A stretch of DNA of 64,000 nucleotides from Oscillospiraceae bacterium (GTDB lineage: Bacteria; Bacillota; Clostridia; Oscillospirales; CAG-272), in the NCBI GenBank assembly GCA_015063795.1, contig SVTL01000002.1, positions 1 to 64,000 of the forward strand, written 5' to 3'. The notes under the pieces are model-generated. The model worked only from the letters and a program-made list of their open reading frames with translations. It had not been told where the DNA came from and did no database searches. Positions 1-64,000 of this stretch are shown here, in pieces. The position numbers were made by a program, and so were the translations under genes. Each line of letters opens with the position of its first letter. Positions within the stretch are counted from its first letter, which is position 1.

Positions 1-73
1 TAAACTTGCTTTTCTCCAGCTAGGAGCTATTCTTCAAGACACAAACATTTAACATTTATAAAAACAAAAAAAG

Positions 74-109
74 GGGCAGACTTTACGAAATTAATCGTAA
101 AATCTGCCC
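74..109 (-). terminator. Intrinsic terminator-like hairpin (minus strand)
   Basis: Stem GGGCAGA-C-TTTACGA / TCGTAAA-A-TCTGCCC, followed on the minus strand by a T-rich run (aaaaacaaaaaaa on +). Confidence 0.65.
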
Positions 110-201
110 TTGATATCTGTTGAATTTTGTTCAAGTCCTCCCCGAAAGCCGTTTTTGGCTTAGGATATCGATTGAGTTTCACTTGAAAATATGGGATAAA
201 A

Positions 202-232
202 AAATCCAGTAACCGTTGTGGTTACTGGATTT
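202..232 (-). terminator. Intrinsic terminator-like hairpin
   Basis: Perfect 13-bp inverted repeat AAATCCAGTAACC / GGTTACTGGATTT with a 5-nt loop; T-run continues on the minus strand. Confidence 0.7.
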
Positions 233-263
233 CTTGCGCCGATATCTAAATCGGTTCGCATTG

Positions 264-286
264 TTGGTTGCGGAGGCCGGATTTGA
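264..286 (-). repeat. Partial duplicate of the tRNA-fMet 3' end (23 bp)
   Basis: TTGGTTGCGGAGGCCGGATTTGA is identical to 392-414, the 3' end of the tRNA-fMet gene including CCA. Confidence 0.9.
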
Positions 287-360
287 GGGACCGCCAAGCA
301 AAAGCAGCAAGCGTCTTCTTGCTTCGCGTTTCGGCAAGCGGCGCTCACAGAACAAAACAA

Positions 361-386
361 AAACAGCCACCTTATGGTGACTGTTT
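361..386 (-). terminator. Terminator of the tRNA-Leu/tRNA-fMet unit
   Basis: Inverted repeat AAACAGcCACC / GGTGaCTGTTT immediately 3' of tRNA-fMet, then TTTTTGTTTTGTT on the minus strand. Confidence 0.75.
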
Positions 387-392
387 CCGTTT

Positions 393-469
<77 letters not shown>

Positions 470-501
470 ATAGATTGAATAAGACCGGTTTGGCGAGGGA
501 A

Positions 502-590
502 TGGTGCCGGAAACCGGGATCGAACCGGTACGGGAGATGAGTCCCACGGGATTTTAAGTCCCGGGCGTCTGCCAGTTCCGCCATTCCGGC
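502..590 (-). tRNA. tRNA-Leu (TAA)
   Basis: Reverse complement GCCGGAATGGCGGAACTGGCAGACGCCCGGGACTTAAAATCCCG...GGTTCGATCCCGGTTTCCGGCACCA; long variable arm, TAA anticodon, encoded CCA. Confidence 0.95.
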
Positions 591-607
591 ATTTCGACTA
601 CTCTTAT

Positions 608-636
608 ATTGTAGCACAGAACTTCCTTTTTGTCAA
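608..636 (-). promoter_or_regulatory. Sigma-70-type promoter for the tRNA pair
   Basis: Minus strand TTGACA (636-631), 17-nt spacer, TACAAT (613-608), directly upstream of tRNA-Leu. Confidence 0.75.
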
Positions 637-652
637 CAGGAAAACGAAAAAA

Positions 653-681
653 TCCTGCCTGTTTTTTTCGTACAGGCAGGA
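653..681 (-). terminator. leuS terminator
   Basis: TCCTGCCTGT / ACAGGCAGGA stem followed on the minus strand by TTTTTTCG. Confidence 0.75.
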
Positions 682-700
682 CAATTTCGCATCAATTCTC

Positions 701-3103
701 TTATTTTACGACAAAGCTGATCATTTTCTTGGGGACAAAGATCTCCTTGATGACCGTCTTGCCTTCCAGGTTGGCGGCAATACGAGCATCAGCCTTGGCA
801 GCGGCCAGAGCGGCATCCTTCTCTACATCGGCGGGCAGAGCGACCGTACCGCGGAGCTTGCCGTTGATCTGAACCGCATATTCCACCGTGGAATCGACCG
901 TCTTGGCCTCGTCGTATTCAGGCCACTTGCCCAGCGAGAGCAGGCCTTCTCCGCCCAGATATTCCCACATTTCCTCAGCCAGGTGAGGAGCGAAGGGGCA
1001 GAGCAGGGAAATGAAGGTCTTCAGCTCATCGACGGTCATGTGGCCGACGTTGTAGATCTCGTTGACCAGCGACATCAGCGCGGCGATGGCGGTGTTGAAC
1101 TTCATCGTGTCGATGTCATTTGTGACCTTCTTGATGGTCTTATGGAAGAGGACTTCCAGCTCGGGAGTGGAGCCGTTGCCCTTGGCGATGTCGGTCAGAT
1201 AGGCGATACGCTCCAAGAAGCGCTTACAGCCGCGCATGCTGGACGTGGACCAGGGAGCGGTCTTCTCAAAGTCGCCGATGAACATCTCATAGAGGCGGAG
1301 GGTGTCGGCGCCGTAATCGCGGACCACGTCATCGGGGTTGACCACGTTGCCGAGGGATTTGGACATCTTCTCGCCGTTCTCACCGAGGATCATGCCGTGC
1401 GCGGTACGCTTCTTATAAGGCTCCTTGCAGGCAAGGATATCGATGTCATACAGGAACTTGGCCCAGAAGCGGGAGTAGAGCAGGTGCAGGGTAACGTGCT
1501 CCATACCGCCGTTGTACCAGTCAACGGGCATCCAATAGTTGAGGGCCTCCTTGGAGGCGAGAGCGTCCTTGTTGTTCGGATCGCAGTAGCGGAGGAAGTA
1601 CCAGGAGGAGCCGGCCCAGTTGGGCATGGTGTCGGTCTCGCGCTCGGCATGGCCGCCGCACTTGGGGCAGGTGCAGTTGACCCAGTCGGTCAGCTTGGAC
1701 AGCGGGCTTTCGCCGTTGTCGGTGGGCTCATAGGATTCCACGTCGGGCAGAAGGACGGGCAGCTGATCCTCGGGAACCGGCACCCAGCCGCACTTTTCGC
1801 AATAGACCAGCGGAATGGGCTCGCCCCAGTAGCGCTGGCGGGAGAAAACCCAGTCGCGGAGCTTGAAGTTGATCTTGCTCACGCCCAGCTTCTTCTCGGT
1901 CAGATATTCGATGATCTTCTTCTTGGCGGAGGGCACATCCAGGCCGTCCAGAATGCCGGAATTGACCATGATACCGGTCTCGCAGTCGGTGAACGCTTCC
2001 TTTTCCACGTCGCCGCCCTTGACGACCTCGATGATAGGCAGGCCAAACTTCTTGGCGAATTCCCAGTCGCGGGTATCGTGGGCAGGGACGGCCATGATGG
2101 CGCCGGTGCCGTAAGTAGCGAGGACATAGTCGGAGACAAAGATCGGGATCTCGCGGCCGTTGACGGGGTTGATGGCATGGATGCCGTCGAGGCGGACACC
2201 AGTCTTATCCTTGACGATCTCGGTACGCTCAAAGTCGCTCTTCTTGGCGGCTTCGGCGCGGTAAGCCATGATCTCGTCGTAATTCTTCAGCTTGTCCTTC
2301 CAGCTCTCGATTTTAGCGTACTCAGGCGCGATGACCATGTACGTAGCGCCGTAAAGGGTGTCGGGACGGGTGGTGAAGACCTTGATCTCATCGCCCTCGC
2401 TGGAGGTGAAGATGACCTCTGCGCCCTCGCTGCGGCCGATCCAGTTGATCTCGGCGGTCTTAACCTTTTCAATGAAGTCCACGTCAGCCAGATCGTCGAT
2501 CAGGCGCTGCGCGTACTCGGTGATCTTCAGCATCCACTGGCTCTTGACCTTGCGGACGACCTCGCCGTGGCAGCGCTCGCACACGCCGCCGACGACCTCT
2601 TCATTGGCCAGAACGATCTTACACTTGGTACAGAAGTTGACGGCCATTTCCTTCTTGTAGGCCAGTCCCTTCTCATACAGCTTGAGGAAGATCCACTGCG
2701 TCCACTTGTAGTAGTCGGGATCGGTGGTGTTGATCTCACGGGACCAGTCGAAGGAGAGGCCGAGAGACTTGATCTGCTGCTTGAAGCGGGCGATGTTTTT
2801 CTCGGTGACGATCTTGGGGTGGATTTTGTTCTTGATCGCATAGTTTTCGGTGGGGAGACCGAAGGCGTCCCATCCAATGGGGAAGAGGACGTTGTAGCCC
2901 TGCATACGCTTTTTACGGGAGATGATGTCCAAAGCGGTGTAGGGGCGGGGGTGGCCGACGTGAAGGCCGGCACCGGAAGGATAGGGGAACTCGACCAGCG
3001 AATAATACTTGGGCTTGTCGGAGTCGTTCACAGCCTCAAAGGCGTGCGCTTCGTCCCATCTGTCCTGCCATTTTTTTTCAAAGCTCTGATAATCGTGTTT
3101 CAT
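701..3103 (-). CDS. leuS: Leucyl-tRNA synthetase
   Basis: 800 aa ORF with HVGH and KMSKS motifs and LeuRS-type sequence. Confidence 0.97.
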
Positions 3104-3134
3104 GATTGATCCATCCTTTTATCGTAGAGGTAAT

Positions 3135-3524
3135 TTATTTCAAGAGAGGGGAGAGATCGATGTTTTCGGAGTCTCTCCAAAGGTTGTCAAGGTTGTAAAA
3201 TTCGCGGGACTGGCGGTCAAAGATGTGAACGATGACACAGCCGTAGTCAACCACGATCCAGTTGGCGGTGTCTACACCCTCCATGTTGCGGGGATTAACG
3301 CCGCAGCGGCCGGTCTGGTACTCGATCTCGTTGGCCAGTGCGCGGACCTGAGTGGTGGAGCTGCCGCAGCAGATGATGAAATAATCGGCCAGAATGGTCT
3401 GCTCCTCCACGCGGAGAAGCTTGATGTCCTCGGCCAGCTTGCTGTCCAGCGTTTTCACGATGGCATCGGCAATGGCGCGGGGCTCGCTGTCGCTTGTGAT
3501 GTTCAAATTCAGATTCAGTTCCAT
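3135..3524 (-). CDS. rsfS: Ribosome silencing factor RsfS (Iojap/YbeB family)
   Basis: 129 aa, IRVEEQ..ADYFIICCGSS...WIVVDYGCVIVHIF family pattern; located between leuS and the LCP gene as in many Firmicutes. Confidence 0.92.
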   Translation of the reverse strand: MELNLNLNITSDSEPRAIADAIVKTLDSKLAEDIKLLRVEEQTILADYFIICCGSSTTQVRALANEIEYQTGRCGVNPRNMEGVDTANWIVVDYGCVIVHIFDRQSREFYNLDNLWRDSENIDLSPLLK

Positions 3525-3545
3525 AGAGCAATCCTTTCTGTATGA

Positions 3546-4787
3546 TCAGGGAAGACGGGGGATATAGATGGAGTCCTGATTGATCTGCTCGGCCGACTTG
3601 ATGTCGAACTCATCGGAGAGATCGGTGTGGTAGATCTCCATGATATGCTCCTTGTCCTCGGAGGTGAAGGCGAAATTCTTATCAAAGATATCGTTGGAGA
3701 TATCCTTTTCATAGACATTGAAATAGCGGTTGATGATGGCCAGCGAATCGGCGCGGTGGATGATATAGTACCAGGCGCCGCTGTCCACGTTGGCACGGGC
3801 ATCGGTACCGGGCATGGTCAGAAAATGAATGGAGGAGAGGTCCACCGACAGCGCCTTGGAGGCGAAGTGCGTGGCATCCACCAAAGACATATCGGTCTGC
3901 ACGCGGTTGACTACGATCTCTGCGATCTTGCCGATGGTATCAAGCGTGAAAGAGGATTTGATCTGCTTGACCATGGCGGAGATGAAGATCTTCTGAGCAT
4001 CGATGCGGCCGATATCGGCGGTGACATAGCCGCTGCGGAAGCGGATGAAGTCCTCGGCCTTGTCGCCGTTCAGCCACTGGGGACCCTTCTTCAGGTGGAT
4101 ATAGAGATCCTGATCGGGATCTTCATAATCCATGTCGTCGGGCACATCCACATACACGCCGCCGATGGCGTTGACGATCTCGGAGAAGGCGGCCAGATCC
4201 ACCAAGAAGGTGTAGTCGATCTTCATGTTGAGATTCTGCTGCAGGATGTCGGCAAACTTGGCAACTCCCTCCTTGGCGGGCGTTTGGGTGTTGCCGCCGT
4301 AATACTCCTGCACATACAGGTAGGCATAGAGGGAATTGATCTTGTGGGCCTTGTCGTGGTATTCGATGTAGGTATCGCGCGGAAGCTGGAGGATGGACAC
4401 CTCACCGCTGTTGACATTGTAATTGACGATCATGATCACGTCGGTGTTCAGCCCCACGCGGTCCTTGCCGATGACGAGGAAGTTGTAGCATCCGTCCTTG
4501 CGGATGTACACTTCTTCAACGGGGGGCGTTGTCTGATCGTCCACACCGGGCTGTGCGGGCTGGGTGGAGACGGGATCGGTGTGGAAGGGGGGCGGATCGG
4601 TGGATACCGGCGGCTTGTAGATCTCGGTGACGTAATAACAAAGGCCGCCGGCAAAGATGCCGATGAAGAGAAGAGCGGCGAGGATGGCCAGCAAAATCGG
4701 TTTCCAGACCGAAACGCCGCGCTTGTGCGGGGTACGCTTTTCTTGTGTGTTTTTCACTTGTGTTTCCTCATTTGGTCGGTCGTGCAT
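3546..4787 (-). CDS. LytR-CpsA-Psr (LCP) family protein
   Basis: N-terminal TM segment, then FLVIGKDRVGLNTDVIMIVNYN...LQLPRDTYIEY...KINSLYAY, an LCP domain pattern. Start chosen at an internal ATG to limit overlap with yqeK. Confidence 0.9.
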   Translation of the reverse strand: MHDRPNEETQVKNTQEKRTPHKRGVSVWKPILLAILAALLFIGIFAGGLCYYVTEIYKPPVSTDPPPFHTDPVSTQPAQPGVDDQTTPPVEEVYIRKDGCYNFLVIGKDRVGLNTDVIMIVNYNVNSGEVSILQLPRDTYIEYHDKAHKINSLYAYLYVQEYYGGNTQTPAKEGVAKFADILQQNLNMKIDYTFLVDLAAFSEIVNAIGGVYVDVPDDMDYEDPDQDLYIHLKKGPQWLNGDKAEDFIRFRSGYVTADIGRIDAQKIFISAMVKQIKSSFTLDTIGKIAEIVVNRVQTDMSLVDATHFASKALSVDLSSIHFLTMPGTDARANVDSGAWYYIIHRADSLAIINRYFNVYEKDISNDIFDKNFAFTSEDKEHIMEIYHTDLSDEFDIKSAEQINQDSIYIPRLP

Positions 4788-5397
4788 GGACGGTGTAGTG
4801 GTTATAGGCCTCAACGGAGGCGAGGGCGATGGGACGGTTCTGCTCGCTCAGATGGGCGATGGTGCTTTTTAAGCACAGAAGCAGAGTGCCGTCAACAACA
4901 GCAAGGGGATCGCCCTGCTGCAGACGGGTATAAAAATGCAGCCGCATTTGTTGACAGAATTCGTGCTTGCGGCGCGGCTCGATCACATCGGCGAGAAAAA
5001 GGATCTTCTCGGCTGTGGTCATCGCGGGCTTTCCTGTGGTGTGCGAGAGGATCGGGGAGGTGACCGCAGGGCAGCTGCAGGCGGGAAAGCGCTTTTGGAT
5101 CAGCAGCGGCGAGGTGCGCTGGTGCAGGATCTCCTCGCTGAGCATCTCGTCGGCGGAGGGAGAAAGCCCGTTCTCTTTTAACAGAGCCAGATGTTCCTCC
5201 ACTGTCATCTCCTTGGTCAGGTCGTGCAGCAGGGCAGAGACGCGGAGCGCGGAAAGCTCCTGCTCATGCAGAGAGCAGACCTTGCCGATCACGGCGCATT
5301 CGCGCTCGACTGCCAGCGTGTGGAGCAGGCGGGGCTGAGACATATAAGGCTCGATTGCTTTTCGCAGATCGGCGAGAAAGGCTTCGTCAAAAACCAT
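4768..5397 (-). CDS. yqeK: HD-domain bis(5'-nucleosyl)-tetraphosphatase, YqeK family
   Basis: HTLAVERECAVI...ALLHDLTKEM...SHTTGKPAMTTAEKILFLADVIEP; follows nadD. Confidence 0.9.
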   Translation of the reverse strand: MVFDEAFLADLRKAIEPYMSQPRLLHTLAVERECAVIGKVCSLHEQELSALRVSALLHDLTKEMTVEEHLALLKENGLSPSADEMLSEEILHQRTSPLLIQKRFPACSCPAVTSPILSHTTGKPAMTTAEKILFLADVIEPRRKHEFCQQMRLHFYTRLQQGDPLAVVDGTLLLCLKSTIAHLSEQNRPIALASVEAYNHYTVHARPTK

Positions 5398-5403
5398 GGT
5401 GCT

Positions 5404-6033
5404 TCACTCCTTCTCAGAAAAGCCATAGAGATTCCGCTCGCGGATGAAGCGGCAGGCGGCAGGGGGGACGAGGTGGGAGATGTCCTGCCTTTGGGCAAGA
5501 CGCTCGCGGATCTCGGTGGAGGAAACGTCGATGGGGGGCATATGAAGATCCACGATCCCAACGCCGTAAGCCTCCTTCAAATGACGCTTTTGCGCCTCCA
5601 CTTTTTCCTTTACATGCGGCTCGATGCGGCGGATGTTGTGGGCAAAGCGGCACATAGCGAACAGATCCTCGAAGCGGTACCAGCTTTCCAGTGTCAGAAG
5701 CATATCGGTGCCGCAGAGGAAGAAAAAGTCGTCATCGGGGTAAAGGCTTTTGAAATACTTCAGCGTGTAATAGGTGTAGCTTTTTTCCATGCGGCGGATC
5801 TCATAGTCGGACACGATGATGTTCCGCTTGCCTTTCGCCTCATAAAAGGAGCCGATGAGCATATTCAGACGGTCGGCAGGCGTCACCTCGGTGATGGCCG
5901 CCTTGTGCGGAGGGAGAAAGGAGGGGACGATGTAGAGACGGTCCAGTCCGCACTCATCGTAAAAATCCAGGGCGTTGTTGATGTGCCCGTTGTGGACGGG
6001 GGAAAAGCTTCCGCCGTAAAGTCCGGTTTTCAT
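5404..6033 (-). CDS. nadD: Nicotinate-nucleotide adenylyltransferase
   Basis: MKTGLYGGSFSPVHNGHIN nucleotidyltransferase motif and the ISSTEIR-type motif (SSTEIRERL). Confidence 0.95.
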   Translation of the reverse strand: MKTGLYGGSFSPVHNGHINNALDFYDECGLDRLYIVPSFLPPHKAAITEVTPADRLNMLIGSFYEAKGKRNIIVSDYEIRRMEKSYTYYTLKYFKSLYPDDDFFFLCGTDMLLTLESWYRFEDLFAMCRFAHNIRRIEPHVKEKVEAQKRHLKEAYGVGIVDLHMPPIDVSSTEIRERLAQRQDISHLVPPAACRFIRERNLYGFSEKE

Positions 6034-6057
6034 GGCAGCTCCTCGGTGAAAGGGCGA

Positions 6058-6345
6058 TCAAAGGATGATCTTTTTGTTGTCAATGCTTTCGCGGTAGAGA
6101 ATGAAGCGGGAGCCGATGACCTGAACCACGTCCGCGTTCGTCTCTTCGGCAATGCGGTCGGCGGCCTCGCGGGAGGAGAGCTCGCAGTTGTCTAAAACAC
6201 GGAGCTTGATCAGCTCGCGGGCCTCCAGGGCGTTGGAGATCTGTTCGGCCATGTTGGCATTGATGCCGCCCTTGCCGATCTGGAAGATGGTATCCATATC
6301 GTTGGCGAGGGAGCGGAGATAAGCGCGCTGTTTTGATGTTAACAT
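6058..6345 (-). CDS. yhbY: YhbY family RNA-binding protein (CRM domain)
   Basis: MLTSKQRAYLRSLANDMDTIFQIGKGGI...LIKLRVLDNCE family pattern. Confidence 0.92.
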   Translation of the reverse strand: MLTSKQRAYLRSLANDMDTIFQIGKGGINANMAEQISNALEARELIKLRVLDNCELSSREAADRIAEETNADVVQVIGSRFILYRESIDNKKIIL

Positions 6346-6346
6346 A

Positions 6347-6943
6347 TTACAGTATTCCTTGCAGTTGTTTTGAAAATTCGCGGACGGCGATGCCGCGGTG
6401 GCTGATGGCGTTTTTTTCCTCGGGCGTCAATTCCGCGAAGGTCTTGCCGAGGGAGGGGAAGAAGAAGAGGGGATCGTATCCGAAGCCGCCGTCTCCCTTT
6501 TGCTCGGTGAGCAGGAGACCGTCGCAGATGCCGAGAACCGAAAGCGGCTCGCGCTTATCGGGGAAGACACAGCTGACCGCACAGACAAAGTGGGCGGTGC
6601 GCTTCTCTTCGGGAACACCCTCCATCTCACGGAGGATCTTTTTGTTGTTTTCCGCATCGCCTTTTCCCGAATAGCGGGCGGAGTAAACGCCGGGGCGTCC
6701 GTCGAGATGGTCTACGGTCAGTCCCGAGTCGTCGGCAATGCCGATGTACCCCATCGAGGCGGGGACGGAGGCCTTGATGAAGGCGTTTTGCTCGAAGGTG
6801 GTGCCGTTTTCCTCGATCTCACCGTGAAAGCCGATGTCGTCGAGGGAGAGGATCTGTATGTCTTTGGACAGGCTTTCCTTCAAAATTGTTTCAAATTCCG
6901 CGATTTTTTTGCGGTTGCGGGAGGCAAGAACCAGTTGAATCAT
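6347..6943 (-). CDS. rdgB: XTP/dITP diphosphatase (RdgB/HAM1 family)
   Basis: LASRNRKKIAEFE...ADDSGLTVDHLDGRPGVYSARYSG...GFGYDPLFF. Confidence 0.95.
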   Translation of the reverse strand: MIQLVLASRNRKKIAEFETILKESLSKDIQILSLDDIGFHGEIEENGTTFEQNAFIKASVPASMGYIGIADDSGLTVDHLDGRPGVYSARYSGKGDAENNKKILREMEGVPEEKRTAHFVCAVSCVFPDKREPLSVLGICDGLLLTEQKGDGGFGYDPLFFFPSLGKTFAELTPEEKNAISHRGIAVREFSKQLQGIL

Positions 6944-7848
6944 TCGAACAGCGCCTCCACAAAGCTTTGGCGGTCAAAGGGCTGCAGGTCGTCGGCCTTT
7001 TCGCCCACGCCGATGAATTTCACAGGCAGGTCCAGCTCCTTTTTGATGGAGAAGATGATGCCGCCCTTGGCCGTACCGTCCAGCTTGGTGAGAATAAGCG
7101 CGGTGATGTCGGCGGCATTCTTGAATTCCTTGGCCTGGTTGACGGCGTTCTGACCGGTGGTGGAGTCGAGGATCAGCAGCGTTTCGCGGGTGCATCCGGG
7201 AAGCTCGCGGTTGATAACGCGGTCGATCTTGGCCAGCTCGTTCATCAGATTCTTCTTGTTGTGGAGACGTCCGGCGGTGTCGATGATCAGCACGTCGGCT
7301 TCGCGCTTTTTGGCGGCATTGACTGCATCAAACACCACTGCGGCAGGATCGCTGCCTTCCTCGTGCTTGACGATGTCCACACCCACGCGGTCGGCCCAGA
7401 TCGAAAGCTGATCGATGGCGGCGGCGCGGAAGGTGTCGGCGGCGGCCAGCATCACCTTTTTGCCCTGATCCTCCTTCAGAAGGCGGGCCATTTTGGCGAT
7501 GGAGGTGGTTTTGCCAACGCCGTTGACGCCGATGACCAGGATGACCGAAGGCTTTGAATCGAGCTTCAGCGGCTGGTTTTCGCCGATGAGCCCGACCAAG
7601 ATCTCCTTCAGCGCGCTCTTGGCCTGCTCGGGATCGGAAATGCGCTCGTCCTTGATCTTCTCGCGGAGCTGATCGATGATCTCCTCGGTGGTCTCAAAGC
7701 CCACATCGGCGGTGATCAAAAGCTCCTCCAGTTCTTCCAACAGGTCCTCGTCCACCTTGACAAAGGATTTGAACAGGTCGTCCACCTTGGCGAACACGCT
7801 CTCCTTGGTCTTGGACAGACCCTGCTTCAGTTTTTCAAAAAAGCCCAT
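6940..7848 (-). CDS. ftsY: Signal recognition particle receptor FtsY
   Basis: GVNGVGKTTSIAKMA, DTFRAAAIDQL, DTAGRLHNKKNLMNEL, LTKLDGTAKGG. Confidence 0.97.
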   Translation of the reverse strand: MGFFEKLKQGLSKTKESVFAKVDDLFKSFVKVDEDLLEELEELLITADVGFETTEEIIDQLREKIKDERISDPEQAKSALKEILVGLIGENQPLKLDSKPSVILVIGVNGVGKTTSIAKMARLLKEDQGKKVMLAAADTFRAAAIDQLSIWADRVGVDIVKHEEGSDPAAVVFDAVNAAKKREADVLIIDTAGRLHNKKNLMNELAKIDRVINRELPGCTRETLLILDSTTGQNAVNQAKEFKNAADITALILTKLDGTAKGGIIFSIKKELDLPVKFIGVGEKADDLQPFDRQSFVEALFE

Positions 7849-7884
7849 AAAGGATGTCCTTTCCTATAAACAAATGCGTTGTGA

Positions 7885-10800
7885 TCAGTTGGTTTTCACA
7901 CCGGTCTTCTGCTCGACCTCGTTCACGTCCAGAGACAGAATCTTGGAGATGCCCTTTTCGTACATGGTCACGCCGTACAGCGTGTCGGCACGTTCGATGG
8001 TTCCCCGTCTGTGGCTGATGAGGATGAACTGCGTCTTGCCGGTGTAGTTTTTGATGTAATGCGCGAAGCGCTCCACGTTGACCTCGTCAAGCGCCGATTC
8101 GATCTCGTCGAACAGGCAGAAGGGCGTGGGATTGACGCGCAGGATGGCGAAGAAGAGGGCAATGGAAACAAAGGTCTGCTCACCGCCCGACAGCTGCATC
8201 AGGCTCTTGATGATCTTGCCGGGAGGGGCAACGTTGATCTCAATGCCGCTTTCCAGCACATTGTCGGGATCCTCCAGACGGATCTCGGCCTTGCCGCCGC
8301 CGAACAGCTCACGGAAGACCTCGCCGAAGTTGGCATTGATCTTCTCAAACGAGTCGAGGAACATCACGCGCATCTCGCGCTCCAGCTTAGCGATGACGTT
8401 GATCAGGCTGTCTCTCGATTCGATCAGGTCGTCGGACTGGGTCTTGAGGAAGTCGTACTTTTCCTTGACCTCTTTGTATTCCTCGATGGCGCCCACGTTG
8501 ACATGTCCCATGGCGCGAAGCTTGTTTTTGCATTCACTCAGTGTTTTGGCGGTCTCGGCGCGGTTGGAGGCATCGGTCTTGGGATAATCCAGCGCCTGTG
8601 CGTCGGAATAGGTCAGCTCGTATTCCTCCCAGATCCGCTCGGAGATCTTGTCGCTTTCGCTCTTCAACTGCTCAAAGCGGCTCTGCAGCTGGGTGTGCTG
8701 CTTGAAGGTCAGCTCTTTCTTGGTTGCCGCGCCCTTCAGCTCCTCGCGCAGGGCGTTCATTTTCTTCTCGCGCTCCTCGATCTGGATCTTCAGCTGTTCG
8801 CAGGTCTTCTTGGTTTCTTCGGCAGCCTGTGCGATCGTCTGAAGCTTCTCACGGGTGAGCGTCAGCTTGTCGCCGCCCGCCGATTCCTTGAGCGAGAGCG
8901 CGGTGATCAGCGCGTTGTCGTTTTCGATCTGCAGCTGCAGGGCATTGTGCTCTTCGCTTGCCAGCGTGATCTCGGTCCGGCAGGCGGCAATGTCCTTGCG
9001 CTTTTCGGCCAGAGCGATGCGCAGAGCGCTGTTTTCCTCACGCAGGGCATCGATCTGCTGCTGCTTGCCGTCGTTTTTCGCCTTTTGCTCACTCAGACAG
9101 TTGTTTTGAGAAGCGATCTTGTCCTCCACCGCGGCGATGTCCCGTCCGATCTCGGCTTTTCTTGTCTGCTCCTCGTCTGCCAGCGTAGCCAGCGAGGCGA
9201 GCTCATTCTCGATTTTTGCCAGTGCGGCGTTGTCGCTGTCCAGCTGGGTGTCAAGAATCTTTTTCTGTGTATCCTCCGCCTGCATCAGGGAAGCGGTCAG
9301 CGTCAGGAAGTCGCGCTTGCGCCCGGCGTCCTTTTCGCTCTCCTCCAGCAGAGCGGTATGCTCGTTCAGCTCCTTTTCCTTGTCGGCAAAGGTCTTCTGA
9401 AGCGAAGCGATCTCTTTTTCGATGGCGGCGATCTCCTCGCGGCGGGTGAGAATGCCCGAATCGCGCTTGACCGAGCCGCCCGTATAGGAGCCGCCCGCAT
9501 TGATCAGCTGACCGTCCAGCGTGACGATGCGGTGCTTATACCCGCCGGCCTTGGCGGTGAGCGAGGCGTTGTCGATGGTGTCAAACACCAGCGTGCGGCC
9601 GAGGATGTATTCGAGAACGGGCGCATACTTCGGATCGTAACCGATCAGCTTATGAGCCACACCCACAAAGCCCTTGGCTTCGGTCAGCGTCTTGTCGGGG
9701 ACAATGGGAGTCGGACGCATGGCGCTGATGGGGTAGAAGGTGGCGCGTCCGGCGTTGTTTTCCTTCAGCAGACGGATGGCGGACTTGGCGGCGTCCTCAT
9801 CCTCGCAGATGATGTTCTGGATGTTGCCGCCGAGGGTGGTCTCGATGGCGATGCCGTATTGCTTTTTCACCTCGATCAGATGGGAGATCGGACCGCAGAT
9901 GCCGCGGAGACGCCCATCGTCGGAGGCCTTCATCACGTGCTTGACGCTCTGGGAATAGCCCTCAAACAGCTCCTCCATCCGCTTCAGCGACGCGCATTTT
10001 TCTTTTTTCGATTCGATATGCAGGTAGAGCTTATCCCGCTCGGCGGAGAGGAGACGGCGCTTTTGCTCGCCCTCGGCGTTTTCAGCCTCGATGGCCGCGA
10101 TCGCGCTCTTGGCCTCGGCAACCTTCTGCTCATAGGCTTCGATGGAACGCTTGGCCTTGGCGATGCGCTCGGAGATCAGACGGACATTGCCCGCGATCTC
10201 TTCCTTTTCACTTTCCAGAGCGGCCTTTCGCTCAAACTGACCGCCCGAAGCGCCCTCAATGGTGGAGAGAAGCAGGCGCTTGTCCATGATCTCTTTTTCC
10301 AAAGCGGCGATGGCGGTGAGAATGGCATCGGCCGCCTTTTCGCCTTCGTACAGCTCGATCTGCTGCTGCTCCAGACGCTCGTCGTTTTCTTCAAACTGCT
10401 TCTGCAGTGCTTTTTCCTCTTCGCTTTCGGACTCCATACGGCACATGGCCTGCTTGACGCGCTCGTCGGAACGGATCAGTGCTTCTTTTCGCTCGGAGCG
10501 GGAGGAAGCGGCGGTGGTTTTCTGTGCCGAGAGATGCTCCATCTCCTGCTCGGTGAGCATGACCGTGGATTCCAGCGCGTGCTTTTCCTCCTCTAAGCGG
10601 CGCAGCTCGGTTTCCGAGGAGGCCTCAAGCATCTTGTTCTGCTGCTGTTCGAGGAAGAACTTGTCGTTGTTGTTTTCCATGCGGCGAAGCTCTTCTTCGG
10701 CAATCTCCAGCTCCTTGGCGGCGACGGCCAGATCGTTTTCGGTCTTTTCCAGAGCCTCGTGGGTGTTTTTGACGTCATACAGCCAAAGCGAGATATCCGC

Positions 10801-11481
10801 CCGCTTTTTGCTTTCAAACACCTCCAAATAGCGCTTGGCCTTTTCGGCCTCCTTGCCCAGCGGAACCACACGCCCCTCCAGCTCGGAGAGAATGTCGGTC
10901 ACGCGGTCGAGATTGTTTTTTGTTGCCTCCAGCTTCCGCTCCGATTCATGCTTTTTGTAGCGGAATTTGGAGATGCCGGCCGCCTCTTCGAAGATGGTAC
11001 GGCGCTCCTCGCTTTTCTGGGACACGATCTCGGCGGCCTTGCCCTGGCTGATGATGGAATAGCCGGTGCGGCCGATGCCGGTGTTCATGAAAAGCTCGTA
11101 GATGTCGCGCAGACGGACGGTCTTGCGGTTGATCATGTATTCGCTTTCGCCGGTGCGGTAATAGCGGCGGGTGACCTCCACCTCCTCGAAATCCACGGGC
11201 AGGCGGTCCTCATAGGACGAGGAGTTGTCGATGAGAAGCGAGACCTGGGTATAGCCCATGGCCTTTCTTGAGGCGGCACCGCCGAAGATGACGTCCTCCA
11301 TTTTGGTGCTTCTCATGTTTTTGCTGGACAACTCGCCGAGAACCCAGCGGATGGCGTCGGAGATGTTGGATTTACCGCTTCCGTTCGGACCGACGATCAC
11401 GGTCACGCCGTGTTCGAAATTGAGGACGGTTTTATCGGGGAAGGATTTGAATCCCAGCAGTTCGATGGATTTGAGCCTCAT
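7885..11481 (-). CDS. smc: Chromosome segregation protein SMC
   Basis: 1198 aa; Walker [21 protein letters not shown], hinge, coiled coils, LSGGEQ signature and C-terminal Walker B. Confidence 0.97.
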
Positions 11482-11535
11482 GCGTGACCTCCTTTTCTTG
11501 TGATGTAGTCTTGATGGATGGGGCTTCTGTTTGGT

Positions 11536-12552
11536 TTATCGGATGTCGATTCCCACGGTATAAAGCGGCAATCGGGGGTCTTCGATGAAGGAAAGGCTGC
11601 TTGCCCGGTAAAGCGAGGGCAGCCGATCGGCGTTGCTTTTTTTGTGGCCGATGACCTTGGAGCGTTCTCCGGGCGGGCAGGCGATCACAAGTGCTTTGCC
11701 CCGGATGTCGCGTTCACCGACCGCTTCTTGCAGGCGCTTGCCGTACACATAGCTCATCACCTCTTCGCCGAGGGCGGGGGAGTAGTATCCTCCGACAGCG
11801 ATCGACGGATCGGAGAGCGAATCGCTCTGCTGAAGTCCGATGCGGATGACGGGGACGGATGCCTTGGCCAACACATCAAGCACTTCGCCTGCACGGGCGA
11901 TGGCCTCCTCGCGCTCAGGCGGACGGTAGGCACCGCTTTGAAGCATACCGCAGAGCGGCGTGTCGGCAAAGACCACAAGCGGATAGATCCGTGCCGCGTC
12001 AATGCCAAGAGAGATCATTCTCTCCGCCGTTTCGATCTCATCGCTCGGCGTAGAGGCGGGAAGAGCGGTCATCATCTGCCCGGTCAACGAAAAGCCGTAT
12101 GCCTTGATGAGACGGCAGGCTCTTTCGCTGTCCTTGGCCGTATGCCCTCTTTGGCAGGCGTTAAGCACAGGATCCGAGAAGCTTTGAATGCCGAGCTCGA
12201 TGTTGGTGACATGATGCTTTTTCAGAAGGTCGAGGATCTCTTCGTCGATGTAATCGGGACGGGTGGAGAGACGGATGGACGAAACGCGCCCATCCTCCAC
12301 ATAGCGCGAGGCGGTCTGAAGCAGAAAGAGCATCAGATCGCGGTCGATTCCCGTAAAGCTGCCGCCGAAAAAGGCGATCTCGGTTTCAGAAGAGGGATCA
12401 ACGGTGGCAAGAGCGCTGCGAATGTCCTCATCCGCCTGCAAAGGATCAAAATCCTGCTTTCCCGAGATTTTTTTCTGATTGCAGAAAATGCAGTTGTTGG
12501 GGCATCCCAAATGGGGGATGAAGAGGGGAATGTTGACGTGACGCTTATGCAT
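11536..12552 (-). CDS. Radical SAM protein (Elp3-like/oxygen-independent, YhcC-like)
   Basis: CxxxCxxC-type motif GCPNNCIFCNQKKISG; encoded between rnc and smc. Confidence 0.88.
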   Translation of the reverse strand: MHKRHVNIPLFIPHLGCPNNCIFCNQKKISGKQDFDPLQADEDIRSALATVDPSSETEIAFFGGSFTGIDRDLMLFLLQTASRYVEDGRVSSIRLSTRPDYIDEEILDLLKKHHVTNIELGIQSFSDPVLNACQRGHTAKDSERACRLIKAYGFSLTGQMMTALPASTPSDEIETAERMISLGIDAARIYPLVVFADTPLCGMLQSGAYRPPEREEAIARAGEVLDVLAKASVPVIRIGLQQSDSLSDPSIAVGGYYSPALGEEVMSYVYGKRLQEAVGERDIRGKALVIACPPGERSKVIGHKKSNADRLPSLYRASSLSFIEDPRLPLYTVGIDIR

Positions 12553-13270
12553 TCTCGTTTTCGCCGAAGAGCTTCAGCGCTTCCTTGGCCGCGTGCTGCT
12601 CGGCGTCCTTCTTGGAGCGTCCGGTGCCGCGTCCGATCACGTTGCTGTTCAGCCTTGCCTCGGTGTAGAAGGTGTGGTTGTTCATCGGGCCGGATTCGCC
12701 CACCACCACGTATTCGAGAATGTCGCCCGGGCTCTGCTGGATGATTTGCTGCAGCAGCGTCTTATAATCCTTGGTGCGTCCGCATTTGATCACCTCGTCC
12801 ACCTCCGCGGTGATGCGGGGGAGCAGGGAGGAGGTAACGGCCTCCGCACCGCCGTCGAGATAAATGGCGGCTAACAGCGCCTCAAACGCATCGGCGAGAA
12901 TGGAGGGCTTGCGCCGTCCGGCCGAGGTCTCTTCGCCGTGCCCGAGCAGGAGAAAGGCACCCAGATGGATGTCGGAGGCGAAGCGGGACAGCGCCTTTTC
13001 GCAGACGGTGCTGGAGCGGACGCGGGACATATCGCCCTCGGGCAGATCGGGGTAATGCAGATAAATGTACTTGCTCACCTCGATGGACAAAACCGAGTCG
13101 CCCAGAAATTCCAACCGCTCGTTGGAGGGATGGTCGATGTTCTTCGAGCGCATCTCGTTGGTGTACGAGGTGTGGGTGAGGGCGTTTTTCAACAGGCTTT
13201 TGTCGCGGAAGGTGTAACCGATGTGCTGCTCCAGACGGGGCAGGTCACGGTCCAGTTCGGTGTAATCCAT
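12545..13270 (-). CDS. rnc: Ribonuclease III
   Basis: NERLEFLGDSVLSIEVSKYIY RNase III signature and C-terminal dsRBD. Confidence 0.96.
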   Translation of the reverse strand: MDYTELDRDLPRLEQHIGYTFRDKSLLKNALTHTSYTNEMRSKNIDHPSNERLEFLGDSVLSIEVSKYIYLHYPDLPEGDMSRVRSSTVCEKALSRFASDIHLGAFLLLGHGEETSAGRRKPSILADAFEALLAAIYLDGGAEAVTSSLLPRITAEVDEVIKCGRTKDYKTLLQQIIQQSPGDILEYVVVGESGPMNNHTFYTEARLNSNVIGRGTGRSKKDAEQHAAKEALKLFGENENA

Positions 13271-14631
13271 TATGCTTGTTCCTTATCGCTTGTGATGTGA
13301 TGATCCGCTTGATCGCTGCCTTGCGCGAAGCGGTCAAAATAGTCCAGCGCGCGCTGGGCAAGATAGTCGTAGCGTGCGCGCTTTCCGCCCTTGATGCGGG
13401 TCTCGGGAGGCGCAACCAGACCGAAATTGGCATTCATCGGCTGGAAATCGGAAACGTTGGGATCGCTTATGTAAGCGGCCAGCGAGCCGATGACGGTCTG
13501 CTGGGGGAAGACAAGAGGTTCTTTTCCCAAGGCAAGATGAGCGGCGTTGATGCCGGCCAAAAGCCCCGAGGATGCCGATTCTACATACCCCTCAACGCCT
13601 GTCATCTGACCGGCGAAGAAGAGATTGGGATGCGAGCGCATGGAATAGGTGTTTGTGAGCAGGCGGGGGGAATCGATGAAGGTGTTGCGGTGCATGACGC
13701 CGTATCGCAGAAAAACAGCGTTTTCCAATCCGGGGATCAGCGAGAAGACACGCTTTTGCTCGGGGATGGTCAGATGCGTCTGGAAGCCCACCAGATTGTA
13801 CATGGTCATGCTGTTGTTTTCGCGGCGGAGCTGAACGACCGCATAGGGATCGCGTCCGGTCTTGGGATCGGGAAGACCGACCGGCTTCATGGGACCGAAG
13901 CGGAGGGTGTCCACGCCGCGTTTTGCCATGACCTCCACGGGCATACAGCCCTCAAAGACCTTCAGATCGCGGTCAAAGTCGTGCAGTTTAGCTTCTTCGG
14001 CGTGGATCAATGCGTCGTAAAAGATCTCGTATTCCTCTTTGCTGAACGGGCAGTTGAGATAGGATGCCTCGCCCTTGCCGTAGCGGGAGAGGGCATAGAC
14101 TCTGTCGTGATCGATGCTTTGTGCATCCACGATGGGGGCGCTGGCATCGAAAAAGGAGAGATAGGGATGCCCCAAAAAGCTTCCCAGATATTCGGACAGA
14201 GCGGGAGAGGTGAGAGGACCGGTGGCAATGACCTGAATGCGGCTGCTGTCCTTTGTGTCAAAGGAGGTGATCTCCTTTTCCTCAACGACAATGTTGGGAT
14301 GGCTTCTCACAGCGTCTGTGATATAGCCCGAGAACGCGGTACGGTCCACCGCCAGCGAGGCTCCGGCCTCCACACGGGTGGCATCGGCTGCCTTGAGGAT
14401 CAGGCTGTCCAAACGGCGCATTTCTTCTTTCAGCAGTCCGACGGCGTTGAAGATCTGTGCCGAGCGCAGCGAGTTGGAGCAGACCAATTCGGCAAAGAGA
14501 TCGCTGGTGTGAGCGGGGCTCTTTTTCTGAGGCTTCATCTCGAACAGACGAACCTTCAGTCCGCGCTGAGCGATCTGGTAAGCGGCCTCACAGCCGGCAA
14601 GACCTGCGCCGTAAACGAAGATCTCATTCAT
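13270..14631 (-). CDS. trmFO: Methylenetetrahydrofolate-tRNA-(uracil-5-)-methyltransferase TrmFO
   Basis: [20 protein letters not shown]...[10 protein letters not shown]...[24 protein letters not shown]. Confidence 0.96.
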
Positions 14632-16912
14632 CGCCTTCGCCGTTCTTTCCCTCGGGCTCGGTGTCCTTTTTGTAACCGCAGGATTCGTTGTGGCAGATCA
14701 GCTGGCTCTTGCCCTTTTTGCGGAAGAGCATCTGACCGCACTGCGGACATGTTTCGTTCAGCGGCAGATCCCAGGAGGAGAAGCCACAGGTGGGGTAATT
14801 TTCACAGCTGTAGAACACGTTCTTGTTCTTGCTGCGCTTGACGACGATCTTGCCGCCGCAGAGGGGGCAGGGAACGCCGATATCCTTGTGGATCTGCTTG
14901 GTGTTCTTGCAGGTGGGGTAGTTGATGCAGGCATAGAAGGAGCCGAAGCGTCCGGTCCGCAGAACCATTTCCGCGCCGCACTTTTCGCAGACCATATCGG
15001 TCTTTTCGTATTTCTTTTCCGCGCCGGGCTCGGTGGGCTTGCCGTCCTTACCCAACGGGCGGGTGTTCTTGCATTCGGGATAGTTGGGGCAGGCGGCAAA
15101 CTTGCCGTAGCGACCGTTCTTGATGATCATGCGGCGTCCGCATTTGTCGCAGATGATGTCGGTTTCCTCCTGCGGCAGGTCGGCTTTTTTCAGATTGGGG
15201 TTGTTTTCCGCCGCCTCCAGGCTCTTGGCAAAGTCGCGGTAGAAGGTGTCGAGCACCTCGTTCATGGAGTGGGCGCCGCTTTCGATGCCGTCCAATTCAT
15301 CCTCCAGCTGGGCGGTGAATTCGTAGTCAACGATGTTGGGAAAGCTTTCCTCCATCAGCTGCGTGGTCACCTCGCCCAGCTGCGTGGGACGGAGGGACTT
15401 GCCTTCGCGGGAGATGTAGCCGCGGGCGAGGATGGTGGTGATGATGGGAGTGTAGGTGGAGGGACGGCCGATACCCTTTTCCTCCAGGAATTTGATCAGC
15501 GAGGCCTCGGTGTAGCGCGGAGGGGGCTCGGTGAAGTGCTGCTCGGGCGTGACCGACTTGGCGGTGAGACGCTCGTCCTTTTCGATCTCGGGGAGCTTGT
15601 TGATCTTCTTATGCTCGCCGTTTTCTTCGCTGTTTTCCTCCTCAGAGGCTTCGTAAACGACCATATAGCCGGGGAATTTGACGGTGTAGCCGCCGGTGCG
15701 GAAGAGGTAGCCGCCGCTTTCGATGTCGGCGCTGACCGTATCCAGCAGAGCGGAGGCCATTTGGCTGGCAAGGAAGCGGTCCCAGATCAGCTTGTAGAGC
15801 TTATACTGGTCGGGCGTGAGCCAGCTCTTGATCTTGTCGGGCTCGTATTTCAGATTGGAGGGACGGATCGCCTCGTGCGCGTCCTGAGCATTGGCCTTGG
15901 ACTTGTATTCGCGGCGCACCTCGGGGGCGTATTCATTTCCGTACTTGGTCTTGATATAGGCAGCGGCGGCCTCGCCTGCTTCCTTGGAGATGCGGAGCGA
16001 GTCGGTACGCATGTAGGTGATCAGACCCTGCACGCCGCCGTTTTCACTGCCGATGTGGATACCTTCATACAGCTCCTGCGCCACACGCATGATGCGCTGA
16101 GACTGGAAGCCCAGCTTACGGGAGGCCTCCTGCTGGAGGGAGGAGGTGATGAAGGGCGGGGCGGGGTTACGGCTTCTGACCGCTTTCTTCACCGAGGTGA
16201 CGATGAACGGCGCGCCGTTTACCGCAGCCAGCACCTTGTCGGCATCGGCTTTGTTGTGAAGCTCGATCTTGCCCTTCTGATCGCCGTAGAAGGAGACCTT
16301 GAAGCTCTTGCCCTTGGTGTTGTTAAGAAGAGCCTCGATGGTCCAGTATTCGCTGGGGACGAAGGCGCGGATCTCTTCCTCGCGCTCAACGATGATGCGC
16401 GTGGTGACCGACTGCACTCGTCCGGCGGACAAGCCGCTCTTGATGTTTTTCCAAAGGATGGGGCTGGTCTTGTAGCCCACGATGCGGTCGAGAATGCGGC
16501 GCGTCTGCTGGGAGTTGACCAGATCCATATCGATGTCGCGGGGCGCCTTGATGGCGGCCTTGATGGCGTTTTTGGTGATCTCGTTGAAGGTGACGCGGTA
16601 GGTCTTCTCGCCGGGGAGCTTCAGCGCATTGGCCAGATGCCAGGAGATGGCCTCGCCTTCGCGGTCAGGGTCGGTTGCGAGGAAGACTTTGTCGGCGTTC
16701 TTCGCTTCCTTCTTCAGCTCGGTGATCAATTCACCCTTGCCGCGGATGTTGATATATTTGGCCGCAAAGCCGTTTTCGATGTCCACGCCCAGCGTGCTTT
16801 TCGGCAGGTCACGGACATGGCCTTTGGAGGCGACCACTTTATAATTGGAGCCGAGGTAGCTTTTGATGGTATTGGCCTTTGCGGGAGACTCCACAATAAC
16901 TAAATTCGACAT
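14624..16912 (-). CDS. topA: DNA topoisomerase I
   Basis: [42 protein letters not shown], multiple C-terminal CxxC zinc ribbons. Confidence 0.97.
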
Positions 16913-17026
16913 TTGGAAATTGTTCTGCCTTTCAAGAGTATTTTTGAGTGAGTGCTTGCTTTGTATAGCATAGAAGGATTGGCTGTACTTTATACCGCAT
17001 CGGTCCGATGTGCGGCAGGAAGGAGG

Positions 17027-18739
17027 TCAGTTTTTGAAGAAGACCTTGCCCGGATACATGATCACATAGTTTTTGATCTCAAGGATGAAGAGTGTGTTGA
17101 GCAGATCGGTGACCGTGTGCTCGCTGTCGCCCATGGCATCGTGAAGACTGTCCACATGGTATTCGGTGCCGTACTGCATGAAGTCGTAGATCTGCCTCTC
17201 GTATCCCTGCAGAAGCGAGGGATCGGGACGGGGCAGTTCCTTCGGTACAGCATGGGAGGGAAGGTCGTTGACGAGAAGCGAATCGCGCCTCTTTTTCTTC
17301 TTCGCGGGTGCGGGAGCGACTGTTTCGGGTGTCGGATCGGGCTCTCGGGGAGCAAAGGCTTCGCCCTTGCGTTTGCCGGACGGCTGCGTCAGATCAAAGA
17401 AGGGATGGTCGGCATCGGTCGGCTTTTCGGAGACCCAATCGGTAGGGGGGCGGGAAAAGCTCTTTCGCTCGGCATCGGCGCGGTCAAACACCGACATGGT
17501 TTCGTAAATGCTCTTGTCCTCGGCCGCGGGAATGAAGTCGATCGGGAGGCTGCCGCCTGTCTCGGTGTCCTGTGCATACCGCTTCGGATCGGTCTCGCGC
17601 ATCAGCTCCACAAACGGATCGGGCGGAAGCTCGGACAGCGGGCGCTGACGGGTCCGGATGATCTTTTCCTCGGGCGGGAGGACGGTGATGTTCATTTTTT
17701 CATCCCGAACGATGGGTGTGTATTCAATCTTTTCTTCCCGAAGCGGACGCGAGGTGTCGAACGCATCGGTGGGAGCAGCAACTTTATAAAAGCCGGCGCG
17801 GTCGTAAGGATCGGCCTGCTTTGTCTGGGGAATGCAGTCGCCGATGCGGCTGGGAATGAGCGATTCGGGATAATCCTTTTCGTAGCAGTCGAGAATGTCG
17901 TGGGTTTTCAGCACGATCTTCGCGCCGTCACGGATCAGAGAGTTGGTGCCGCGGCTGTTGGATTCACCCACCTCGCCGGGCAGGGCAAAGATGTCGCGTC
18001 CCTGGCTGTCGGCGGTGTGTGCGGTGATCATCGCGCCGCTTTTCAGATCGGCCTCAATGACGACCGTTCCGCGGCTGATGCCGCTGATGAGACGGTTGCG
18101 GACAGGGAAGTTGAAGCCGAGGGCGGGGGTGCCCGGCTTGAATTCGGAGAGCACCGTTCCGAAGCGGGCGATGTTGTTGTACAGATCGTGATTGCTCCGC
18201 GGATAAATGACGTTGATGCCGCTTCCGAGAATGGCAACGGTCTTGCCTCCGGCGTCCAGTGCGCCCAGATGGGCCTGACGGTCGATGCCGTTGGCCATGC
18301 CGCTGACCACGATCGCACCGGCCTTGGCCAGATCGTAAGAGAGCGTGTAGGTGTTGCGCGTGCCGTAATCGGAGCATTTTCGTGTGCCCACCACCGAGAT
18401 GGTCAGGTTGTTTCGGAAGTCGGGCAGGTTGCCGCGGTAATAGAACAAAATCGGCTTTTTCTCGATCTTTCGCAGAAGATCGGGGAAGAGATCGCAGTCG
18501 TAAGGAAGCAGCCCGATGTTGTGCTGGATGCAGAAGGATTGGAGCTGCTCCGCTTCCTTCATGTCGCGGGCGAGGATGGTTTCCTTGATGCCCTCGTCGA
18601 GTTTGAGTGCCTTGATCTCATCGTCCGAGGCATTGAAAAGCTTGTCGGGCGATCCAAAGGCTTCCAGCAGGTAATCGGCCGTTTTGGCACCGGGACGGCA
18701 GAAGCCGCTCATCCAGAGCCAGTATAAAACGTCGATCAC
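17027..18739 (-). CDS. dprA: DNA-processing protein DprA with a long internal linker
   Basis: VVGTRKCSDYG...VVSGMANGIDRQAHLGAL...VFALPGEVGESNSRGTNSLIRDGA; 570 aa with C-terminal winged-helix-like segment. Confidence 0.94.
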   Translation of the reverse strand: MIDVLYWLWMSGFCRPGAKTADYLLEAFGSPDKLFNASDDEIKALKLDEGIKETILARDMKEAEQLQSFCIQHNIGLLPYDCDLFPDLLRKIEKKPILFYYRGNLPDFRNNLTISVVGTRKCSDYGTRNTYTLSYDLAKAGAIVVSGMANGIDRQAHLGALDAGGKTVAILGSGINVIYPRSNHDLYNNIARFGTVLSEFKPGTPALGFNFPVRNRLISGISRGTVVIEADLKSGAMITAHTADSQGRDIFALPGEVGESNSRGTNSLIRDGAKIVLKTHDILDCYEKDYPESLIPSRIGDCIPQTKQADPYDRAGFYKVAAPTDAFDTSRPLREEKIEYTPIVRDEKMNITVLPPEEKIIRTRQRPLSELPPDPFVELMRETDPKRYAQDTETGGSLPIDFIPAAEDKSIYETMSVFDRADAERKSFSRPPTDWVSEKPTDADHPFFDLTQPSGKRKGEAFAPREPDPTPETVAPAPAKKKKRRDSLLVNDLPSHAVPKELPRPDPSLLQGYERQIYDFMQYGTEYHVDSLHDAMGDSEHTVTDLLNTLFILEIKNYVIMYPGKVFFKN

Positions 18740-18781
18740 GGTTGCTCACCTCCTTGTGGCTTGTCGGTCGTTTGTTGAGTG

Positions 18782-20350
18782 TTATTTCATCTGCGCGATG
18801 ATCAGATTGCCGCCGCCGTACATACGGCGCAGAAGCGGCTTTTCGATCTTACCGGTGGGGTTGCGCGGGACTTTTTCGAACAGGATCGTGTGCGGGCGCT
18901 TGTAGCGGGGAAGCGTTTCGCAATGGAGACGCATCTCCTCCTCGGTGCAGGAAAAGCCCTTCTTGATCTCGATGATGGCGGCAACCACCTCACCCAAACG
19001 CTGGTCGGGAATGCCGATGACGGCAACGTCCTTGACCGCATCGTGCTGGCGGATGTGGTCCTCGATCTGGACGGGGAAGATGTTTTCGCCGCCGCTGATG
19101 ATCAGGTCCTTCTTGCGGTCCACCAGATAGATGAAGCCGTCCTTATCCTTCATGGCCATGTCGCCGGTCAGCAGCCAGCCGTCCTTGATCGATCGGTTGG
19201 TCGCTTTCTCGTCCTTGTAGTAGCATTTCATCACGCCGTCGCCCTTGACAGCCAGCTCGCCCACATCGCCGTCCTTGACGTCGTTGGCATTGCTGTCCAC
19301 GATGCGGACCTGCCAGCGGTAGCCGGGAACGCCGATGGCACCGACCTTGTGCGTGTTCTCCACACCGAGGTGGACGCAGCCGGGGCCGATGGACTCGGAC
19401 AGACCGTAGTTGGTGTCATACTGGTGAGTGGGGAAGCGCTTCAGCCAGCGGTTGACCAGACTGGGCGGAACGGGCTGAGCGCCGATGTGCATCAGACGCA
19501 GACGGGAGAGATCGTATTGCGATAAGTCGATGTCGCCGCGGTCGATGGCATCCAGCAGATCCTGTGCCCACGGCACCAGAAGCCAGATGATGGAGATCTG
19601 CTCCTCGGACACGGCCTGCAGGATCCACTGAGGCTTGACGCCGCGCATCAGCACGCCCTTGCCGCCCACCAGCAGACTGCCGAACCAGTGCATGATGGCT
19701 CCGGTGTGGTAGAGAGGGGGGATGCAGAGGAAGGTGTCGTCCTTGGTCTGGGAGTGGTGAGCCTGTTCGGTCACGCAGGCGCAAACCAGCGCTTTGTGGC
19801 GGTGCAGGATGGCCTTGGGAACGCCGGTGGTGCCGGAGGTGAAGTAAAGAGCGCCGTCGTCCTCGTCGTCGATGGCAATGTTCGGACGGGCGGAGGACAT
19901 GTTGGCAGCTTCCTCCTCGTAGCGGACGGTCAGCGCAGGATGACCGTCGCCGACAAAAATGCGCTTTTTCAGCTGAAGAAAGTCGCTGATCGATTCGATC
20001 CGTTCGATGAATTCGCTGCCGTAGATCAGAAGCGAGGAGTCGGAGATCTTCAGGCAGTTTGCGATCTCCTCGGCGGAATAACGGAAGTTGAAGGGAACGG
20101 CCAAAGCTCCTGTTTTCAGGATGCCGAAGTAGATCGGAAGCCATTCCAGGCAGTTGGTCAGCAGGATGGCGATCTTGTCGCCCTTGGTCACGCCGTATGA
20201 GAGCAGGAGATTGGCGAAGCGGTTGGCGGCATCGTCAAATTCCTTCCATGTGATGGCACGGCGGGCGTTTTCCGCAGGCGTGCGTTCAACAAGGCAGATA
20301 TCGTTGGGATAAAGGTCTGCGTTTTTTTCGAGAAATGCGGTGATTGGCAT
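18782..20350 (-). CDS. AMP-binding acyl-CoA synthetase/ligase
   Basis: GALYFTSGTTGVPKAILHRH, YGLSESIGPG, DRKKDLIISGGENIFP, RNPTGKI motifs; start at ATG 20350 preceded by AAGGAG. Confidence 0.93.
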   Translation of the reverse strand: MPITAFLEKNADLYPNDICLVERTPAENARRAITWKEFDDAANRFANLLLSYGVTKGDKIAILLTNCLEWLPIYFGILKTGALAVPFNFRYSAEEIANCLKISDSSLLIYGSEFIERIESISDFLQLKKRIFVGDGHPALTVRYEEEAANMSSARPNIAIDDEDDGALYFTSGTTGVPKAILHRHKALVCACVTEQAHHSQTKDDTFLCIPPLYHTGAIMHWFGSLLVGGKGVLMRGVKPQWILQAVSEEQISIIWLLVPWAQDLLDAIDRGDIDLSQYDLSRLRLMHIGAQPVPPSLVNRWLKRFPTHQYDTNYGLSESIGPGCVHLGVENTHKVGAIGVPGYRWQVRIVDSNANDVKDGDVGELAVKGDGVMKCYYKDEKATNRSIKDGWLLTGDMAMKDKDGFIYLVDRKKDLIISGGENIFPVQIEDHIRQHDAVKDVAVIGIPDQRLGEVVAAIIEIKKGFSCTEEEMRLHCETLPRYKRPHTILFEKVPRNPTGKIEKPLLRRMYGGGNLIIAQMK

Positions 20351-20493
20351 AAAGCGATTGTAACTCCTTTGTATGTAAAAAAGAGAGATTGTTTGAATAA
20401 AAAGGGCATACTGCACGATGATACCCAGTATTATACCACATTCTTTTTCTTTTGTCTACTATTATAATAAAAATAAATAGTAGAAAAAACGAA

Positions 20494-20527
20494 AAAAAGG
20501 CTGCCGCACGGGAAGCGACAGCCTTTT
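20494..20527 (-). terminator. pnp terminator
   Basis: AAAAGGCTG...CAGCCTTTT hairpin followed by a T-run on the minus strand. Confidence 0.75.
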
Positions 20528-20540
20528 GGTGTGTATGAGC

Positions 20541-22724
20541 TTACTGATTATCGTTTTCTCTGTTTCTGCGGAAGGGAGTGCGGGAGCGGAAGGGCTTCTT
20601 CTCACCCTCACCCTCGGCCGAAGCGGGTTTCTCTTCGCGGGGCAGCGTGTCCTTGTGAGAGAGGTTCATACGGCCCTTTTCGTCAACGCCGAGGAACTTG
20701 ACCTTCATCGCATCGCCGACGTTGCAGACATCCTCAACCTTTTCCACGCGGCTGTGAGCCAGCTTGGAGATGTGGACAAGACCTTCCTTGCCGGGAGCGA
20801 ATTCAACGAACGCACCGATCGGGATGATACGGGTAACCTTACCCTCATAGATCGCGCCTACCTCGGGCTCAAAGACGATGCCCTTGATGATCTCTTCGGC
20901 GGCGATGGCGGAGTCGCGGTTGACAGCGGCGATGTAGATGGTGCCGTCGTCCTCGATGTCGATCTTGGCACCGGTGTCGGCCACGATCTTCTGGATCACC
21001 TTACCGCCGGTACCGATGACCTCGCGGATCTTATCGGTATCGATGTGCATGGTGATCATCTTGGGAGCGAAGGGCGAAACCTCCTCGCGAGGAGCAGGGA
21101 TGGCCTTCAGCATGATGTCGTCGATGATGTAGTCGCGGCCGCGGTGGGTGGTTTCCAGTGCGCTCTTGATGATCTCGGGGGTCAGACCGTCGATCTTCAG
21201 GTCCATCTGAATGGAGGTGATACCCTTGTGCGTGCCGGCAACCTTGAAGTCCATGTCGCCATAGAAGTCCTCAAGACCCTGAATGTCGATCATGGTCATC
21301 CATCTCTCACCCTCGGTGATCAGACCGCAGGAGATACCGGCAACGGGAGCCTTGATCGGCACACCGGCGTCCATGAGAGCCAGAGTAGAGCCGCAGACCG
21401 AAGCCTGAGAGGTGGAGCCGTTGGAGCTGATAACCTCCGATACGCAGCGGATGGCATAGGGGAACTCGTCCACAGAGGGAAGAACGGGAACAAGAGAACG
21501 CTCAGCGAGAGCGCCGTGACCGATCTCACGTCTGCCGGGGCTGCGGGAGGGCTTGGCTTCACCGGTGGAGAAGCCGGGCATATTATAATGATGCATATAG
21601 CGCTTGGATTCCTCGGGATCGATGCCGTCCAGCATCTGTGCCTCGCCGATGGTGCCCAGCGTACAAATGGTCAGAACCTGAGTCTGGCCGCGGGTGAACA
21701 TACCGCTTCCGTGAACGCGGGGAAGAACAGCGGCCTCAGCAGCCAGAGGACGGATCTCGTCCAGACGGCGGCCGTCAACGCGCTTGCCGTCGTCGAGGAG
21801 CCAGCGGCGGACGATCTTCTTCTGGATCTTATAGATCAGCTCACCCATGATGGCGCCGATCTCGGGATATTTCTCGGAGAACTTCTCCACAATGGCGTCC
21901 TGGATCGGAACCATTCTGGCGTCGCGGATCGTCTTGTCGTCGGTGTCGAGGGCAAACATCACGTCCTTCTCGCAGAAAGCGAACACCTCGTCGAACATAT
22001 CGTGATCCAGCTCGCAGGAGGGATATTCAAACTTGGGCTTGCCCACCTCGGCAACGATGCTGTCGATGAAGGAGCAGAGCTTCTTGATCTCCTCGTGAGC
22101 GAGCATGATGGCATTGAACATATCCTCGTCGGATACTTCCTTGGCGCCGGCCTCGATCATAACGACCTTCTTGTGGCTGCCGGCAACGGTCAGCTCCAGA
22201 GCGCTCTTTTCCTTCTGCTCATAGGTGGGGTTGATGACGAATTCGCCGTCAACAAGGCCGACAAACACGCCGGCGATCGGGCCGTTCCACGGAATATCGG
22301 AAATGGACAGGGCGATGGAAGCGCCGATCATGGCGGCGATCTCGGGGGAGTTGTCGTTGTTGCAGGCCAGAACGGTCAGGTTGATGGACACGTCATTGCG
22401 CAGATCCTTGGGGAAGAGGGGACGGATGGGACGGTCGATGACGCGGGAGGTGAGGATGGCCTTCTCGGAAGGACGGCCCTCTCTCTTCAGATAACCGCCG
22501 GGGATGCGGCCGACCGAATACAGACGCTCTTCGAAATCCACCGACAGGGGCAGGAAATCGATGCCGTCGCGGGGAGCCTTGGAAGCGGTGGCTGAGGCGA
22601 GAATGACCGTGTCGCCGTAACGGACCAGGCAGGAGCCGTTGGCCAGACCTGCCATCTTGCCGGTTTCGATCACAAGCTCTCTGCCGGCGAGGGTGTAAGA
22701 AAAGGTTTTGTAATTCTCGAACAT
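20541..22724 (-). CDS. pnp: Polyribonucleotide nucleotidyltransferase
   Basis: [51 protein letters not shown] and S1 domains at the C-terminus. Confidence 0.97.
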
Positions 22725-22887
22725 GATAGTTCCTCCGTTTTGATTTTCGGCGAACGGTTTAGCACTTAAAGGCACGGAAAAACGCTGTGAGGCAGGGAAA
22801 TACAGGTTTTTTCGCAGCTTTAACTGCTAATCCATTCCGCCGTTTGGTGGGTTTGTTTTTAAAAAAGGGAAAAAGATAAAAGAAAGA

Positions 22888-22919
22888 CTATCCGAAAGGA
22901 ATCGAGCCCTTTCGGATAG
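22888..22919 (-). terminator. rpsO terminator
   Basis: CTATCCGAAAGG / CCCTTTCGGATAG hairpin then T-rich tract on the minus strand. Confidence 0.75.
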
Positions 22920-22934
22920 ACCTGCTTTTCGTGA

Positions 22935-23201
22935 TTACTTGCGGATGTTGAGCTTGGCGATGATATCGCGGTAACGGTTGATGTCCTTCTTCATCAGGTA
23001 GTTGAGAAGGTTTCTTCTGTGACCGACCATCTTGAGCATGCCGCGGCGGGAGTGGTGGTCCTTCTTGTTGGTCTTCAGGTGCTCGGTGAGGTCGCTGATT
23101 CTCTTGGTGAGAATGGCGATCTGCACTTCGGGAGAACCGGTGTCGCCCTCGTGAGTCTTGTAGGTTTCGATGATCTGCGCTTTTTCTTCTTTCAGAAGCA
23201 T
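22935..23201 (-). CDS. rpsO: 30S ribosomal protein S15
   Basis: [17 protein letters not shown]...[24 protein letters not shown]; start at ATG 23201 with SD GAGGTG (track ORF begins at a GTG, 23210). Confidence 0.96.
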
Positions 23202-23203
23202 GG

Positions 23204-23261
23204 TTTTCACCTCATAAAAATAATATTGTCGCCGCCGGACGGAGGATACGGCGGGTGAAAA
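23204..23261 (-). promoter_or_regulatory. Candidate rpsO leader structure
   Basis: Minus strand: 6-bp stem CCGCCG/CGGCGG (254-249 with 237-232) with a loop containing CCTCC; upstream TTTTCACC (23261-23254) complementary to GGTGAAAA (23211-23204) next to the SD. Confidence 0.45.
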
Positions 23262-23425
23262 ATCGGAAGCGGACCCGCCAAAAGACGGCGTGCATCGATC
23301 TTATATCCGTAACCCAAGCCCGGGGTGCTTTCGCTATTATATCATACTTTCTTCAAAATGGGAATGTTTTCGCAAATGTTTACATTAAATTCACATTTTC
23401 TGTCAGCCGATGTGCTGCCCGGCAC

Positions 23426-24889
23426 TCAGAAGCTCTTGAGAGCACGCTCCAAAGCGCCTCGGCGCTGCTCGATGAGATCGGCATAGGAACGGTTTTCGTT
23501 CAGCGCCTTGTCCAGAGCGGAGGAGGCGGCATCGGACACCGCAGGGTAAGCGGAGCCGAAGGCGGCGGAGAAATCGTAAACGGCGCTCTTGCCGATGAGA
23601 TCGGCCATGTTCAGCGAATCGTTCTCTCTGGCATAATCCTCGATGAGTAGATCCACATAAGAGTCACGGATCGTCTCATGGGAGGCGGCGAAGAGCGTCT
23701 GCAGGAAGTGCCCCGCTTTTTCGGAGACGCTGCTCTCGGCAGGGACGGCAATGACCGCGGCAGAGGGCGAGACAAGCGAAGCATAGGACTCCTGCTTGGC
23801 GTCGCTCTTCGGCAGGGGGAGGATGCCCCAATCGTCGCTCATATCATGGAACCACGGAAGCTTGCCCAGCGTGTCGATGTAGAAGAGCATCTTGCCGTCG
23901 TAGAAGGCGTTGAGCGCCTTGCCGTCGTCGTGGAAATAGCGGTAGGAATCGTCGTAAAGCGCGCGCAGGCGGTCGATGACGCTTTCCTCCGCGCCGTTGA
24001 GCAGAGGACGGCCTTTTTCATCGTAAGAGTAGAAGGCGCCGCCCGAGGCAGTGAAAAAGGCGGAGGCCATGGCCTCACGGTCGATGTCGTAGCCGAAGCC
24101 GTAGACACCGAAGACGGCGGTTGAGGATCTGACTGCCATGTAAAAGCGGTCAAGCGTCCATTCGCCGTAGTAGACAGCGGAGGCCGGATTGCCGATCTCC
24201 AAGGTTCTGGCCAGCGTGTTGTTGATGAACAGACAGAAGAGATCCTCGGAAAAGGCGGTGGCACTGCCTGCCGCGGCATAGACGCGGTTGTCATAGGAAA
24301 GCTGGCGGATCGCCGACTGCGAGAAGTACTGAGCGGACAGGTCCACATGGGGAAGAATGTTCAGATTCATCAGCAGTCCGCTCTTCTGCAGCGTACCAAC
24401 CGCCGAAACGGGAATGGCGATCAGCTCCGAATAGTAGGTGCCGGAGAGGGTGGAGGCGCGGATCGCATCGGCGATGGTGGACAGATCGGCGGCCTGGGTG
24501 ATGACCGTGGTGTTCAGCTTTTCCGCTACCAGACGGTTCCGCTTCAGCAGGGCTTCCGAGATCGGCGAATCGTCGTTTTCGGGCGTAAAGCGGTTTGTGT
24601 CAACCGCACAGGTGATCAGCGAAGCGACTTTTTCAAAATCGGCATCGGGGAGCGATGCCACAAGCTCCTCAGCGGTCGGACCTTGTGCGGGAGAGATCAC
24701 GGCGGGTGAAGCCGCCGTTGTCTGCTGAGAGGGGGCAGTGCCGGGCACTGTGACGGCCGTTGTTTCCCCGGAGTCCTGCGGACGGTTCACGTCGTTTATG
24801 GTGATGATGCCGCAGGAGGCAAGGAGGAGCAGAGCGGCCAGCAAGCACAGAGCGAGCAGGGCGGAAAGCCGCGGAAGACGGAGCGTCAC
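23426..24889 (-). CDS. Predicted lipoprotein resembling extracellular solute-binding proteins
   Basis: Signal peptide plus lipobox LLLASC; 487 aa with solute-binding-protein-like features (FYDGKMLFYID..LGKLPWFHDMSDDWGILPLPK). Confidence 0.7.
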   Translation of the reverse strand: MTLRLPRLSALLALCLLAALLLLASCGIITINDVNRPQDSGETTAVTVPGTAPSQQTTAASPAVISPAQGPTAEELVASLPDADFEKVASLITCAVDTNRFTPENDDSPISEALLKRNRLVAEKLNTTVITQAADLSTIADAIRASTLSGTYYSELIAIPVSAVGTLQKSGLLMNLNILPHVDLSAQYFSQSAIRQLSYDNRVYAAAGSATAFSEDLFCLFINNTLARTLEIGNPASAVYYGEWTLDRFYMAVRSSTAVFGVYGFGYDIDREAMASAFFTASGGAFYSYDEKGRPLLNGAEESVIDRLRALYDDSYRYFHDDGKALNAFYDGKMLFYIDTLGKLPWFHDMSDDWGILPLPKSDAKQESYASLVSPSAAVIAVPAESSVSEKAGHFLQTLFAASHETIRDSYVDLLIEDYARENDSLNMADLIGKSAVYDFSAAFGSAYPAVSDAASSALDKALNENRSYADLIEQRRGALERALKSF

Positions 24890-24892
24890 GGC

Positions 24893-26290
24893 TTATTTTC
24901 TCCTGAATTTCACGCCGGAGGGCGTATCTTCCAGAAGGATGCCCATTTCAAGAAGCTTGGCGCGGATGGCGTCAGCCTCGGCGTAATTTTTGGCTTTCTT
25001 GGCGGCGGTACGCTGTTCGATCAGCGCGAGGATCTCGGGATCAACGTCGGCTTCCTCTTCCTTTTCCTCCACGACCTTGTCCAGCGACAGGGAGAGGATG
25101 TCGTCGCACTTGAGGATGAGACGGTAGACCTCGTCGGACTTGGTCTCCAGTCTGGCCATGTTCCACACAAGACCGAGCGCCTTGGGAATGTTCAAATCGT
25201 CGCAGACAGCCTCGCTGAAGTCTGCCTCCAGCTTTTTCAGCACGTCTGCATCGGCCTTGCCCTCTGCGCCCTTGTGCTTCTGCACGGCGTTGCGGAGATT
25301 CTTCAGCGACTTCTTGGCCGAATCCATGCCTTCAAAGGTGAAGTTCAGCTTGGAGCGGTAGTGGGCATTGAGGCAGAAATAGCGGAAGTCCAGCGGATCA
25401 TAACCCTTTTCGATCAGCTGATCGATGGTGTAGGTGTTGCCGAGACTCTTGGACATCTTGCCGTTGTTGACCAGCATGAATTCGCCGTGGAGCCAGAAGC
25501 GAGCGGCAGGGTGGCCGAGAAGGCCGCAGGTCTGTGCGATCTCGTTTTCGTGGTGGATCGGAATGTGGTCAACGCCGCCGGTGTGGATATCAAATTCCTC
25601 GCCCAGATACTTCAGACCCATGGCCGAGCACTCGATGTGCCAGCCGGGGTAGCCCATGCCCCAGGGGGATTCCCACTGCATGATGTGCTCCTTGGGAGCC
25701 TTTTTCCAGAGCGCGAAGTCGGCGGGATGCTTCTTCTCGCTGTTGACCTCAACGCGCGCGCCGGCCTGCTGATCCTCCAGAGAAATGCCGGAGAGCATAC
25801 CGTAGCGCGGGAACTTTTCAATATCATAATAGATGCCGTCGCTGGTCTCATAGGCATAGCCCTTGCCGTCGAGCGCGACAACAAAGTCGATCATTTCCTG
25901 AATGTGCTCGGTGGCCTTGGCGATGATCTCGGGACGCTCGATGTGGAGACGGTCGATGTCCTTGAGAAAGACGCCGGTGTAGTAAGCGGCGATCTCAAGG
26001 GGCGTTTTCTTCTGCTCGCGGGCGGTCTTGGCCATCTTATCCTCGCCCTCGTCGCCGTCGCTGACCAGGTGGCCGACGTCGGTGATGTTCATCACGTGCT
26101 TCAGATCGTAGCCGCCGAAGCGGAGAGTGCGGCGGAGCAGGTCCATGAAGATGTAGGTGCGGAGATTGCCGATGTGGGCATAGTTATAGACGGTGGGACC
26201 GCAGGAGTAGATGCGGACGGTGTTGCCGTCGAGGGGCTTGAAGTCATCCTTTTTTCTTGTGAGGGTGTTGAAAAATTTCAGTTCGTTCAT
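24893..26290 (-). CDS. cysS: Cysteinyl-tRNA synthetase
   Basis: YSCGPTVYNYAHIGNLRTYIFMDLLRR and KMSKSLGN motifs. Confidence 0.97.
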   Translation of the reverse strand: MNELKFFNTLTRKKDDFKPLDGNTVRIYSCGPTVYNYAHIGNLRTYIFMDLLRRTLRFGGYDLKHVMNITDVGHLVSDGDEGEDKMAKTAREQKKTPLEIAAYYTGVFLKDIDRLHIERPEIIAKATEHIQEMIDFVVALDGKGYAYETSDGIYYDIEKFPRYGMLSGISLEDQQAGARVEVNSEKKHPADFALWKKAPKEHIMQWESPWGMGYPGWHIECSAMGLKYLGEEFDIHTGGVDHIPIHHENEIAQTCGLLGHPAARFWLHGEFMLVNNGKMSKSLGNTYTIDQLIEKGYDPLDFRYFCLNAHYRSKLNFTFEGMDSAKKSLKNLRNAVQKHKGAEGKADADVLKKLEADFSEAVCDDLNIPKALGLVWNMARLETKSDEVYRLILKCDDILSLSLDKVVEEKEEEADVDPEILALIEQRTAAKKAKNYAEADAIRAKLLEMGILLEDTPSGVKFRRK

Positions 26291-27033
26291 TGCTCTTTAT
26301 CCTTTTCAAATTTCGCAAGCTTTTCTTCCAGCTGCTGGATTTTGATTTGCATTCTGCACAGCTCCTGAGACACGGGGTCGGAGATGTGGATCTGGTCCAT
26401 ATCGTTTTTGGAGATGCGTTTGCCGCCGACGCGGACCACACGTGCCGGGATACCGACGGCGGTGGTGTTTTCGGGAACCTCGGCCAAAACCACCGCATTG
26501 GCGGCGATCTTGGAGTTGCTTCCCACCTTGAACGGTCCGAGCACCTTCGCGCCCGCACCCACCATCACGTTGTCGCCGAGGGTGGGGTGGCGCTTGCCCG
26601 TATCCTTACCGGTACCGCCCAGCGTCACGCCCTGATAGAGCGTACAGTTTTCGCCGATCTCGGCGGTCTCGCCGATGACAACCGCCGTCCCGTGGTCGAT
26701 GAACAGTCCCTTGCCCAGCGTGGCGCCGGGGTGGATCTCGATGCCGGTCAAAAATTTGGCGGCCTGGCTGATCAGACGGGCGGGGACGTACAGCTCTTTC
26801 TTATACAGTGCGTGGGAGATGCGGTGCGCCCAGACGGCGTGAAGCCCCGAATAGAGGAAGAGAACCTCCAGATCGGATTTGGCGGCCGGGTCGCGCTCCT
26901 TGATCACGCGGATATCCTCCGCCATCTCCTCTTTGATGTCCTGCAGCTTTTTGCAGGCGTAGCAGCTGCCGGTCAGCTCGCGCAAAAGGCGCTTGGAGAG
27001 GCAGCGGATCTTCTTTTTGGTTTGCGTTTTCAT
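26287..27033 (-). CDS. cysE: Serine O-acetyltransferase
   Basis: IEIHPGATLGKGLFIDHGTAVVIGETAEIGENCTLYQGVTLGGTGKDTGKRHPTLGDNV hexapeptide-repeat pattern. Start ATG 27033 with GGGAGG. Confidence 0.95.
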   Translation of the reverse strand: MKTQTKKKIRCLSKRLLRELTGSCYACKKLQDIKEEMAEDIRVIKERDPAAKSDLEVLFLYSGLHAVWAHRISHALYKKELYVPARLISQAAKFLTGIEIHPGATLGKGLFIDHGTAVVIGETAEIGENCTLYQGVTLGGTGKDTGKRHPTLGDNVMVGAGAKVLGPFKVGSNSKIAANAVVLAEVPENTTAVGIPARVVRVGGKRISKNDMDQIHISDPVSQELCRMQIKIQQLEEKLAKFEKDKEQ

Positions 27034-27038
27034 TCTCT

Positions 27039-27977
27039 TCAGCCTCCCTTGCGCTGCAGGATGTATTCTTCTAAGCAAAGCCCGGCTTCGTATATGGCCG
27101 TGGCGTGCTGTCTGCCCACATAGCGGAAATGCCAGGGCTCAAAGCTGATGCCGGTGATCTCGGTCTTGTCCTCGGGATAGCGGAGGATGAAGCCGAATTT
27201 GTGAGCGTTTTCCTTCAGCCAAACCGCGGCCTTTTGCTTGGCAAAGGCAACATCGGCCGAGCCCAGATTGTGCATGTCGCAGCAGAGACCGGTCTGATGC
27301 TCGCTGGTGCCGGGACGGGCAGAGTAGGTTTCGGTGATGGCCTCGGCCTGCGCCCTTGTGAGCGAGGGATTGCGGCTCATCTCCTGATCGGTATACATAT
27401 TAAAAAGGTACGACTGGTACGAATAGGCGCGGTAGGCGCTGGTGACCGACACGTCGGTGTAGCCGCAGGCGCGAAGCTCGATGAACATCGCTTCTAAGGC
27501 TTTGGCGGCGTACAGACGCATCTGTTGGGTGTTGCGTCCGTCCTTGCGGGTGTCGGCAAGGTCGGTCAGATCGTCGGGCACATGGGATGCATCCAGCGTG
27601 CTTTCGGAATTGACAAGCAGAAGATACTCATCACCCTCGGGATTCATATACATTTCATAGTCATCCAGATCCGAGAGGAAGTCGGGCTTGGACGTGTATC
27701 CCGGGATGGTTTCAACGGGGACGGTCTCAAGAGGAGCATCGGCGGCAGAGCTTGCCAGCGGCTCCTGCTGAACGGAAGCGGATGTGCTTTCCTCGCTTTC
27801 GCCTCCCGAACGGCCCGGCAGGACGAACAGGAAGAAGACCGCGGAAAGAACGCCCAGCATCAGAAGCGCCAAAACAGCCGCAACAGCGGCTCTGGCCAGA
27901 AAGAGGGAGACATTCGGTTTTCTTCTGCGCCGTCTGCGGCTCGGCGCGGACGGACGGGGACGGGGTTGCTGGTTCAA
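27039..27977 (-). CDS. M15 family D-alanyl-D-alanine carboxypeptidase (VanY-like), membrane-anchored
   Basis: SAYRAYSYQSYLF...YSARPGTSEHQTGLCCDMH...EPWHFRYVG; Arg-rich N-terminus followed by one TM segment. Confidence 0.88.
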   Translation of the reverse strand: MNQQPRPRPSAPSRRRRRRKPNVSLFLARAAVAAVLALLMLGVLSAVFFLFVLPGRSGGESEESTSASVQQEPLASSAADAPLETVPVETIPGYTSKPDFLSDLDDYEMYMNPEGDEYLLLVNSESTLDASHVPDDLTDLADTRKDGRNTQQMRLYAAKALEAMFIELRACGYTDVSVTSAYRAYSYQSYLFNMYTDQEMSRNPSLTRAQAEAITETYSARPGTSEHQTGLCCDMHNLGSADVAFAKQKAAVWLKENAHKFGFILRYPEDKTEITGISFEPWHFRYVGRQHATAIYEAGLCLEEYILQRKGG

Positions 27978-28007
27978 AGCGCTTCCTCCTTGTCGGGCAT
28001 TGAGAGA

Positions 28008-28976
28008 TTAGGGAATATCGTTTATGCTGACCGCCTGACAGGGGGCGGCATGCTTGAGAACAAAGGAAATGGATTCATAAAGGGCATTTTCGCCGTTGTG
28101 GCCGATCACGATCCGCGTTACGGTCAGCTCGGCATCCTTTTCGGAATAGTCGATGTTCAGTCCCTTGACGTAGGTCTGGAAGAAAGCCAAGGGAAGATAG
28201 ACCTCGCCGTCCTTTTTCACGCAGGGAGAGGTGAGACGGATGGGCATACCGTTGACCACAGCCTCGGTGGAATTCAGCGTGACGAGGATGTTTTCATCAC
28301 GGGAAAGATCGGTGATGTAGCGGAGCTTCTGACGGTCGCCTGTGGTGGTGAAGCCGTAAAGCTCGGCCATGTCGGTCATGTTCAGATAGGGCTCGCCGCC
28401 GATGTAAAGACGGTCGCCGCTGATGCTCTTGAGCTTTTCGCCCTCGCCGTCGGTGGCGCTCATCAGAAAATCGACCGAGTCGGGAAGGGTGGAATCCGCG
28501 GCGGTCAGGTTCAGGAAAAAGAGACCGACCGAAACGGCCAGCAGAACGGCAAAGAGAAGCAGACAGATGCCCGCGCGGTTGAAAAAGAGACGGATCTGCT
28601 TCTTCCGCTCTTTTTTGTAGCGGAAGGTCTGCATCTTCACGTGCTGCTTTCGGAGAAGCTCCTCCTCGGGGGAGAGAGGGGGCTGCATACGTTGGGGAGG
28701 ACGCTGGGGGCGAGCCGTTTGCCGTGTCGGCTGAGCGGGACGCTGAGCGCGGGGATGCGAGCTCTGCATAGGGGGCTGTCCGCCTTGAACACGGGGACGG
28801 GTGCCGGACGGCCTTTGGGCAGAGGGGGCCTGTGAGGGGGAGGGGGCTTGACGGGGGATCTTGCGGACGGGCTGCTGCCCGTTTTTTTGCGGCATGGGCC
28901 GATTGCCCGACATTGCCTGCGGATTCTGTCCGCGGCGAGCCTGTCCGTCGGTCGGACGTTGCGGCTTGCGATCCAT
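28008..28976 (-). CDS. Single-pass membrane protein with Pro/Gln/Arg-rich cytoplasmic tail and a copper-amine-oxidase-N-like extracytoplasmic domain
   Basis: Low-complexity N-terminus (~110 aa), TM segment, then paired GGEPYLNMTDMAELYGF / DGEVYLPLAFFQTYV elements. Confidence 0.6.
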   Translation of the reverse strand: MDRKPQRPTDGQARRGQNPQAMSGNRPMPQKNGQQPVRKIPRQAPSPSQAPSAQRPSGTRPRVQGGQPPMQSSHPRAQRPAQPTRQTARPQRPPQRMQPPLSPEEELLRKQHVKMQTFRYKKERKKQIRLFFNRAGICLLLFAVLLAVSVGLFFLNLTAADSTLPDSVDFLMSATDGEGEKLKSISGDRLYIGGEPYLNMTDMAELYGFTTTGDRQKLRYITDLSRDENILVTLNSTEAVVNGMPIRLTSPCVKKDGEVYLPLAFFQTYVKGLNIDYSEKDAELTVTRIVIGHNGENALYESISFVLKHAAPCQAVSINDIP

Positions 28977-29087
28977 CGCATTCCCTCCTTTTCTCGATTT
29001 TGCGGTAAGCTTTTCGCCGTTTTGCTCGTCAAAGCAGTAGGTTTCTTTTAATTATACCACAAAATCGAAAAAAAGCAAGAATTTTTT

Positions 29088-29510
29088 TCAATATTCTTTA
29101 TGATCGCCTTTTCCCATGCCGCAAACACGGATGCGGTGGCTTTTTGCCCCGGTCACTGCCTCGATCAGCTCGGTGATCTTCTTTTGAAGCGTCGGGTCGT
29201 CCCCGCCTTGACAGATGACGGCAACGCCGCGGATCTCGGGCGCCTTCCGATCCACCAGATTCTGCATGGCATACACGCTTTCGCCGCCGTTTTCGGTGGT
29301 GAGCAGAACGCGGCTTCCGCTCTTTCCGCAAACGGTATCCACCAAAGAGGCAATGCGGGCTTCCAGCTCGGAGGCGTAGGTGAGCGTTTCCGACCGTTTT
29401 GTTTCGCCGCCGGGCAGAAGCACCAGACAGAGCCCGATCAACAGCATGGCGCCCACCGTCAGCGGCAGGCGGAAGCGCTTGAAAAGAGCCATCGCCTTAT
29501 TCCTGTTCAA
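29088..29510 (-). CDS. spoIIIAG: Stage III sporulation protein AG
   Basis: TM segment then YASELEARIASLVDTVCGKSGSRVLLTTENGGESVYA...APEIRGVAVICQGGDDPTLQKKITELIEAV; position in the spoIIIA order. Confidence 0.92.
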   Translation of the reverse strand: MNRNKAMALFKRFRLPLTVGAMLLIGLCLVLLPGGETKRSETLTYASELEARIASLVDTVCGKSGSRVLLTTENGGESVYAMQNLVDRKAPEIRGVAVICQGGDDPTLQKKITELIEAVTGAKSHRIRVCGMGKGDHKEY

Positions 29511-29952
29511 GAACGATCACCTCACAGTCCAAGCGGTCACGCAGATAGCTTTCCACGTCGCCGATCAGCCAGCCGCGGCTGTTTTGACCGAGCACGACCG
29601 TCACGCATCCGATCCCGCCCTCCCTGAAAGAAACGCGGACATCGGCCTCATCACGGCTCAGACCGAATTTGTCAGCCAGCATCTGCCGCACACCGCTTTC
29701 GAAGCGGTAGACGGATGCGATGCCGTCTGCGGTGCTTTCTTTCGCCGTTTCGTTGCGGAAAAGGGAGGGAAGAGAGAGAGCCGAAAGGGCGGTGTCCTTC
29801 AGCGGCAGGAGAAGGGAGGCGGTCAGAGCAAGGGTGAGAACGAAGCGGATACAGCGGTCAAGCCCGGCGTTTTTCTCCGAGGCGAACACCGAAAACACAC
29901 CGCTGCAGAGGCAGGCGGCACTCAGCGCCTGCAGATAGGCAGAGGACATCAT
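29497..29952 (-). CDS. spoIIIAF: Stage III sporulation protein AF
   Basis: Two N-terminal TM segments and position between AE and AG; ATG 29952 with AAGGAG. Confidence 0.85.
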   Translation of the reverse strand: MMSSAYLQALSAACLCSGVFSVFASEKNAGLDRCIRFVLTLALTASLLLPLKDTALSALSLPSLFRNETAKESTADGIASVYRFESGVRQMLADKFGLSRDEADVRVSFREGGIGCVTVVLGQNSRGWLIGDVESYLRDRLDCEVIVLEQE

Positions 29953-29971
29953 GGAGCACTCCTTTCGCACA

Positions 29972-30009
29972 GATGAGCGGATGTTGATGAGCGGATGTTG
30001 ATGAGCGGA
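29972..30009. repeat. Short tandem repeat, 14-bp unit GATGAGCGGATGTT, ~2.7 copies
   Basis: Exact tandem copies at 29972-29985 and 29986-29999 plus a partial third at 30000-30009, between spoIIIAE and spoIIIAF. Confidence 0.95.
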
Positions 30010-30027
30010 CAGCGGATGCAGGCGGCT

Positions 30028-31143
30028 TCAGGCGGCGGCATAGGTCATGCTGACAAACAGCGCAAAGGCGATCACAAAGATTACCGCCGCCGAGCAGACC
30101 GCCGCCAGCATCAGACTGAGGATGTCGCCGAAGCGTCCGATGGCGCTTCCTTCCTCCTTCATGCCCATCACATCCGCCGCGGTCTTGGCGGTCATCAGCG
30201 CGAGCTTTTGAAGCACCAGAGACAAAAACACGGGCAGAACCAGCAGAAAGACCACCGCCAGCCCCAGGTAGCCCAGCGTCCCCTTGACCACCGAAAGCCC
30301 CGAAAGCACCGTGCGCACCGCATCGCCCAGCGAGGAGCCGACAACGGGCACAAAGCTTCCCGCAAACTTCATCCCCCTTGCCGCCGCGTTGTCCGCTGAA
30401 AGTGACAGTGCATTCTGAAAGAGCAGGACGATGGAGAGAAGGCTCATGGCCGAGGCGAGCAGAAAGGAGTAGACCTTCTTGATCAGCGAGAGGACGGGAG
30501 AAAGATCCAGCAGCGGAGAAAAGGAATCGGCGATCGCCAGCGTCAGAGAGACCTTGATCAGAGGCGAGAGGGCGTAGATGCAGAGATTTTCCACCAGCGT
30601 CAGCGCCAGCAAAAGCCCCGCGCTCTGGGAGGCGGCGGTGACGGCATTTCCGCCCGAGGCGGTCAGCAGCGTCATGTAGGGCAGCAGCGAGGAGACAAAG
30701 ACGGTCACCGTTTCAAGAAAGGAGAGCACGCTCTGCAGAAGAGGATCGATGCGGCCGTACAGAAGTGCTGTGAGGCAGACGACCGACAGCATTTCCTGCA
30801 GACGGGCGAGAGAAGGCGAGACGATCTCCTTTCGCAGAGCGCTGAGCGCCGAAGACAGCAAAAGAAAGCCGAACAGCGAGGCAAAAGCGGCGGTCAGCGA
30901 GGGGAAGAGGGCAGACACCTGCTCGCCGACGGCATCAAAAAAGGCATCCGCACCGTCAAACACCGGCTTTTGGCTGTCATAGCCATCCCCCAGCCTGTCC
31001 CGCACTTCTTCGGGGATCAGCGCATTGATCTCCTCATCGGAAAACAGATCGCTCTCCGCCTGACAGGGCAGAATCAGAATAACGGCGGTAAGCACCAGAA
31101 AAAGGACGGCCGCCGATGCGTACCGAACACCTCTCCCCCTCAT
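30028..31143 (-). CDS. spoIIIAE: Stage III sporulation protein AE
   Basis: 371 aa polytopic membrane protein; position and family-like sequence. Confidence 0.93.
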   Translation of the reverse strand: MRGRGVRYASAAVLFLVLTAVILILPCQAESDLFSDEEINALIPEEVRDRLGDGYDSQKPVFDGADAFFDAVGEQVSALFPSLTAAFASLFGFLLLSSALSALRKEIVSPSLARLQEMLSVVCLTALLYGRIDPLLQSVLSFLETVTVFVSSLLPYMTLLTASGGNAVTAASQSAGLLLALTLVENLCIYALSPLIKVSLTLAIADSFSPLLDLSPVLSLIKKVYSFLLASAMSLLSIVLLFQNALSLSADNAAARGMKFAGSFVPVVGSSLGDAVRTVLSGLSVVKGTLGYLGLAVVFLLVLPVFLSLVLQKLALMTAKTAADVMGMKEEGSAIGRFGDILSLMLAAVCSAAVIFVIAFALFVSMTYAAA

Positions 31144-31523
31144 GCGCCGAGCCTTTCCGCGAAAGCAAACAGCTCTTTGACCATCGGCAGAGCCAGCAGC
31201 AGGATTTCGGCCTTTCCCACCGTTTCCAAACGGCCTGCCAAAGCGCTTTCTCCGCTGTCACGGCAGAGATCGGCGCAGGTCTGCACCAGCAGAGACACAC
31301 CGAGGCATTTGAACAGAATGCGTGCATAATCGGAAAAGGCGGCGCCTTCGCTTTGCTCGCGCAGATAGGTCAGCACCGGCATCAGCGCGGTCAGAGCGGC
31401 GGAGAGCAGGAGCAGAGAGCAGAGAAGGGAGGAGGCACGGGCAAATTCCTCGTTGCCTTTGCGGATCATCAGCGACAGGGTAACGGCGATCAGCGCGCCG
31501 CCGCACAGCTTGAGAAGTTCCAT
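31140..31523 (-). CDS. spoIIIAD: Stage III sporulation protein AD
   Basis: Small polytopic membrane protein between AE and AC. Confidence 0.9.
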   Translation of the reverse strand: MELLKLCGGALIAVTLSLMIRKGNEEFARASSLLCSLLLLSAALTALMPVLTYLREQSEGAAFSDYARILFKCLGVSLLVQTCADLCRDSGESALAGRLETVGKAEILLLALPMVKELFAFAERLGA

Positions 31524-31527
31524 TTTT

Positions 31528-31722
31528 TCAAATCCCGAAGATGGTTTTGATCTGACCGATCAATTCGCCCACCTCGCCCACCAGCATCAGCAGGACGATC
31601 ACGATCCCTGCCAGCGAGACCAGCATCGCCTGCTCGTCCCGTCCCGATTTGGAGAGCAGGATGCAGGAAACGCTGACCAGAAGCCCCGCGCCTGCCGTTT
31701 TCAACAAAATGGCAATGTCCAT
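31528..31722 (-). CDS. spoIIIAC: Stage III sporulation protein AC
   Basis: 64 aa, two TM segments, MDIAILLKTAGAGLLVSVSCILLSKSGRDEQAMLVSLAGIV. Confidence 0.93.
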   Translation of the reverse strand: MDIAILLKTAGAGLLVSVSCILLSKSGRDEQAMLVSLAGIVIVLLMLVGEVGELIGQIKTIFGI

Positions 31723-31773
31723 TTTCGATTCCTTTCGTTTGATCGTTTTCTGTTGTGTTTCTCATTCAAAGCA

Positions 31774-32256
31774 TCAGATCAGCAGGATCACCGGCAGAAG
31801 TCCGCCTGTCACGCCCAGCCAGAGAGAAAGCCTTTCATCCTTTGCCCCCTGCTCGCGCTCACTCTTCAGCGTCTCCTCCAGCAGCTGCAGATGATGGCGG
31901 CAGAGGTCGCTTTGGTGAGACACGTCGCTCTTGCCAAGCCCCTTGCCGAAGGAGAGGAGAATGGCTTTGATCTTGCTTGAAAAGAGCCCGTCGGTCCCCT
32001 CGATCGCCGCCTCCCACCCGCTGTTCCGCAAGAGCGGAAGAAAACCGCAGTTCTCCAGCGGTTGGTTTTCATATGCGCCGAACAGTTCCGGCAGAGGAAC
32101 GCGGAGCGTTTCGATTCCGTTCTGAAGAAAGCGGATCAGATCGGTCATGGCCTCGCTTGCTTCAAGTGTACGACGGATGCGCCCGGCGCGGACATAGCCC
32201 ATGCAGAACGGACCGAGGAAGAGAAGAAAAAGCCCGATCGCTTTCGGAAGCGTCAT
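31774..32256 (-). CDS. spoIIIAB: Stage III sporulation protein AB
   Basis: 160 aa with TM segments at both ends; position between AA and AC. Confidence 0.88.
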   Translation of the reverse strand: MTLPKAIGLFLLFLGPFCMGYVRAGRIRRTLEASEAMTDLIRFLQNGIETLRVPLPELFGAYENQPLENCGFLPLLRNSGWEAAIEGTDGLFSSKIKAILLSFGKGLGKSDVSHQSDLCRHHLQLLEETLKSEREQGAKDERLSLWLGVTGGLLPVILLI

Positions 32257-32262
32257 CGCCGA

Positions 32263-33141
32263 TCATCCCCCCTTTCCATAAATCCTGTCGGTCTCGGTCA
32301 GCGTCAGACGAAGCGCGTCGCTGAGCCTCCGAAGCCCAACGTAGGCATCGAACACATCTCCGTCCTTTAAGACGGCAAACAGCGGCCTCGCCAGCAGAGA
32401 ACGAAGCGACTCGGCATGGCAGGTGGCGATCACCTCGGCACCGCTTTTTTTCGCCTCAAGCAGAGCGGCCGCGTCCTCCCTGCTCCCGATCTCATCGCAG
32501 AGGATAAACTGCGGCGAGAGGGTTCGGAGCGCAATGGAAAAGCCCTTGTCCTTGGGGCATCCCGACAGGCAGTCGATGAAGGTGTCGCTCATCGCTTCGG
32601 CATCAAACAGCTCGCCGCGGCTGTCGATCAGGCACACTCGCTTCTCTCTGCCCAAAGAAAGCGCCAGATCGCGCAGAAGGGTGGTTTTTCCTCCGCCCGG
32701 CGGCGAATAGAGGAGCAGGGAAGCGCGAAAGTCCTTTTCTTTCAGAAAGCGCATCAGCTCGCCGCCAATGCCGTAAAGAAAACGGGGGATGCGGATGTTC
32801 AAAGAGGAGATGTCGGTGAGCGTGCGGATCACGCCGCTGTCGGTCACGGCTCGTCCGCAGACTCCCACACGGCAGGCGCCGAAGCGGAGAAAGCCCTCGG
32901 TCAGCGTGTCGGCATGGGCATAGAGCGAGCCGCCGCAGAGGGCAAAAAAGAGCTTCTCCAGCGCTTCGCCCCGGCAGAAGACGGCCGTGCGGCGGCTTTC
33001 GCCTTTCACGGTCAGCGAAACATGCCCGTCCCGCCGGAAACGGATCTCATCCACCGAGGCCTGCTTGGTACATTCTTCGCGCAGAGCGTCCCCCATCTCC
33101 CTCGGCAAAAGAGAGAGGATGCGTTCGATCATCTTGTCCAT
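32263..33141 (-). CDS. spoIIIAA: Stage III sporulation protein AA (AAA-type ATPase)
   Basis: LLYSPPGGGKTTLLRDLALSLG Walker A and FILCDEIGS Walker B. Start trimmed to ATG 33141; the longer track ORF runs into the divergent pcrA region. Confidence 0.93.
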   Translation of the reverse strand: MDKMIERILSLLPREMGDALREECTKQASVDEIRFRRDGHVSLTVKGESRRTAVFCRGEALEKLFFALCGGSLYAHADTLTEGFLRFGACRVGVCGRAVTDSGVIRTLTDISSLNIRIPRFLYGIGGELMRFLKEKDFRASLLLYSPPGGGKTTLLRDLALSLGREKRVCLIDSRGELFDAEAMSDTFIDCLSGCPKDKGFSIALRTLSPQFILCDEIGSREDAAALLEAKKSGAEVIATCHAESLRSLLARPLFAVLKDGDVFDAYVGLRRLSDALRLTLTETDRIYGKGG

Positions 33142-33229
33142 GGTAGAATGTATGCGGCCTTTTGCGGAAGGATTCCTGCGAAAATATTTGTTTTTTGTAA
33201 TATTTTGATGAACATTTGGTGAAAAACGG

Positions 33230-33258
33230 TTGATTCTTTTTAGAATATCATGTATAAT
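33230..33258 (+). promoter_or_regulatory. Putative sigma-A promoter of pcrA
   Basis: TTGATT, 17-nt spacer, TATAAT. Confidence 0.6.
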
Positions 33259-33325
33259 AGATATAATAAGTACTGATTCCGATTGGATCCAAGCTGTCAA
33301 AACAGCTGGAAGAACGGGGGTTACC

Positions 33326-35734
33326 ATGGCTGGAATGGAAAACAAAACCGCAGAGCGCTTTCTCAAAGCGAAGCGCGCGCTGTTTGATAAGAAGTTCGGC
33401 TTTCTGAACGAAGCGCAGAGAGAGGCGGTCTTCACCGTCAACGATCCGCTGCTGATCCTGGCGGGTGCGGGAAGCGGAAAAACGACGGTTTTGGTCAACC
33501 GCATTGCCTTTATCATACGGTACGGAAACGCTTATTTTGACCAGCGTCTGCCCGAGGGGTTGAATGAGGAAGAGATTGCCCGCCTTGAGGGCGCGTCCGA
33601 TCTTTCGCCCGAGGAGATCGGCGAATTGCTGGATGAATATGCCGTTTCGCCCTGCGAGAGCTACCGTGTGATGGCCATCACCTTCACCAACAAGGCGGCC
33701 AACGAGATCAAGAGCCGTTTGAACGCCATTCTGGGCGATGCCGCCGAGGAGATCTGGGCGGGCACCTTCCACTCCATTTGTATGCGTATGCTCCGCCGCT
33801 TCCCCGAAAAAGCAGGGCTTGCCGCGGGCTTCACCATTTACGATGCCGATGATTCGAAAAAGCTTGTTACCGAGTGCATCAAGCAGCTGAACATCGACGA
33901 AAAGAGCCTGCCTCCCAAGGCGGTGCTCACCGAGATCAGCCAGGCCAAGGACCGCCTGTGCGATGTCAACGAGTTTGACGAGACCGCTGGGCAGGACTTC
34001 CGCCTCCGCATGATCTGCAATGTCTACCGTATGTACCAGCAGCGGCTGGAGGAGGCCAACGCCGTCGATTTTGATGATATCATCATGAAAACGGTGGTCA
34101 TGCTCCGCGATCATGAGGATGTCCGCTCCTTCTATCAGAAGCGCTTCCGCTATCTGTGCGTGGACGAGTATCAGGACACCAACCATGCCCAGTTCATGCT
34201 GGCCAAGCTGCTGTCGGGCGGATACAACAACCTGATGGTGGTGGGCGATGACGACCAGAGCATTTATAAATTCCGCGGCGCCACCATTGAAAACATCCTG
34301 CATTTCGACCGCGAGATGCAGAACGTGAAGATCATCAAGCTCGAGCAGAACTACCGTTCCACGCAGAACATTCTCGGTGCGGCCAATTCGGTCATCCGCA
34401 ACAACTTCGGAAGACGGAGCAAAACGCTCTGGACCGACCGCGGCGAGGGTGAAAAGGTACATATCAAAAAGACCGAGAACCAGAACGAGGAAGCCAAGTT
34501 CATCATCAATAAGATCATGGAGATGGTGATCCGCGAGAAGCGGAAGTATTCGGATTTTGCGGTGCTCTATCGCTTCAATGCCTTCTCGGGCGGACTGGAA
34601 AGCATCTTCACGAAGAGCGGCGTGCCGTACCGCATGATCGGCTCGCTCCGCTTTACCGACCGCAAGGAGGTCAAGGACATCTTTGCCTATCTGTCGGTGA
34701 TCAACAACCCCTCCGACAACCTGCGCTTGAAGCGCATCATCAACGAGCCCAAGCGTAAGATCGGCGAATCGACCGTCTCGGCGGTGGAACGGTTGGCCGA
34801 GCTGCATATGGAATCGATGTTTTCCATCATGGAGAATGCCGAAAGCCATGCCGCGCTGGTCAAATCGGCCGGCAAGCTGAAGGAATTTGTGGAGCTGATC
34901 CGTTCCTTCCAAAGTCTGGCCAAGGAGCTTCCGCTGGACCGTCTGGTGGCCGAGGTCATCGACCGTACCGGCTACCGCGCCATGTTAGAGAGCGGCGGCG
35001 AAAGCGAAAAGGAAAAGATCCAGTATGTGGACGAATTGATCTCCCGTGCTGTGGAGCATGCCCGCGAAAACGAGCAGGCGGATCTGGCCACCTTCTTGGA
35101 GGAATATGCGCTGGTGTCCGATATCGACAACTACGATGCCGACAGCGATGCCATCGTGCTGATGACCATCCACAGCGCCAAGGGACTGGAATTCCCCGTG
35201 GTCTTCCTGCCCGGCTGGGAGGACGGCGTGTTCCCCAGCGAAAAGGCGGTCATTGCCGATGAGGAGCTGGAGGAGGAGAGACGTCTGGCCTATGTGGCCA
35301 TCACCCGTGCCAAGGAAAAGCTCTTCTGCTCGTATGCCCGTGAGCGTCTGCTGTACGGACGCACCATGTACGGCCGCCCGTCCCGCTTCCTGTCCGAGAT
35401 CCCTGCGGAATTTACCGATTCCGAGCAGCCCAAGCCCTTGAGCGAGGTGCAGGCCGAATCCGATCGCCCGGCCAGACGGAGCCGCTCGCGCGAGGCTTCG
35501 ATCTCCAAGGAATTTTTCAAGCAGCCCGTGGTCACAGGCAATGTGGGGCGCACCACCGGATACGAGCGCTTCCTGCCCGGCGAGGAGGTTGTGCATCTGA
35601 CCTTTGGTAAGGGTACCATCCTCTCGTCCAAGGAGATCGGCGCGGATATTCTGTATGAGGTCGCCTTCGATTCGGTGGGAACCAAAAAGCTGATGGCAAC
35701 GTATGCCAAGCTGAAGAGAAGCGGCGGTCATTGA
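33326..35734 (+). CDS. pcrA: ATP-dependent DNA helicase PcrA/UvrD
   Basis: LNEAQREAVFTVNDPLLILAGAGSGKTTVLVNRIA, VDEYQDTN, VGDDDQSIYKFRGA, MTIHSAKGLEFPVVFLPGWEDGVFPS. Confidence 0.96.
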   Translation: MAGMENKTAERFLKAKRALFDKKFGFLNEAQREAVFTVNDPLLILAGAGSGKTTVLVNRIAFIIRYGNAYFDQRLPEGLNEEEIARLEGASDLSPEEIGELLDEYAVSPCESYRVMAITFTNKAANEIKSRLNAILGDAAEEIWAGTFHSICMRMLRRFPEKAGLAAGFTIYDADDSKKLVTECIKQLNIDEKSLPPKAVLTEISQAKDRLCDVNEFDETAGQDFRLRMICNVYRMYQQRLEEANAVDFDDIIMKTVVMLRDHEDVRSFYQKRFRYLCVDEYQDTNHAQFMLAKLLSGGYNNLMVVGDDDQSIYKFRGATIENILHFDREMQNVKIIKLEQNYRSTQNILGAANSVIRNNFGRRSKTLWTDRGEGEKVHIKKTENQNEEAKFIINKIMEMVIREKRKYSDFAVLYRFNAFSGGLESIFTKSGVPYRMIGSLRFTDRKEVKDIFAYLSVINNPSDNLRLKRIINEPKRKIGESTVSAVERLAELHMESMFSIMENAESHAALVKSAGKLKEFVELIRSFQSLAKELPLDRLVAEVIDRTGYRAMLESGGESEKEKIQYVDELISRAVEHARENEQADLATFLEEYALVSDIDNYDADSDAIVLMTIHSAKGLEFPVVFLPGWEDGVFPSEKAVIADEELEEERRLAYVAITRAKEKLFCSYARERLLYGRTMYGRPSRFLSEIPAEFTDSEQPKPLSEVQAESDRPARRSRSREASISKEFFKQPVVTGNVGRTTGYERFLPGEEVVHLTFGKGTILSSKEIGADILYEVAFDSVGTKKLMATYAKLKRSGGH

Positions 35735-35777
35735 AGCGCAAGCCGTCTTCGCTTGAAAAATCAAAAAAAACAAACAT

Positions 35778-35832
35778 AAAACCTCTTTCTTTGGGTACAC
35801 TAAGGCTGTACTTTCAAAGAAGGAGGTTTTTT
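35778..35832 (+). promoter_or_regulatory. 16-bp hairpin whose 3' arm contains the SD of the DUF1540 gene, followed by a U-tract
   Basis: AAAACCTCTTTCTTTG (35778-35793) pairs with CAAAGAAGGAGGTTTT (35815-35830) with a single G-U wobble; inner GTAC/GTAC stem; AAGGAGG lies in the 3' arm; TTTTTT follows. Confidence 0.8.
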
Positions 35833-35835
35833 GAC

Positions 35836-36045
35836 ATGAACAACAACACCAACAACACCAATAACACCAACACCAACAATTGGTGCTGCTCGACCAACCG
35901 CTCCATCGAGTGCACGGTCAAGCAGTGCAAGAACCATTGCGGCAGCGAGAACTATTGCTCGCTGAACAAGATCCGCGTCGGCACGCATGAGGCAAACCCC
36001 ACCATGATGCAGTGCACCGACTGCGAGTCCTTTGAAGTAAAGTAA
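35836..36045 (+). CDS. DUF1540 domain-containing small Cys-rich protein
   Basis: 69 aa; WCCSTNRSIECTVKQCKNHCGSENYCSLNKIRVG...MMQCTDCESF pattern after an Asn/Thr-rich N-terminus. Confidence 0.85.
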   Translation: MNNNTNNTNNTNTNNWCCSTNRSIECTVKQCKNHCGSENYCSLNKIRVGTHEANPTMMQCTDCESFEVK

Positions 36046-36055
36046 TCCGACAGCA

Positions 36056-36101
36056 AAAGGAGAAAGAGGGCGTTTTTCAAAGACGTCCTCCTTCTTTTTT
36101 T
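36056..36101 (+). terminator. Terminator downstream of the DUF1540 gene
   Basis: AAGGAGAAAGAGGGCGT...ACGTCCTCCTT hairpin followed by CTTTTTTT. Confidence 0.7.
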
Positions 36102-36160
36102 ATCATAACGCCGCTCCTGCCTGCATATACATGAACCAAAACCGAAAGGAGACGGTGACA

Positions 36161-36760
36161 ATGGAAAAAGAGAAGAATACCTTTTTGGTCCGCGTGAAGG
36201 AAAAAACGGCGGGCATGGGCAAGAAACTCAATGAGCTCCGCAAGAAGGGGACGGCGAAGCAGCAGGTGATCGTGGCAACCTCGATTCTGATGCTGGTGGC
36301 GGCCGTTTACCTCAATTATGCGTTCTTCGGCGGCTTACCGACAAACAGCGAGCCGGACGATGCCACCATCGGGCAGTCGGCTTATGTCAGCGGCGAAGTG
36401 TCGCAAAACGAGGACTATTTCTCCATGGTGGAGCTGACCAGACAGAAGGCGCGCGATGAATCGATGGAGGTGCTGCAGCTGGTGGTGGACAACGAGGCCT
36501 CCATCCAGAGTGCCAAGGACGAGGCCATGCAGCGCATCCAGCAGACCGCCGACGAGATGCAGGACGAGGCCAACATCGAGGCGCTGATCGTCTCCAAGGG
36601 CTTTGAAAACTGCGTTGCCGTCCTCTCCGAGGGCAAGGCCAACATCGTCGTCAAGTCCGAGGGGCTGCTGCCCAACGAGATCGCCCAGATCAAGGAGATC
36701 GTTTACGATCAGGCCGGCATCGTGCCTGCCAATGTGAAGATCATTGAGAAAAACGGATAA
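36161..36760 (+). CDS. spoIIIAH: SpoIIIAH-like family protein
   Basis: N-terminal TM (QQVIVATSILMLVAAVYLNYAFFG), then FSMVELTRQKARDESMEVLQLVVDNEAS...KDEAMQRIQ...EALIVSKGFENCVAVLSEGKANIVVKSEGLLPNEIAQIKEIVYDQAGI, typical of SpoIIIAH. Confidence 0.9.
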   Translation: MEKEKNTFLVRVKEKTAGMGKKLNELRKKGTAKQQVIVATSILMLVAAVYLNYAFFGGLPTNSEPDDATIGQSAYVSGEVSQNEDYFSMVELTRQKARDESMEVLQLVVDNEASIQSAKDEAMQRIQQTADEMQDEANIEALIVSKGFENCVAVLSEGKANIVVKSEGLLPNEIAQIKEIVYDQAGIVPANVKIIEKNG

Positions 36761-36776
36761 AGAAGCCAAAGCCTTT

Positions 36777-36815
36777 CCGCCCGCGGAGCCAAAAAACTCT
36801 GCGGGCTTTTTTTTG
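36777..36815 (+). terminator. spoIIIAH terminator
   Basis: CGCCCGCGGAG...CTCTGCGGGC hairpin then TTTTTTTTG. Confidence 0.7.
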
Positions 36816-36835
36816 AAAAAATTTTCTGAAAGCTC

Positions 36836-36864
36836 TTGACAAACGGCTGCTTTTGCTGTACTAT
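36836..36864 (+). promoter_or_regulatory. Promoter of the GntR/ABC/lipoprotein operon
   Basis: TTGACA, 17-nt spacer, TACTAT; overlaps the inverted repeat at 36856-36877. Confidence 0.75.
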
Positions 36865-36885
36865 TGTATTAGTACAGTAGTACAG
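36856..36885 (+). promoter_or_regulatory. Putative GntR (YtrA-type) operator
   Basis: CTGTACTA-N6-TAGTACAG perfect inverted repeat followed by a second direct TAGTACAG. Confidence 0.75.
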
Positions 36886-36908
36886 TCAAAAAGAAGGAGG
36901 AAACGCAG

Positions 36909-37309
36909 ATGGAATGGCAGATGGACAAACGGCGTCCGATCTGTCCGCAGATCGAAGAACAGATCAGCGCAAAAATTGCCTGCGGAGAACTGCTGCCGGG
37001 CGAACGGCTGATGTCGGTGCGCGAGGTGGCGATGGGAGCAGGCGTCAATCCCAACACGGTGCAGAAGGCGTTCAAGATGCTGGAGGAGCGCGGTCTGATC
37101 CATTCGGAGCGCAGCACCGGCTGGTTTGTCAGCGACCGTCGAACCGAGGCGAAAAGGACGGTGCGGGCTCTGGCCGAGGAGAAAACGGCGCTGTATCTGG
37201 CGGACATGGAGATGCTTGCGTTGAGCAGGGAAGAGATCGCCGGATTGATCGCATCGTATTATGAAAAGAAAGAAATGGAAGAGAAAGCAGGAAAGGAAGG
37301 AACGACAAC

Positions 37310-37313
<4 letters not shown>
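36909..37313 (+). CDS. GntR family transcriptional regulator, YtrA subfamily
   Basis: 134 aa; PICPQIEEQISAKIACGELLPGERLMSVREVAMGAGVNPNTVQKAFKMLEERGLI wHTH. Confidence 0.92.
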
Positions 37314-38001
<688 letters not shown>

Positions 38002-38008
<7 letters not shown>

Positions 38009-38811
38009 AGAAGCTGTTGAAGCAGGATTTTTCCGCCCTGCTGCGTACCCTGCTGCCCATGTGGCTGATCCTGTTGGGCATCGCGCTGCTGACGCGTTTT
38101 GTGTATCTGTTTGAGGCCGATAACACCACCTTCCGCATCATCGGCGGCTCGTCGATCGTGGCGCTTGTGGTCGCCGTCATCGTCTGTCTGGTGATGACCG
38201 AGGTGCTCTGCATCGTCCGTTTTTACCGCAATCTGTATTCCTCGGAGGGCTATCTGACCTTCGCCCTGCCGGCAACGCACGCCGAGCATTTGTGGTCGAA
38301 GCTGATCTCTTCGATGGCGGTCACCTTTGCCTCGGTGCTGGTCACGTTGCTGGCCGGTGTTGCCGCCACGTCCTTTGATATGCTGGCCGAGCTGTTGAGG
38401 CTGCTCGCCTATTTCTGGAAGAATGCCTACCGCGAGATCGGAGCGGATCTGCCGATTTATGTCGCAGAATATCTGCTGCTTCTGATCACGGCGATCTCTG
38501 CTTTTTATCTGCTGCTGTATACCTGCATCACCATCGGACAGATGGCGAAAAAGAACCGCATTCTGGCCGCCTTCGGCGTGTATTTCGCCTATTACATGAT
38601 TATGCAGATCCTTTCGGTGATTCTCATGATCCTTCTGACCGTGTTCATGGCGACCGATTCTTTCCTCGTTCTCAGCGAATGGATCGAGAATCATCCATGG
38701 TCGACCGTACACATCGCGCTTATCGCCTCCCTTGTGTTCAGCGTTGTCTGGAATGGGTTCTGCTGGCTGCTGACGCACCGCTTGATGAAGAAAAAGCTGA
38801 ATCTGGAATAA
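38002..38811 (+). CDS. Probable ABC transporter permease, about 6 TM segments
   Basis: Hydrophobic profile; overlaps the ATPase gene stop. Confidence 0.75.
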
Positions 38812-38824
38812 GGGGGAATACACC

Positions 38825-39634
38825 ATGAAACGATACACCAAAACAGTCCTTCTGCTTCTGACGTTTGCTCTGCTTCTGCCCGCTCTCACCTCCTGCCTGC
38901 TGGTGGAGGATCTGCAGGCGAAACGAGCCGATTGGGCGGACGAAACGCGGACGGATATCGTCTTTGACGGGCAGACCTATAAGCCGCTTCTCGACCTGCC
39001 GCTTGATGCGGAATTGTATCTGGACAGCCAGCCCCGCTGCTATGTGGTGGACAAGGACGTTCCGCTTCTGCTGCTTGACACGGTCGGCGATGCGATCTAT
39101 CACGATCCGGATAAGAAATATCTGCGCTTCAACGGCAACTATTATCACAAGAATGATTGGGACCGCCCGATCGTCTATTACTGCCGCGCCGATCTGTTTG
39201 AGGAGATGAGCGAGAGGGTGAAGACCATTGCCTTCGACCGCTTTTACACCATCATCCATAAGGAGATCGTGGACATCAGCGGAACAAGCTTCGTCCGTCA
39301 GCAGCTGATTTTGAGCGAGGAGCAGTCGGCGGCGATGAAGGCGGTGCTGGAGACCGAGCAGGAAACGGGCGAGCTGCTGGCGTTCAAAAACGCGAAGGAC
39401 ACGCTTGTCTCCTTCCACCTGTATCCCTGCAGCGAGGACGGCTTGTTTACCAAAGAGGAGTACATTCTCTTCTATTACGACACGGCAGCCGACCGCTACT
39501 TCCTCACGTCCGATAACAAGTATCATCTTGTCCCCGCCTCTCAGAATGACATCTTCCGCGCGATCGCAGAGTGGTATGAGCAGATGCTCGCTCCCGGGCA
39601 AGAGCAGGGTACTGCCGTCCAGCTTGCGGATTGA
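38825..39634 (+). CDS. Lipoprotein of unknown function
   Basis: Signal peptide with lipobox LTSC; last gene of the GntR/ABC operon, before a terminator. Confidence 0.65.
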   Translation: MKRYTKTVLLLLTFALLLPALTSCLLVEDLQAKRADWADETRTDIVFDGQTYKPLLDLPLDAELYLDSQPRCYVVDKDVPLLLLDTVGDAIYHDPDKKYLRFNGNYYHKNDWDRPIVYYCRADLFEEMSERVKTIAFDRFYTIIHKEIVDISGTSFVRQQLILSEEQSAAMKAVLETEQETGELLAFKNAKDTLVSFHLYPCSEDGLFTKEEYILFYYDTAADRYFLTSDNKYHLVPASQNDIFRAIAEWYEQMLAPGQEQGTAVQLAD

Positions 39635-39647
39635 AATGGGAAAAAAC

Positions 39648-39682
39648 GACCTCCGTTTTTTGCGGAGGTCTTTCTCTTTTTT
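39648..39682 (+). terminator. Terminator of the GntR/ABC/lipoprotein operon
   Basis: GACCTCCG / CGGAGGTC stem then TTTCTCTTTTTTT. Confidence 0.75.
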
Positions 39683-39741
39683 TGCCAAAAGGTCTTGCAT
39701 TGGGGAAGAAAGTGTGATATAGTAATGCTGTTATTCAACAA

Positions 39742-39843
39742 AACAGAGTAGAAAAGAGAGCGTAAAGTGCCTTGCGTACAGGGAGTTGACGCAGGGACGA
39801 AAACGAAACAAACGTTGCGGTTCTCTTTTCGCATCCCGCTGTT
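39742..39843 (+). ncRNA. Tetrahydrofolate (THF) riboswitch
   Basis: Conserved GAGUAG ... CGUAAAGUGCC ... GGGACGAAAACGAA ... GCAUCCCGCU; P1 AACAG/CTGTT; P2 GAAAAGAGA/TCTCTTTTC (9 bp perfect); upstream of folT. Confidence 0.9.
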
Positions 39844-39889
39844 CATATTGCAGGGCAAAGCGACCTTTTTTTGCGCAAATATTTCGCCG

Positions 39890-39935
39890 CCTCCCTCTTT
39901 GTGACATGAGAGATGTTAAAAAGAAGGAGGATTTT
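39890..39935 (+). promoter_or_regulatory. Expression platform: SD-sequestering hairpin before folT
   Basis: CCTCCCTCTTTGTGACAT (39890-39907) pairs with ATGTTAAAAAGAAGGAGG (39913-39930) with two mismatches and one G-U; SD GGAGG is in the 3' arm, then ATTTTTATG. Confidence 0.8.
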
Positions 39936-39936
39936 T

Positions 39937-40461
39937 ATGCTTGAAAAACGAAACACACACCTGAAAAAGCTGGTCACCGCCTCGCTGTTTGTGGCCATGA
40001 GCATCGTTCTGGGCAAGTATCTGGCCTTTTCAACCGATCTGTTCCGCATCAGCTTTGAGAATCTGCCGGTCATTCTGGCAGGCATCTGGCTGGGACCTTG
40101 GTACGGCGCCTCGGTGGGACTGGTGGCGGACGTGGTCGGCTCGATTCTGGTGGGGTATGCCATCAATCCCGGCATCTCGCTGGGGGCTTTGTCCATCGGA
40201 CTTGTTGCAGGGCTTCTCTGGAAGCATCTCCCGCTGAAGCACGATCCTGCGCGGCTTGTGCTGTCGCTGATCGCATCGCATCTGGTCGGCTCGGTGCTGA
40301 TCAAAACCGTCTCGCTTGCGATCTGGTTCGGCTCGCCCTTTCTTCCCACGCTGGGGCTCCGCATCCTGAACTATCTGGCGGTGGGTGCGGCGGAATGTCT
40401 GGTGCTTCTGCTTCTTCTCCGCACGCCTGCCTTCCGTTCCTATTTCGGAAAAAGGAGTTAA
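39937..40461 (+). CDS. folT: ECF transporter S component, folate-type
   Basis: 174 aa polytopic; LVTASLFVAMSIVLGKYLAFSTDLFRISFENLPVILAGIWLGPWYGASVGLVADVVGSIL; THF riboswitch upstream and folC downstream. Confidence 0.9.
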   Translation: MLEKRNTHLKKLVTASLFVAMSIVLGKYLAFSTDLFRISFENLPVILAGIWLGPWYGASVGLVADVVGSILVGYAINPGISLGALSIGLVAGLLWKHLPLKHDPARLVLSLIASHLVGSVLIKTVSLAIWFGSPFLPTLGLRILNYLAVGAAECLVLLLLLRTPAFRSYFGKRS

Positions 40462-40464
40462 CCT

Positions 40465-41739
40465 ATGACCTATCAAGAGGCGCTCGCCTATATTCACTCC
40501 ATCAGCTGGACGGGCAGCCGTCCGGGTTTGACGCGCATCACCGAGCTGTTGGAGAAAATGGGAAATCCGCAAAACAGCCTCCGCTTCGTCCATGTGGCGG
40601 GCACCAACGGCAAGGGCTCGTTCTGCAAAATGACCGAATCGATCCTCCGCGCCGCGGGGTATAAGACCGGGCTTTACCTCTCGCCCTATATCCGCTTTTT
40701 CAATGAGCGGATGCAGATCAACGGACGCATGATCGCCGATGAAGCGCTGGCCGAGCTGACGGCCTATGTCAAGACCTTTGCCGACACCATGGACGACCAA
40801 CCCACCGAATTTGAGCTGATTACCGCCATTGCCTTTGAATGCTTCAAGAGGGAAGCATGCGATGTGGTGGTGCTGGAGGTGGGCATGGGCGGACGGCTGG
40901 ATGCCACCAACGTCATTGAGCGTCCGCTGCTCAGCGTCATCACGGGCATTGCCCTTGACCACACCGCCTATTTGGGTGACACCGTTGCCGCCATCGCAGG
41001 CGAAAAAGCGGGCATCATCAAAGAAAATGTCCCCGTTCTCTTCGGCGGAATTGACGAGGAGGCGTATGCGGTCATACAAGAGCGCGCCGCAGCCCTGCAT
41101 GCGCCCTGCTCCCGCACCGATTATACTGCGCTGACCAACATCAACTGCTTTCTCGGCGGTGCCGACTTTACCTTTGGCGGCAAGTCTTACCGCATCCCGC
41201 TTTCGGGACTTTACCAGCCCCGCAACGCCGCCACCGTCCTCACCGCCGTCAGCCTTCTGCGGCAGGTCGGACTGTCTCTGCCCGAGCAGGCAGTGATTCA
41301 AGGCCTCTCGCAGGTGGAATGGTCGGGACGGTTTGAGATCCTGTCAAAGAAAGATCCGCTGATCGTCTTCGACGGCGCCCACAATCCCGAGGGCATCGCC
41401 GCGGCGGCAGCCTGCATCCGCCACTATTTCGGCGGGCAAAAGGTCTGCCTGCTGTCGGGCGTGATGGCCGATAAGGATTACCGTCTCATTGCCGAAACGC
41501 TGGCCCCCTTTGCCGCGAAGGCATACACCCTGCGCCCCGACAATGTCCGCGCCTTCGACAGCGAATCTTACGCCGATGTTTTCCGTCAGGCAGGCGTGGA
41601 AGCGGATGCCTCCTCCACCGTTTTGGAGGCGGTGTCGCGCGCGGTTGCCTATGCAAGGGAAAACGCCTGTCCGCTGATCGTGCTCGGCTCGCTGTATCTG
41701 TACGGCGACGTGGTCAATGCGCTGGAAAAGCTTTTCTGA
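40465..41739 (+). CDS. folC: Bifunctional folylpolyglutamate synthase/dihydrofolate synthase
   Basis: HVAGTNGKGSFCKMTESILRAAGYKTGLYLSPYI; Mur-ligase-like; VFDGAHNPEGI. Confidence 0.96.
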   Translation: MTYQEALAYIHSISWTGSRPGLTRITELLEKMGNPQNSLRFVHVAGTNGKGSFCKMTESILRAAGYKTGLYLSPYIRFFNERMQINGRMIADEALAELTAYVKTFADTMDDQPTEFELITAIAFECFKREACDVVVLEVGMGGRLDATNVIERPLLSVITGIALDHTAYLGDTVAAIAGEKAGIIKENVPVLFGGIDEEAYAVIQERAAALHAPCSRTDYTALTNINCFLGGADFTFGGKSYRIPLSGLYQPRNAATVLTAVSLLRQVGLSLPEQAVIQGLSQVEWSGRFEILSKKDPLIVFDGAHNPEGIAAAAACIRHYFGGQKVCLLSGVMADKDYRLIAETLAPFAAKAYTLRPDNVRAFDSESYADVFRQAGVEADASSTVLEAVSRAVAYARENACPLIVLGSLYLYGDVVNALEKLF

Positions 41740-41757
41740 GTTGCACAAAAGATGAAT

Positions 41758-41802
41758 AAGCCCCCCGCCTCTGCGCTATAATGGTAACGAGGTGAGGGGC
41801 TT
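41758..41802 (+). promoter_or_regulatory. 14-bp hairpin covering the ytvI SD, with a -10-like TATAAT in the loop
   Basis: AAGCCCCCCGCCTC (41758-41771) pairs with GAGGTGAGGGGCTT (41789-41802), one mismatch and one G-U; no U-tract afterwards. Confidence 0.7.
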
Positions 41803-42862
41803 GTCATATCTGCCGGAAAAAGGCTATAAACGCATCATGGTGCTGACCTTTTACGCTCTGCTGGCGGCAGGAGCGTTTTTTCTGCTGTTCCGCCATCTGT
41901 TTTTTATGATCCTGCCCTTTGTCATCGCCTACGGCATTTCCTTGCTCTGCCGCCCCGTGTTCGACTACCTTCAGCGGCGGACGGGAACCAGCCGAAAAGC
42001 GCTCAGCTTTCTTACCGTTCTGCTGTTGCTGCTCCTTGTTGCGGGGATCGGCGTTTTGCTGATCAGCCGTCTCTGGCGCGAGCTGCGTCATTTTCTCGAC
42101 TATCTCAGCACCGATTCGCAGACCATCATCGACAGCGCGGTGGATTTTATCTACGACATCGGCGAGCGGCTGCCGTTTTTTGACGGCGGCGGACAGATCG
42201 TGGATCTGGCGGTGGAGTGGGTGAAAAGCATGGTCTCCGCCGTTTCGCTGAAGATCCCGGAGCTGGTCACGCGGATTGTCAAGCGCTTGCCCGACCTGCT
42301 GTTTTCGCTGATCATCACGGTCATGGCGCTCTACTACACCTGCGCCGATCACGAGGCCATCAACCGCTTTCTGCTGGGGCTGATGCCGAAGGAGATGCAG
42401 CAAAAGGTCTGCGTGTGGAAAAAGCATTTGTTTTCCGGTCTCGGGAAGATCCTGCGCGCCTATCTTCTGCTGACGCTGATCACCTTTCTGCAGGTGCTGA
42501 CCGGGCTTTTGATCCTGCACGCAGAGTATGCGTTCACGCTGGCCTTTCTCATCGCCCTTGTGGACGCTCTGCCCATTCTGGGCGCGGGGGCGGTTCTGCT
42601 CCCCTGGTCGGCCGTTCAGCTGATCCGCGGCGATTATTACATCGGCTTCGGGCTTCTGATCCTGTTTGCCGCTGTGTGGATCACGCGCCGCATCATCGAG
42701 CCGAAGGTGGTGGGGAGCAGCATGGGGCTCAATCCGCTGGCAACGCTTTTGTCGATGTACATCGGCTTCAAGCTCTTCGGGCTGGTGGGACTGCTGTTTG
42801 CCCCTTTAGCGGTTCTGATCGTGCGGAAGCTTCTGAGTGAGCGGGAGAAGCGGTCTTTTTGA
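41801..42862 (+). CDS. ytvI: Sporulation integral membrane protein YtvI (AI-2E exporter-like family)
   Basis: About 350 aa polytopic protein with AI-2E-family features (IINRFLLGLMPKEMQQK...LGKILRAYLLLTLITFLQVLTGLLIL). Start ambiguous: GTG 41792 (track) or TTG 41801, which has the better-spaced GAGGTG. Confidence 0.85.
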   Translation: MSYLPEKGYKRIMVLTFYALLAAGAFFLLFRHLFFMILPFVIAYGISLLCRPVFDYLQRRTGTSRKALSFLTVLLLLLLVAGIGVLLISRLWRELRHFLDYLSTDSQTIIDSAVDFIYDIGERLPFFDGGGQIVDLAVEWVKSMVSAVSLKIPELVTRIVKRLPDLLFSLIITVMALYYTCADHEAINRFLLGLMPKEMQQKVCVWKKHLFSGLGKILRAYLLLTLITFLQVLTGLLILHAEYAFTLAFLIALVDALPILGAGAVLLPWSAVQLIRGDYYIGFGLLILFAAVWITRRIIEPKVVGSSMGLNPLATLLSMYIGFKLFGLVGLLFAPLAVLIVRKLLSEREKRSF

Positions 42863-42867
42863 AGGTG

Positions 42868-43164
42868 TCAGTCCTCCCAGATGAATTTTTTCTTTTTGTC
42901 CTTGCCGCCGTTTCCGCCCTTCAGCTCGCCGACGTTGACTAAGATCGTGTCGTCGCCGATGCGGTCGATCCGTTCCCAGGGAATGGTGATCTCATCGCCC
43001 CTGCTCAGCAAAAAGCCCTTGCTTTCGCCCGGGACGCGGATGGCGGCAACTTTCCCGTCGCAGATGTTGATGTCAACGTCGCATACATAACCAAGGCATC
43101 GCCCGTCGCAGACGTTGATGACCTGCTTGTTCCGCAGATCGCGGATACAGCAAAAGGAATGCAT
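42868..43164 (-). CDS. YlmC/YmxH family sporulation protein (PRC-barrel)
   Basis: MHSFCCIRDLRNKQVINVCDGRCLGYVCDVDINICDGKVAAIRVPG; ATG 43164 with AAGGAGGT. Confidence 0.92.
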   Translation of the reverse strand: MHSFCCIRDLRNKQVINVCDGRCLGYVCDVDINICDGKVAAIRVPGESKGFLLSRGDEITIPWERIDRIGDDTILVNVGELKGGNGGKDKKKKFIWED

Positions 43165-43241
43165 GATATTACCTCCTTGTAACACATTGTACACATTTAT
43201 CCTGTATAATAAAGTGATATATCTATTTTTATACGGGTTGG

Positions 43242-43922
43242 ATGATGAATATGACCGATTACGACGTATATCTGTTTGATTTTGATTTCACGCTGGTGAA
43301 CGCGCTTCCCGGCATCGTGAAAAGCTATAACTATGCCTTCCAGACCTACGGCCTTCCCGCCAGAGACGATCTGACGGTCAAGAATACGGTGGGGCTTCCC
43401 GTGCCGACCAGCTTCATGCTGATGAACGACCGTGTGGACGAGACGCTGGCGAAGAAGCTGGAGGATACGTTCACCAAGGCGGCGGATGTGTATATGAACG
43501 CCAACACCTCCTTTCTTCCCGGAAGCCGCGCTTTTCTGGAGAAGCTGACCGCGGCAGGAAAGCGGATGGGCGTTGTCACCACCAAGAAGGCTTACCGCAT
43601 CCATGAATTTTTCGCTTCGCAGGGCATGGCGGACTGCCTGTCGCTGGTCATCGGCGGCGAGGAGGTCAAGGTGCACAAGCCCGATCCGGAGGGACTGCTT
43701 CTCGCCTGCGCGCATTTTCAAAAGCAGTTCGGCATCCCGAAGGAGCGTGTGCTGTACATCGGGGACAACGAGGTGGATGCCGGTGCGGCCGAGGGTGCGG
43801 GGGTGGATTTTGCCGCCGTGCTGACGGGCACAACACCGCGTGAGGCTTTTTTGAAGCATCCGCACAAGCTTCTCTGCGCCGATATGACCGCCCTTGCCGA
43901 AGCACTTTTGGAACGAAAGTGA
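43242..43922 (+). CDS. HAD family hydrolase (phosphoglycolate phosphatase-like)
   Basis: VYLFDFDFTLVNALPGIVKSYNYAF and GVVTTKKAYR / YIGDNEVDAGAAEGAGV motifs. Confidence 0.9.
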   Translation: MMNMTDYDVYLFDFDFTLVNALPGIVKSYNYAFQTYGLPARDDLTVKNTVGLPVPTSFMLMNDRVDETLAKKLEDTFTKAADVYMNANTSFLPGSRAFLEKLTAAGKRMGVVTTKKAYRIHEFFASQGMADCLSLVIGGEEVKVHKPDPEGLLLACAHFQKQFGIPKERVLYIGDNEVDAGAAEGAGVDFAAVLTGTTPREAFLKHPHKLLCADMTALAEALLERK

Positions 43923-43933
43923 GGAGACCGCCT

Positions 43934-46327
43934 ATGAAAGCGATTCTGTCTTTTTTGCTGGCGATGAGCCTGCTGCTGTCCATGGCGGCCTGCACATCGA
44001 CTCAGCCGGGGCAAACGCCGTCCGATGATACATCGGAGGAGTCTGTTTTTGATCTGACCGCCGACGATTCGGTCGTCATCCGCGAGGAGCGAAGCGAGAC
44101 CAACAAACAAAATCCGCTGATCGTGGGCATTGCCGACGGCGACGGCGGACTCAATCCGCTGTATCTGGCAAAGGAGAGCGAGTATGACATCGCCTCTCTG
44201 CTGCACACCCCTCTTCTTGAGCTGTCCGCCGATGCGCTTCCCACCGCGGGGCTGACGGCGAATGCTCTTTGCTATTCCTATGCGGTCACCGATCACGAGG
44301 ACGGCAGCTCGTCCTATGACTTTATCCTGAAAAACGGCGTCAAGACCGCCGACGGCAAGGTGGTCGGTGCCGAGGATCTGTTAGCCACGCTGTACGTCAT
44401 GCTCGATCCGCTGTATGACGGAACGGTGACGCTGAACGCCATGGACATCCGCGGCCTGAAGGAGTATCTCTTCCAGCCGACCGGGGGCGAGAGCGCTTCC
44501 GATGCGGAACAGGCGCTGCGTGATCAGGCGCGGGCAAGACTGGATGCGGTGGTGGACGGCAGGAGCACCGATGCCGAGGCGATCGCGGTCGTGGACGGCT
44601 TTGTGCGCGATGCCATCGCTGCCGATGCCGAAACGCTGAAGAGCTATCTGAACGAAAACGGATGTGTGCCGGATATGAGCACGCTGGGGCTGTCGGGCTT
44701 CCCGGCAAATGTCCCGCATAAGCTGGCGCTGGCGGCTTATTTCGGCGCTTTGTGCTATGAAAATGAGACCTATCTCTTTGCGGATGAAAGCGGTCTTTCC
44801 GACGAGAAGAGAGAGGATTATACGCTCGAACAGATCATCGACGGCTGTGCTGCCTATGTGAAGGCGGCCATGTCCCCTGCCTCCTTTGACAAGCGTTACG
44901 ACTGGAACTGCGTGACCGACAACGGAGAAGGGAACCGTTCGCTGGAGGCGCTTTACCGTGCCGGCTATGCCAAGCGCATGGAGGAAACGTCTTTCCCCGT
45001 CAAGAGCATTTCGGGACTGGAAAAGGGGCTTGTCACCTGTGAGGACGGCATCGTCCGCGAAAGCGTTACGCTGACACTGAACAGCATCAACAGCAACGCC
45101 CCCTGGACCTTCAATTTCTTTGTCCTTTCCAAGGATGTTTTTGCCTTCGGCACAGGCGATACGAGGCTGAATGCGGTCGGTCTCCCCTTTGCCTCCGAGG
45201 CGTTTATGAGCCGCATCCGCACGCTGGAGCTGACAAGCGGCACCGGTCCCTACCGTCTGGACCTGCGCGAAAACGGCGAGATCCATCTTTCGGCCAACGA
45301 GTCCTTCTTCTTAGGGCGTTCGGAGGTAAAAACGCTGATCCTGCGCGAGGTATCGCAGACCGACAGCTTTGAAAAGGTGATGAGCGGCGAGATCCATTTT
45401 GCCAAAACAACCGCCTCCTCCGATAAGATCACAAAGCTGAAGAGCGATGCCAAGTATGCAGGCATGGGATATTTGACCGTGGATTTTCTCGGCTATGGCT
45501 ACATCGGTCTCAATCCCGCACTGATCGATACGGTACAGGAGCGACGCGCGCTGATCAGCACCATGGACACCTCGCTGTCCCTGCTGTCGTATACCGCTGA
45601 TCTGGCGGAGACCATTCACCGTCCCAATACGCTCAATTCCTGGACATATCCCGACGGCGCTGATGCCTATTATCCCTATGACGAAAGCGGCGAAACGGCC
45701 AAGGCCCTCTTCCTTGAGGCAGGCTTTGTGTATAAGGATGAAAAAATGCTGGATGCCGACGGCCACCAGCTCTCCTATGTCTATACGCTGGCAACCGACC
45801 TGAACAAGCACCCCGCCGGACGGACCTTCCTCAAATCCAAGGAGATCCTGGAAAAGGTGGGCGTGCGTGTGGAGATCGTCACCGACGAGGCTCTGGCCGA
45901 TGTGCTCATCGAGGGCGATACGGCGGTGTGGGCGGCGGCATGGACCTCCTCGGCCGATGCGGACGTGTTCTCGATCTATTGCTCGGATAAGAAGCTGAAC
46001 ACCTCCTCGGATCTTCCCAATGTCTTCGGACTCTTCCGCCTGTTTGAAAGCGGGAGCGAGGAGGAGAAGGCCATCTGCATCGAGATCAACGAAACGCTGT
46101 ATGCGATCCGCCGCACCAGCGACATCAAATCGCGCAAGGCTCTCTACCGCACGCTGTATGACAAGATCATGGAGCTGGGCGTGGAGCTTCCCACCTATCA
46201 GAAGAAGGATCTGTATGTCTATAACCGCGCCGTGATCGACGAAAGCACGGTCCTTCCGCAGGAGAAATGCGGGTATTTCCTCCTCCCCACCGACCGCCTC
46301 TGGCAGATCCGCCTGCTGGGAAACTGA
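43934..46327 (+). CDS. ABC transporter substrate-binding lipoprotein, peptide/oligopeptide (SBP family 5) type
   Basis: Lipobox MAAC; NPLIVGIADGDGGLNPLYLAKESEYDIASLLHTPLLEL... family-5 SBP organisation. Confidence 0.82.
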   Translation: MKAILSFLLAMSLLLSMAACTSTQPGQTPSDDTSEESVFDLTADDSVVIREERSETNKQNPLIVGIADGDGGLNPLYLAKESEYDIASLLHTPLLELSADALPTAGLTANALCYSYAVTDHEDGSSSYDFILKNGVKTADGKVVGAEDLLATLYVMLDPLYDGTVTLNAMDIRGLKEYLFQPTGGESASDAEQALRDQARARLDAVVDGRSTDAEAIAVVDGFVRDAIAADAETLKSYLNENGCVPDMSTLGLSGFPANVPHKLALAAYFGALCYENETYLFADESGLSDEKREDYTLEQIIDGCAAYVKAAMSPASFDKRYDWNCVTDNGEGNRSLEALYRAGYAKRMEETSFPVKSISGLEKGLVTCEDGIVRESVTLTLNSINSNAPWTFNFFVLSKDVFAFGTGDTRLNAVGLPFASEAFMSRIRTLELTSGTGPYRLDLRENGEIHLSANESFFLGRSEVKTLILREVSQTDSFEKVMSGEIHFAKTTASSDKITKLKSDAKYAGMGYLTVDFLGYGYIGLNPALIDTVQERRALISTMDTSLSLLSYTADLAETIHRPNTLNSWTYPDGADAYYPYDESGETAKALFLEAGFVYKDEKMLDADGHQLSYVYTLATDLNKHPAGRTFLKSKEILEKVGVRVEIVTDEALADVLIEGDTAVWAAAWTSSADADVFSIYCSDKKLNTSSDLPNVFGLFRLFESGSEEEKAICIEINETLYAIRRTSDIKSRKALYRTLYDKIMELGVELPTYQKKDLYVYNRAVIDESTVLPQEKCGYFLLPTDRLWQIRLLGN

Positions 46328-46344
46328 AACGAATACACATAAGG

Positions 46345-46375
46345 AAAGCCCCCGTTTTTCGTGAACGAGGGCTTT
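46345..46375. terminator. Bidirectional terminator between convergent genes
   Basis: AAAGCCCCCGTT / AACGAGGGCTTT hairpin with T-rich flanks in both orientations. Confidence 0.75.
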
Positions 46376-46384
46376 TGTTTTGGC

Positions 46385-47020
46385 TTATAATTCTCTTTTT
46401 TGATAAAACACCACCGAAAGATACCAGGAAAGGGCATAGAGTGCGATGCCGATGAGGCAGATGGTTGGCAAAACGGGCAGGAGGGAGGCTGCAAGCACTT
46501 GCTCTCCGAAGCGCTTGGCAAACAGATTGGCGAACAGGATGCTCATCGCGCAGACCACACCGATCATCACCGAGTAGGCGATGCGCCCCTTTTCCACGCC
46601 TTTTTTGAACATAAACGGCAGGGTGATGGAGGAGGAGATCATCGACAGGATCAGAAGAAGAAGCATCATCGCCAGATAGTCGCCGAAGCGAAAACTCCCT
46701 CTCATCTGCAAACGGATCGCCTGCACGATACCGCTGACAAGAATTGTGGCTCCCTGCGTCATCAATCCGATCAGATATTTTCCGCTGACGATCTGTTTGC
46801 GGGTATAGGGCATGGTTTCGCTATACAGGCACCAGCGGCTTCTTTCGTCGTAGCCGAGGAGATTGACGGGGATCATGCCGCAGAGAATGCAGGGATAGAA
46901 AACAAAAAACAGATTTTCATCGCTGAAAAAGGATATCACGAGGAAAACGACCGCGAGGAAAAGATAAGCGCGGCAGTATGTTTTCATCATGTACCAATCC
47001 TTCAGAAGAAGTCCCTTCAT
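46385..47020 (-). CDS. ABC-2 type transporter permease
   Basis: 211 aa polytopic, MKGLLLKDWYMMKTYCRAYLFLAVVFLVIS; operonic with an ATPase. Confidence 0.85.
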   Translation of the reverse strand: MKGLLLKDWYMMKTYCRAYLFLAVVFLVISFFSDENLFFVFYPCILCGMIPVNLLGYDERSRWCLYSETMPYTRKQIVSGKYLIGLMTQGATILVSGIVQAIRLQMRGSFRFGDYLAMMLLLLILSMISSSITLPFMFKKGVEKGRIAYSVMIGVVCAMSILFANLFAKRFGEQVLAASLLPVLPTICLIGIALYALSWYLSVVFYQKREL

Positions 47021-47021
47021 C

Positions 47022-47864
47022 TCAGCTACCCCCTTTCATCATAAACACGAACAGCTCCTCAAGGCTGATCGGATTGACCTTGATCGCATCGGGAACGTCC
47101 TGCCGCTTCATCAGCAGCTCAACGCCGTAGGGCGTTTCTTTTTTGCAGCGAATGGGCTTGCCGTCGAAGAAAGAGAACTGCTCTTTCGTGCAGAAAACCG
47201 TGCCGTATTCGCTCAAAAGCCGATCCTTTTCCTCGCAGAGCAGAAGCGTTCCCTTGTGAAGAAAGGCCGCATAGTCGCAGATCTTTTCCAGATCGGTGAC
47301 GATGTGTGAGGAGATGAGGATCGAATGGGATTCGTCTCTTGTAAACTCAGATAACATTTCCACCACTTCGTCGCGGACAACGGGATCCAGTCCGTTGGTC
47401 GGCTCATCGAGGAGAAGAAGCTTGGCGTGGTGGGAGAGGGCAATGGCGATGCCGAGCTTTGTTTTCATCCCGCGGGAAAAATCCTTGAAGGGCTTGTGTT
47501 CGGGCAGAGACATTTTTTTGAGCAGACGGTCGTATTCTCCCTCATCCCAGCGGGCGAAGGTGTTTTTCATGACCTTCCCAACCTGCTTTGCCGTCAGGCA
47601 TTCGGGGAGCCCGATCTCGTCGGTCACAACGCCGACATCCTCTTTGATCTGATGGCTGTCGCTCACGCTGTCCTTGCCGAGGATGGTGATGCTTCCGCTT
47701 TCCTTGGCGATCATGTTCAGCATCAGCTTGAACAGCGTGCTTTTGCCCGCTCCGTTTTCGCCGATCAGCCCCATGATACAGCCCTGCGGCAGGGAGAGAC
47801 TGACATCGTCGAGAAGAAAGCCGGGAAAGGCTTTTTTCAGATTTTGAATGTCAATGGCATTCAT
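47022..47864 (-). CDS. ABC transporter ATP-binding protein (YtrB-like)
   Basis: GLIGENGAGKSTLFKLMLNMI; FSRGMKTKLGIAIALSHHAKLLLLDEPTNGLDP. Confidence 0.94.
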   Translation of the reverse strand: MNAIDIQNLKKAFPGFLLDDVSLSLPQGCIMGLIGENGAGKSTLFKLMLNMIAKESGSITILGKDSVSDSHQIKEDVGVVTDEIGLPECLTAKQVGKVMKNTFARWDEGEYDRLLKKMSLPEHKPFKDFSRGMKTKLGIAIALSHHAKLLLLDEPTNGLDPVVRDEVVEMLSEFTRDESHSILISSHIVTDLEKICDYAAFLHKGTLLLCEEKDRLLSEYGTVFCTKEQFSFFDGKPIRCKKETPYGVELLMKRQDVPDAIKVNPISLEELFVFMMKGGS

Positions 47865-48238
47865 TGTTTTTCCTCCATTTCAAATGCGATCATTTCGGCA
47901 ATGTCCTCCTTGCTCAATTGGCAGGACACAGCCAGCTTGGCGATCTGCGCGATGTGTTCTTCGATCTTCTTCAGATTTTCTTCCCGCAAAAGCGCAGTGT
48001 TCTTTCTCGCCACAAAGCAGCCTTTGCCGGGGAGCGTGTAGAGAAAGCCCTCCTTTTCCAGCTCTTCATAGGCGCGCTTGGTGGTGATGAAGCTGATGCG
48101 GAGATCCTTGGCCAGCCCGCGGATGGAGGGAAGCATCTCGTCCTCCTTCAGCTCGCCGCCGATGATCTGCGCTTTGATCTGAGAATAGATCTGATTGTAG
48201 ATCGGCTCGCCGCTCTTGTTGTCGATAAAGAGATTCAC
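47861..48238 (-). CDS. GntR family transcriptional regulator, YtrA subfamily
   Basis: PIYNQIYSQIKAQIIGGELKEDEMLPSIRGLAKDLRISFITTKRAYEELEKEGFLYTLPGKGCFV. Confidence 0.94.
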   Translation of the reverse strand: MNLFIDNKSGEPIYNQIYSQIKAQIIGGELKEDEMLPSIRGLAKDLRISFITTKRAYEELEKEGFLYTLPGKGCFVARKNTALLREENLKKIEEHIAQIAKLAVSCQLSKEDIAEMIAFEMEEKQ

Positions 48239-48259
48239 GGAGTCACCCTCTTCTGTTAT

Positions 48260-48302
48260 AACTGTATATACCGATTATATACAGTTTATCACGTTTTGTC
48301 AA
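48260..48302 (-). promoter_or_regulatory. Promoter and putative operator of the second GntR/ABC operon
   Basis: Minus strand TTGACA (48302-48297), 17-nt spacer, TATAAT (48279-48274); perfect 11-bp inverted repeat AACTGTATATA/TATATACAGTT (48260-48286) over the -10. Confidence 0.8.
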
Positions 48303-48349
48303 GCCCTTTGGCAAAAAAGGCAGGAAGGAAAAGAAAAAAGACGCTCTGC

Positions 48350-48377
48350 TTGACAAACGGGGAAAAATGGGTATAAT
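48350..48377 (+). promoter_or_regulatory. rnpB promoter
   Basis: TTGACA, 16-nt spacer, TATAAT just upstream of the RNase P RNA. Confidence 0.8.
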
Positions 48378-48385
48378 AAGAGGTA

Positions 48386-48772
48386 AGTACCGGGAAGCGC
48401 GGTCGCGCGATATCATGCCGAAAGGTCGTATCGTGAGGAAAGTCCGGGCTTCGCAGGGCAGGATAACGGATAACGTCCGCCGGAGGCGACTCCAGGGAAA
48501 GTGCAACAGAAAGCAACCGCCTCTCTTTTTGGGGAGGTAAGGGTGGAAAGGCGAGGTAAGAGCTCACCGGCGCGGATGGCAACACCGCGCAACTGTAAAC
48601 CCTATCCGAAGCAACACCGTATGCGGATTCGCTATAGCGACGGTTGGCCCGACCGATGTCCGCGGGTGGCAGCGGGATCTTGATCCCCGAGCAGCGATGG
48701 CAACATTCTGCAAAGATAGATGATCGCGGGGGGCTTTTGCCCCAACAGAACCCGGCTTACATTCCCGGTACC
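48386..48772 (+). ncRNA. rnpB: RNase P RNA component
   Basis: GAGGAAAGTCCGGGCT, ACAGAAAGCAACCGCC and AACCCGGCTTACA conserved blocks; terminal helix GTACCGGGAA/TTCCCGGTAC. Confidence 0.95.
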
Positions 48773-48804
48773 TACTGCTTAAAATCCATTGTTGAGAGGC
48801 CGAT

Positions 48805-49137
48805 ATGCTCAAATACATCCGTTTTCTGCAACGACTCGGCAAAGAGAAGTATTACATCGCATCCGCCAAGCGGTATCTGCTGATGCCAATGGTCTGGTTT
48901 TGGGGAGTGATGTTCCTTCTCTTTTTGTTTTTCGGGGGCGATTCGTTTTCCTACACGGTCGGACCGATCCTGTTTCTGATGATCTGGCCGGCGGTCTGGT
49001 ACTCGCGTTTCTTTAAGATCTTCGGCTATAACCGCCTGTTTTACTATCTTCTGTTGGTGGGCGTTCTGCTTGTGTTGTGCTTCATAGGGCGGACGCTTCA
49101 CCCGATGCTGTTTGCGTTTCTCACGCAAATGCTGTGA
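48805..49137 (+). CDS. Small predicted membrane protein, unknown function
   Basis: 110 aa ORF with three hydrophobic segments between rnpB and the MutS-like gene; same strand. Confidence 0.55.
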   Translation: MLKYIRFLQRLGKEKYYIASAKRYLLMPMVWFWGVMFLLFLFFGGDSFSYTVGPILFLMIWPAVWYSRFFKIFGYNRLFYYLLLVGVLLVLCFIGRTLHPMLFAFLTQML

Positions 49138-49174
49138 GGCAGAAGACCATGCGAATGCAAAGGAGTGGAAGACC

Positions 49175-50695
49175 ATGTTTGAGAATCTGATCCGCAAGGA
49201 TACCGAGGTCACATCGGGAAAGATGATGCCCTATCTTCGGGGCGTTTTTTCCGAGATGGGACTGGATAAGCTGCTGACGCGGGACGCGGCGGACTATTTC
49301 ACCACCGATGCGGACGTGATCCGTGAGCGGCAGGCGTTTTTCTGCGAGGAAAATGCCGCTTTGACCGATGCGCTGTTGCTGCTGGATGAGAAGCTGAAGG
49401 AATATGCCGAATACCGCACACCCAACAAGACCGAAACCGATCAGCTTTTCCGCCAGGTGGTGGACGCCGCTTTTTATGTGAAGCTGACCGATGCGCTGTA
49501 TGAAAAGGTGAAGCCGCTGGAGGGAAAGCTGGCGCAGGGCTCGGCAAAGGAGTTTGTTTCGTATGTGATCGCCGAGGCCGAGAGCGAGGCGTATAAAAAC
49601 TTCAGGCAGGGGCTGGAGACGGTGGCAGGCAACATCATGAACGTGAAGAGCGTCACCATCGGTGTCAACCTCAACTCCCAGCTTCGCCCGAAGGAGGCAG
49701 GGCTGGTGTCCATCAACACCGTCCCCTTCAAGTCGGGCGATCTTCTCGACCGTATCCTGCGGCTGGATTTTGTCCACGATGAATTTCACTGCATCAGTCC
49801 GCTGACCGCGGTGGCATCCTCTCTGCCCGATGAGCTTCAGCCTGTGGTCAACGAGGAGCTGAATGCGGCCTTGGCGCATATCCTCATCGATGCGCTGCGG
49901 AAGAGCCGCGCCCAGATCAGCCGCTATTTTTATGAAAAGATGGAGGTCTATGAGCGCATCAGCCGCGAGCTGACCTTCGTTCTGGCGGTCTATCGCTTCC
50001 TGGCGCGCATGAAGGAGGACGGCATTCCGCTCTGCGTGCCGACGGTCAGCGAGAACAACGAAACGCACATCCGCTCGCTGTATAATCCCTTCCTGCCCGA
50101 TGCCAGACGTGCGGACAAGATCGTGCCCAACGACGTGAATTTCGACAACAGCGGACGGCTGTATATCCTCACCGGTCCCAACAGCGGCGGCAAGACGGTG
50201 TATGTCAAGGCGGTGGCGACCGCTCAGCTGCTCTTCCAGCTGGGACTGCCCATTCCTGCCAAGAGCGCGGAGATGAAGATCATGGAGGGCGTGTTCCTCT
50301 TCTTCCCGCGCAATCAGGCCGAGAACAAATCCAGCGGACGGCTGGAGGAGGAATGCCGCCTGCTGGCCGACATCCTCAAGCTGGTCAACGAGAATACGCT
50401 GGTGCTGATGGACGAGACCTTTTCCTCCACCAGCGCCAAGGACGGCGCGGTGCTTGCCGAAAGCTGTCTGCAGAAGCTGCGGGCAAAGGGCTGTATGTGC
50501 ATCTTCTCCACCCACATCCATGAGCTGGCGGGACAGGTGGAGCGCATGAACGCCGTCGGCGGCGGAAACGACCGCATTGACCTGCTGGCCGCCGAGATCC
50601 GCGACACGCTCCGTACCTACCGCATCCTGCGCGGCTACACCGACGGAACCAGCGACGCGAAGACCATTGCCGCCAAGTACGGACTGCTGTCCTGA
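49175..50695 (+). CDS. MutS-family ATPase lacking the mismatch-recognition N-terminal domain
   Basis: YILTGPNSGGKTVYVKAVATAQLLFQLGLPIPA Walker A; LVLMDETFSSTSAKDGA Walker B; STHIHELAG; 506 aa. Confidence 0.85.
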   Translation: MFENLIRKDTEVTSGKMMPYLRGVFSEMGLDKLLTRDAADYFTTDADVIRERQAFFCEENAALTDALLLLDEKLKEYAEYRTPNKTETDQLFRQVVDAAFYVKLTDALYEKVKPLEGKLAQGSAKEFVSYVIAEAESEAYKNFRQGLETVAGNIMNVKSVTIGVNLNSQLRPKEAGLVSINTVPFKSGDLLDRILRLDFVHDEFHCISPLTAVASSLPDELQPVVNEELNAALAHILIDALRKSRAQISRYFYEKMEVYERISRELTFVLAVYRFLARMKEDGIPLCVPTVSENNETHIRSLYNPFLPDARRADKIVPNDVNFDNSGRLYILTGPNSGGKTVYVKAVATAQLLFQLGLPIPAKSAEMKIMEGVFLFFPRNQAENKSSGRLEEECRLLADILKLVNENTLVLMDETFSSTSAKDGAVLAESCLQKLRAKGCMCIFSTHIHELAGQVERMNAVGGGNDRIDLLAAEIRDTLRTYRILRGYTDGTSDAKTIAAKYGLLS

Positions 50696-50816
50696 ACCGT
50701 TCCCCAATTCGGAACGAAAGGCTTTTATTCCGAACGAAAAGCTTGTATAAACTTGTATAAAGAAGAAAAACGGAAGAAAACGGACGCAAAACAAGAAGCA
50801 AAGAAGAACCAAAAAT

Positions 50817-50854
50817 CCCCCGACGGCATAACCTGCTATCGGGGGTGTTTTTTT
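50817..50854 (+). promoter_or_regulatory. Terminator-like hairpin overlapping the yunB SD and start
   Basis: CCCCCGA (50817-50823) / TCGGGGG (50839-50845) stem then TGTTTTTTT; GGGGGTG is the only SD-like sequence before the TTG start at 50853. Confidence 0.65.
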
Positions 50855-51566
50855 GAAAAATCGAGCCAAACGACTGCTTTTGAGGGTGTTTTTATACCTT
50901 TTTCTCCTCTTTTCGCTTCTTCTTTTGCTGGGCGGCTGCGTGGGAGGCAGGCTCAGACGGCAAACGCTGTCCTGCGCCATTCCCGCGGTGAAAAACGAGG
51001 TGACACGGCGGATCAGCCGCGAGGCGGAGAAGGCCTTGGAGGCAGAGGAGAGCGACTTTCTCTCGGCGCTCACACGGGATGCGGAGGGACAGGTAACCTC
51101 GCTTTCGGTCAACATGGCGGCGGTCAATCGGGTGAAGAACCGCCTGACCGAGGCGCTGACCGCCTCAAACGGGGGAGCAGGGAAGGAGAGCGCCGCTTTT
51201 ATGAAGGTAGGCATTCCCTTGGGCAATCTGTTCGGAACGCTCCTTCTGTCGGGCAAAGGACCTCTTTTCGAGATCCGTCTGCAGCAGAGCGGTGCTTTGA
51301 AGACCGATATCGCCAGCGAGTTTGCCGACGCGGGCATCAACCAGACGCTGCACCGTGTTTTTCTGACCGTGGAGAGCGAGTATCTGCTGATCCTGCCGCT
51401 GAAGAGCGAGAGCGTCAGCGTCAAAACCGATGTGCTTCTCTCCGAGACGGTCATTGTGGGCCGCGTTCCCGATGCCTTCACCGATATTTCGCGCTTCAGC
51501 GAGGATTCGGCGGAGGAGCTGATCATCGATGACATCTACGATTACGGCGCCTCGCTGACCGAGTGA
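50853..51566 (+). CDS. yunB: Sporulation protein YunB
   Basis: N-terminal TM; AIPAVKNEVTRRISREAEKALE...VNMAAVNRVKNRLT...KVGIPLGNLFGTLLLSGKGP...TDVLLSETVIVGRVPDAF. Start codon TTG. Confidence 0.88.
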   Translation: MKNRAKRLLLRVFLYLFLLFSLLLLLGGCVGGRLRRQTLSCAIPAVKNEVTRRISREAEKALEAEESDFLSALTRDAEGQVTSLSVNMAAVNRVKNRLTEALTASNGGAGKESAAFMKVGIPLGNLFGTLLLSGKGPLFEIRLQQSGALKTDIASEFADAGINQTLHRVFLTVESEYLLILPLKSESVSVKTDVLLSETVIVGRVPDAFTDISRFSEDSAEELIIDDIYDYGASLTE

Positions 51567-51577
51567 GGAAACGCAGG

Positions 51578-53020
51578 TCAGGCGTTTTCGAGGATGTGGC
51601 AGATCACGCGGTAGAATCTTTTGCAGGAGGAGATCGAGAGCCGCTCAGAGGGGGTGTGGATGTCGAACATGACCGGACCGACCGAGATGGCATCCATCCC
51701 CGGCACGCGCTTGCTCATCAGACCGCACTCCAGCCCGGCGTGAACGGCGGTCACATACGGCTCCTTGTCGGAGAAGAGGGTGCGGTAGGAGTCGATGTAT
51801 CGCTTCTGGATGGGCGAGCCGCTGACAAATTCCCAGCCGGGGTAGCCGTATCCCTCCTCATAACGGGTGTCAAACTCCTTGGAGATGAATTTGTGCAAGG
51901 TGATCAGCTCGTTCAGACGGCTTTCCTGCATGGAACGGAGCGAGCAGGTGATCGAAACGGTGTTTCCTTCGGTCTTGACCACGCCCACATTGGAGGAGGT
52001 GTCCACAATGCCTTCCAGATCTTTGGACATATGCAGAACGCCGTTGGGAACGAGGGCGAGGAGCGTGAGCAGACGGCGGGTGTCGCGGTAGGAGAAGCAG
52101 CTTTCGCGCATGGGGGCTTTGGACACGCGGAGAGAGAAGCGGGCATCGTCTTTGTTCAGCTCCTTGCGGATCTCCTTTTCCTTGGCGGCGATGCAGGCGC
52201 TGACACGCTTCACATCGTCTGCGGCAATGAGAACGGTCCCCTCGCGGGTGATGGCGGTCAGCTTGGTTCCCGCATCAAAGGAGACCAGATTGAAAACCTC
52301 CTGCTCATACACATCGAGAAGCACGCGGGCGAGGATACGGGTGGCGTTGGCGCGTCCGAGATGGATATCGGCGCCCGAATGACCGCCCGCCAGCCCCTTG
52401 ACTTCGATCTTGAGCAGCTTGTTTTCGTTGCGGACGGCATCCAGCTCCAGACGGTGGAGGATGTTGATGCCTCCCGCACAGCCGGCGGTGATCTCGTTTT
52501 CGCCCGAGGCGTCGAGGTTGATCATCCGCTTGGCGGACAGACGGCTGTAATCAAAGGCGAACGCACCGTCCATTCCCGTTTCCTCGTCGGCGGTAAACAA
52601 ACATTCCAGCGGCGGATGGGAGAGGGAAGGATCGTCAAGGATCGCCAGCATCAGCGCCACACCGATGCCGTCATCGCCGCCGAGGGTGGTGCCGTCGGCC
52701 TTGAGAAAATCGCCGTCGATGACAAGATCGATGCCTTCTTTGAGAAAGTCATGCTCACAGCCGACCAGCTTTTCGCAGACCATGTCGGTATGAGCCTGAA
52801 GCATCAGCGGCGCTTCGTTTTCGCGCCCGGCAGAGCCGCCTTTTTTGATCAGCACGTTGAACGTGTCATCGGAATAGCAGTCAAGCCCGCGCTGTTCGGC
52901 GAAATCGCAGAGAAAGGCTGTGATACCCTTCAAATTGCCCGAGCCGCGGGGGATCGCGGAAATGTCTTCAAAAAAACGGAAAAGCGCTTGAGGCGCAAGC
53001 GAGTCGAGACGGTAGCTCAT
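51578..53020 (-). CDS. pepD: Aminoacyl-histidine dipeptidase (M20, PepD family)
   Basis: LQAHTDMVCEK, TTLGGDDGIGVALMLAILDD, LFTADEETGMDGA, GHSGADIHLGRANA. Confidence 0.93.
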   Translation of the reverse strand: MSYRLDSLAPQALFRFFEDISAIPRGSGNLKGITAFLCDFAEQRGLDCYSDDTFNVLIKKGGSAGRENEAPLMLQAHTDMVCEKLVGCEHDFLKEGIDLVIDGDFLKADGTTLGGDDGIGVALMLAILDDPSLSHPPLECLFTADEETGMDGAFAFDYSRLSAKRMINLDASGENEITAGCAGGINILHRLELDAVRNENKLLKIEVKGLAGGHSGADIHLGRANATRILARVLLDVYEQEVFNLVSFDAGTKLTAITREGTVLIAADDVKRVSACIAAKEKEIRKELNKDDARFSLRVSKAPMRESCFSYRDTRRLLTLLALVPNGVLHMSKDLEGIVDTSSNVGVVKTEGNTVSITCSLRSMQESRLNELITLHKFISKEFDTRYEEGYGYPGWEFVSGSPIQKRYIDSYRTLFSDKEPYVTAVHAGLECGLMSKRVPGMDAISVGPVMFDIHTPSERLSISSCKRFYRVICHILENA

Positions 53021-53865
53021 AAGGCGGATCCTTTCACATGGTTTTCTTTCTTTATGTCGATTTTTGCAGGCTCTTCAAAGATCAGGCTCTCGTAGATCCC
53101 GCAGGCATCGGCGGCGCTCGGATCGCGGAGCGTCCAGGCGATCAGCACGGGGGAAAAGAGCGTGCGGCAGAGGCGGTAGCCCCAGGCATCGTCCTTGTAG
53201 CAATAGGCGATGAAATCGGGACGCCCGATGGCGTTGACAAACAGATTGGGGAGCATAAAGGCGCGAACAGCCTCTTTTCCCTTGCCCCATTTCATCCGGC
53301 AGGCCAGCTGACCGCGGATGATGTCGGGACGGTTCTTTTTGAACCATCCGAGGATGAAGGGATTGAAGGATTCAACGATGATGTTGCCTTGATAGGTGTC
53401 GATCAGTGCAACGGTCAGCGGACAGGCGGACGTGTTTCGAAGTCCCCCCTGCTCCTTGATTTCGCAGACGATGCTCACGCCGCCGAGGACCTCAAGCACC
53501 TCTTCAAACAGCGGGATCTTCTCCTCCGTCCCTTTTAAACGGAAGGCAGAAAGCTCTTGGTAGGTAAAGTCGGCGATTCTTCCGTTAACGCCGCACATAC
53601 GGCGGAGGTCGCCGTCGTGAAAAACCACGATCCTGTCGTCCTTGGTGCGCTGAACGTCCAGCTCCACGCCCAGCCCCAGCGAAGCGGCTCGTTTGAAGGC
53701 GGCCAGCGAATTTTCGGGGATACCCATCGCCTCGTTGAAATAGCCGCGGTGGGCGTAGAGGCGGTCAAAGGCAAAGCGACGCTTTTTGTTGGGCTTGAGA
53801 GCGAACAGGAGAAGGAACAGAATGAGAAGCAGCAGGATCAAAAGGCTCGAAAGAAGAACGATCAT
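53017..53865 (-). CDS. Glycerophosphodiester phosphodiesterase, membrane-anchored
   Basis: LYAHRGYFNEAMGIPENSLAAFKRAASLGLGVELDVQRTKDDRIVVFHDGDLRRMCGVNG. Confidence 0.93.
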   Translation of the reverse strand: MIVLLSSLLILLLLILFLLLFALKPNKKRRFAFDRLYAHRGYFNEAMGIPENSLAAFKRAASLGLGVELDVQRTKDDRIVVFHDGDLRRMCGVNGRIADFTYQELSAFRLKGTEEKIPLFEEVLEVLGGVSIVCEIKEQGGLRNTSACPLTVALIDTYQGNIIVESFNPFILGWFKKNRPDIIRGQLACRMKWGKGKEAVRAFMLPNLFVNAIGRPDFIAYCYKDDAWGYRLCRTLFSPVLIAWTLRDPSAADACGIYESLIFEEPAKIDIKKENHVKGSAL

Positions 53866-53888
53866 ATGGGGTTCTCTCCTTTGAAGAA

Positions 53889-55160
53889 TTATGTTTCGGT
53901 CTGATCGGCAGGGGCAGGGATCTCGCGGTTGTCGCCGTGCTTGACAAAGAGCATGGTGCAGAAGGCGAGAGCCATGAAAAGAGCGGCATAGGGGAAGAGG
54001 GTGTGATAGCCCACGTGCTCGAGGAAGAAGCCGGAGAGGACGGGCGTGATGATCTGCGCGGCCATGGAGAAGGTGTAGTAATAGCCGGTGTATTTGCCCG
54101 TCTTGTTGCCGCTGGCCAGCTCAACGGCCATGGGGTAGGAGTTGACGTTGATGATCGCCCAGCCGATGCCGACCAACAGGAAGAAGGGGATCAGAATGTT
54201 GGAATAGGTACGGACGAAGATCATGGCGGAGAAGGGAAGGATCATGAGAAGAACGCCTGCCAGAATGCACTTTTTGCGTCCGAAGCGGGAGGCCAGAGCG
54301 CCTGCGGGAATGTAGGTGACGATGGCAGTGGCCATGGCGATCATAAGAGGATCGGCGAAGCTGCCGTCTGCCAGACCGAGATAGCTCTGTGCATATTTGG
54401 AAAAGGCGGTGGTGACTGCGTTGTAGGCCATGTACCACAGCGCAACGGAGGAGAGCAGGAAGAAGAGACTCTTTTTCACCGCGGGCGGAAGCTTGTCGTC
54501 CTTGTCGGAGCTTGCTTTGCCGATGGATTCCGCCTGATCGGGCTCTTTGTCGGAAAGTGCCTCGGCCAGCTTGTTTTCGTTGACTGTGAAGAAGAGGATT
54601 GCCGCCGAGATCAGCATGACAGCCGCGACCGTTCCGAACAGCAGAGCGTGCTCACTTGAGCTGCCGCTTTTCAGAAACAGACGGATCAGCAGCAGCGAAA
54701 CGATGCCGCCGATGGCGCCCATCAGATTGATGACGGCGTTGGCACGGGAGCGCAGGGGCTTCGGCGTGATGTCAGGCATCAGAGCCACGGCAGGGGAACG
54801 GTAGGTACCCATCGCGGTCAGCGTGAGGAAGAGGGCGGCGGTGAAAAAGCCGAAGTGGCGCATGCTTTCGGCCATGGGCAGAAGCAGCATGGCAGCGGCG
54901 GCCACCAGCGTCCCACCAAGGATAAAGGGCATACGGCGCCCGATGCGGGTGTGGGTACGGTCGGAGAGCGTGCCGAAGAAGGGGAGAAGGAAAAGCGCGA
55001 GAATGTTGTCAGAGGCCATGATCAGTCCCGAAACGGTGTCGCCCAATGAGAAGGCGTTCTTCAGCATCAGCGGGATCAGGCTGTCGTACAGCTGCCAGAA
55101 CGCGCAGATCGAGAAGAAGGCGAAGCCGATGAGGACCGTGTTTTTGTAGTTCAGTTTCAC
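53889..55160 (-). CDS. MFS transporter
   Basis: 423 aa with about 12 TM segments; FGTLSDRTHTRIGRRMPFILGG motif. Confidence 0.9.
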   Translation of the reverse strand: MKLNYKNTVLIGFAFFSICAFWQLYDSLIPLMLKNAFSLGDTVSGLIMASDNILALFLLPFFGTLSDRTHTRIGRRMPFILGGTLVAAAAMLLLPMAESMRHFGFFTAALFLTLTAMGTYRSPAVALMPDITPKPLRSRANAVINLMGAIGGIVSLLLIRLFLKSGSSSEHALLFGTVAAVMLISAAILFFTVNENKLAEALSDKEPDQAESIGKASSDKDDKLPPAVKKSLFFLLSSVALWYMAYNAVTTAFSKYAQSYLGLADGSFADPLMIAMATAIVTYIPAGALASRFGRKKCILAGVLLMILPFSAMIFVRTYSNILIPFFLLVGIGWAIINVNSYPMAVELASGNKTGKYTGYYYTFSMAAQIITPVLSGFFLEHVGYHTLFPYAALFMALAFCTMLFVKHGDNREIPAPADQTET

Positions 55161-55454
55161 GAGGGATCTCCTTTTTCTTGTTGGTTATGGTAGGGGCAAA
55201 TTGCCGTCATTCATTTTATTATATCACAGTTTTTTCCATTTTTCAATATGCAGTCTTTTCTTTCAAATTGCTTTTGACCGTTGTTTGTCGCTTTTTTGAG
55301 AAAAAATTTTTCAAGAAAAAAGGGATTTTACGTTTTTTTGCGTATTTTATACATGAAAGGCGAAGTTTGCGCCTTTTCCAAAAAAAGTCTTTTGGTGAAA
55401 AACAGACAGTAAGTTCGCCATACAACTTGTCACACACAGAAAGGAAAGCAAACA

Positions 55455-56249
55455 ATGAAATACGCATCCGATTTTCGAACCATTGCCCGAAACGCCCTGC
55501 GCGGAAAATGGCTGATTGCCGCGCTGACCGCCTTTGTTGCCTCTTTGATCGGTGCGCTGATCTTAGGAGGCAGAAGCGGCGGGGCAACCATTGAAAACGA
55601 AAGTAACAGCGGCTTTTCGTTTCAGGATTTGATCCCTGCCCACCTGCTGCCCGTTCTGCTTCTTGTGTTTGGTCTTCTTGCCGCGCTCGCCTCGGTCGGG
55701 GCCGTTGTTGCTTTTCTCATCGGAGGAGTGGGCAAGCTGGGATATGCCAAATTCAATCTGAATGTGGTGGATCGCAGAGAAGCCCGCTTTGAGGATCTGT
55801 TTTCTCAGTTCAACCGCTTTGGTGACGGCTTCTTGATGAATTTTCTCGCGGGACTGTACATTTTCCTTTGGTCGCTTCTTTTCATCATTCCGGGAATCAT
55901 CAAATTCTTCAGTTATGCCATGACGCCTTACATTTTATACGAGCATCCCGAGTATACGCCCAACCAGGCCATTACCCGCTCGCGTGAGTTGATGAACGGC
56001 AATAAATTCCGCCTGTTTTGTTTGAGCTTCAGCTTCATCGGCTGGTCTCTGCTCTGCATGCTGCCCACTATGGTGGCTTTGATTGCGGCCGCTTTCGGCG
56101 CGATCGTTTTTCTGCCGCTGATGCTGGTCACGATTGTGGGAGAGTGCTTCCTTTCCGCATACATCGAAGCGGCAGGCGCAGCTTTCTACCGCGAGATCTC
56201 GCAGACCGAGGCTCCTGCATTTGAGGCCGATTATACCGTGATTCAGTAA
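55455..56249 (+). CDS. DUF975 family integral membrane protein
   Basis: RTIARNALRGKWLIAALTAFVASLIGALI...YALTPYILYEHPEYTPNQAITRSRELMNGNKFRLFCLSFSFIGW family pattern. Confidence 0.87.
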   Translation: MKYASDFRTIARNALRGKWLIAALTAFVASLIGALILGGRSGGATIENESNSGFSFQDLIPAHLLPVLLLVFGLLAALASVGAVVAFLIGGVGKLGYAKFNLNVVDRREARFEDLFSQFNRFGDGFLMNFLAGLYIFLWSLLFIIPGIIKFFSYAMTPYILYEHPEYTPNQAITRSRELMNGNKFRLFCLSFSFIGWSLLCMLPTMVALIAAAFGAIVFLPLMLVTIVGECFLSAYIEAAGAAFYREISQTEAPAFEADYTVIQ

Positions 56250-56296
56250 AAACTTAAAAAACAACAAACGAAATCCTGTCAGAAAAAGGTGAAACG

Positions 56297-57301
56297 ATGA
56301 CCGATTTTCCCCGATACTGCTTTGAAAAGGAGCGTCAGACGCTGTCGCCCTATGCCTTTTTGTCCGAGAACACGAGAGGACGGGAGGAGTACACCGAGCC
56401 CTGCCCGTACCGCACCGACTTTCAGCGCGACCGCGACCGCATCACCCATTGCAAGGCCTTCCGCCGTCTGATGCACAAAACGCAGGTCTTTCTCTCGCCG
56501 GAGGAGGATCATTATCGCACCCGTCTCTCCCACACGCTGGAGGTGACGCAGATCGTGCGGACTATGACGCGCGCTCTCTGCCTCAATGAGGATCTGGCGG
56601 AGGCGGCCGCTCTCGGTCACGATCTGGGGCACACGCCCTTCGGCCATGCGGGCGAGAAGGTCCTGCAGGAGTATTATGACAAAACCTTCACCCATTACCG
56701 CCAGAGCCTGCGTGTGGTGGAAAAGCTGGAGAACGGCGGCAAGGGACTGAATCTGACATACGAGGTGCGTGACGGCATCCTCAACCACAGCGGCGACAAC
56801 GAGGCCTGTACGCTGGAGGGGAAGCTGGTCAAATATGCCGACCGCATCGCTTACATCAACCACGACATCGACGATGCCCTGCGCGCGGGGATCCTGTCGG
56901 ACAATGACATTCCCGCGCGGCTGAAGAAAACGCTGGGGTATACCTACAGCGACCGCATCAACTCCATGGTGTCGGCGATCGTGCAGGCCAGCAGCGGCAG
57001 AGATACCATCGATATGATTCCCGAAATCCGCGAGGCCATGAACGAAATGCGGGATTTTCTGTTTGAAACGGTCTACACCAGCAGCATCGCCAAGCGCGAG
57101 GACAAGAAGGCGCAGGAGCTTTTGAAGCGGCTGTTTGACTATTACTGCCGCCATCCCGAGCAGCTGCCAGACGAATACAAGACTGCCATCGAGGAAGAGG
57201 GCGTGGAGCGCAAGGTCTGCGACTACATCGCGGGCATGACCGACCGATACGCCATCGCGGTCTATAAAAACCTGTACATTCCGGAGGTCTGGAAAGCATG
57301 A
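56297..57301 (+). CDS. dgt: Deoxyguanosinetriphosphate triphosphohydrolase-like HD protein
   Basis: YRTDFQRDRDRITHCKAFRRLMHKTQVF...RTRLSHTLEVTQIVRTM...AAALGHDLGHTPFGHAGE. Confidence 0.94.
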   Translation: MTDFPRYCFEKERQTLSPYAFLSENTRGREEYTEPCPYRTDFQRDRDRITHCKAFRRLMHKTQVFLSPEEDHYRTRLSHTLEVTQIVRTMTRALCLNEDLAEAAALGHDLGHTPFGHAGEKVLQEYYDKTFTHYRQSLRVVEKLENGGKGLNLTYEVRDGILNHSGDNEACTLEGKLVKYADRIAYINHDIDDALRAGILSDNDIPARLKKTLGYTYSDRINSMVSAIVQASSGRDTIDMIPEIREAMNEMRDFLFETVYTSSIAKREDKKAQELLKRLFDYYCRHPEQLPDEYKTAIEEEGVERKVCDYIAGMTDRYAIAVYKNLYIPEVWKA

Positions 57302-59040
57302 GAATACCGGCGGAGATCATCGAGGAGATCAAGGCACGCAATGACATCGAGGAGGTCGTCTCCTCCTATGTCACGCTCAAGCGCGCCGGCTCCAACATGA
57401 TGGGGCTCTGCCCCTTCCACAGCGAAAAAACGCCGTCGTTCAATGTCTCCTCAGCGCGAGGCATCTTCAAATGCTTCGGCTGCGGAAGCGGCGGCGATGT
57501 GATCACCTTCATCATGAAGATTGAGAATCTGGATTACCGCGAGGCGGTGGAGCTTCTGGCCAAGCGGGCGGGCATCCGTCTGCCTCAGGACGAGGAGGAG
57601 AGGAAAAAGGGCATCGATAAGCGCCGCTTCTTCCAGATGAACAAGGATGCCGCGCTGTTTTTCCATTCCTGCTTTCAGAACACCGAGGGCGGAAAAGCAG
57701 CCTATCAGTATCTGTTGAACCGCGGGCTGTCCCGCAGTCTCATCACCCATTTCGGGATGGGCTATGCGCCCGATTCCTTTGATGCTCTGCACAACCATCT
57801 GAGGAGCAAGGGGTACACCGATGCGGAGATGAAGACCGCCTTTCTCTGCGCCGAAAGCCGCAAGAACGGGCGGACATATGACATCTTCCGCAAGCGCGTC
57901 ATGATCCCCATCATCGATCTGACGGGCAACGTCATTGCCTTCGGCGGACGTGTCACCGATGACAGCAAGCCCAAATACATCAATACCTCCGACAACCCGA
58001 TTTACAAAAAAGGACGGAACATTTTTGCTCTGAATTTCGCCAAAGAGGGGTGCGGCGAAAGCCTCATCCTGTGTGAGGGGTATATGGATGTCATTGCCCT
58101 TCACGGCGCCGGCTTTTCCAATGCGGTGGCCTGTCTGGGAACGGCCATGACGCCCGAGCAGGCGAGGCTGATCGCACGGTACACCAAGAGCGTGTTCATC
58201 TCGCTGGACAACGACGAGGCGGGCAAGCGTGCGGTGGACAACGCCTTCAACCGTCTCACCGAGGCAGGGCTTGAGGTCAAGATCCTCGGCCTGTCGGGAG
58301 CAAAGGACCCGGATGAATACATCAAAAAGTACGGCAAAGAGCGCTTCTCCCAGCTTCTGACGGGAAGCCGCTCCTGGTTCGATTTCAAGCTCAACGGCAT
58401 TTTGGAGGGCAAGGATCTGTCGCTGACCGAGGATAAGGTGCGCGCCACCTCCGAGGCGGTCAAGCTGATCGCAGGCTTTCCCTCTCAGTCCGAACGGGAT
58501 ATCTACATCGGCATTGCCTCCAAAAAGCTGGACATTCCCTCCGCCGGACTGAAAAACGACGTGGAGTTCACCCACAACAAAAACCGCCGCGCCGCCGAGC
58601 AGGATGCCGGCCGCAAGCGCATGATCCAGACGGCGCGCAACGGTGACAAGATCAACCCCGAGTTTTCCAAACATGTCAAGGCGGCTGCTGCCGAGGAGGC
58701 GATTTTGGGCGTGCTGCTGCGGCAGAGCGAGCTGATTCCGCTGGTACAGCAGGGGAAGATCGGTCTTGGCGAGGAAGACTTTATCACCGAGTTCAACCGC
58801 GCCGTGTTCTCCCGTATGCTTGACTTGTACGAGGAGGGCGAGCGGTTCGATTTCGGGCTGCTTGGGCAGTTCTTTTCCGCCGACGAGATGGGGCGCATCA
58901 CCGATATGGCCACCTCCCGCGATAAGATGACCGTCAACGGCGAAACCGTTCTGCGCGACTGCATTGCGGTGCTGAAAAAGGAAAAGAACAAAAACAATAT
59001 GAATGTTTTGGATATTTTGGAACAAAAGCGTAAAAAATAA
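57298..59040 (+). CDS. dnaG: DNA primase
   Basis: [51 protein letters not shown]...[26 protein letters not shown]. Confidence 0.96.
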
Positions 59041-59066
59041 ATTTACATATACAGAGGAAAAGGAAT

Positions 59067-60161
59067 ATGCTGGAAGAAAAGAAATTTGAAATGAAGGATC
59101 TCATTGAAAAGGGAAAGGCCAAGGGCTCTCTGTCCAACAGTGAGATCATGGAAGCGCTGGAGGATGTCGATTACGACATCGAGCAAATTGAAAAGCTGTA
59201 TGATACGCTGGAAGGGCTCGGCATCGAGATCACCGGCTATCTGGACACGCAGGAATTCGAGAAGATCGAGAGCGAGGTCGAGCAGTATGAGAGCGCCGAG
59301 GACATGGAGAAGATGCTGGCGCAGGAAGGCCTTGCCATCGATGATCCGGTCCGCATGTACCTCAAGGAGATCGGTAAGGTCCCGCTGCTGGACAGCGAGC
59401 GCGAGGTCTATCTGGCCGAGAAAATGTCCAACGGCGACGAGGCCGCCAAGAAGGAGCTGGTGGAATCCAACCTCCGTCTGGTGGTCAGCATCGCCAAGCG
59501 CTACGTGGGCAAGGGGATGTTCTTCCTTGACCTGATCCAGGAGGGCAACCTTGGTCTGATGAAGGCGGTGGACAAGTTTGATTACCGCAAGGGCTACAAG
59601 TTCTCCACCTATGCTACCTGGTGGATCCGCCAGGCCATCACCCGTGCCATTGCCGATCAGGCTCGCACCATCCGCATCCCCGTGCACATGATCGAGACCA
59701 TCCACAAGATCTCCCGCGTCTCCCGTCAGCTGCTGCAGAAGCTGGGACATGAGGCGTCGGCAGAGGAGATCGCCGCCGAGATCGGCATGACGCCCGACAA
59801 GGTGCGCGAGATCATGAAGATCGCCCAGGATCCCGTTTCGCTGGAAACACCCATCGGTGAGGAGGAGGACAGCCACCTCGGCGACTTCATCCCCGACGAC
59901 GATTCGCCCGCACCCGCCGATGCCGCATCGTATACGCTGCTGCGCGAACAGCTCAACGAGGTGCTTCATACGCTGACTCCCCGCGAGGAGAGCGTGCTGA
60001 AGCTTCGCTTCGGTCTGCAGGACGGCCGTCAGCGTACGCTGGAGGAGGTCGGCAAGGAGTTCAACATCACCCGTGAGCGCATCCGTCAGATCGAGGCCAA
60101 GGCGCTCCGCAAGCTTCGCCACCCCAGCCGTTCCAAGCGTCTGAAGGATTATTTGGACTAA
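59067..60161 (+). CDS. rpoD: RNA polymerase primary sigma factor
   Basis: [113 protein letters not shown]. Confidence 0.97.
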
Positions 60162-60238
60162 TTAACAGCAAGACATTAAAATTTGCAGTATTGTCATAAC
60201 CCTTTTACATTTTTTCGCCCGAGAAAGTCAAATTTTAC

Positions 60239-60267
60239 TTGACATATTTCGGCTATTGGTGTACAAT
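60239..60267 (+). promoter_or_regulatory. Sigma-A promoter for the downstream lipoprotein
   Basis: TTGACA, 17-nt spacer, TACAAT. Confidence 0.75.
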
Positions 60268-60349
60268 ATTTGCAGTTTGTGTTTTGCACAACCACCCACA
60301 TTGGACGTGTTGCACAATTTCTTTTAAATTATTTGGAGGAATCGCCAAA

Positions 60350-62188
60350 ATGAAAAAAATTCTCACCTGTTTGTTCCTCTGTGCGCTCATGCTCGTACCC
60401 GTACTGTTCGGCGGATGCGATAGCACGGAAGAAGAACTCGGAACCAATTCGTCTGCCAACGGCCCGCTCACGCTGACGCTGTACGGCATCACCGATGATT
60501 CGACGACGCCTGAAGCCATTCAGCTCGTGGAGGACCAGTTCAATACCTATACCAAGAATAAGTACAATACTCAGATCAAGCTCCGCCTGTTCAAGGAGAG
60601 CGAGTACGACGCCAAGGTCGCCGAGGCCTTCAAGGCTGTTCATGACCAGATCGCTGCCGAGGAGGCCGCTGAGGAAGCCAGACGTGAGGCTCAGCGTATC
60701 GCCCGTCAGCAGGGTCTGACCTATGTGGAGGAGACCACCGAGGCTCCCGAAACTCTGCCTGCTTTCATCATCGATGAAGAGACCGGTAAGAAGCTGACTG
60801 TGTATCCCGAGGCCGGCGAAAACCAGATGGATATCTTCCTTGTCCGCGATTACGAGCAGTTCAAGGAATACATCCTCAGCGAGGACATCGCATCTCTGGA
60901 TGAATCACTCAACAACAGCTGTAAGCTTCTGAAGTCTTACATCTACCCCACCTTCCTCACCGCTGCGAAGGATAACGGCCTTACATACGCTATTCCCAAC
61001 AACAACATCATCGGCGAGTACGAGTACCTGTTCCTGAACAAGGAAATGGTTGACAAGTACAGCTATTATCCCACCGATCTCACCACGCTGGCTTCGCTTC
61101 TGGATTATTTGGAGACTCTGAAGAAGTATGAGCCCGAGTTCACGCCCTTTGCCGGCGACATCACCGCTCCGATCGAGCTGATCACCGAGGGCGAGTCCTA
61201 TCTGGGCATCTACAATGCCGAATTGGCTACTCCCGGCGTGAAAACCTCCTTCAAGCCTGCTGAAAACGCACCCAAGAACCTTCTGACCAACGGCGATTAC
61301 CTCAACTGGATCGAGGCATATGAGAAGCTGACCGTGAAGGAGCTCATCGATGTCGATGCTGATCTGAACGGCAAGGTCGGTGCCAAGATCGTCAAGGGCG
61401 ACTGCACCATTTCTCCCACCTATGCCGAGGAATACGGTCTGTACAAGACCGACGAAAAGACCGGTCTGCCTTACTACACCGATGAAAACGGTGTTGAGTA
61501 CTATGTTTCGGTCTACAAGGCTCCCGTTGCCACCAATGCCAATATGTACAACTCCATGTTCTGCGTCAGCGCTCACACCGCCAACGTTGAGAAATGCATG
61601 AACATTCTTCTTGAGATCAACACCAACACCGCCATCCGCAATCTGTTCCAGTTCGGCGTTGAGGGCGTGAACTATGAGATCTCCGAAGTCACCGGCAAGA
61701 TCCATATGCTCAACAACACCTATTCGATGAATCCTGCCTACACCGGCAACATCCTCATTCTCGACCAGTGCGAGGATTGGGATAAGGAGATGATCCGTCT
61801 TTCCAACGACAACTGGCAGCTGATCAAGAACCACAATCTGGAGAGCGTAATCAGCCCTCTGCTCGGCTTCTACTTCAATCCCAAGGAGATCCCCGAGTAC
61901 ATCCCGCCGGAGAACGAGGACGAACCCAGCACTCTCTTTGTTGATAAGCTGTACAGCGATTGCCTGCTGGAGATCGAGGCAAAGAGCCTTGAGGCAAAGA
62001 AGGAGATCGAAGCGTTTGACGAGCAGCTGGATGAAGACGGCAAGGTCGTCACGCCCTTCAAGACCTTTGTTTCCTCTCTCGGCCTTTTGATGAATTCCGA
62101 GACCTATGTTGCCGCTGTGACCGACCCGTGGGGTGCATACTCCATCGCGCCTGTTTACAACGCTTGGCACGCCATCCAGTTCAAATAA
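60350..62188 (+). CDS. Extracellular solute-binding lipoprotein
   Basis: ATG 60350 (SD TTGGAGGA); lipobox FGGC; TLTLYGITDDSTTPEAIQLVEDQFN... SBP-like; 612 aa. Confidence 0.82.
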   Translation: MKKILTCLFLCALMLVPVLFGGCDSTEEELGTNSSANGPLTLTLYGITDDSTTPEAIQLVEDQFNTYTKNKYNTQIKLRLFKESEYDAKVAEAFKAVHDQIAAEEAAEEARREAQRIARQQGLTYVEETTEAPETLPAFIIDEETGKKLTVYPEAGENQMDIFLVRDYEQFKEYILSEDIASLDESLNNSCKLLKSYIYPTFLTAAKDNGLTYAIPNNNIIGEYEYLFLNKEMVDKYSYYPTDLTTLASLLDYLETLKKYEPEFTPFAGDITAPIELITEGESYLGIYNAELATPGVKTSFKPAENAPKNLLTNGDYLNWIEAYEKLTVKELIDVDADLNGKVGAKIVKGDCTISPTYAEEYGLYKTDEKTGLPYYTDENGVEYYVSVYKAPVATNANMYNSMFCVSAHTANVEKCMNILLEINTNTAIRNLFQFGVEGVNYEISEVTGKIHMLNNTYSMNPAYTGNILILDQCEDWDKEMIRLSNDNWQLIKNHNLESVISPLLGFYFNPKEIPEYIPPENEDEPSTLFVDKLYSDCLLEIEAKSLEAKKEIEAFDEQLDEDGKVVTPFKTFVSSLGLLMNSETYVAAVTDPWGAYSIAPVYNAWHAIQFK

Positions 62189-62197
62189 GACAAATAA

Positions 62198-62230
62198 GGG
62201 GACTGCCGCTTAAGCGACGGTCCCTTTTTC
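62198..62230 (+). terminator. Terminator of the solute-binding lipoprotein gene
   Basis: GGGGACTGCCGCTTAAGCGACGGTCCC hairpin then TTTTTC. Confidence 0.75.
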
Positions 62231-62241
62231 GGAGTTATGCT

Positions 62242-62961
62242 ATGAATGAGGATGTGAAAAGGCTTCGCGCGGAGCTGATCTCTTACGCTGACGAGGGGTA
62301 CCGTCTGTTCCAGAGCCGGCTGATGCCGAGCGTGGATAAAAAACGGGTGATCGGAGTGCGGATGCCGATCCTGCGCCGTTTAGCGATCGCTTGTGAACCG
62401 GTTCTGGCCTCGCCTGCGTTTGGCTGTGACCTGCCCCATCCCACCTATGAGGAGGACAACCTGCATGCGCTTTGGATCAACGGTCTGAAAGAGTATGACA
62501 CCTGTCTTCGGGCGTTGGAGGACTTCTTGCCCTTTGTGGACAATTGGGCCACTTGCGACCTGCTTTGCCCTCGTGCGCTGACCTCCCGTCCGCAGGATTT
62601 CGAGAGTGCCATCCGCCGCTGGATCGCCTCGGGCGAGACGTATACCGTCCGCTTCGGCATCGGGATGCTGATGCGCTTCTTCTTGGACGAACGTTTTGAT
62701 CCCTCTTATCCGAAGCTGGTGGCAGCCGTCCGCTCGGAGGAATATTATGTGCGGATGATGGCGGCGTGGTATTTTGCCACCGCGCTGGCCAAGCGGTATG
62801 AAGCCATCCTGCCCTATGCGGAAAAGGGACTGCCCGATCCGACCGTCCACCGCATGATGATCCGCAAGGCCATCGAGAGCGATCGGATCACGCCCGAGCA
62901 AAAGGCTTATCTGAAAACGCTGAAGGGAAGAGCGGAGAAGCCGAACCCCCGCACCGTTTGA
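62242..62961 (+). CDS. DNA alkylation repair protein (AlkD-like HEAT-repeat family)
   Basis: KKRVIGVRMPILRRLA...TYEEDNLHALWINGLK...FVDNWATCDLLCPR...YTVRFGIGMLMRFFLDE...EYYVRMMAAWYFATALAK. Confidence 0.9.
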   Translation: MNEDVKRLRAELISYADEGYRLFQSRLMPSVDKKRVIGVRMPILRRLAIACEPVLASPAFGCDLPHPTYEEDNLHALWINGLKEYDTCLRALEDFLPFVDNWATCDLLCPRALTSRPQDFESAIRRWIASGETYTVRFGIGMLMRFFLDERFDPSYPKLVAAVRSEEYYVRMMAAWYFATALAKRYEAILPYAEKGLPDPTVHRMMIRKAIESDRITPEQKAYLKTLKGRAEKPNPRTV

Positions 62962-62998
62962 ACTGCATTTTTTAACGACGAAAACACCAACGGAGGAC

Positions 62999-63952
62999 AT
63001 GGACAAGATGAATACAGCCAAAGACTATCAGCCCTATCAGGAGGGAAGGATCCTTTTTCAAACGCAGGTCAATGCCTTTGCGCCCGATCTCGATCACAGC
63101 TCCAACTCTCTGCAGGACGGCGAGACATACAATGCCGTCACCGGCCTTCTGATGCTGCCGAAGACCTATTCGCCGAGCGGCAAAAAGACCACGTTGGTCA
63201 TGCTGGCCCACGGCGCAGACGGATACATCACCGAAACGGTCTGGCGAGACAACAACGAGCAGTGGCTGAAAATGGTGGATATGCTGCTGGAAGCCGGCTA
63301 TGCCGTTTTCGACACCAATACGGTCAAGGACAACGGAAATGCTCCCTATAAGGCGCCGGGCATGCCCCAGACCGTGCAGAGCTATTATAAGGCTTACCGC
63401 CATTGCATCGACCATTACAATCTGTCCGATCAGATCATCACCGTCGGCTGCTCCATGGGCGGTCTTGCGGCGCTGAATTTTGCTTTTGCCCATCCGAATG
63501 CGGTCAGCGGCGTGGCGTTTTTTGCGGGGATGATCGATCTGCGCAATCAGGGCTGGATCCGTCAGCTCAAGTCCACACGCGCTCATGTGGCCGCCTGTTT
63601 GAATTTTGAGAAGAAGGAGACCTATGAGAAGGAGGACTACGAGGAGGATAAGGCGTGTCCCTATGATCCGATGAAGAAGATCGTCACGATCGATGGCAGG
63701 GAGTATGTGTTTGCGCCCTGTCCGCCGCTGAAATTCTGGCACGGTCTGGCGGATACGATCCTCCACGAGATCGACAGCAACCGCCGCTTTATCCATGCGG
63801 TGCGGAACGCGGGCGGCATCGCCGAGATGCGCGAGGTGGAAAAAGCCCCCCATGCGCTGGCCCGCGGCGTGTTCACCGATACCGACGGCAACGAGCAGAC
63901 CTTCGTTGTGGAAGAGCTGATTTGCTGGATGAACCGCATCGCCAAAGGCTGA
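62999..63952 (+). CDS. Alpha/beta hydrolase
   Basis: VMLAHGADGY and the nucleophile elbow VGCSMGGLAALNFAF; late KFWHGLADTIL and HAL segments. Confidence 0.8.
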   Translation: MDKMNTAKDYQPYQEGRILFQTQVNAFAPDLDHSSNSLQDGETYNAVTGLLMLPKTYSPSGKKTTLVMLAHGADGYITETVWRDNNEQWLKMVDMLLEAGYAVFDTNTVKDNGNAPYKAPGMPQTVQSYYKAYRHCIDHYNLSDQIITVGCSMGGLAALNFAFAHPNAVSGVAFFAGMIDLRNQGWIRQLKSTRAHVAACLNFEKKETYEKEDYEEDKACPYDPMKKIVTIDGREYVFAPCPPLKFWHGLADTILHEIDSNRRFIHAVRNAGGIAEMREVEKAPHALARGVFTDTDGNEQTFVVEELICWMNRIAKG

Positions 63953-64000
63953 TCGGACTCATAACCGAAAAAACAAAACGATCCCTCCTGCCTGTGAGAA

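Follow-up and report, generated by a model that had tools for sequence, protein, structure and literature searches.

The window analysed here, a 64-kb stretch of DNA (64,000 nt) from an Oscillospiraceae bacterium, carries on its forward strand a pcrA-like DNA helicase ORF (33230–35734, +) and, co-directional and downstream of it, a gene of the DUF1540 family (35836–36045, +). The helicase ORF has NCBIfam model TIGR01073 (pcrA) as its best match (E 1.1e-238), with a score of 794 bits that is under the curated cut-off of 911. The DUF1540 assignment made in the preliminary description is borne out by a PF07561 score of 45.5 bits (cut-off 22.1). The gene encodes a protein of 69 aa with an Asn/Thr-rich N-terminus and a cysteine-rich domain; the Asn/Thr run, NNNTNNTNNTNTNN (35836–35882, +), is missing in most orthologues. 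The unit is closed by an intrinsic terminator-like hairpin (36066–36090, +), an 11-pair stem followed by CTTCTTTTTT. Next comes a SpoIIIAH-like gene (PF12685; 36131–36760, +). This gene seems detached from its operon, because it lies on the + strand behind the DUF1540 gene while the remainder of the apparent spoIIIA operon lies on the − strand at 29088–33516, across pcrA.

The interval between pcrA and the DUF1540 gene is occupied by a hairpin. Its 5′ arm, AAAACCTCTTTCTTTG (35778–35793, +), contains an anti-Shine-Dalgarno (anti-SD) sequence and pairs with the 3′ arm, CAAAGAAGGAGGTTTT (35815–35830, +), at 16 of 16 positions with one U.G wobble; both this pairing and the inner GUAC/GUAC helix (GTAC/GTAC in DNA) are as originally reported. 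The AAGGAGG sequence sits in the 3′ arm, its SD core AGGAGG (35821–35826, +) 9 nt upstream of the ATG (35836–35838), and the T6 tract (35827–35832, +), a terminator-like U-tract, comes directly after the stem. Folding of positions 35760–35900 with RNAfold gave a minimum free energy of −35.0 kcal/mol; among 200 dinucleotide shuffles of these 141 nt (mean −18.0, sd 3.1) none was as stable (z = −5.45). The hairpin DNA has no second copy in the 2.16 Mb genome, which rules out a mobile or dispersed repeat, and the second DUF1540 copy of the same genome (L002) is without such a hairpin. An Rfam search of the hairpin region returned no family near its gathering score, on which basis the reading as a riboswitch or known structured RNA was rejected.

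A stable, GC-containing stem of 16 bp followed by T6 is what an intrinsic terminator requires. The loop, for which 3–8 nt would be usual, is not short: the outer stem encloses 21 nt, with the inner helix among them. We therefore call the hairpin ‘terminator-like’ only. The terminator scan of the window did not list it among its calls, since its loop exceeds the size of a classical terminator; neither the sequence nor the scan revealed any other terminator between pcrA and the DUF1540 gene. The pcrA stop codon is located 40 nt upstream of the predicted −35 box described below, and transcription from pcrA would extend into the hairpin.

Upstream regions of DUF1540 genes were drawn from 59 relatives, the species collection and 295 genomes of the family. 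Refinement of a two-box motif from a seeded start over 103 of these regions converged to GHATA, a 14-nt gap and GGnCATACTA, found in 98 of the 103 (about 95%). By its sequence this motif is of the sigF/sigG form; the spacing given for sigF/sigG elements in the cited extract of PMC5942855 is 14–15 nt. The copy in the window consists of a predicted sigF/sigG-type −35 box, ACATA (35774–35778, +), and a predicted −10 box, GGGTACACTA (35793–35802, +; form GGnCATACTA / GGnnAnAnTR), which occupies the loop and inner helix. The boxes are 14 nt apart, a gap shared with most family members, and the copy lies 32 nt from the ATG; apart from the first −35 base, where the preferred G is absent, it has the boxes and spacing of a sigF/sigG promoter. 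When the window gene and its counterparts in genus g4 (see below) were excluded from training, the held-out score of this copy was 13.35. Two of 1000 shuffles reached this value, and across both strands of the whole 64-kb window no more than two other places score higher.

The preliminary description had noted a weak resemblance of GGTACACTA, in the loop, to a mother-cell −10 element. This assignment has to be corrected: GGGTACACTA, separated from ACATA by 14 nt, fits the sigF/sigG −10 shared by DUF1540 genes, and with the held-out result of 2 in 1000 shuffles the forespore motif displaces a mother-cell (sigK/sigE) reading. The genome does encode sigF/sigG: the sigG gene scores 404.6 bits against NF006071 (cut-off 372), though it is below the cut-off of TIGR02850, and a sigF-like gene was assigned by its best profile match, which is under the cut-off of that profile. 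With the last −10 base set as −7, after the cited extract of PMC5942855, the predicted transcription start is at 35809 (about ±2 nt, +), downstream of the −10 box. The promoter inside the hairpin, which the preliminary description had inferred, thus looks real and, judging by sequence and comparison, of the forespore (sigF/sigG) type.

The 5′ arm coincides with the spacer of this promoter and would be missing from the gene's own transcript, given the predicted promoter position. Computed energies for the two kinds of RNA are far apart. On RNA reading in from pcrA the SD is paired: its opening costs 16.0–16.2 kcal/mol and its unpaired probability is 0.00. On RNA started at 35806–35815, the predicted native transcript, opening costs 1.8–2.2 kcal/mol. 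A cost of 16 versus 2 kcal/mol predicts that the ribosome-binding site (RBS) is closed or open solely by origin of the transcript. Two further suggestions of the preliminary description, that the SD is masked on read-through RNA and that a terminator-like stem stands behind pcrA, also gain support, from sequence as well as from the comparison that follows.

In another genus, g4, the layout is kept in four of the five species having the DUF1540 gene (G003, G140, G183 and G093): the −35 box comes first, the spacer contains a CCTCC or CCTTC anti-SD, the loop contains the −10, and the 3′ arm contains the SD. The SD-adjacent pairs alternate between A-U and G-C, and the inner-stem sequences are wholly different. 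When arms were exchanged among the five species that carry the stem, a small set, none of the 120 combinations had a total energy as low as the cognate assignment of 5′ and 3′ arms. The stem withstands the refutation test of the preliminary description (a stem not conserved, or without covariation, in close relatives): a second genus retains it with arms of other sequence, even though the majority of DUF1540 genes are without it.

The U-tract follows the stem in four of the five species with a stem (the window, G003, G183 and G140) and is missing in G093. Wherever the upstream gene lies close by and in the same orientation (the window, G003, G140 and G183), the stem has −19 to −27 kcal/mol and a U-tract (4/4). 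With a divergent neighbour, the stem of G093 has −9.4 kcal/mol and no U-tract, yet full SD pairing; in G255, also with a divergent neighbour, the value is −4.9 kcal/mol and there is no SD stem. A stem strength that follows the orientation of the neighbour fits insulation against read-through. The upstream gene, pcrA in the window, is another gene in g4, hence the hairpin goes with DUF1540; a conserved pcrA–DUF1540 neighbourhood was not found among the relatives tested. By PcrA identity, g4 has a closer relative than the window genus (55% between the window genus and G003; 59% for the nearest), which implies that the element is either ancient or of multiple origin.

Across 115 DUF1540 genes, SD masking showed no significant general association with co-directionality of the neighbour (p 0.68). 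The mean masking over DUF1540 genes is raised modestly (0.397 versus 0.291 in shuffles, z 4.7), while masking above 0.9 outside the window genus (g1) and g4 was seen six times with about five expected, that is, at chance. Strong masking as a trait of the whole family is thereby rejected, and these three results together indicate that the strong element is a feature of the lineage and not DUF1540-wide.

We consider it probable, from the sequence and its comparison, that the hairpin forms a self-insulating start of a forespore gene, in which one structure would act as terminator, as lock of the SD and as carrier of a sigF/sigG promoter. The hairpin would end transcription arriving from pcrA (the efficiency of termination is here a prediction); on RNA still reading through, the DUF1540 SD would be locked in the 16-bp stem and its translation presumably silenced. 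The same hairpin would contain the gene's own promoter, to be used by sigF/sigG: its −35 would lie immediately ahead of the 5′ arm, the 5′ arm would be its spacer, and its −10 would be located within the loop. RNA started there would be without the 5′ arm, so that the SD would be open and translation would take place in the forespore only.

A simpler explanation is a plain intrinsic terminator of pcrA packed against the next gene, the 3′ arm of which doubles as RBS, with the promoter overlap and the masking as by-products. The U-tract behind the stem in four of five species, a stem strength that tracks neighbour orientation and the lack of an alternative terminator between the two genes are all as it would predict. 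However, it does not account for G093, where full SD pairing is retained with a divergent neighbour and no U-tract, nor for a hairpin that accompanies DUF1540 when the upstream gene changes, nor for a −10 kept in the loop; we regard it as unlikely. An upstream-started RNA on which a ligand, an RNA or a protein opens the stem for both elongation and translation, i.e. a regulated attenuator, is very improbable. Terminator/SD hairpins of such type do serve as expression platforms of riboswitches, and one pattern match in a relative (L246) precedes an ECF-transporter-like gene, but the space between the pcrA stop and the stem is only some 40 nt, no partner for an alternative pairing was observed, Rfam gave no family match, and orthologues have the promoter in the same position, many of them without a strong stem. 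A factor that opens the stem, which had been offered earlier as the alternative to an inner promoter, is superfluous. Finally, a long inverted repeat spanning a promoter spacer could be the DNA operator of a dimeric regulator acting on the promoter. Here the half-site centres are too distant for a typical operator, and the arm sequences vary across related species but still pair, as suits an RNA helix and not a fixed site for a protein; we give this reading hardly any credence.

The principle of the self-insulating start proposed for the window is already known. In phage T4, the SD of gene e and of I-TevI is closed on the long early transcript but open on the one started at the late promoter, which lies within the region encoding the 5′ strand of the hairpin (PMC3014915, PMC2988022); the longer transcripts of gene e are translated about 100-fold less (PMC3014915). 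By analogy, gene e shows that such a principle can work. What the T4 genes e (lysozyme), soc, 49 and I-TevI share with the window, where it is predicted, is an SD sequestered on upstream-initiated RNA only, a stage-specific promoter in the 5′-strand region and a native RNA without that strand. Unlike T4, the window comes from a spore-forming bacterium and has sigma sites of the forespore type, its stem has a U-tract and resembles a terminator of the upstream gene, and the anti-SD falls precisely in the promoter spacer. For sigG (spoIIIG) of B. subtilis, the cited extract of PMC5942855 proposes that a hairpin of >20 bp blocks translation of read-through RNA; transcripts from the sigG promoter itself are unable to form it. 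As far as that extract goes, both cases have a sigF/sigG promoter (predicted in the window), whereas the gene is a different one, the arm in the window is the spacer, the layout recurs at several genes and no terminator role is described for the sigG hairpin, in contrast to the terminator-like stem here.

Like intrinsic (Rho-independent) terminators, the window stem is stable, is followed directly by T6 and stands behind a co-directional gene; unlike them, it has a long, interrupted, promoter-bearing loop, and its 3′ arm is the RBS of the next gene. The DUF1540 (PF07561) protein CdeA of C. difficile is an exosporium protein (PMC7677010). The window protein, like CdeA, is small, cysteine-rich, from a spore former and has a domain of unknown function; CdeA is found in the exosporium, whereas the promoters of the genes analysed here are, by sequence, of the forespore type. 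Among the open-licence papers searched we found no description of such an element for DUF1540 or spoIIR. The fusion with a terminator-like U-tract and the recurrence of the layout with several sigma classes look new, and these, together with the use of the spacer as anti-SD, are the differences from T4 and sigG.

The layout was also searched for at other genes. In the window's own genome the pattern ACCTC..GAGGT..ATG gave 19 matches versus 24 in the control, i.e. no excess. The sole other match standing out there, with a long stem before a gene, is L186 (C4:1698–1756, −), a closely similar hairpin (ACCTCTCTTCTTTTGATG...CATCAAAGGAAAGAGAGGTTTTTTATCATG) at a VWA-domain gene; its loop contains TACAAT, and it has no clear −35. 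A search for ACCTCC...GGAGGTTTTT...ATG in 118 genomes of the family found 20 hairpins, many of them ordinary terminators ahead of spurious ORFs, and the reversed control found none. Several matches in the broad, TTGACA and TGAATA searches are plain terminators before spurious short ORFs; these were excluded from counts.

With TTGACA required before the 5′ arm, 24 matches were found in 395 genomes versus five in the control. In eight of the 24, the −10 lies exactly 17 nt from TTGACA and agrees with TATAAT at 5–6 of 6 positions, and the ORF that begins 5–8 nt after GGAGG has 180 aa or more; this set with sigmaA promoters includes genes for a GDSL hydrolase, uracil-DNA glycosylase, MntP, an S24 repressor, a nitroreductase and DapF. 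With TGAATA required instead, there were 30 matches versus three in the control. Eleven are spoIIR by sequence, two of them confirmed by PF09551, from genera g3, g22, g28 and g64 (L291–L294, L303, L305, L307 and L313–L316), and most of these terminator/promoter/RBS hairpins have −10 sites such as GGTCATGCTA. Three others are yabP-like (L300–L302, genus g71; one confirmed by PF07873), with a sigE-like −10, CATATAATG, inside the 5′ arm. Arm exchange favoured cognate pairs in the spoIIR set (p 5e-5) and in the sigmaA set (p 2.5e-4), with related, non-independent sequences within both; since CCTCC and GGAGG were selection criteria for both sets, the test bears on the rest of the stem.

We lean slightly towards the view that clostridial spore formers of this family reuse one compact hairpin that combines an upstream terminator, a promoter and a switchable RBS, with interchangeable sigma factors. 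The reusable element would place the anti-SD within the promoter spacer and the −10 within the loop, and could be fitted with different sigma factors: sigF/sigG (DUF1540, spoIIR), sigE-like (yabP) or sigmaA (MntP, DapF, uracil-DNA glycosylase and others). If this is true, a gene so equipped would be insensitive to transcription of its neighbours, in its RNA as well as in its protein output. Sporulation needs genes such as spoIIR to be silent until the right compartment and time, and an element of ∼60 bp that ignores read-through would explain how developmental genes are safe behind vegetative genes in compact genomes. The design, an anti-SD between −35 and −10, is recognisable from sequence and can be counted in any genome, and the element would serve synthetic biology as a ready-made insulated expression part. 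The spoIIR hairpins in four genera may merit a separate study.

Two further observations concern single loci. In G139 a terminator/SD hairpin (L246) stands ahead of the ECF-transporter-like gene mentioned above and may be the expression platform of a riboswitch. In two genera, related membrane-anchored proteins of 159 aa, family unassigned, are encoded behind ACCTCC...GGAGGTTTTTT hairpins (L243 in G134 and L260 in G020).
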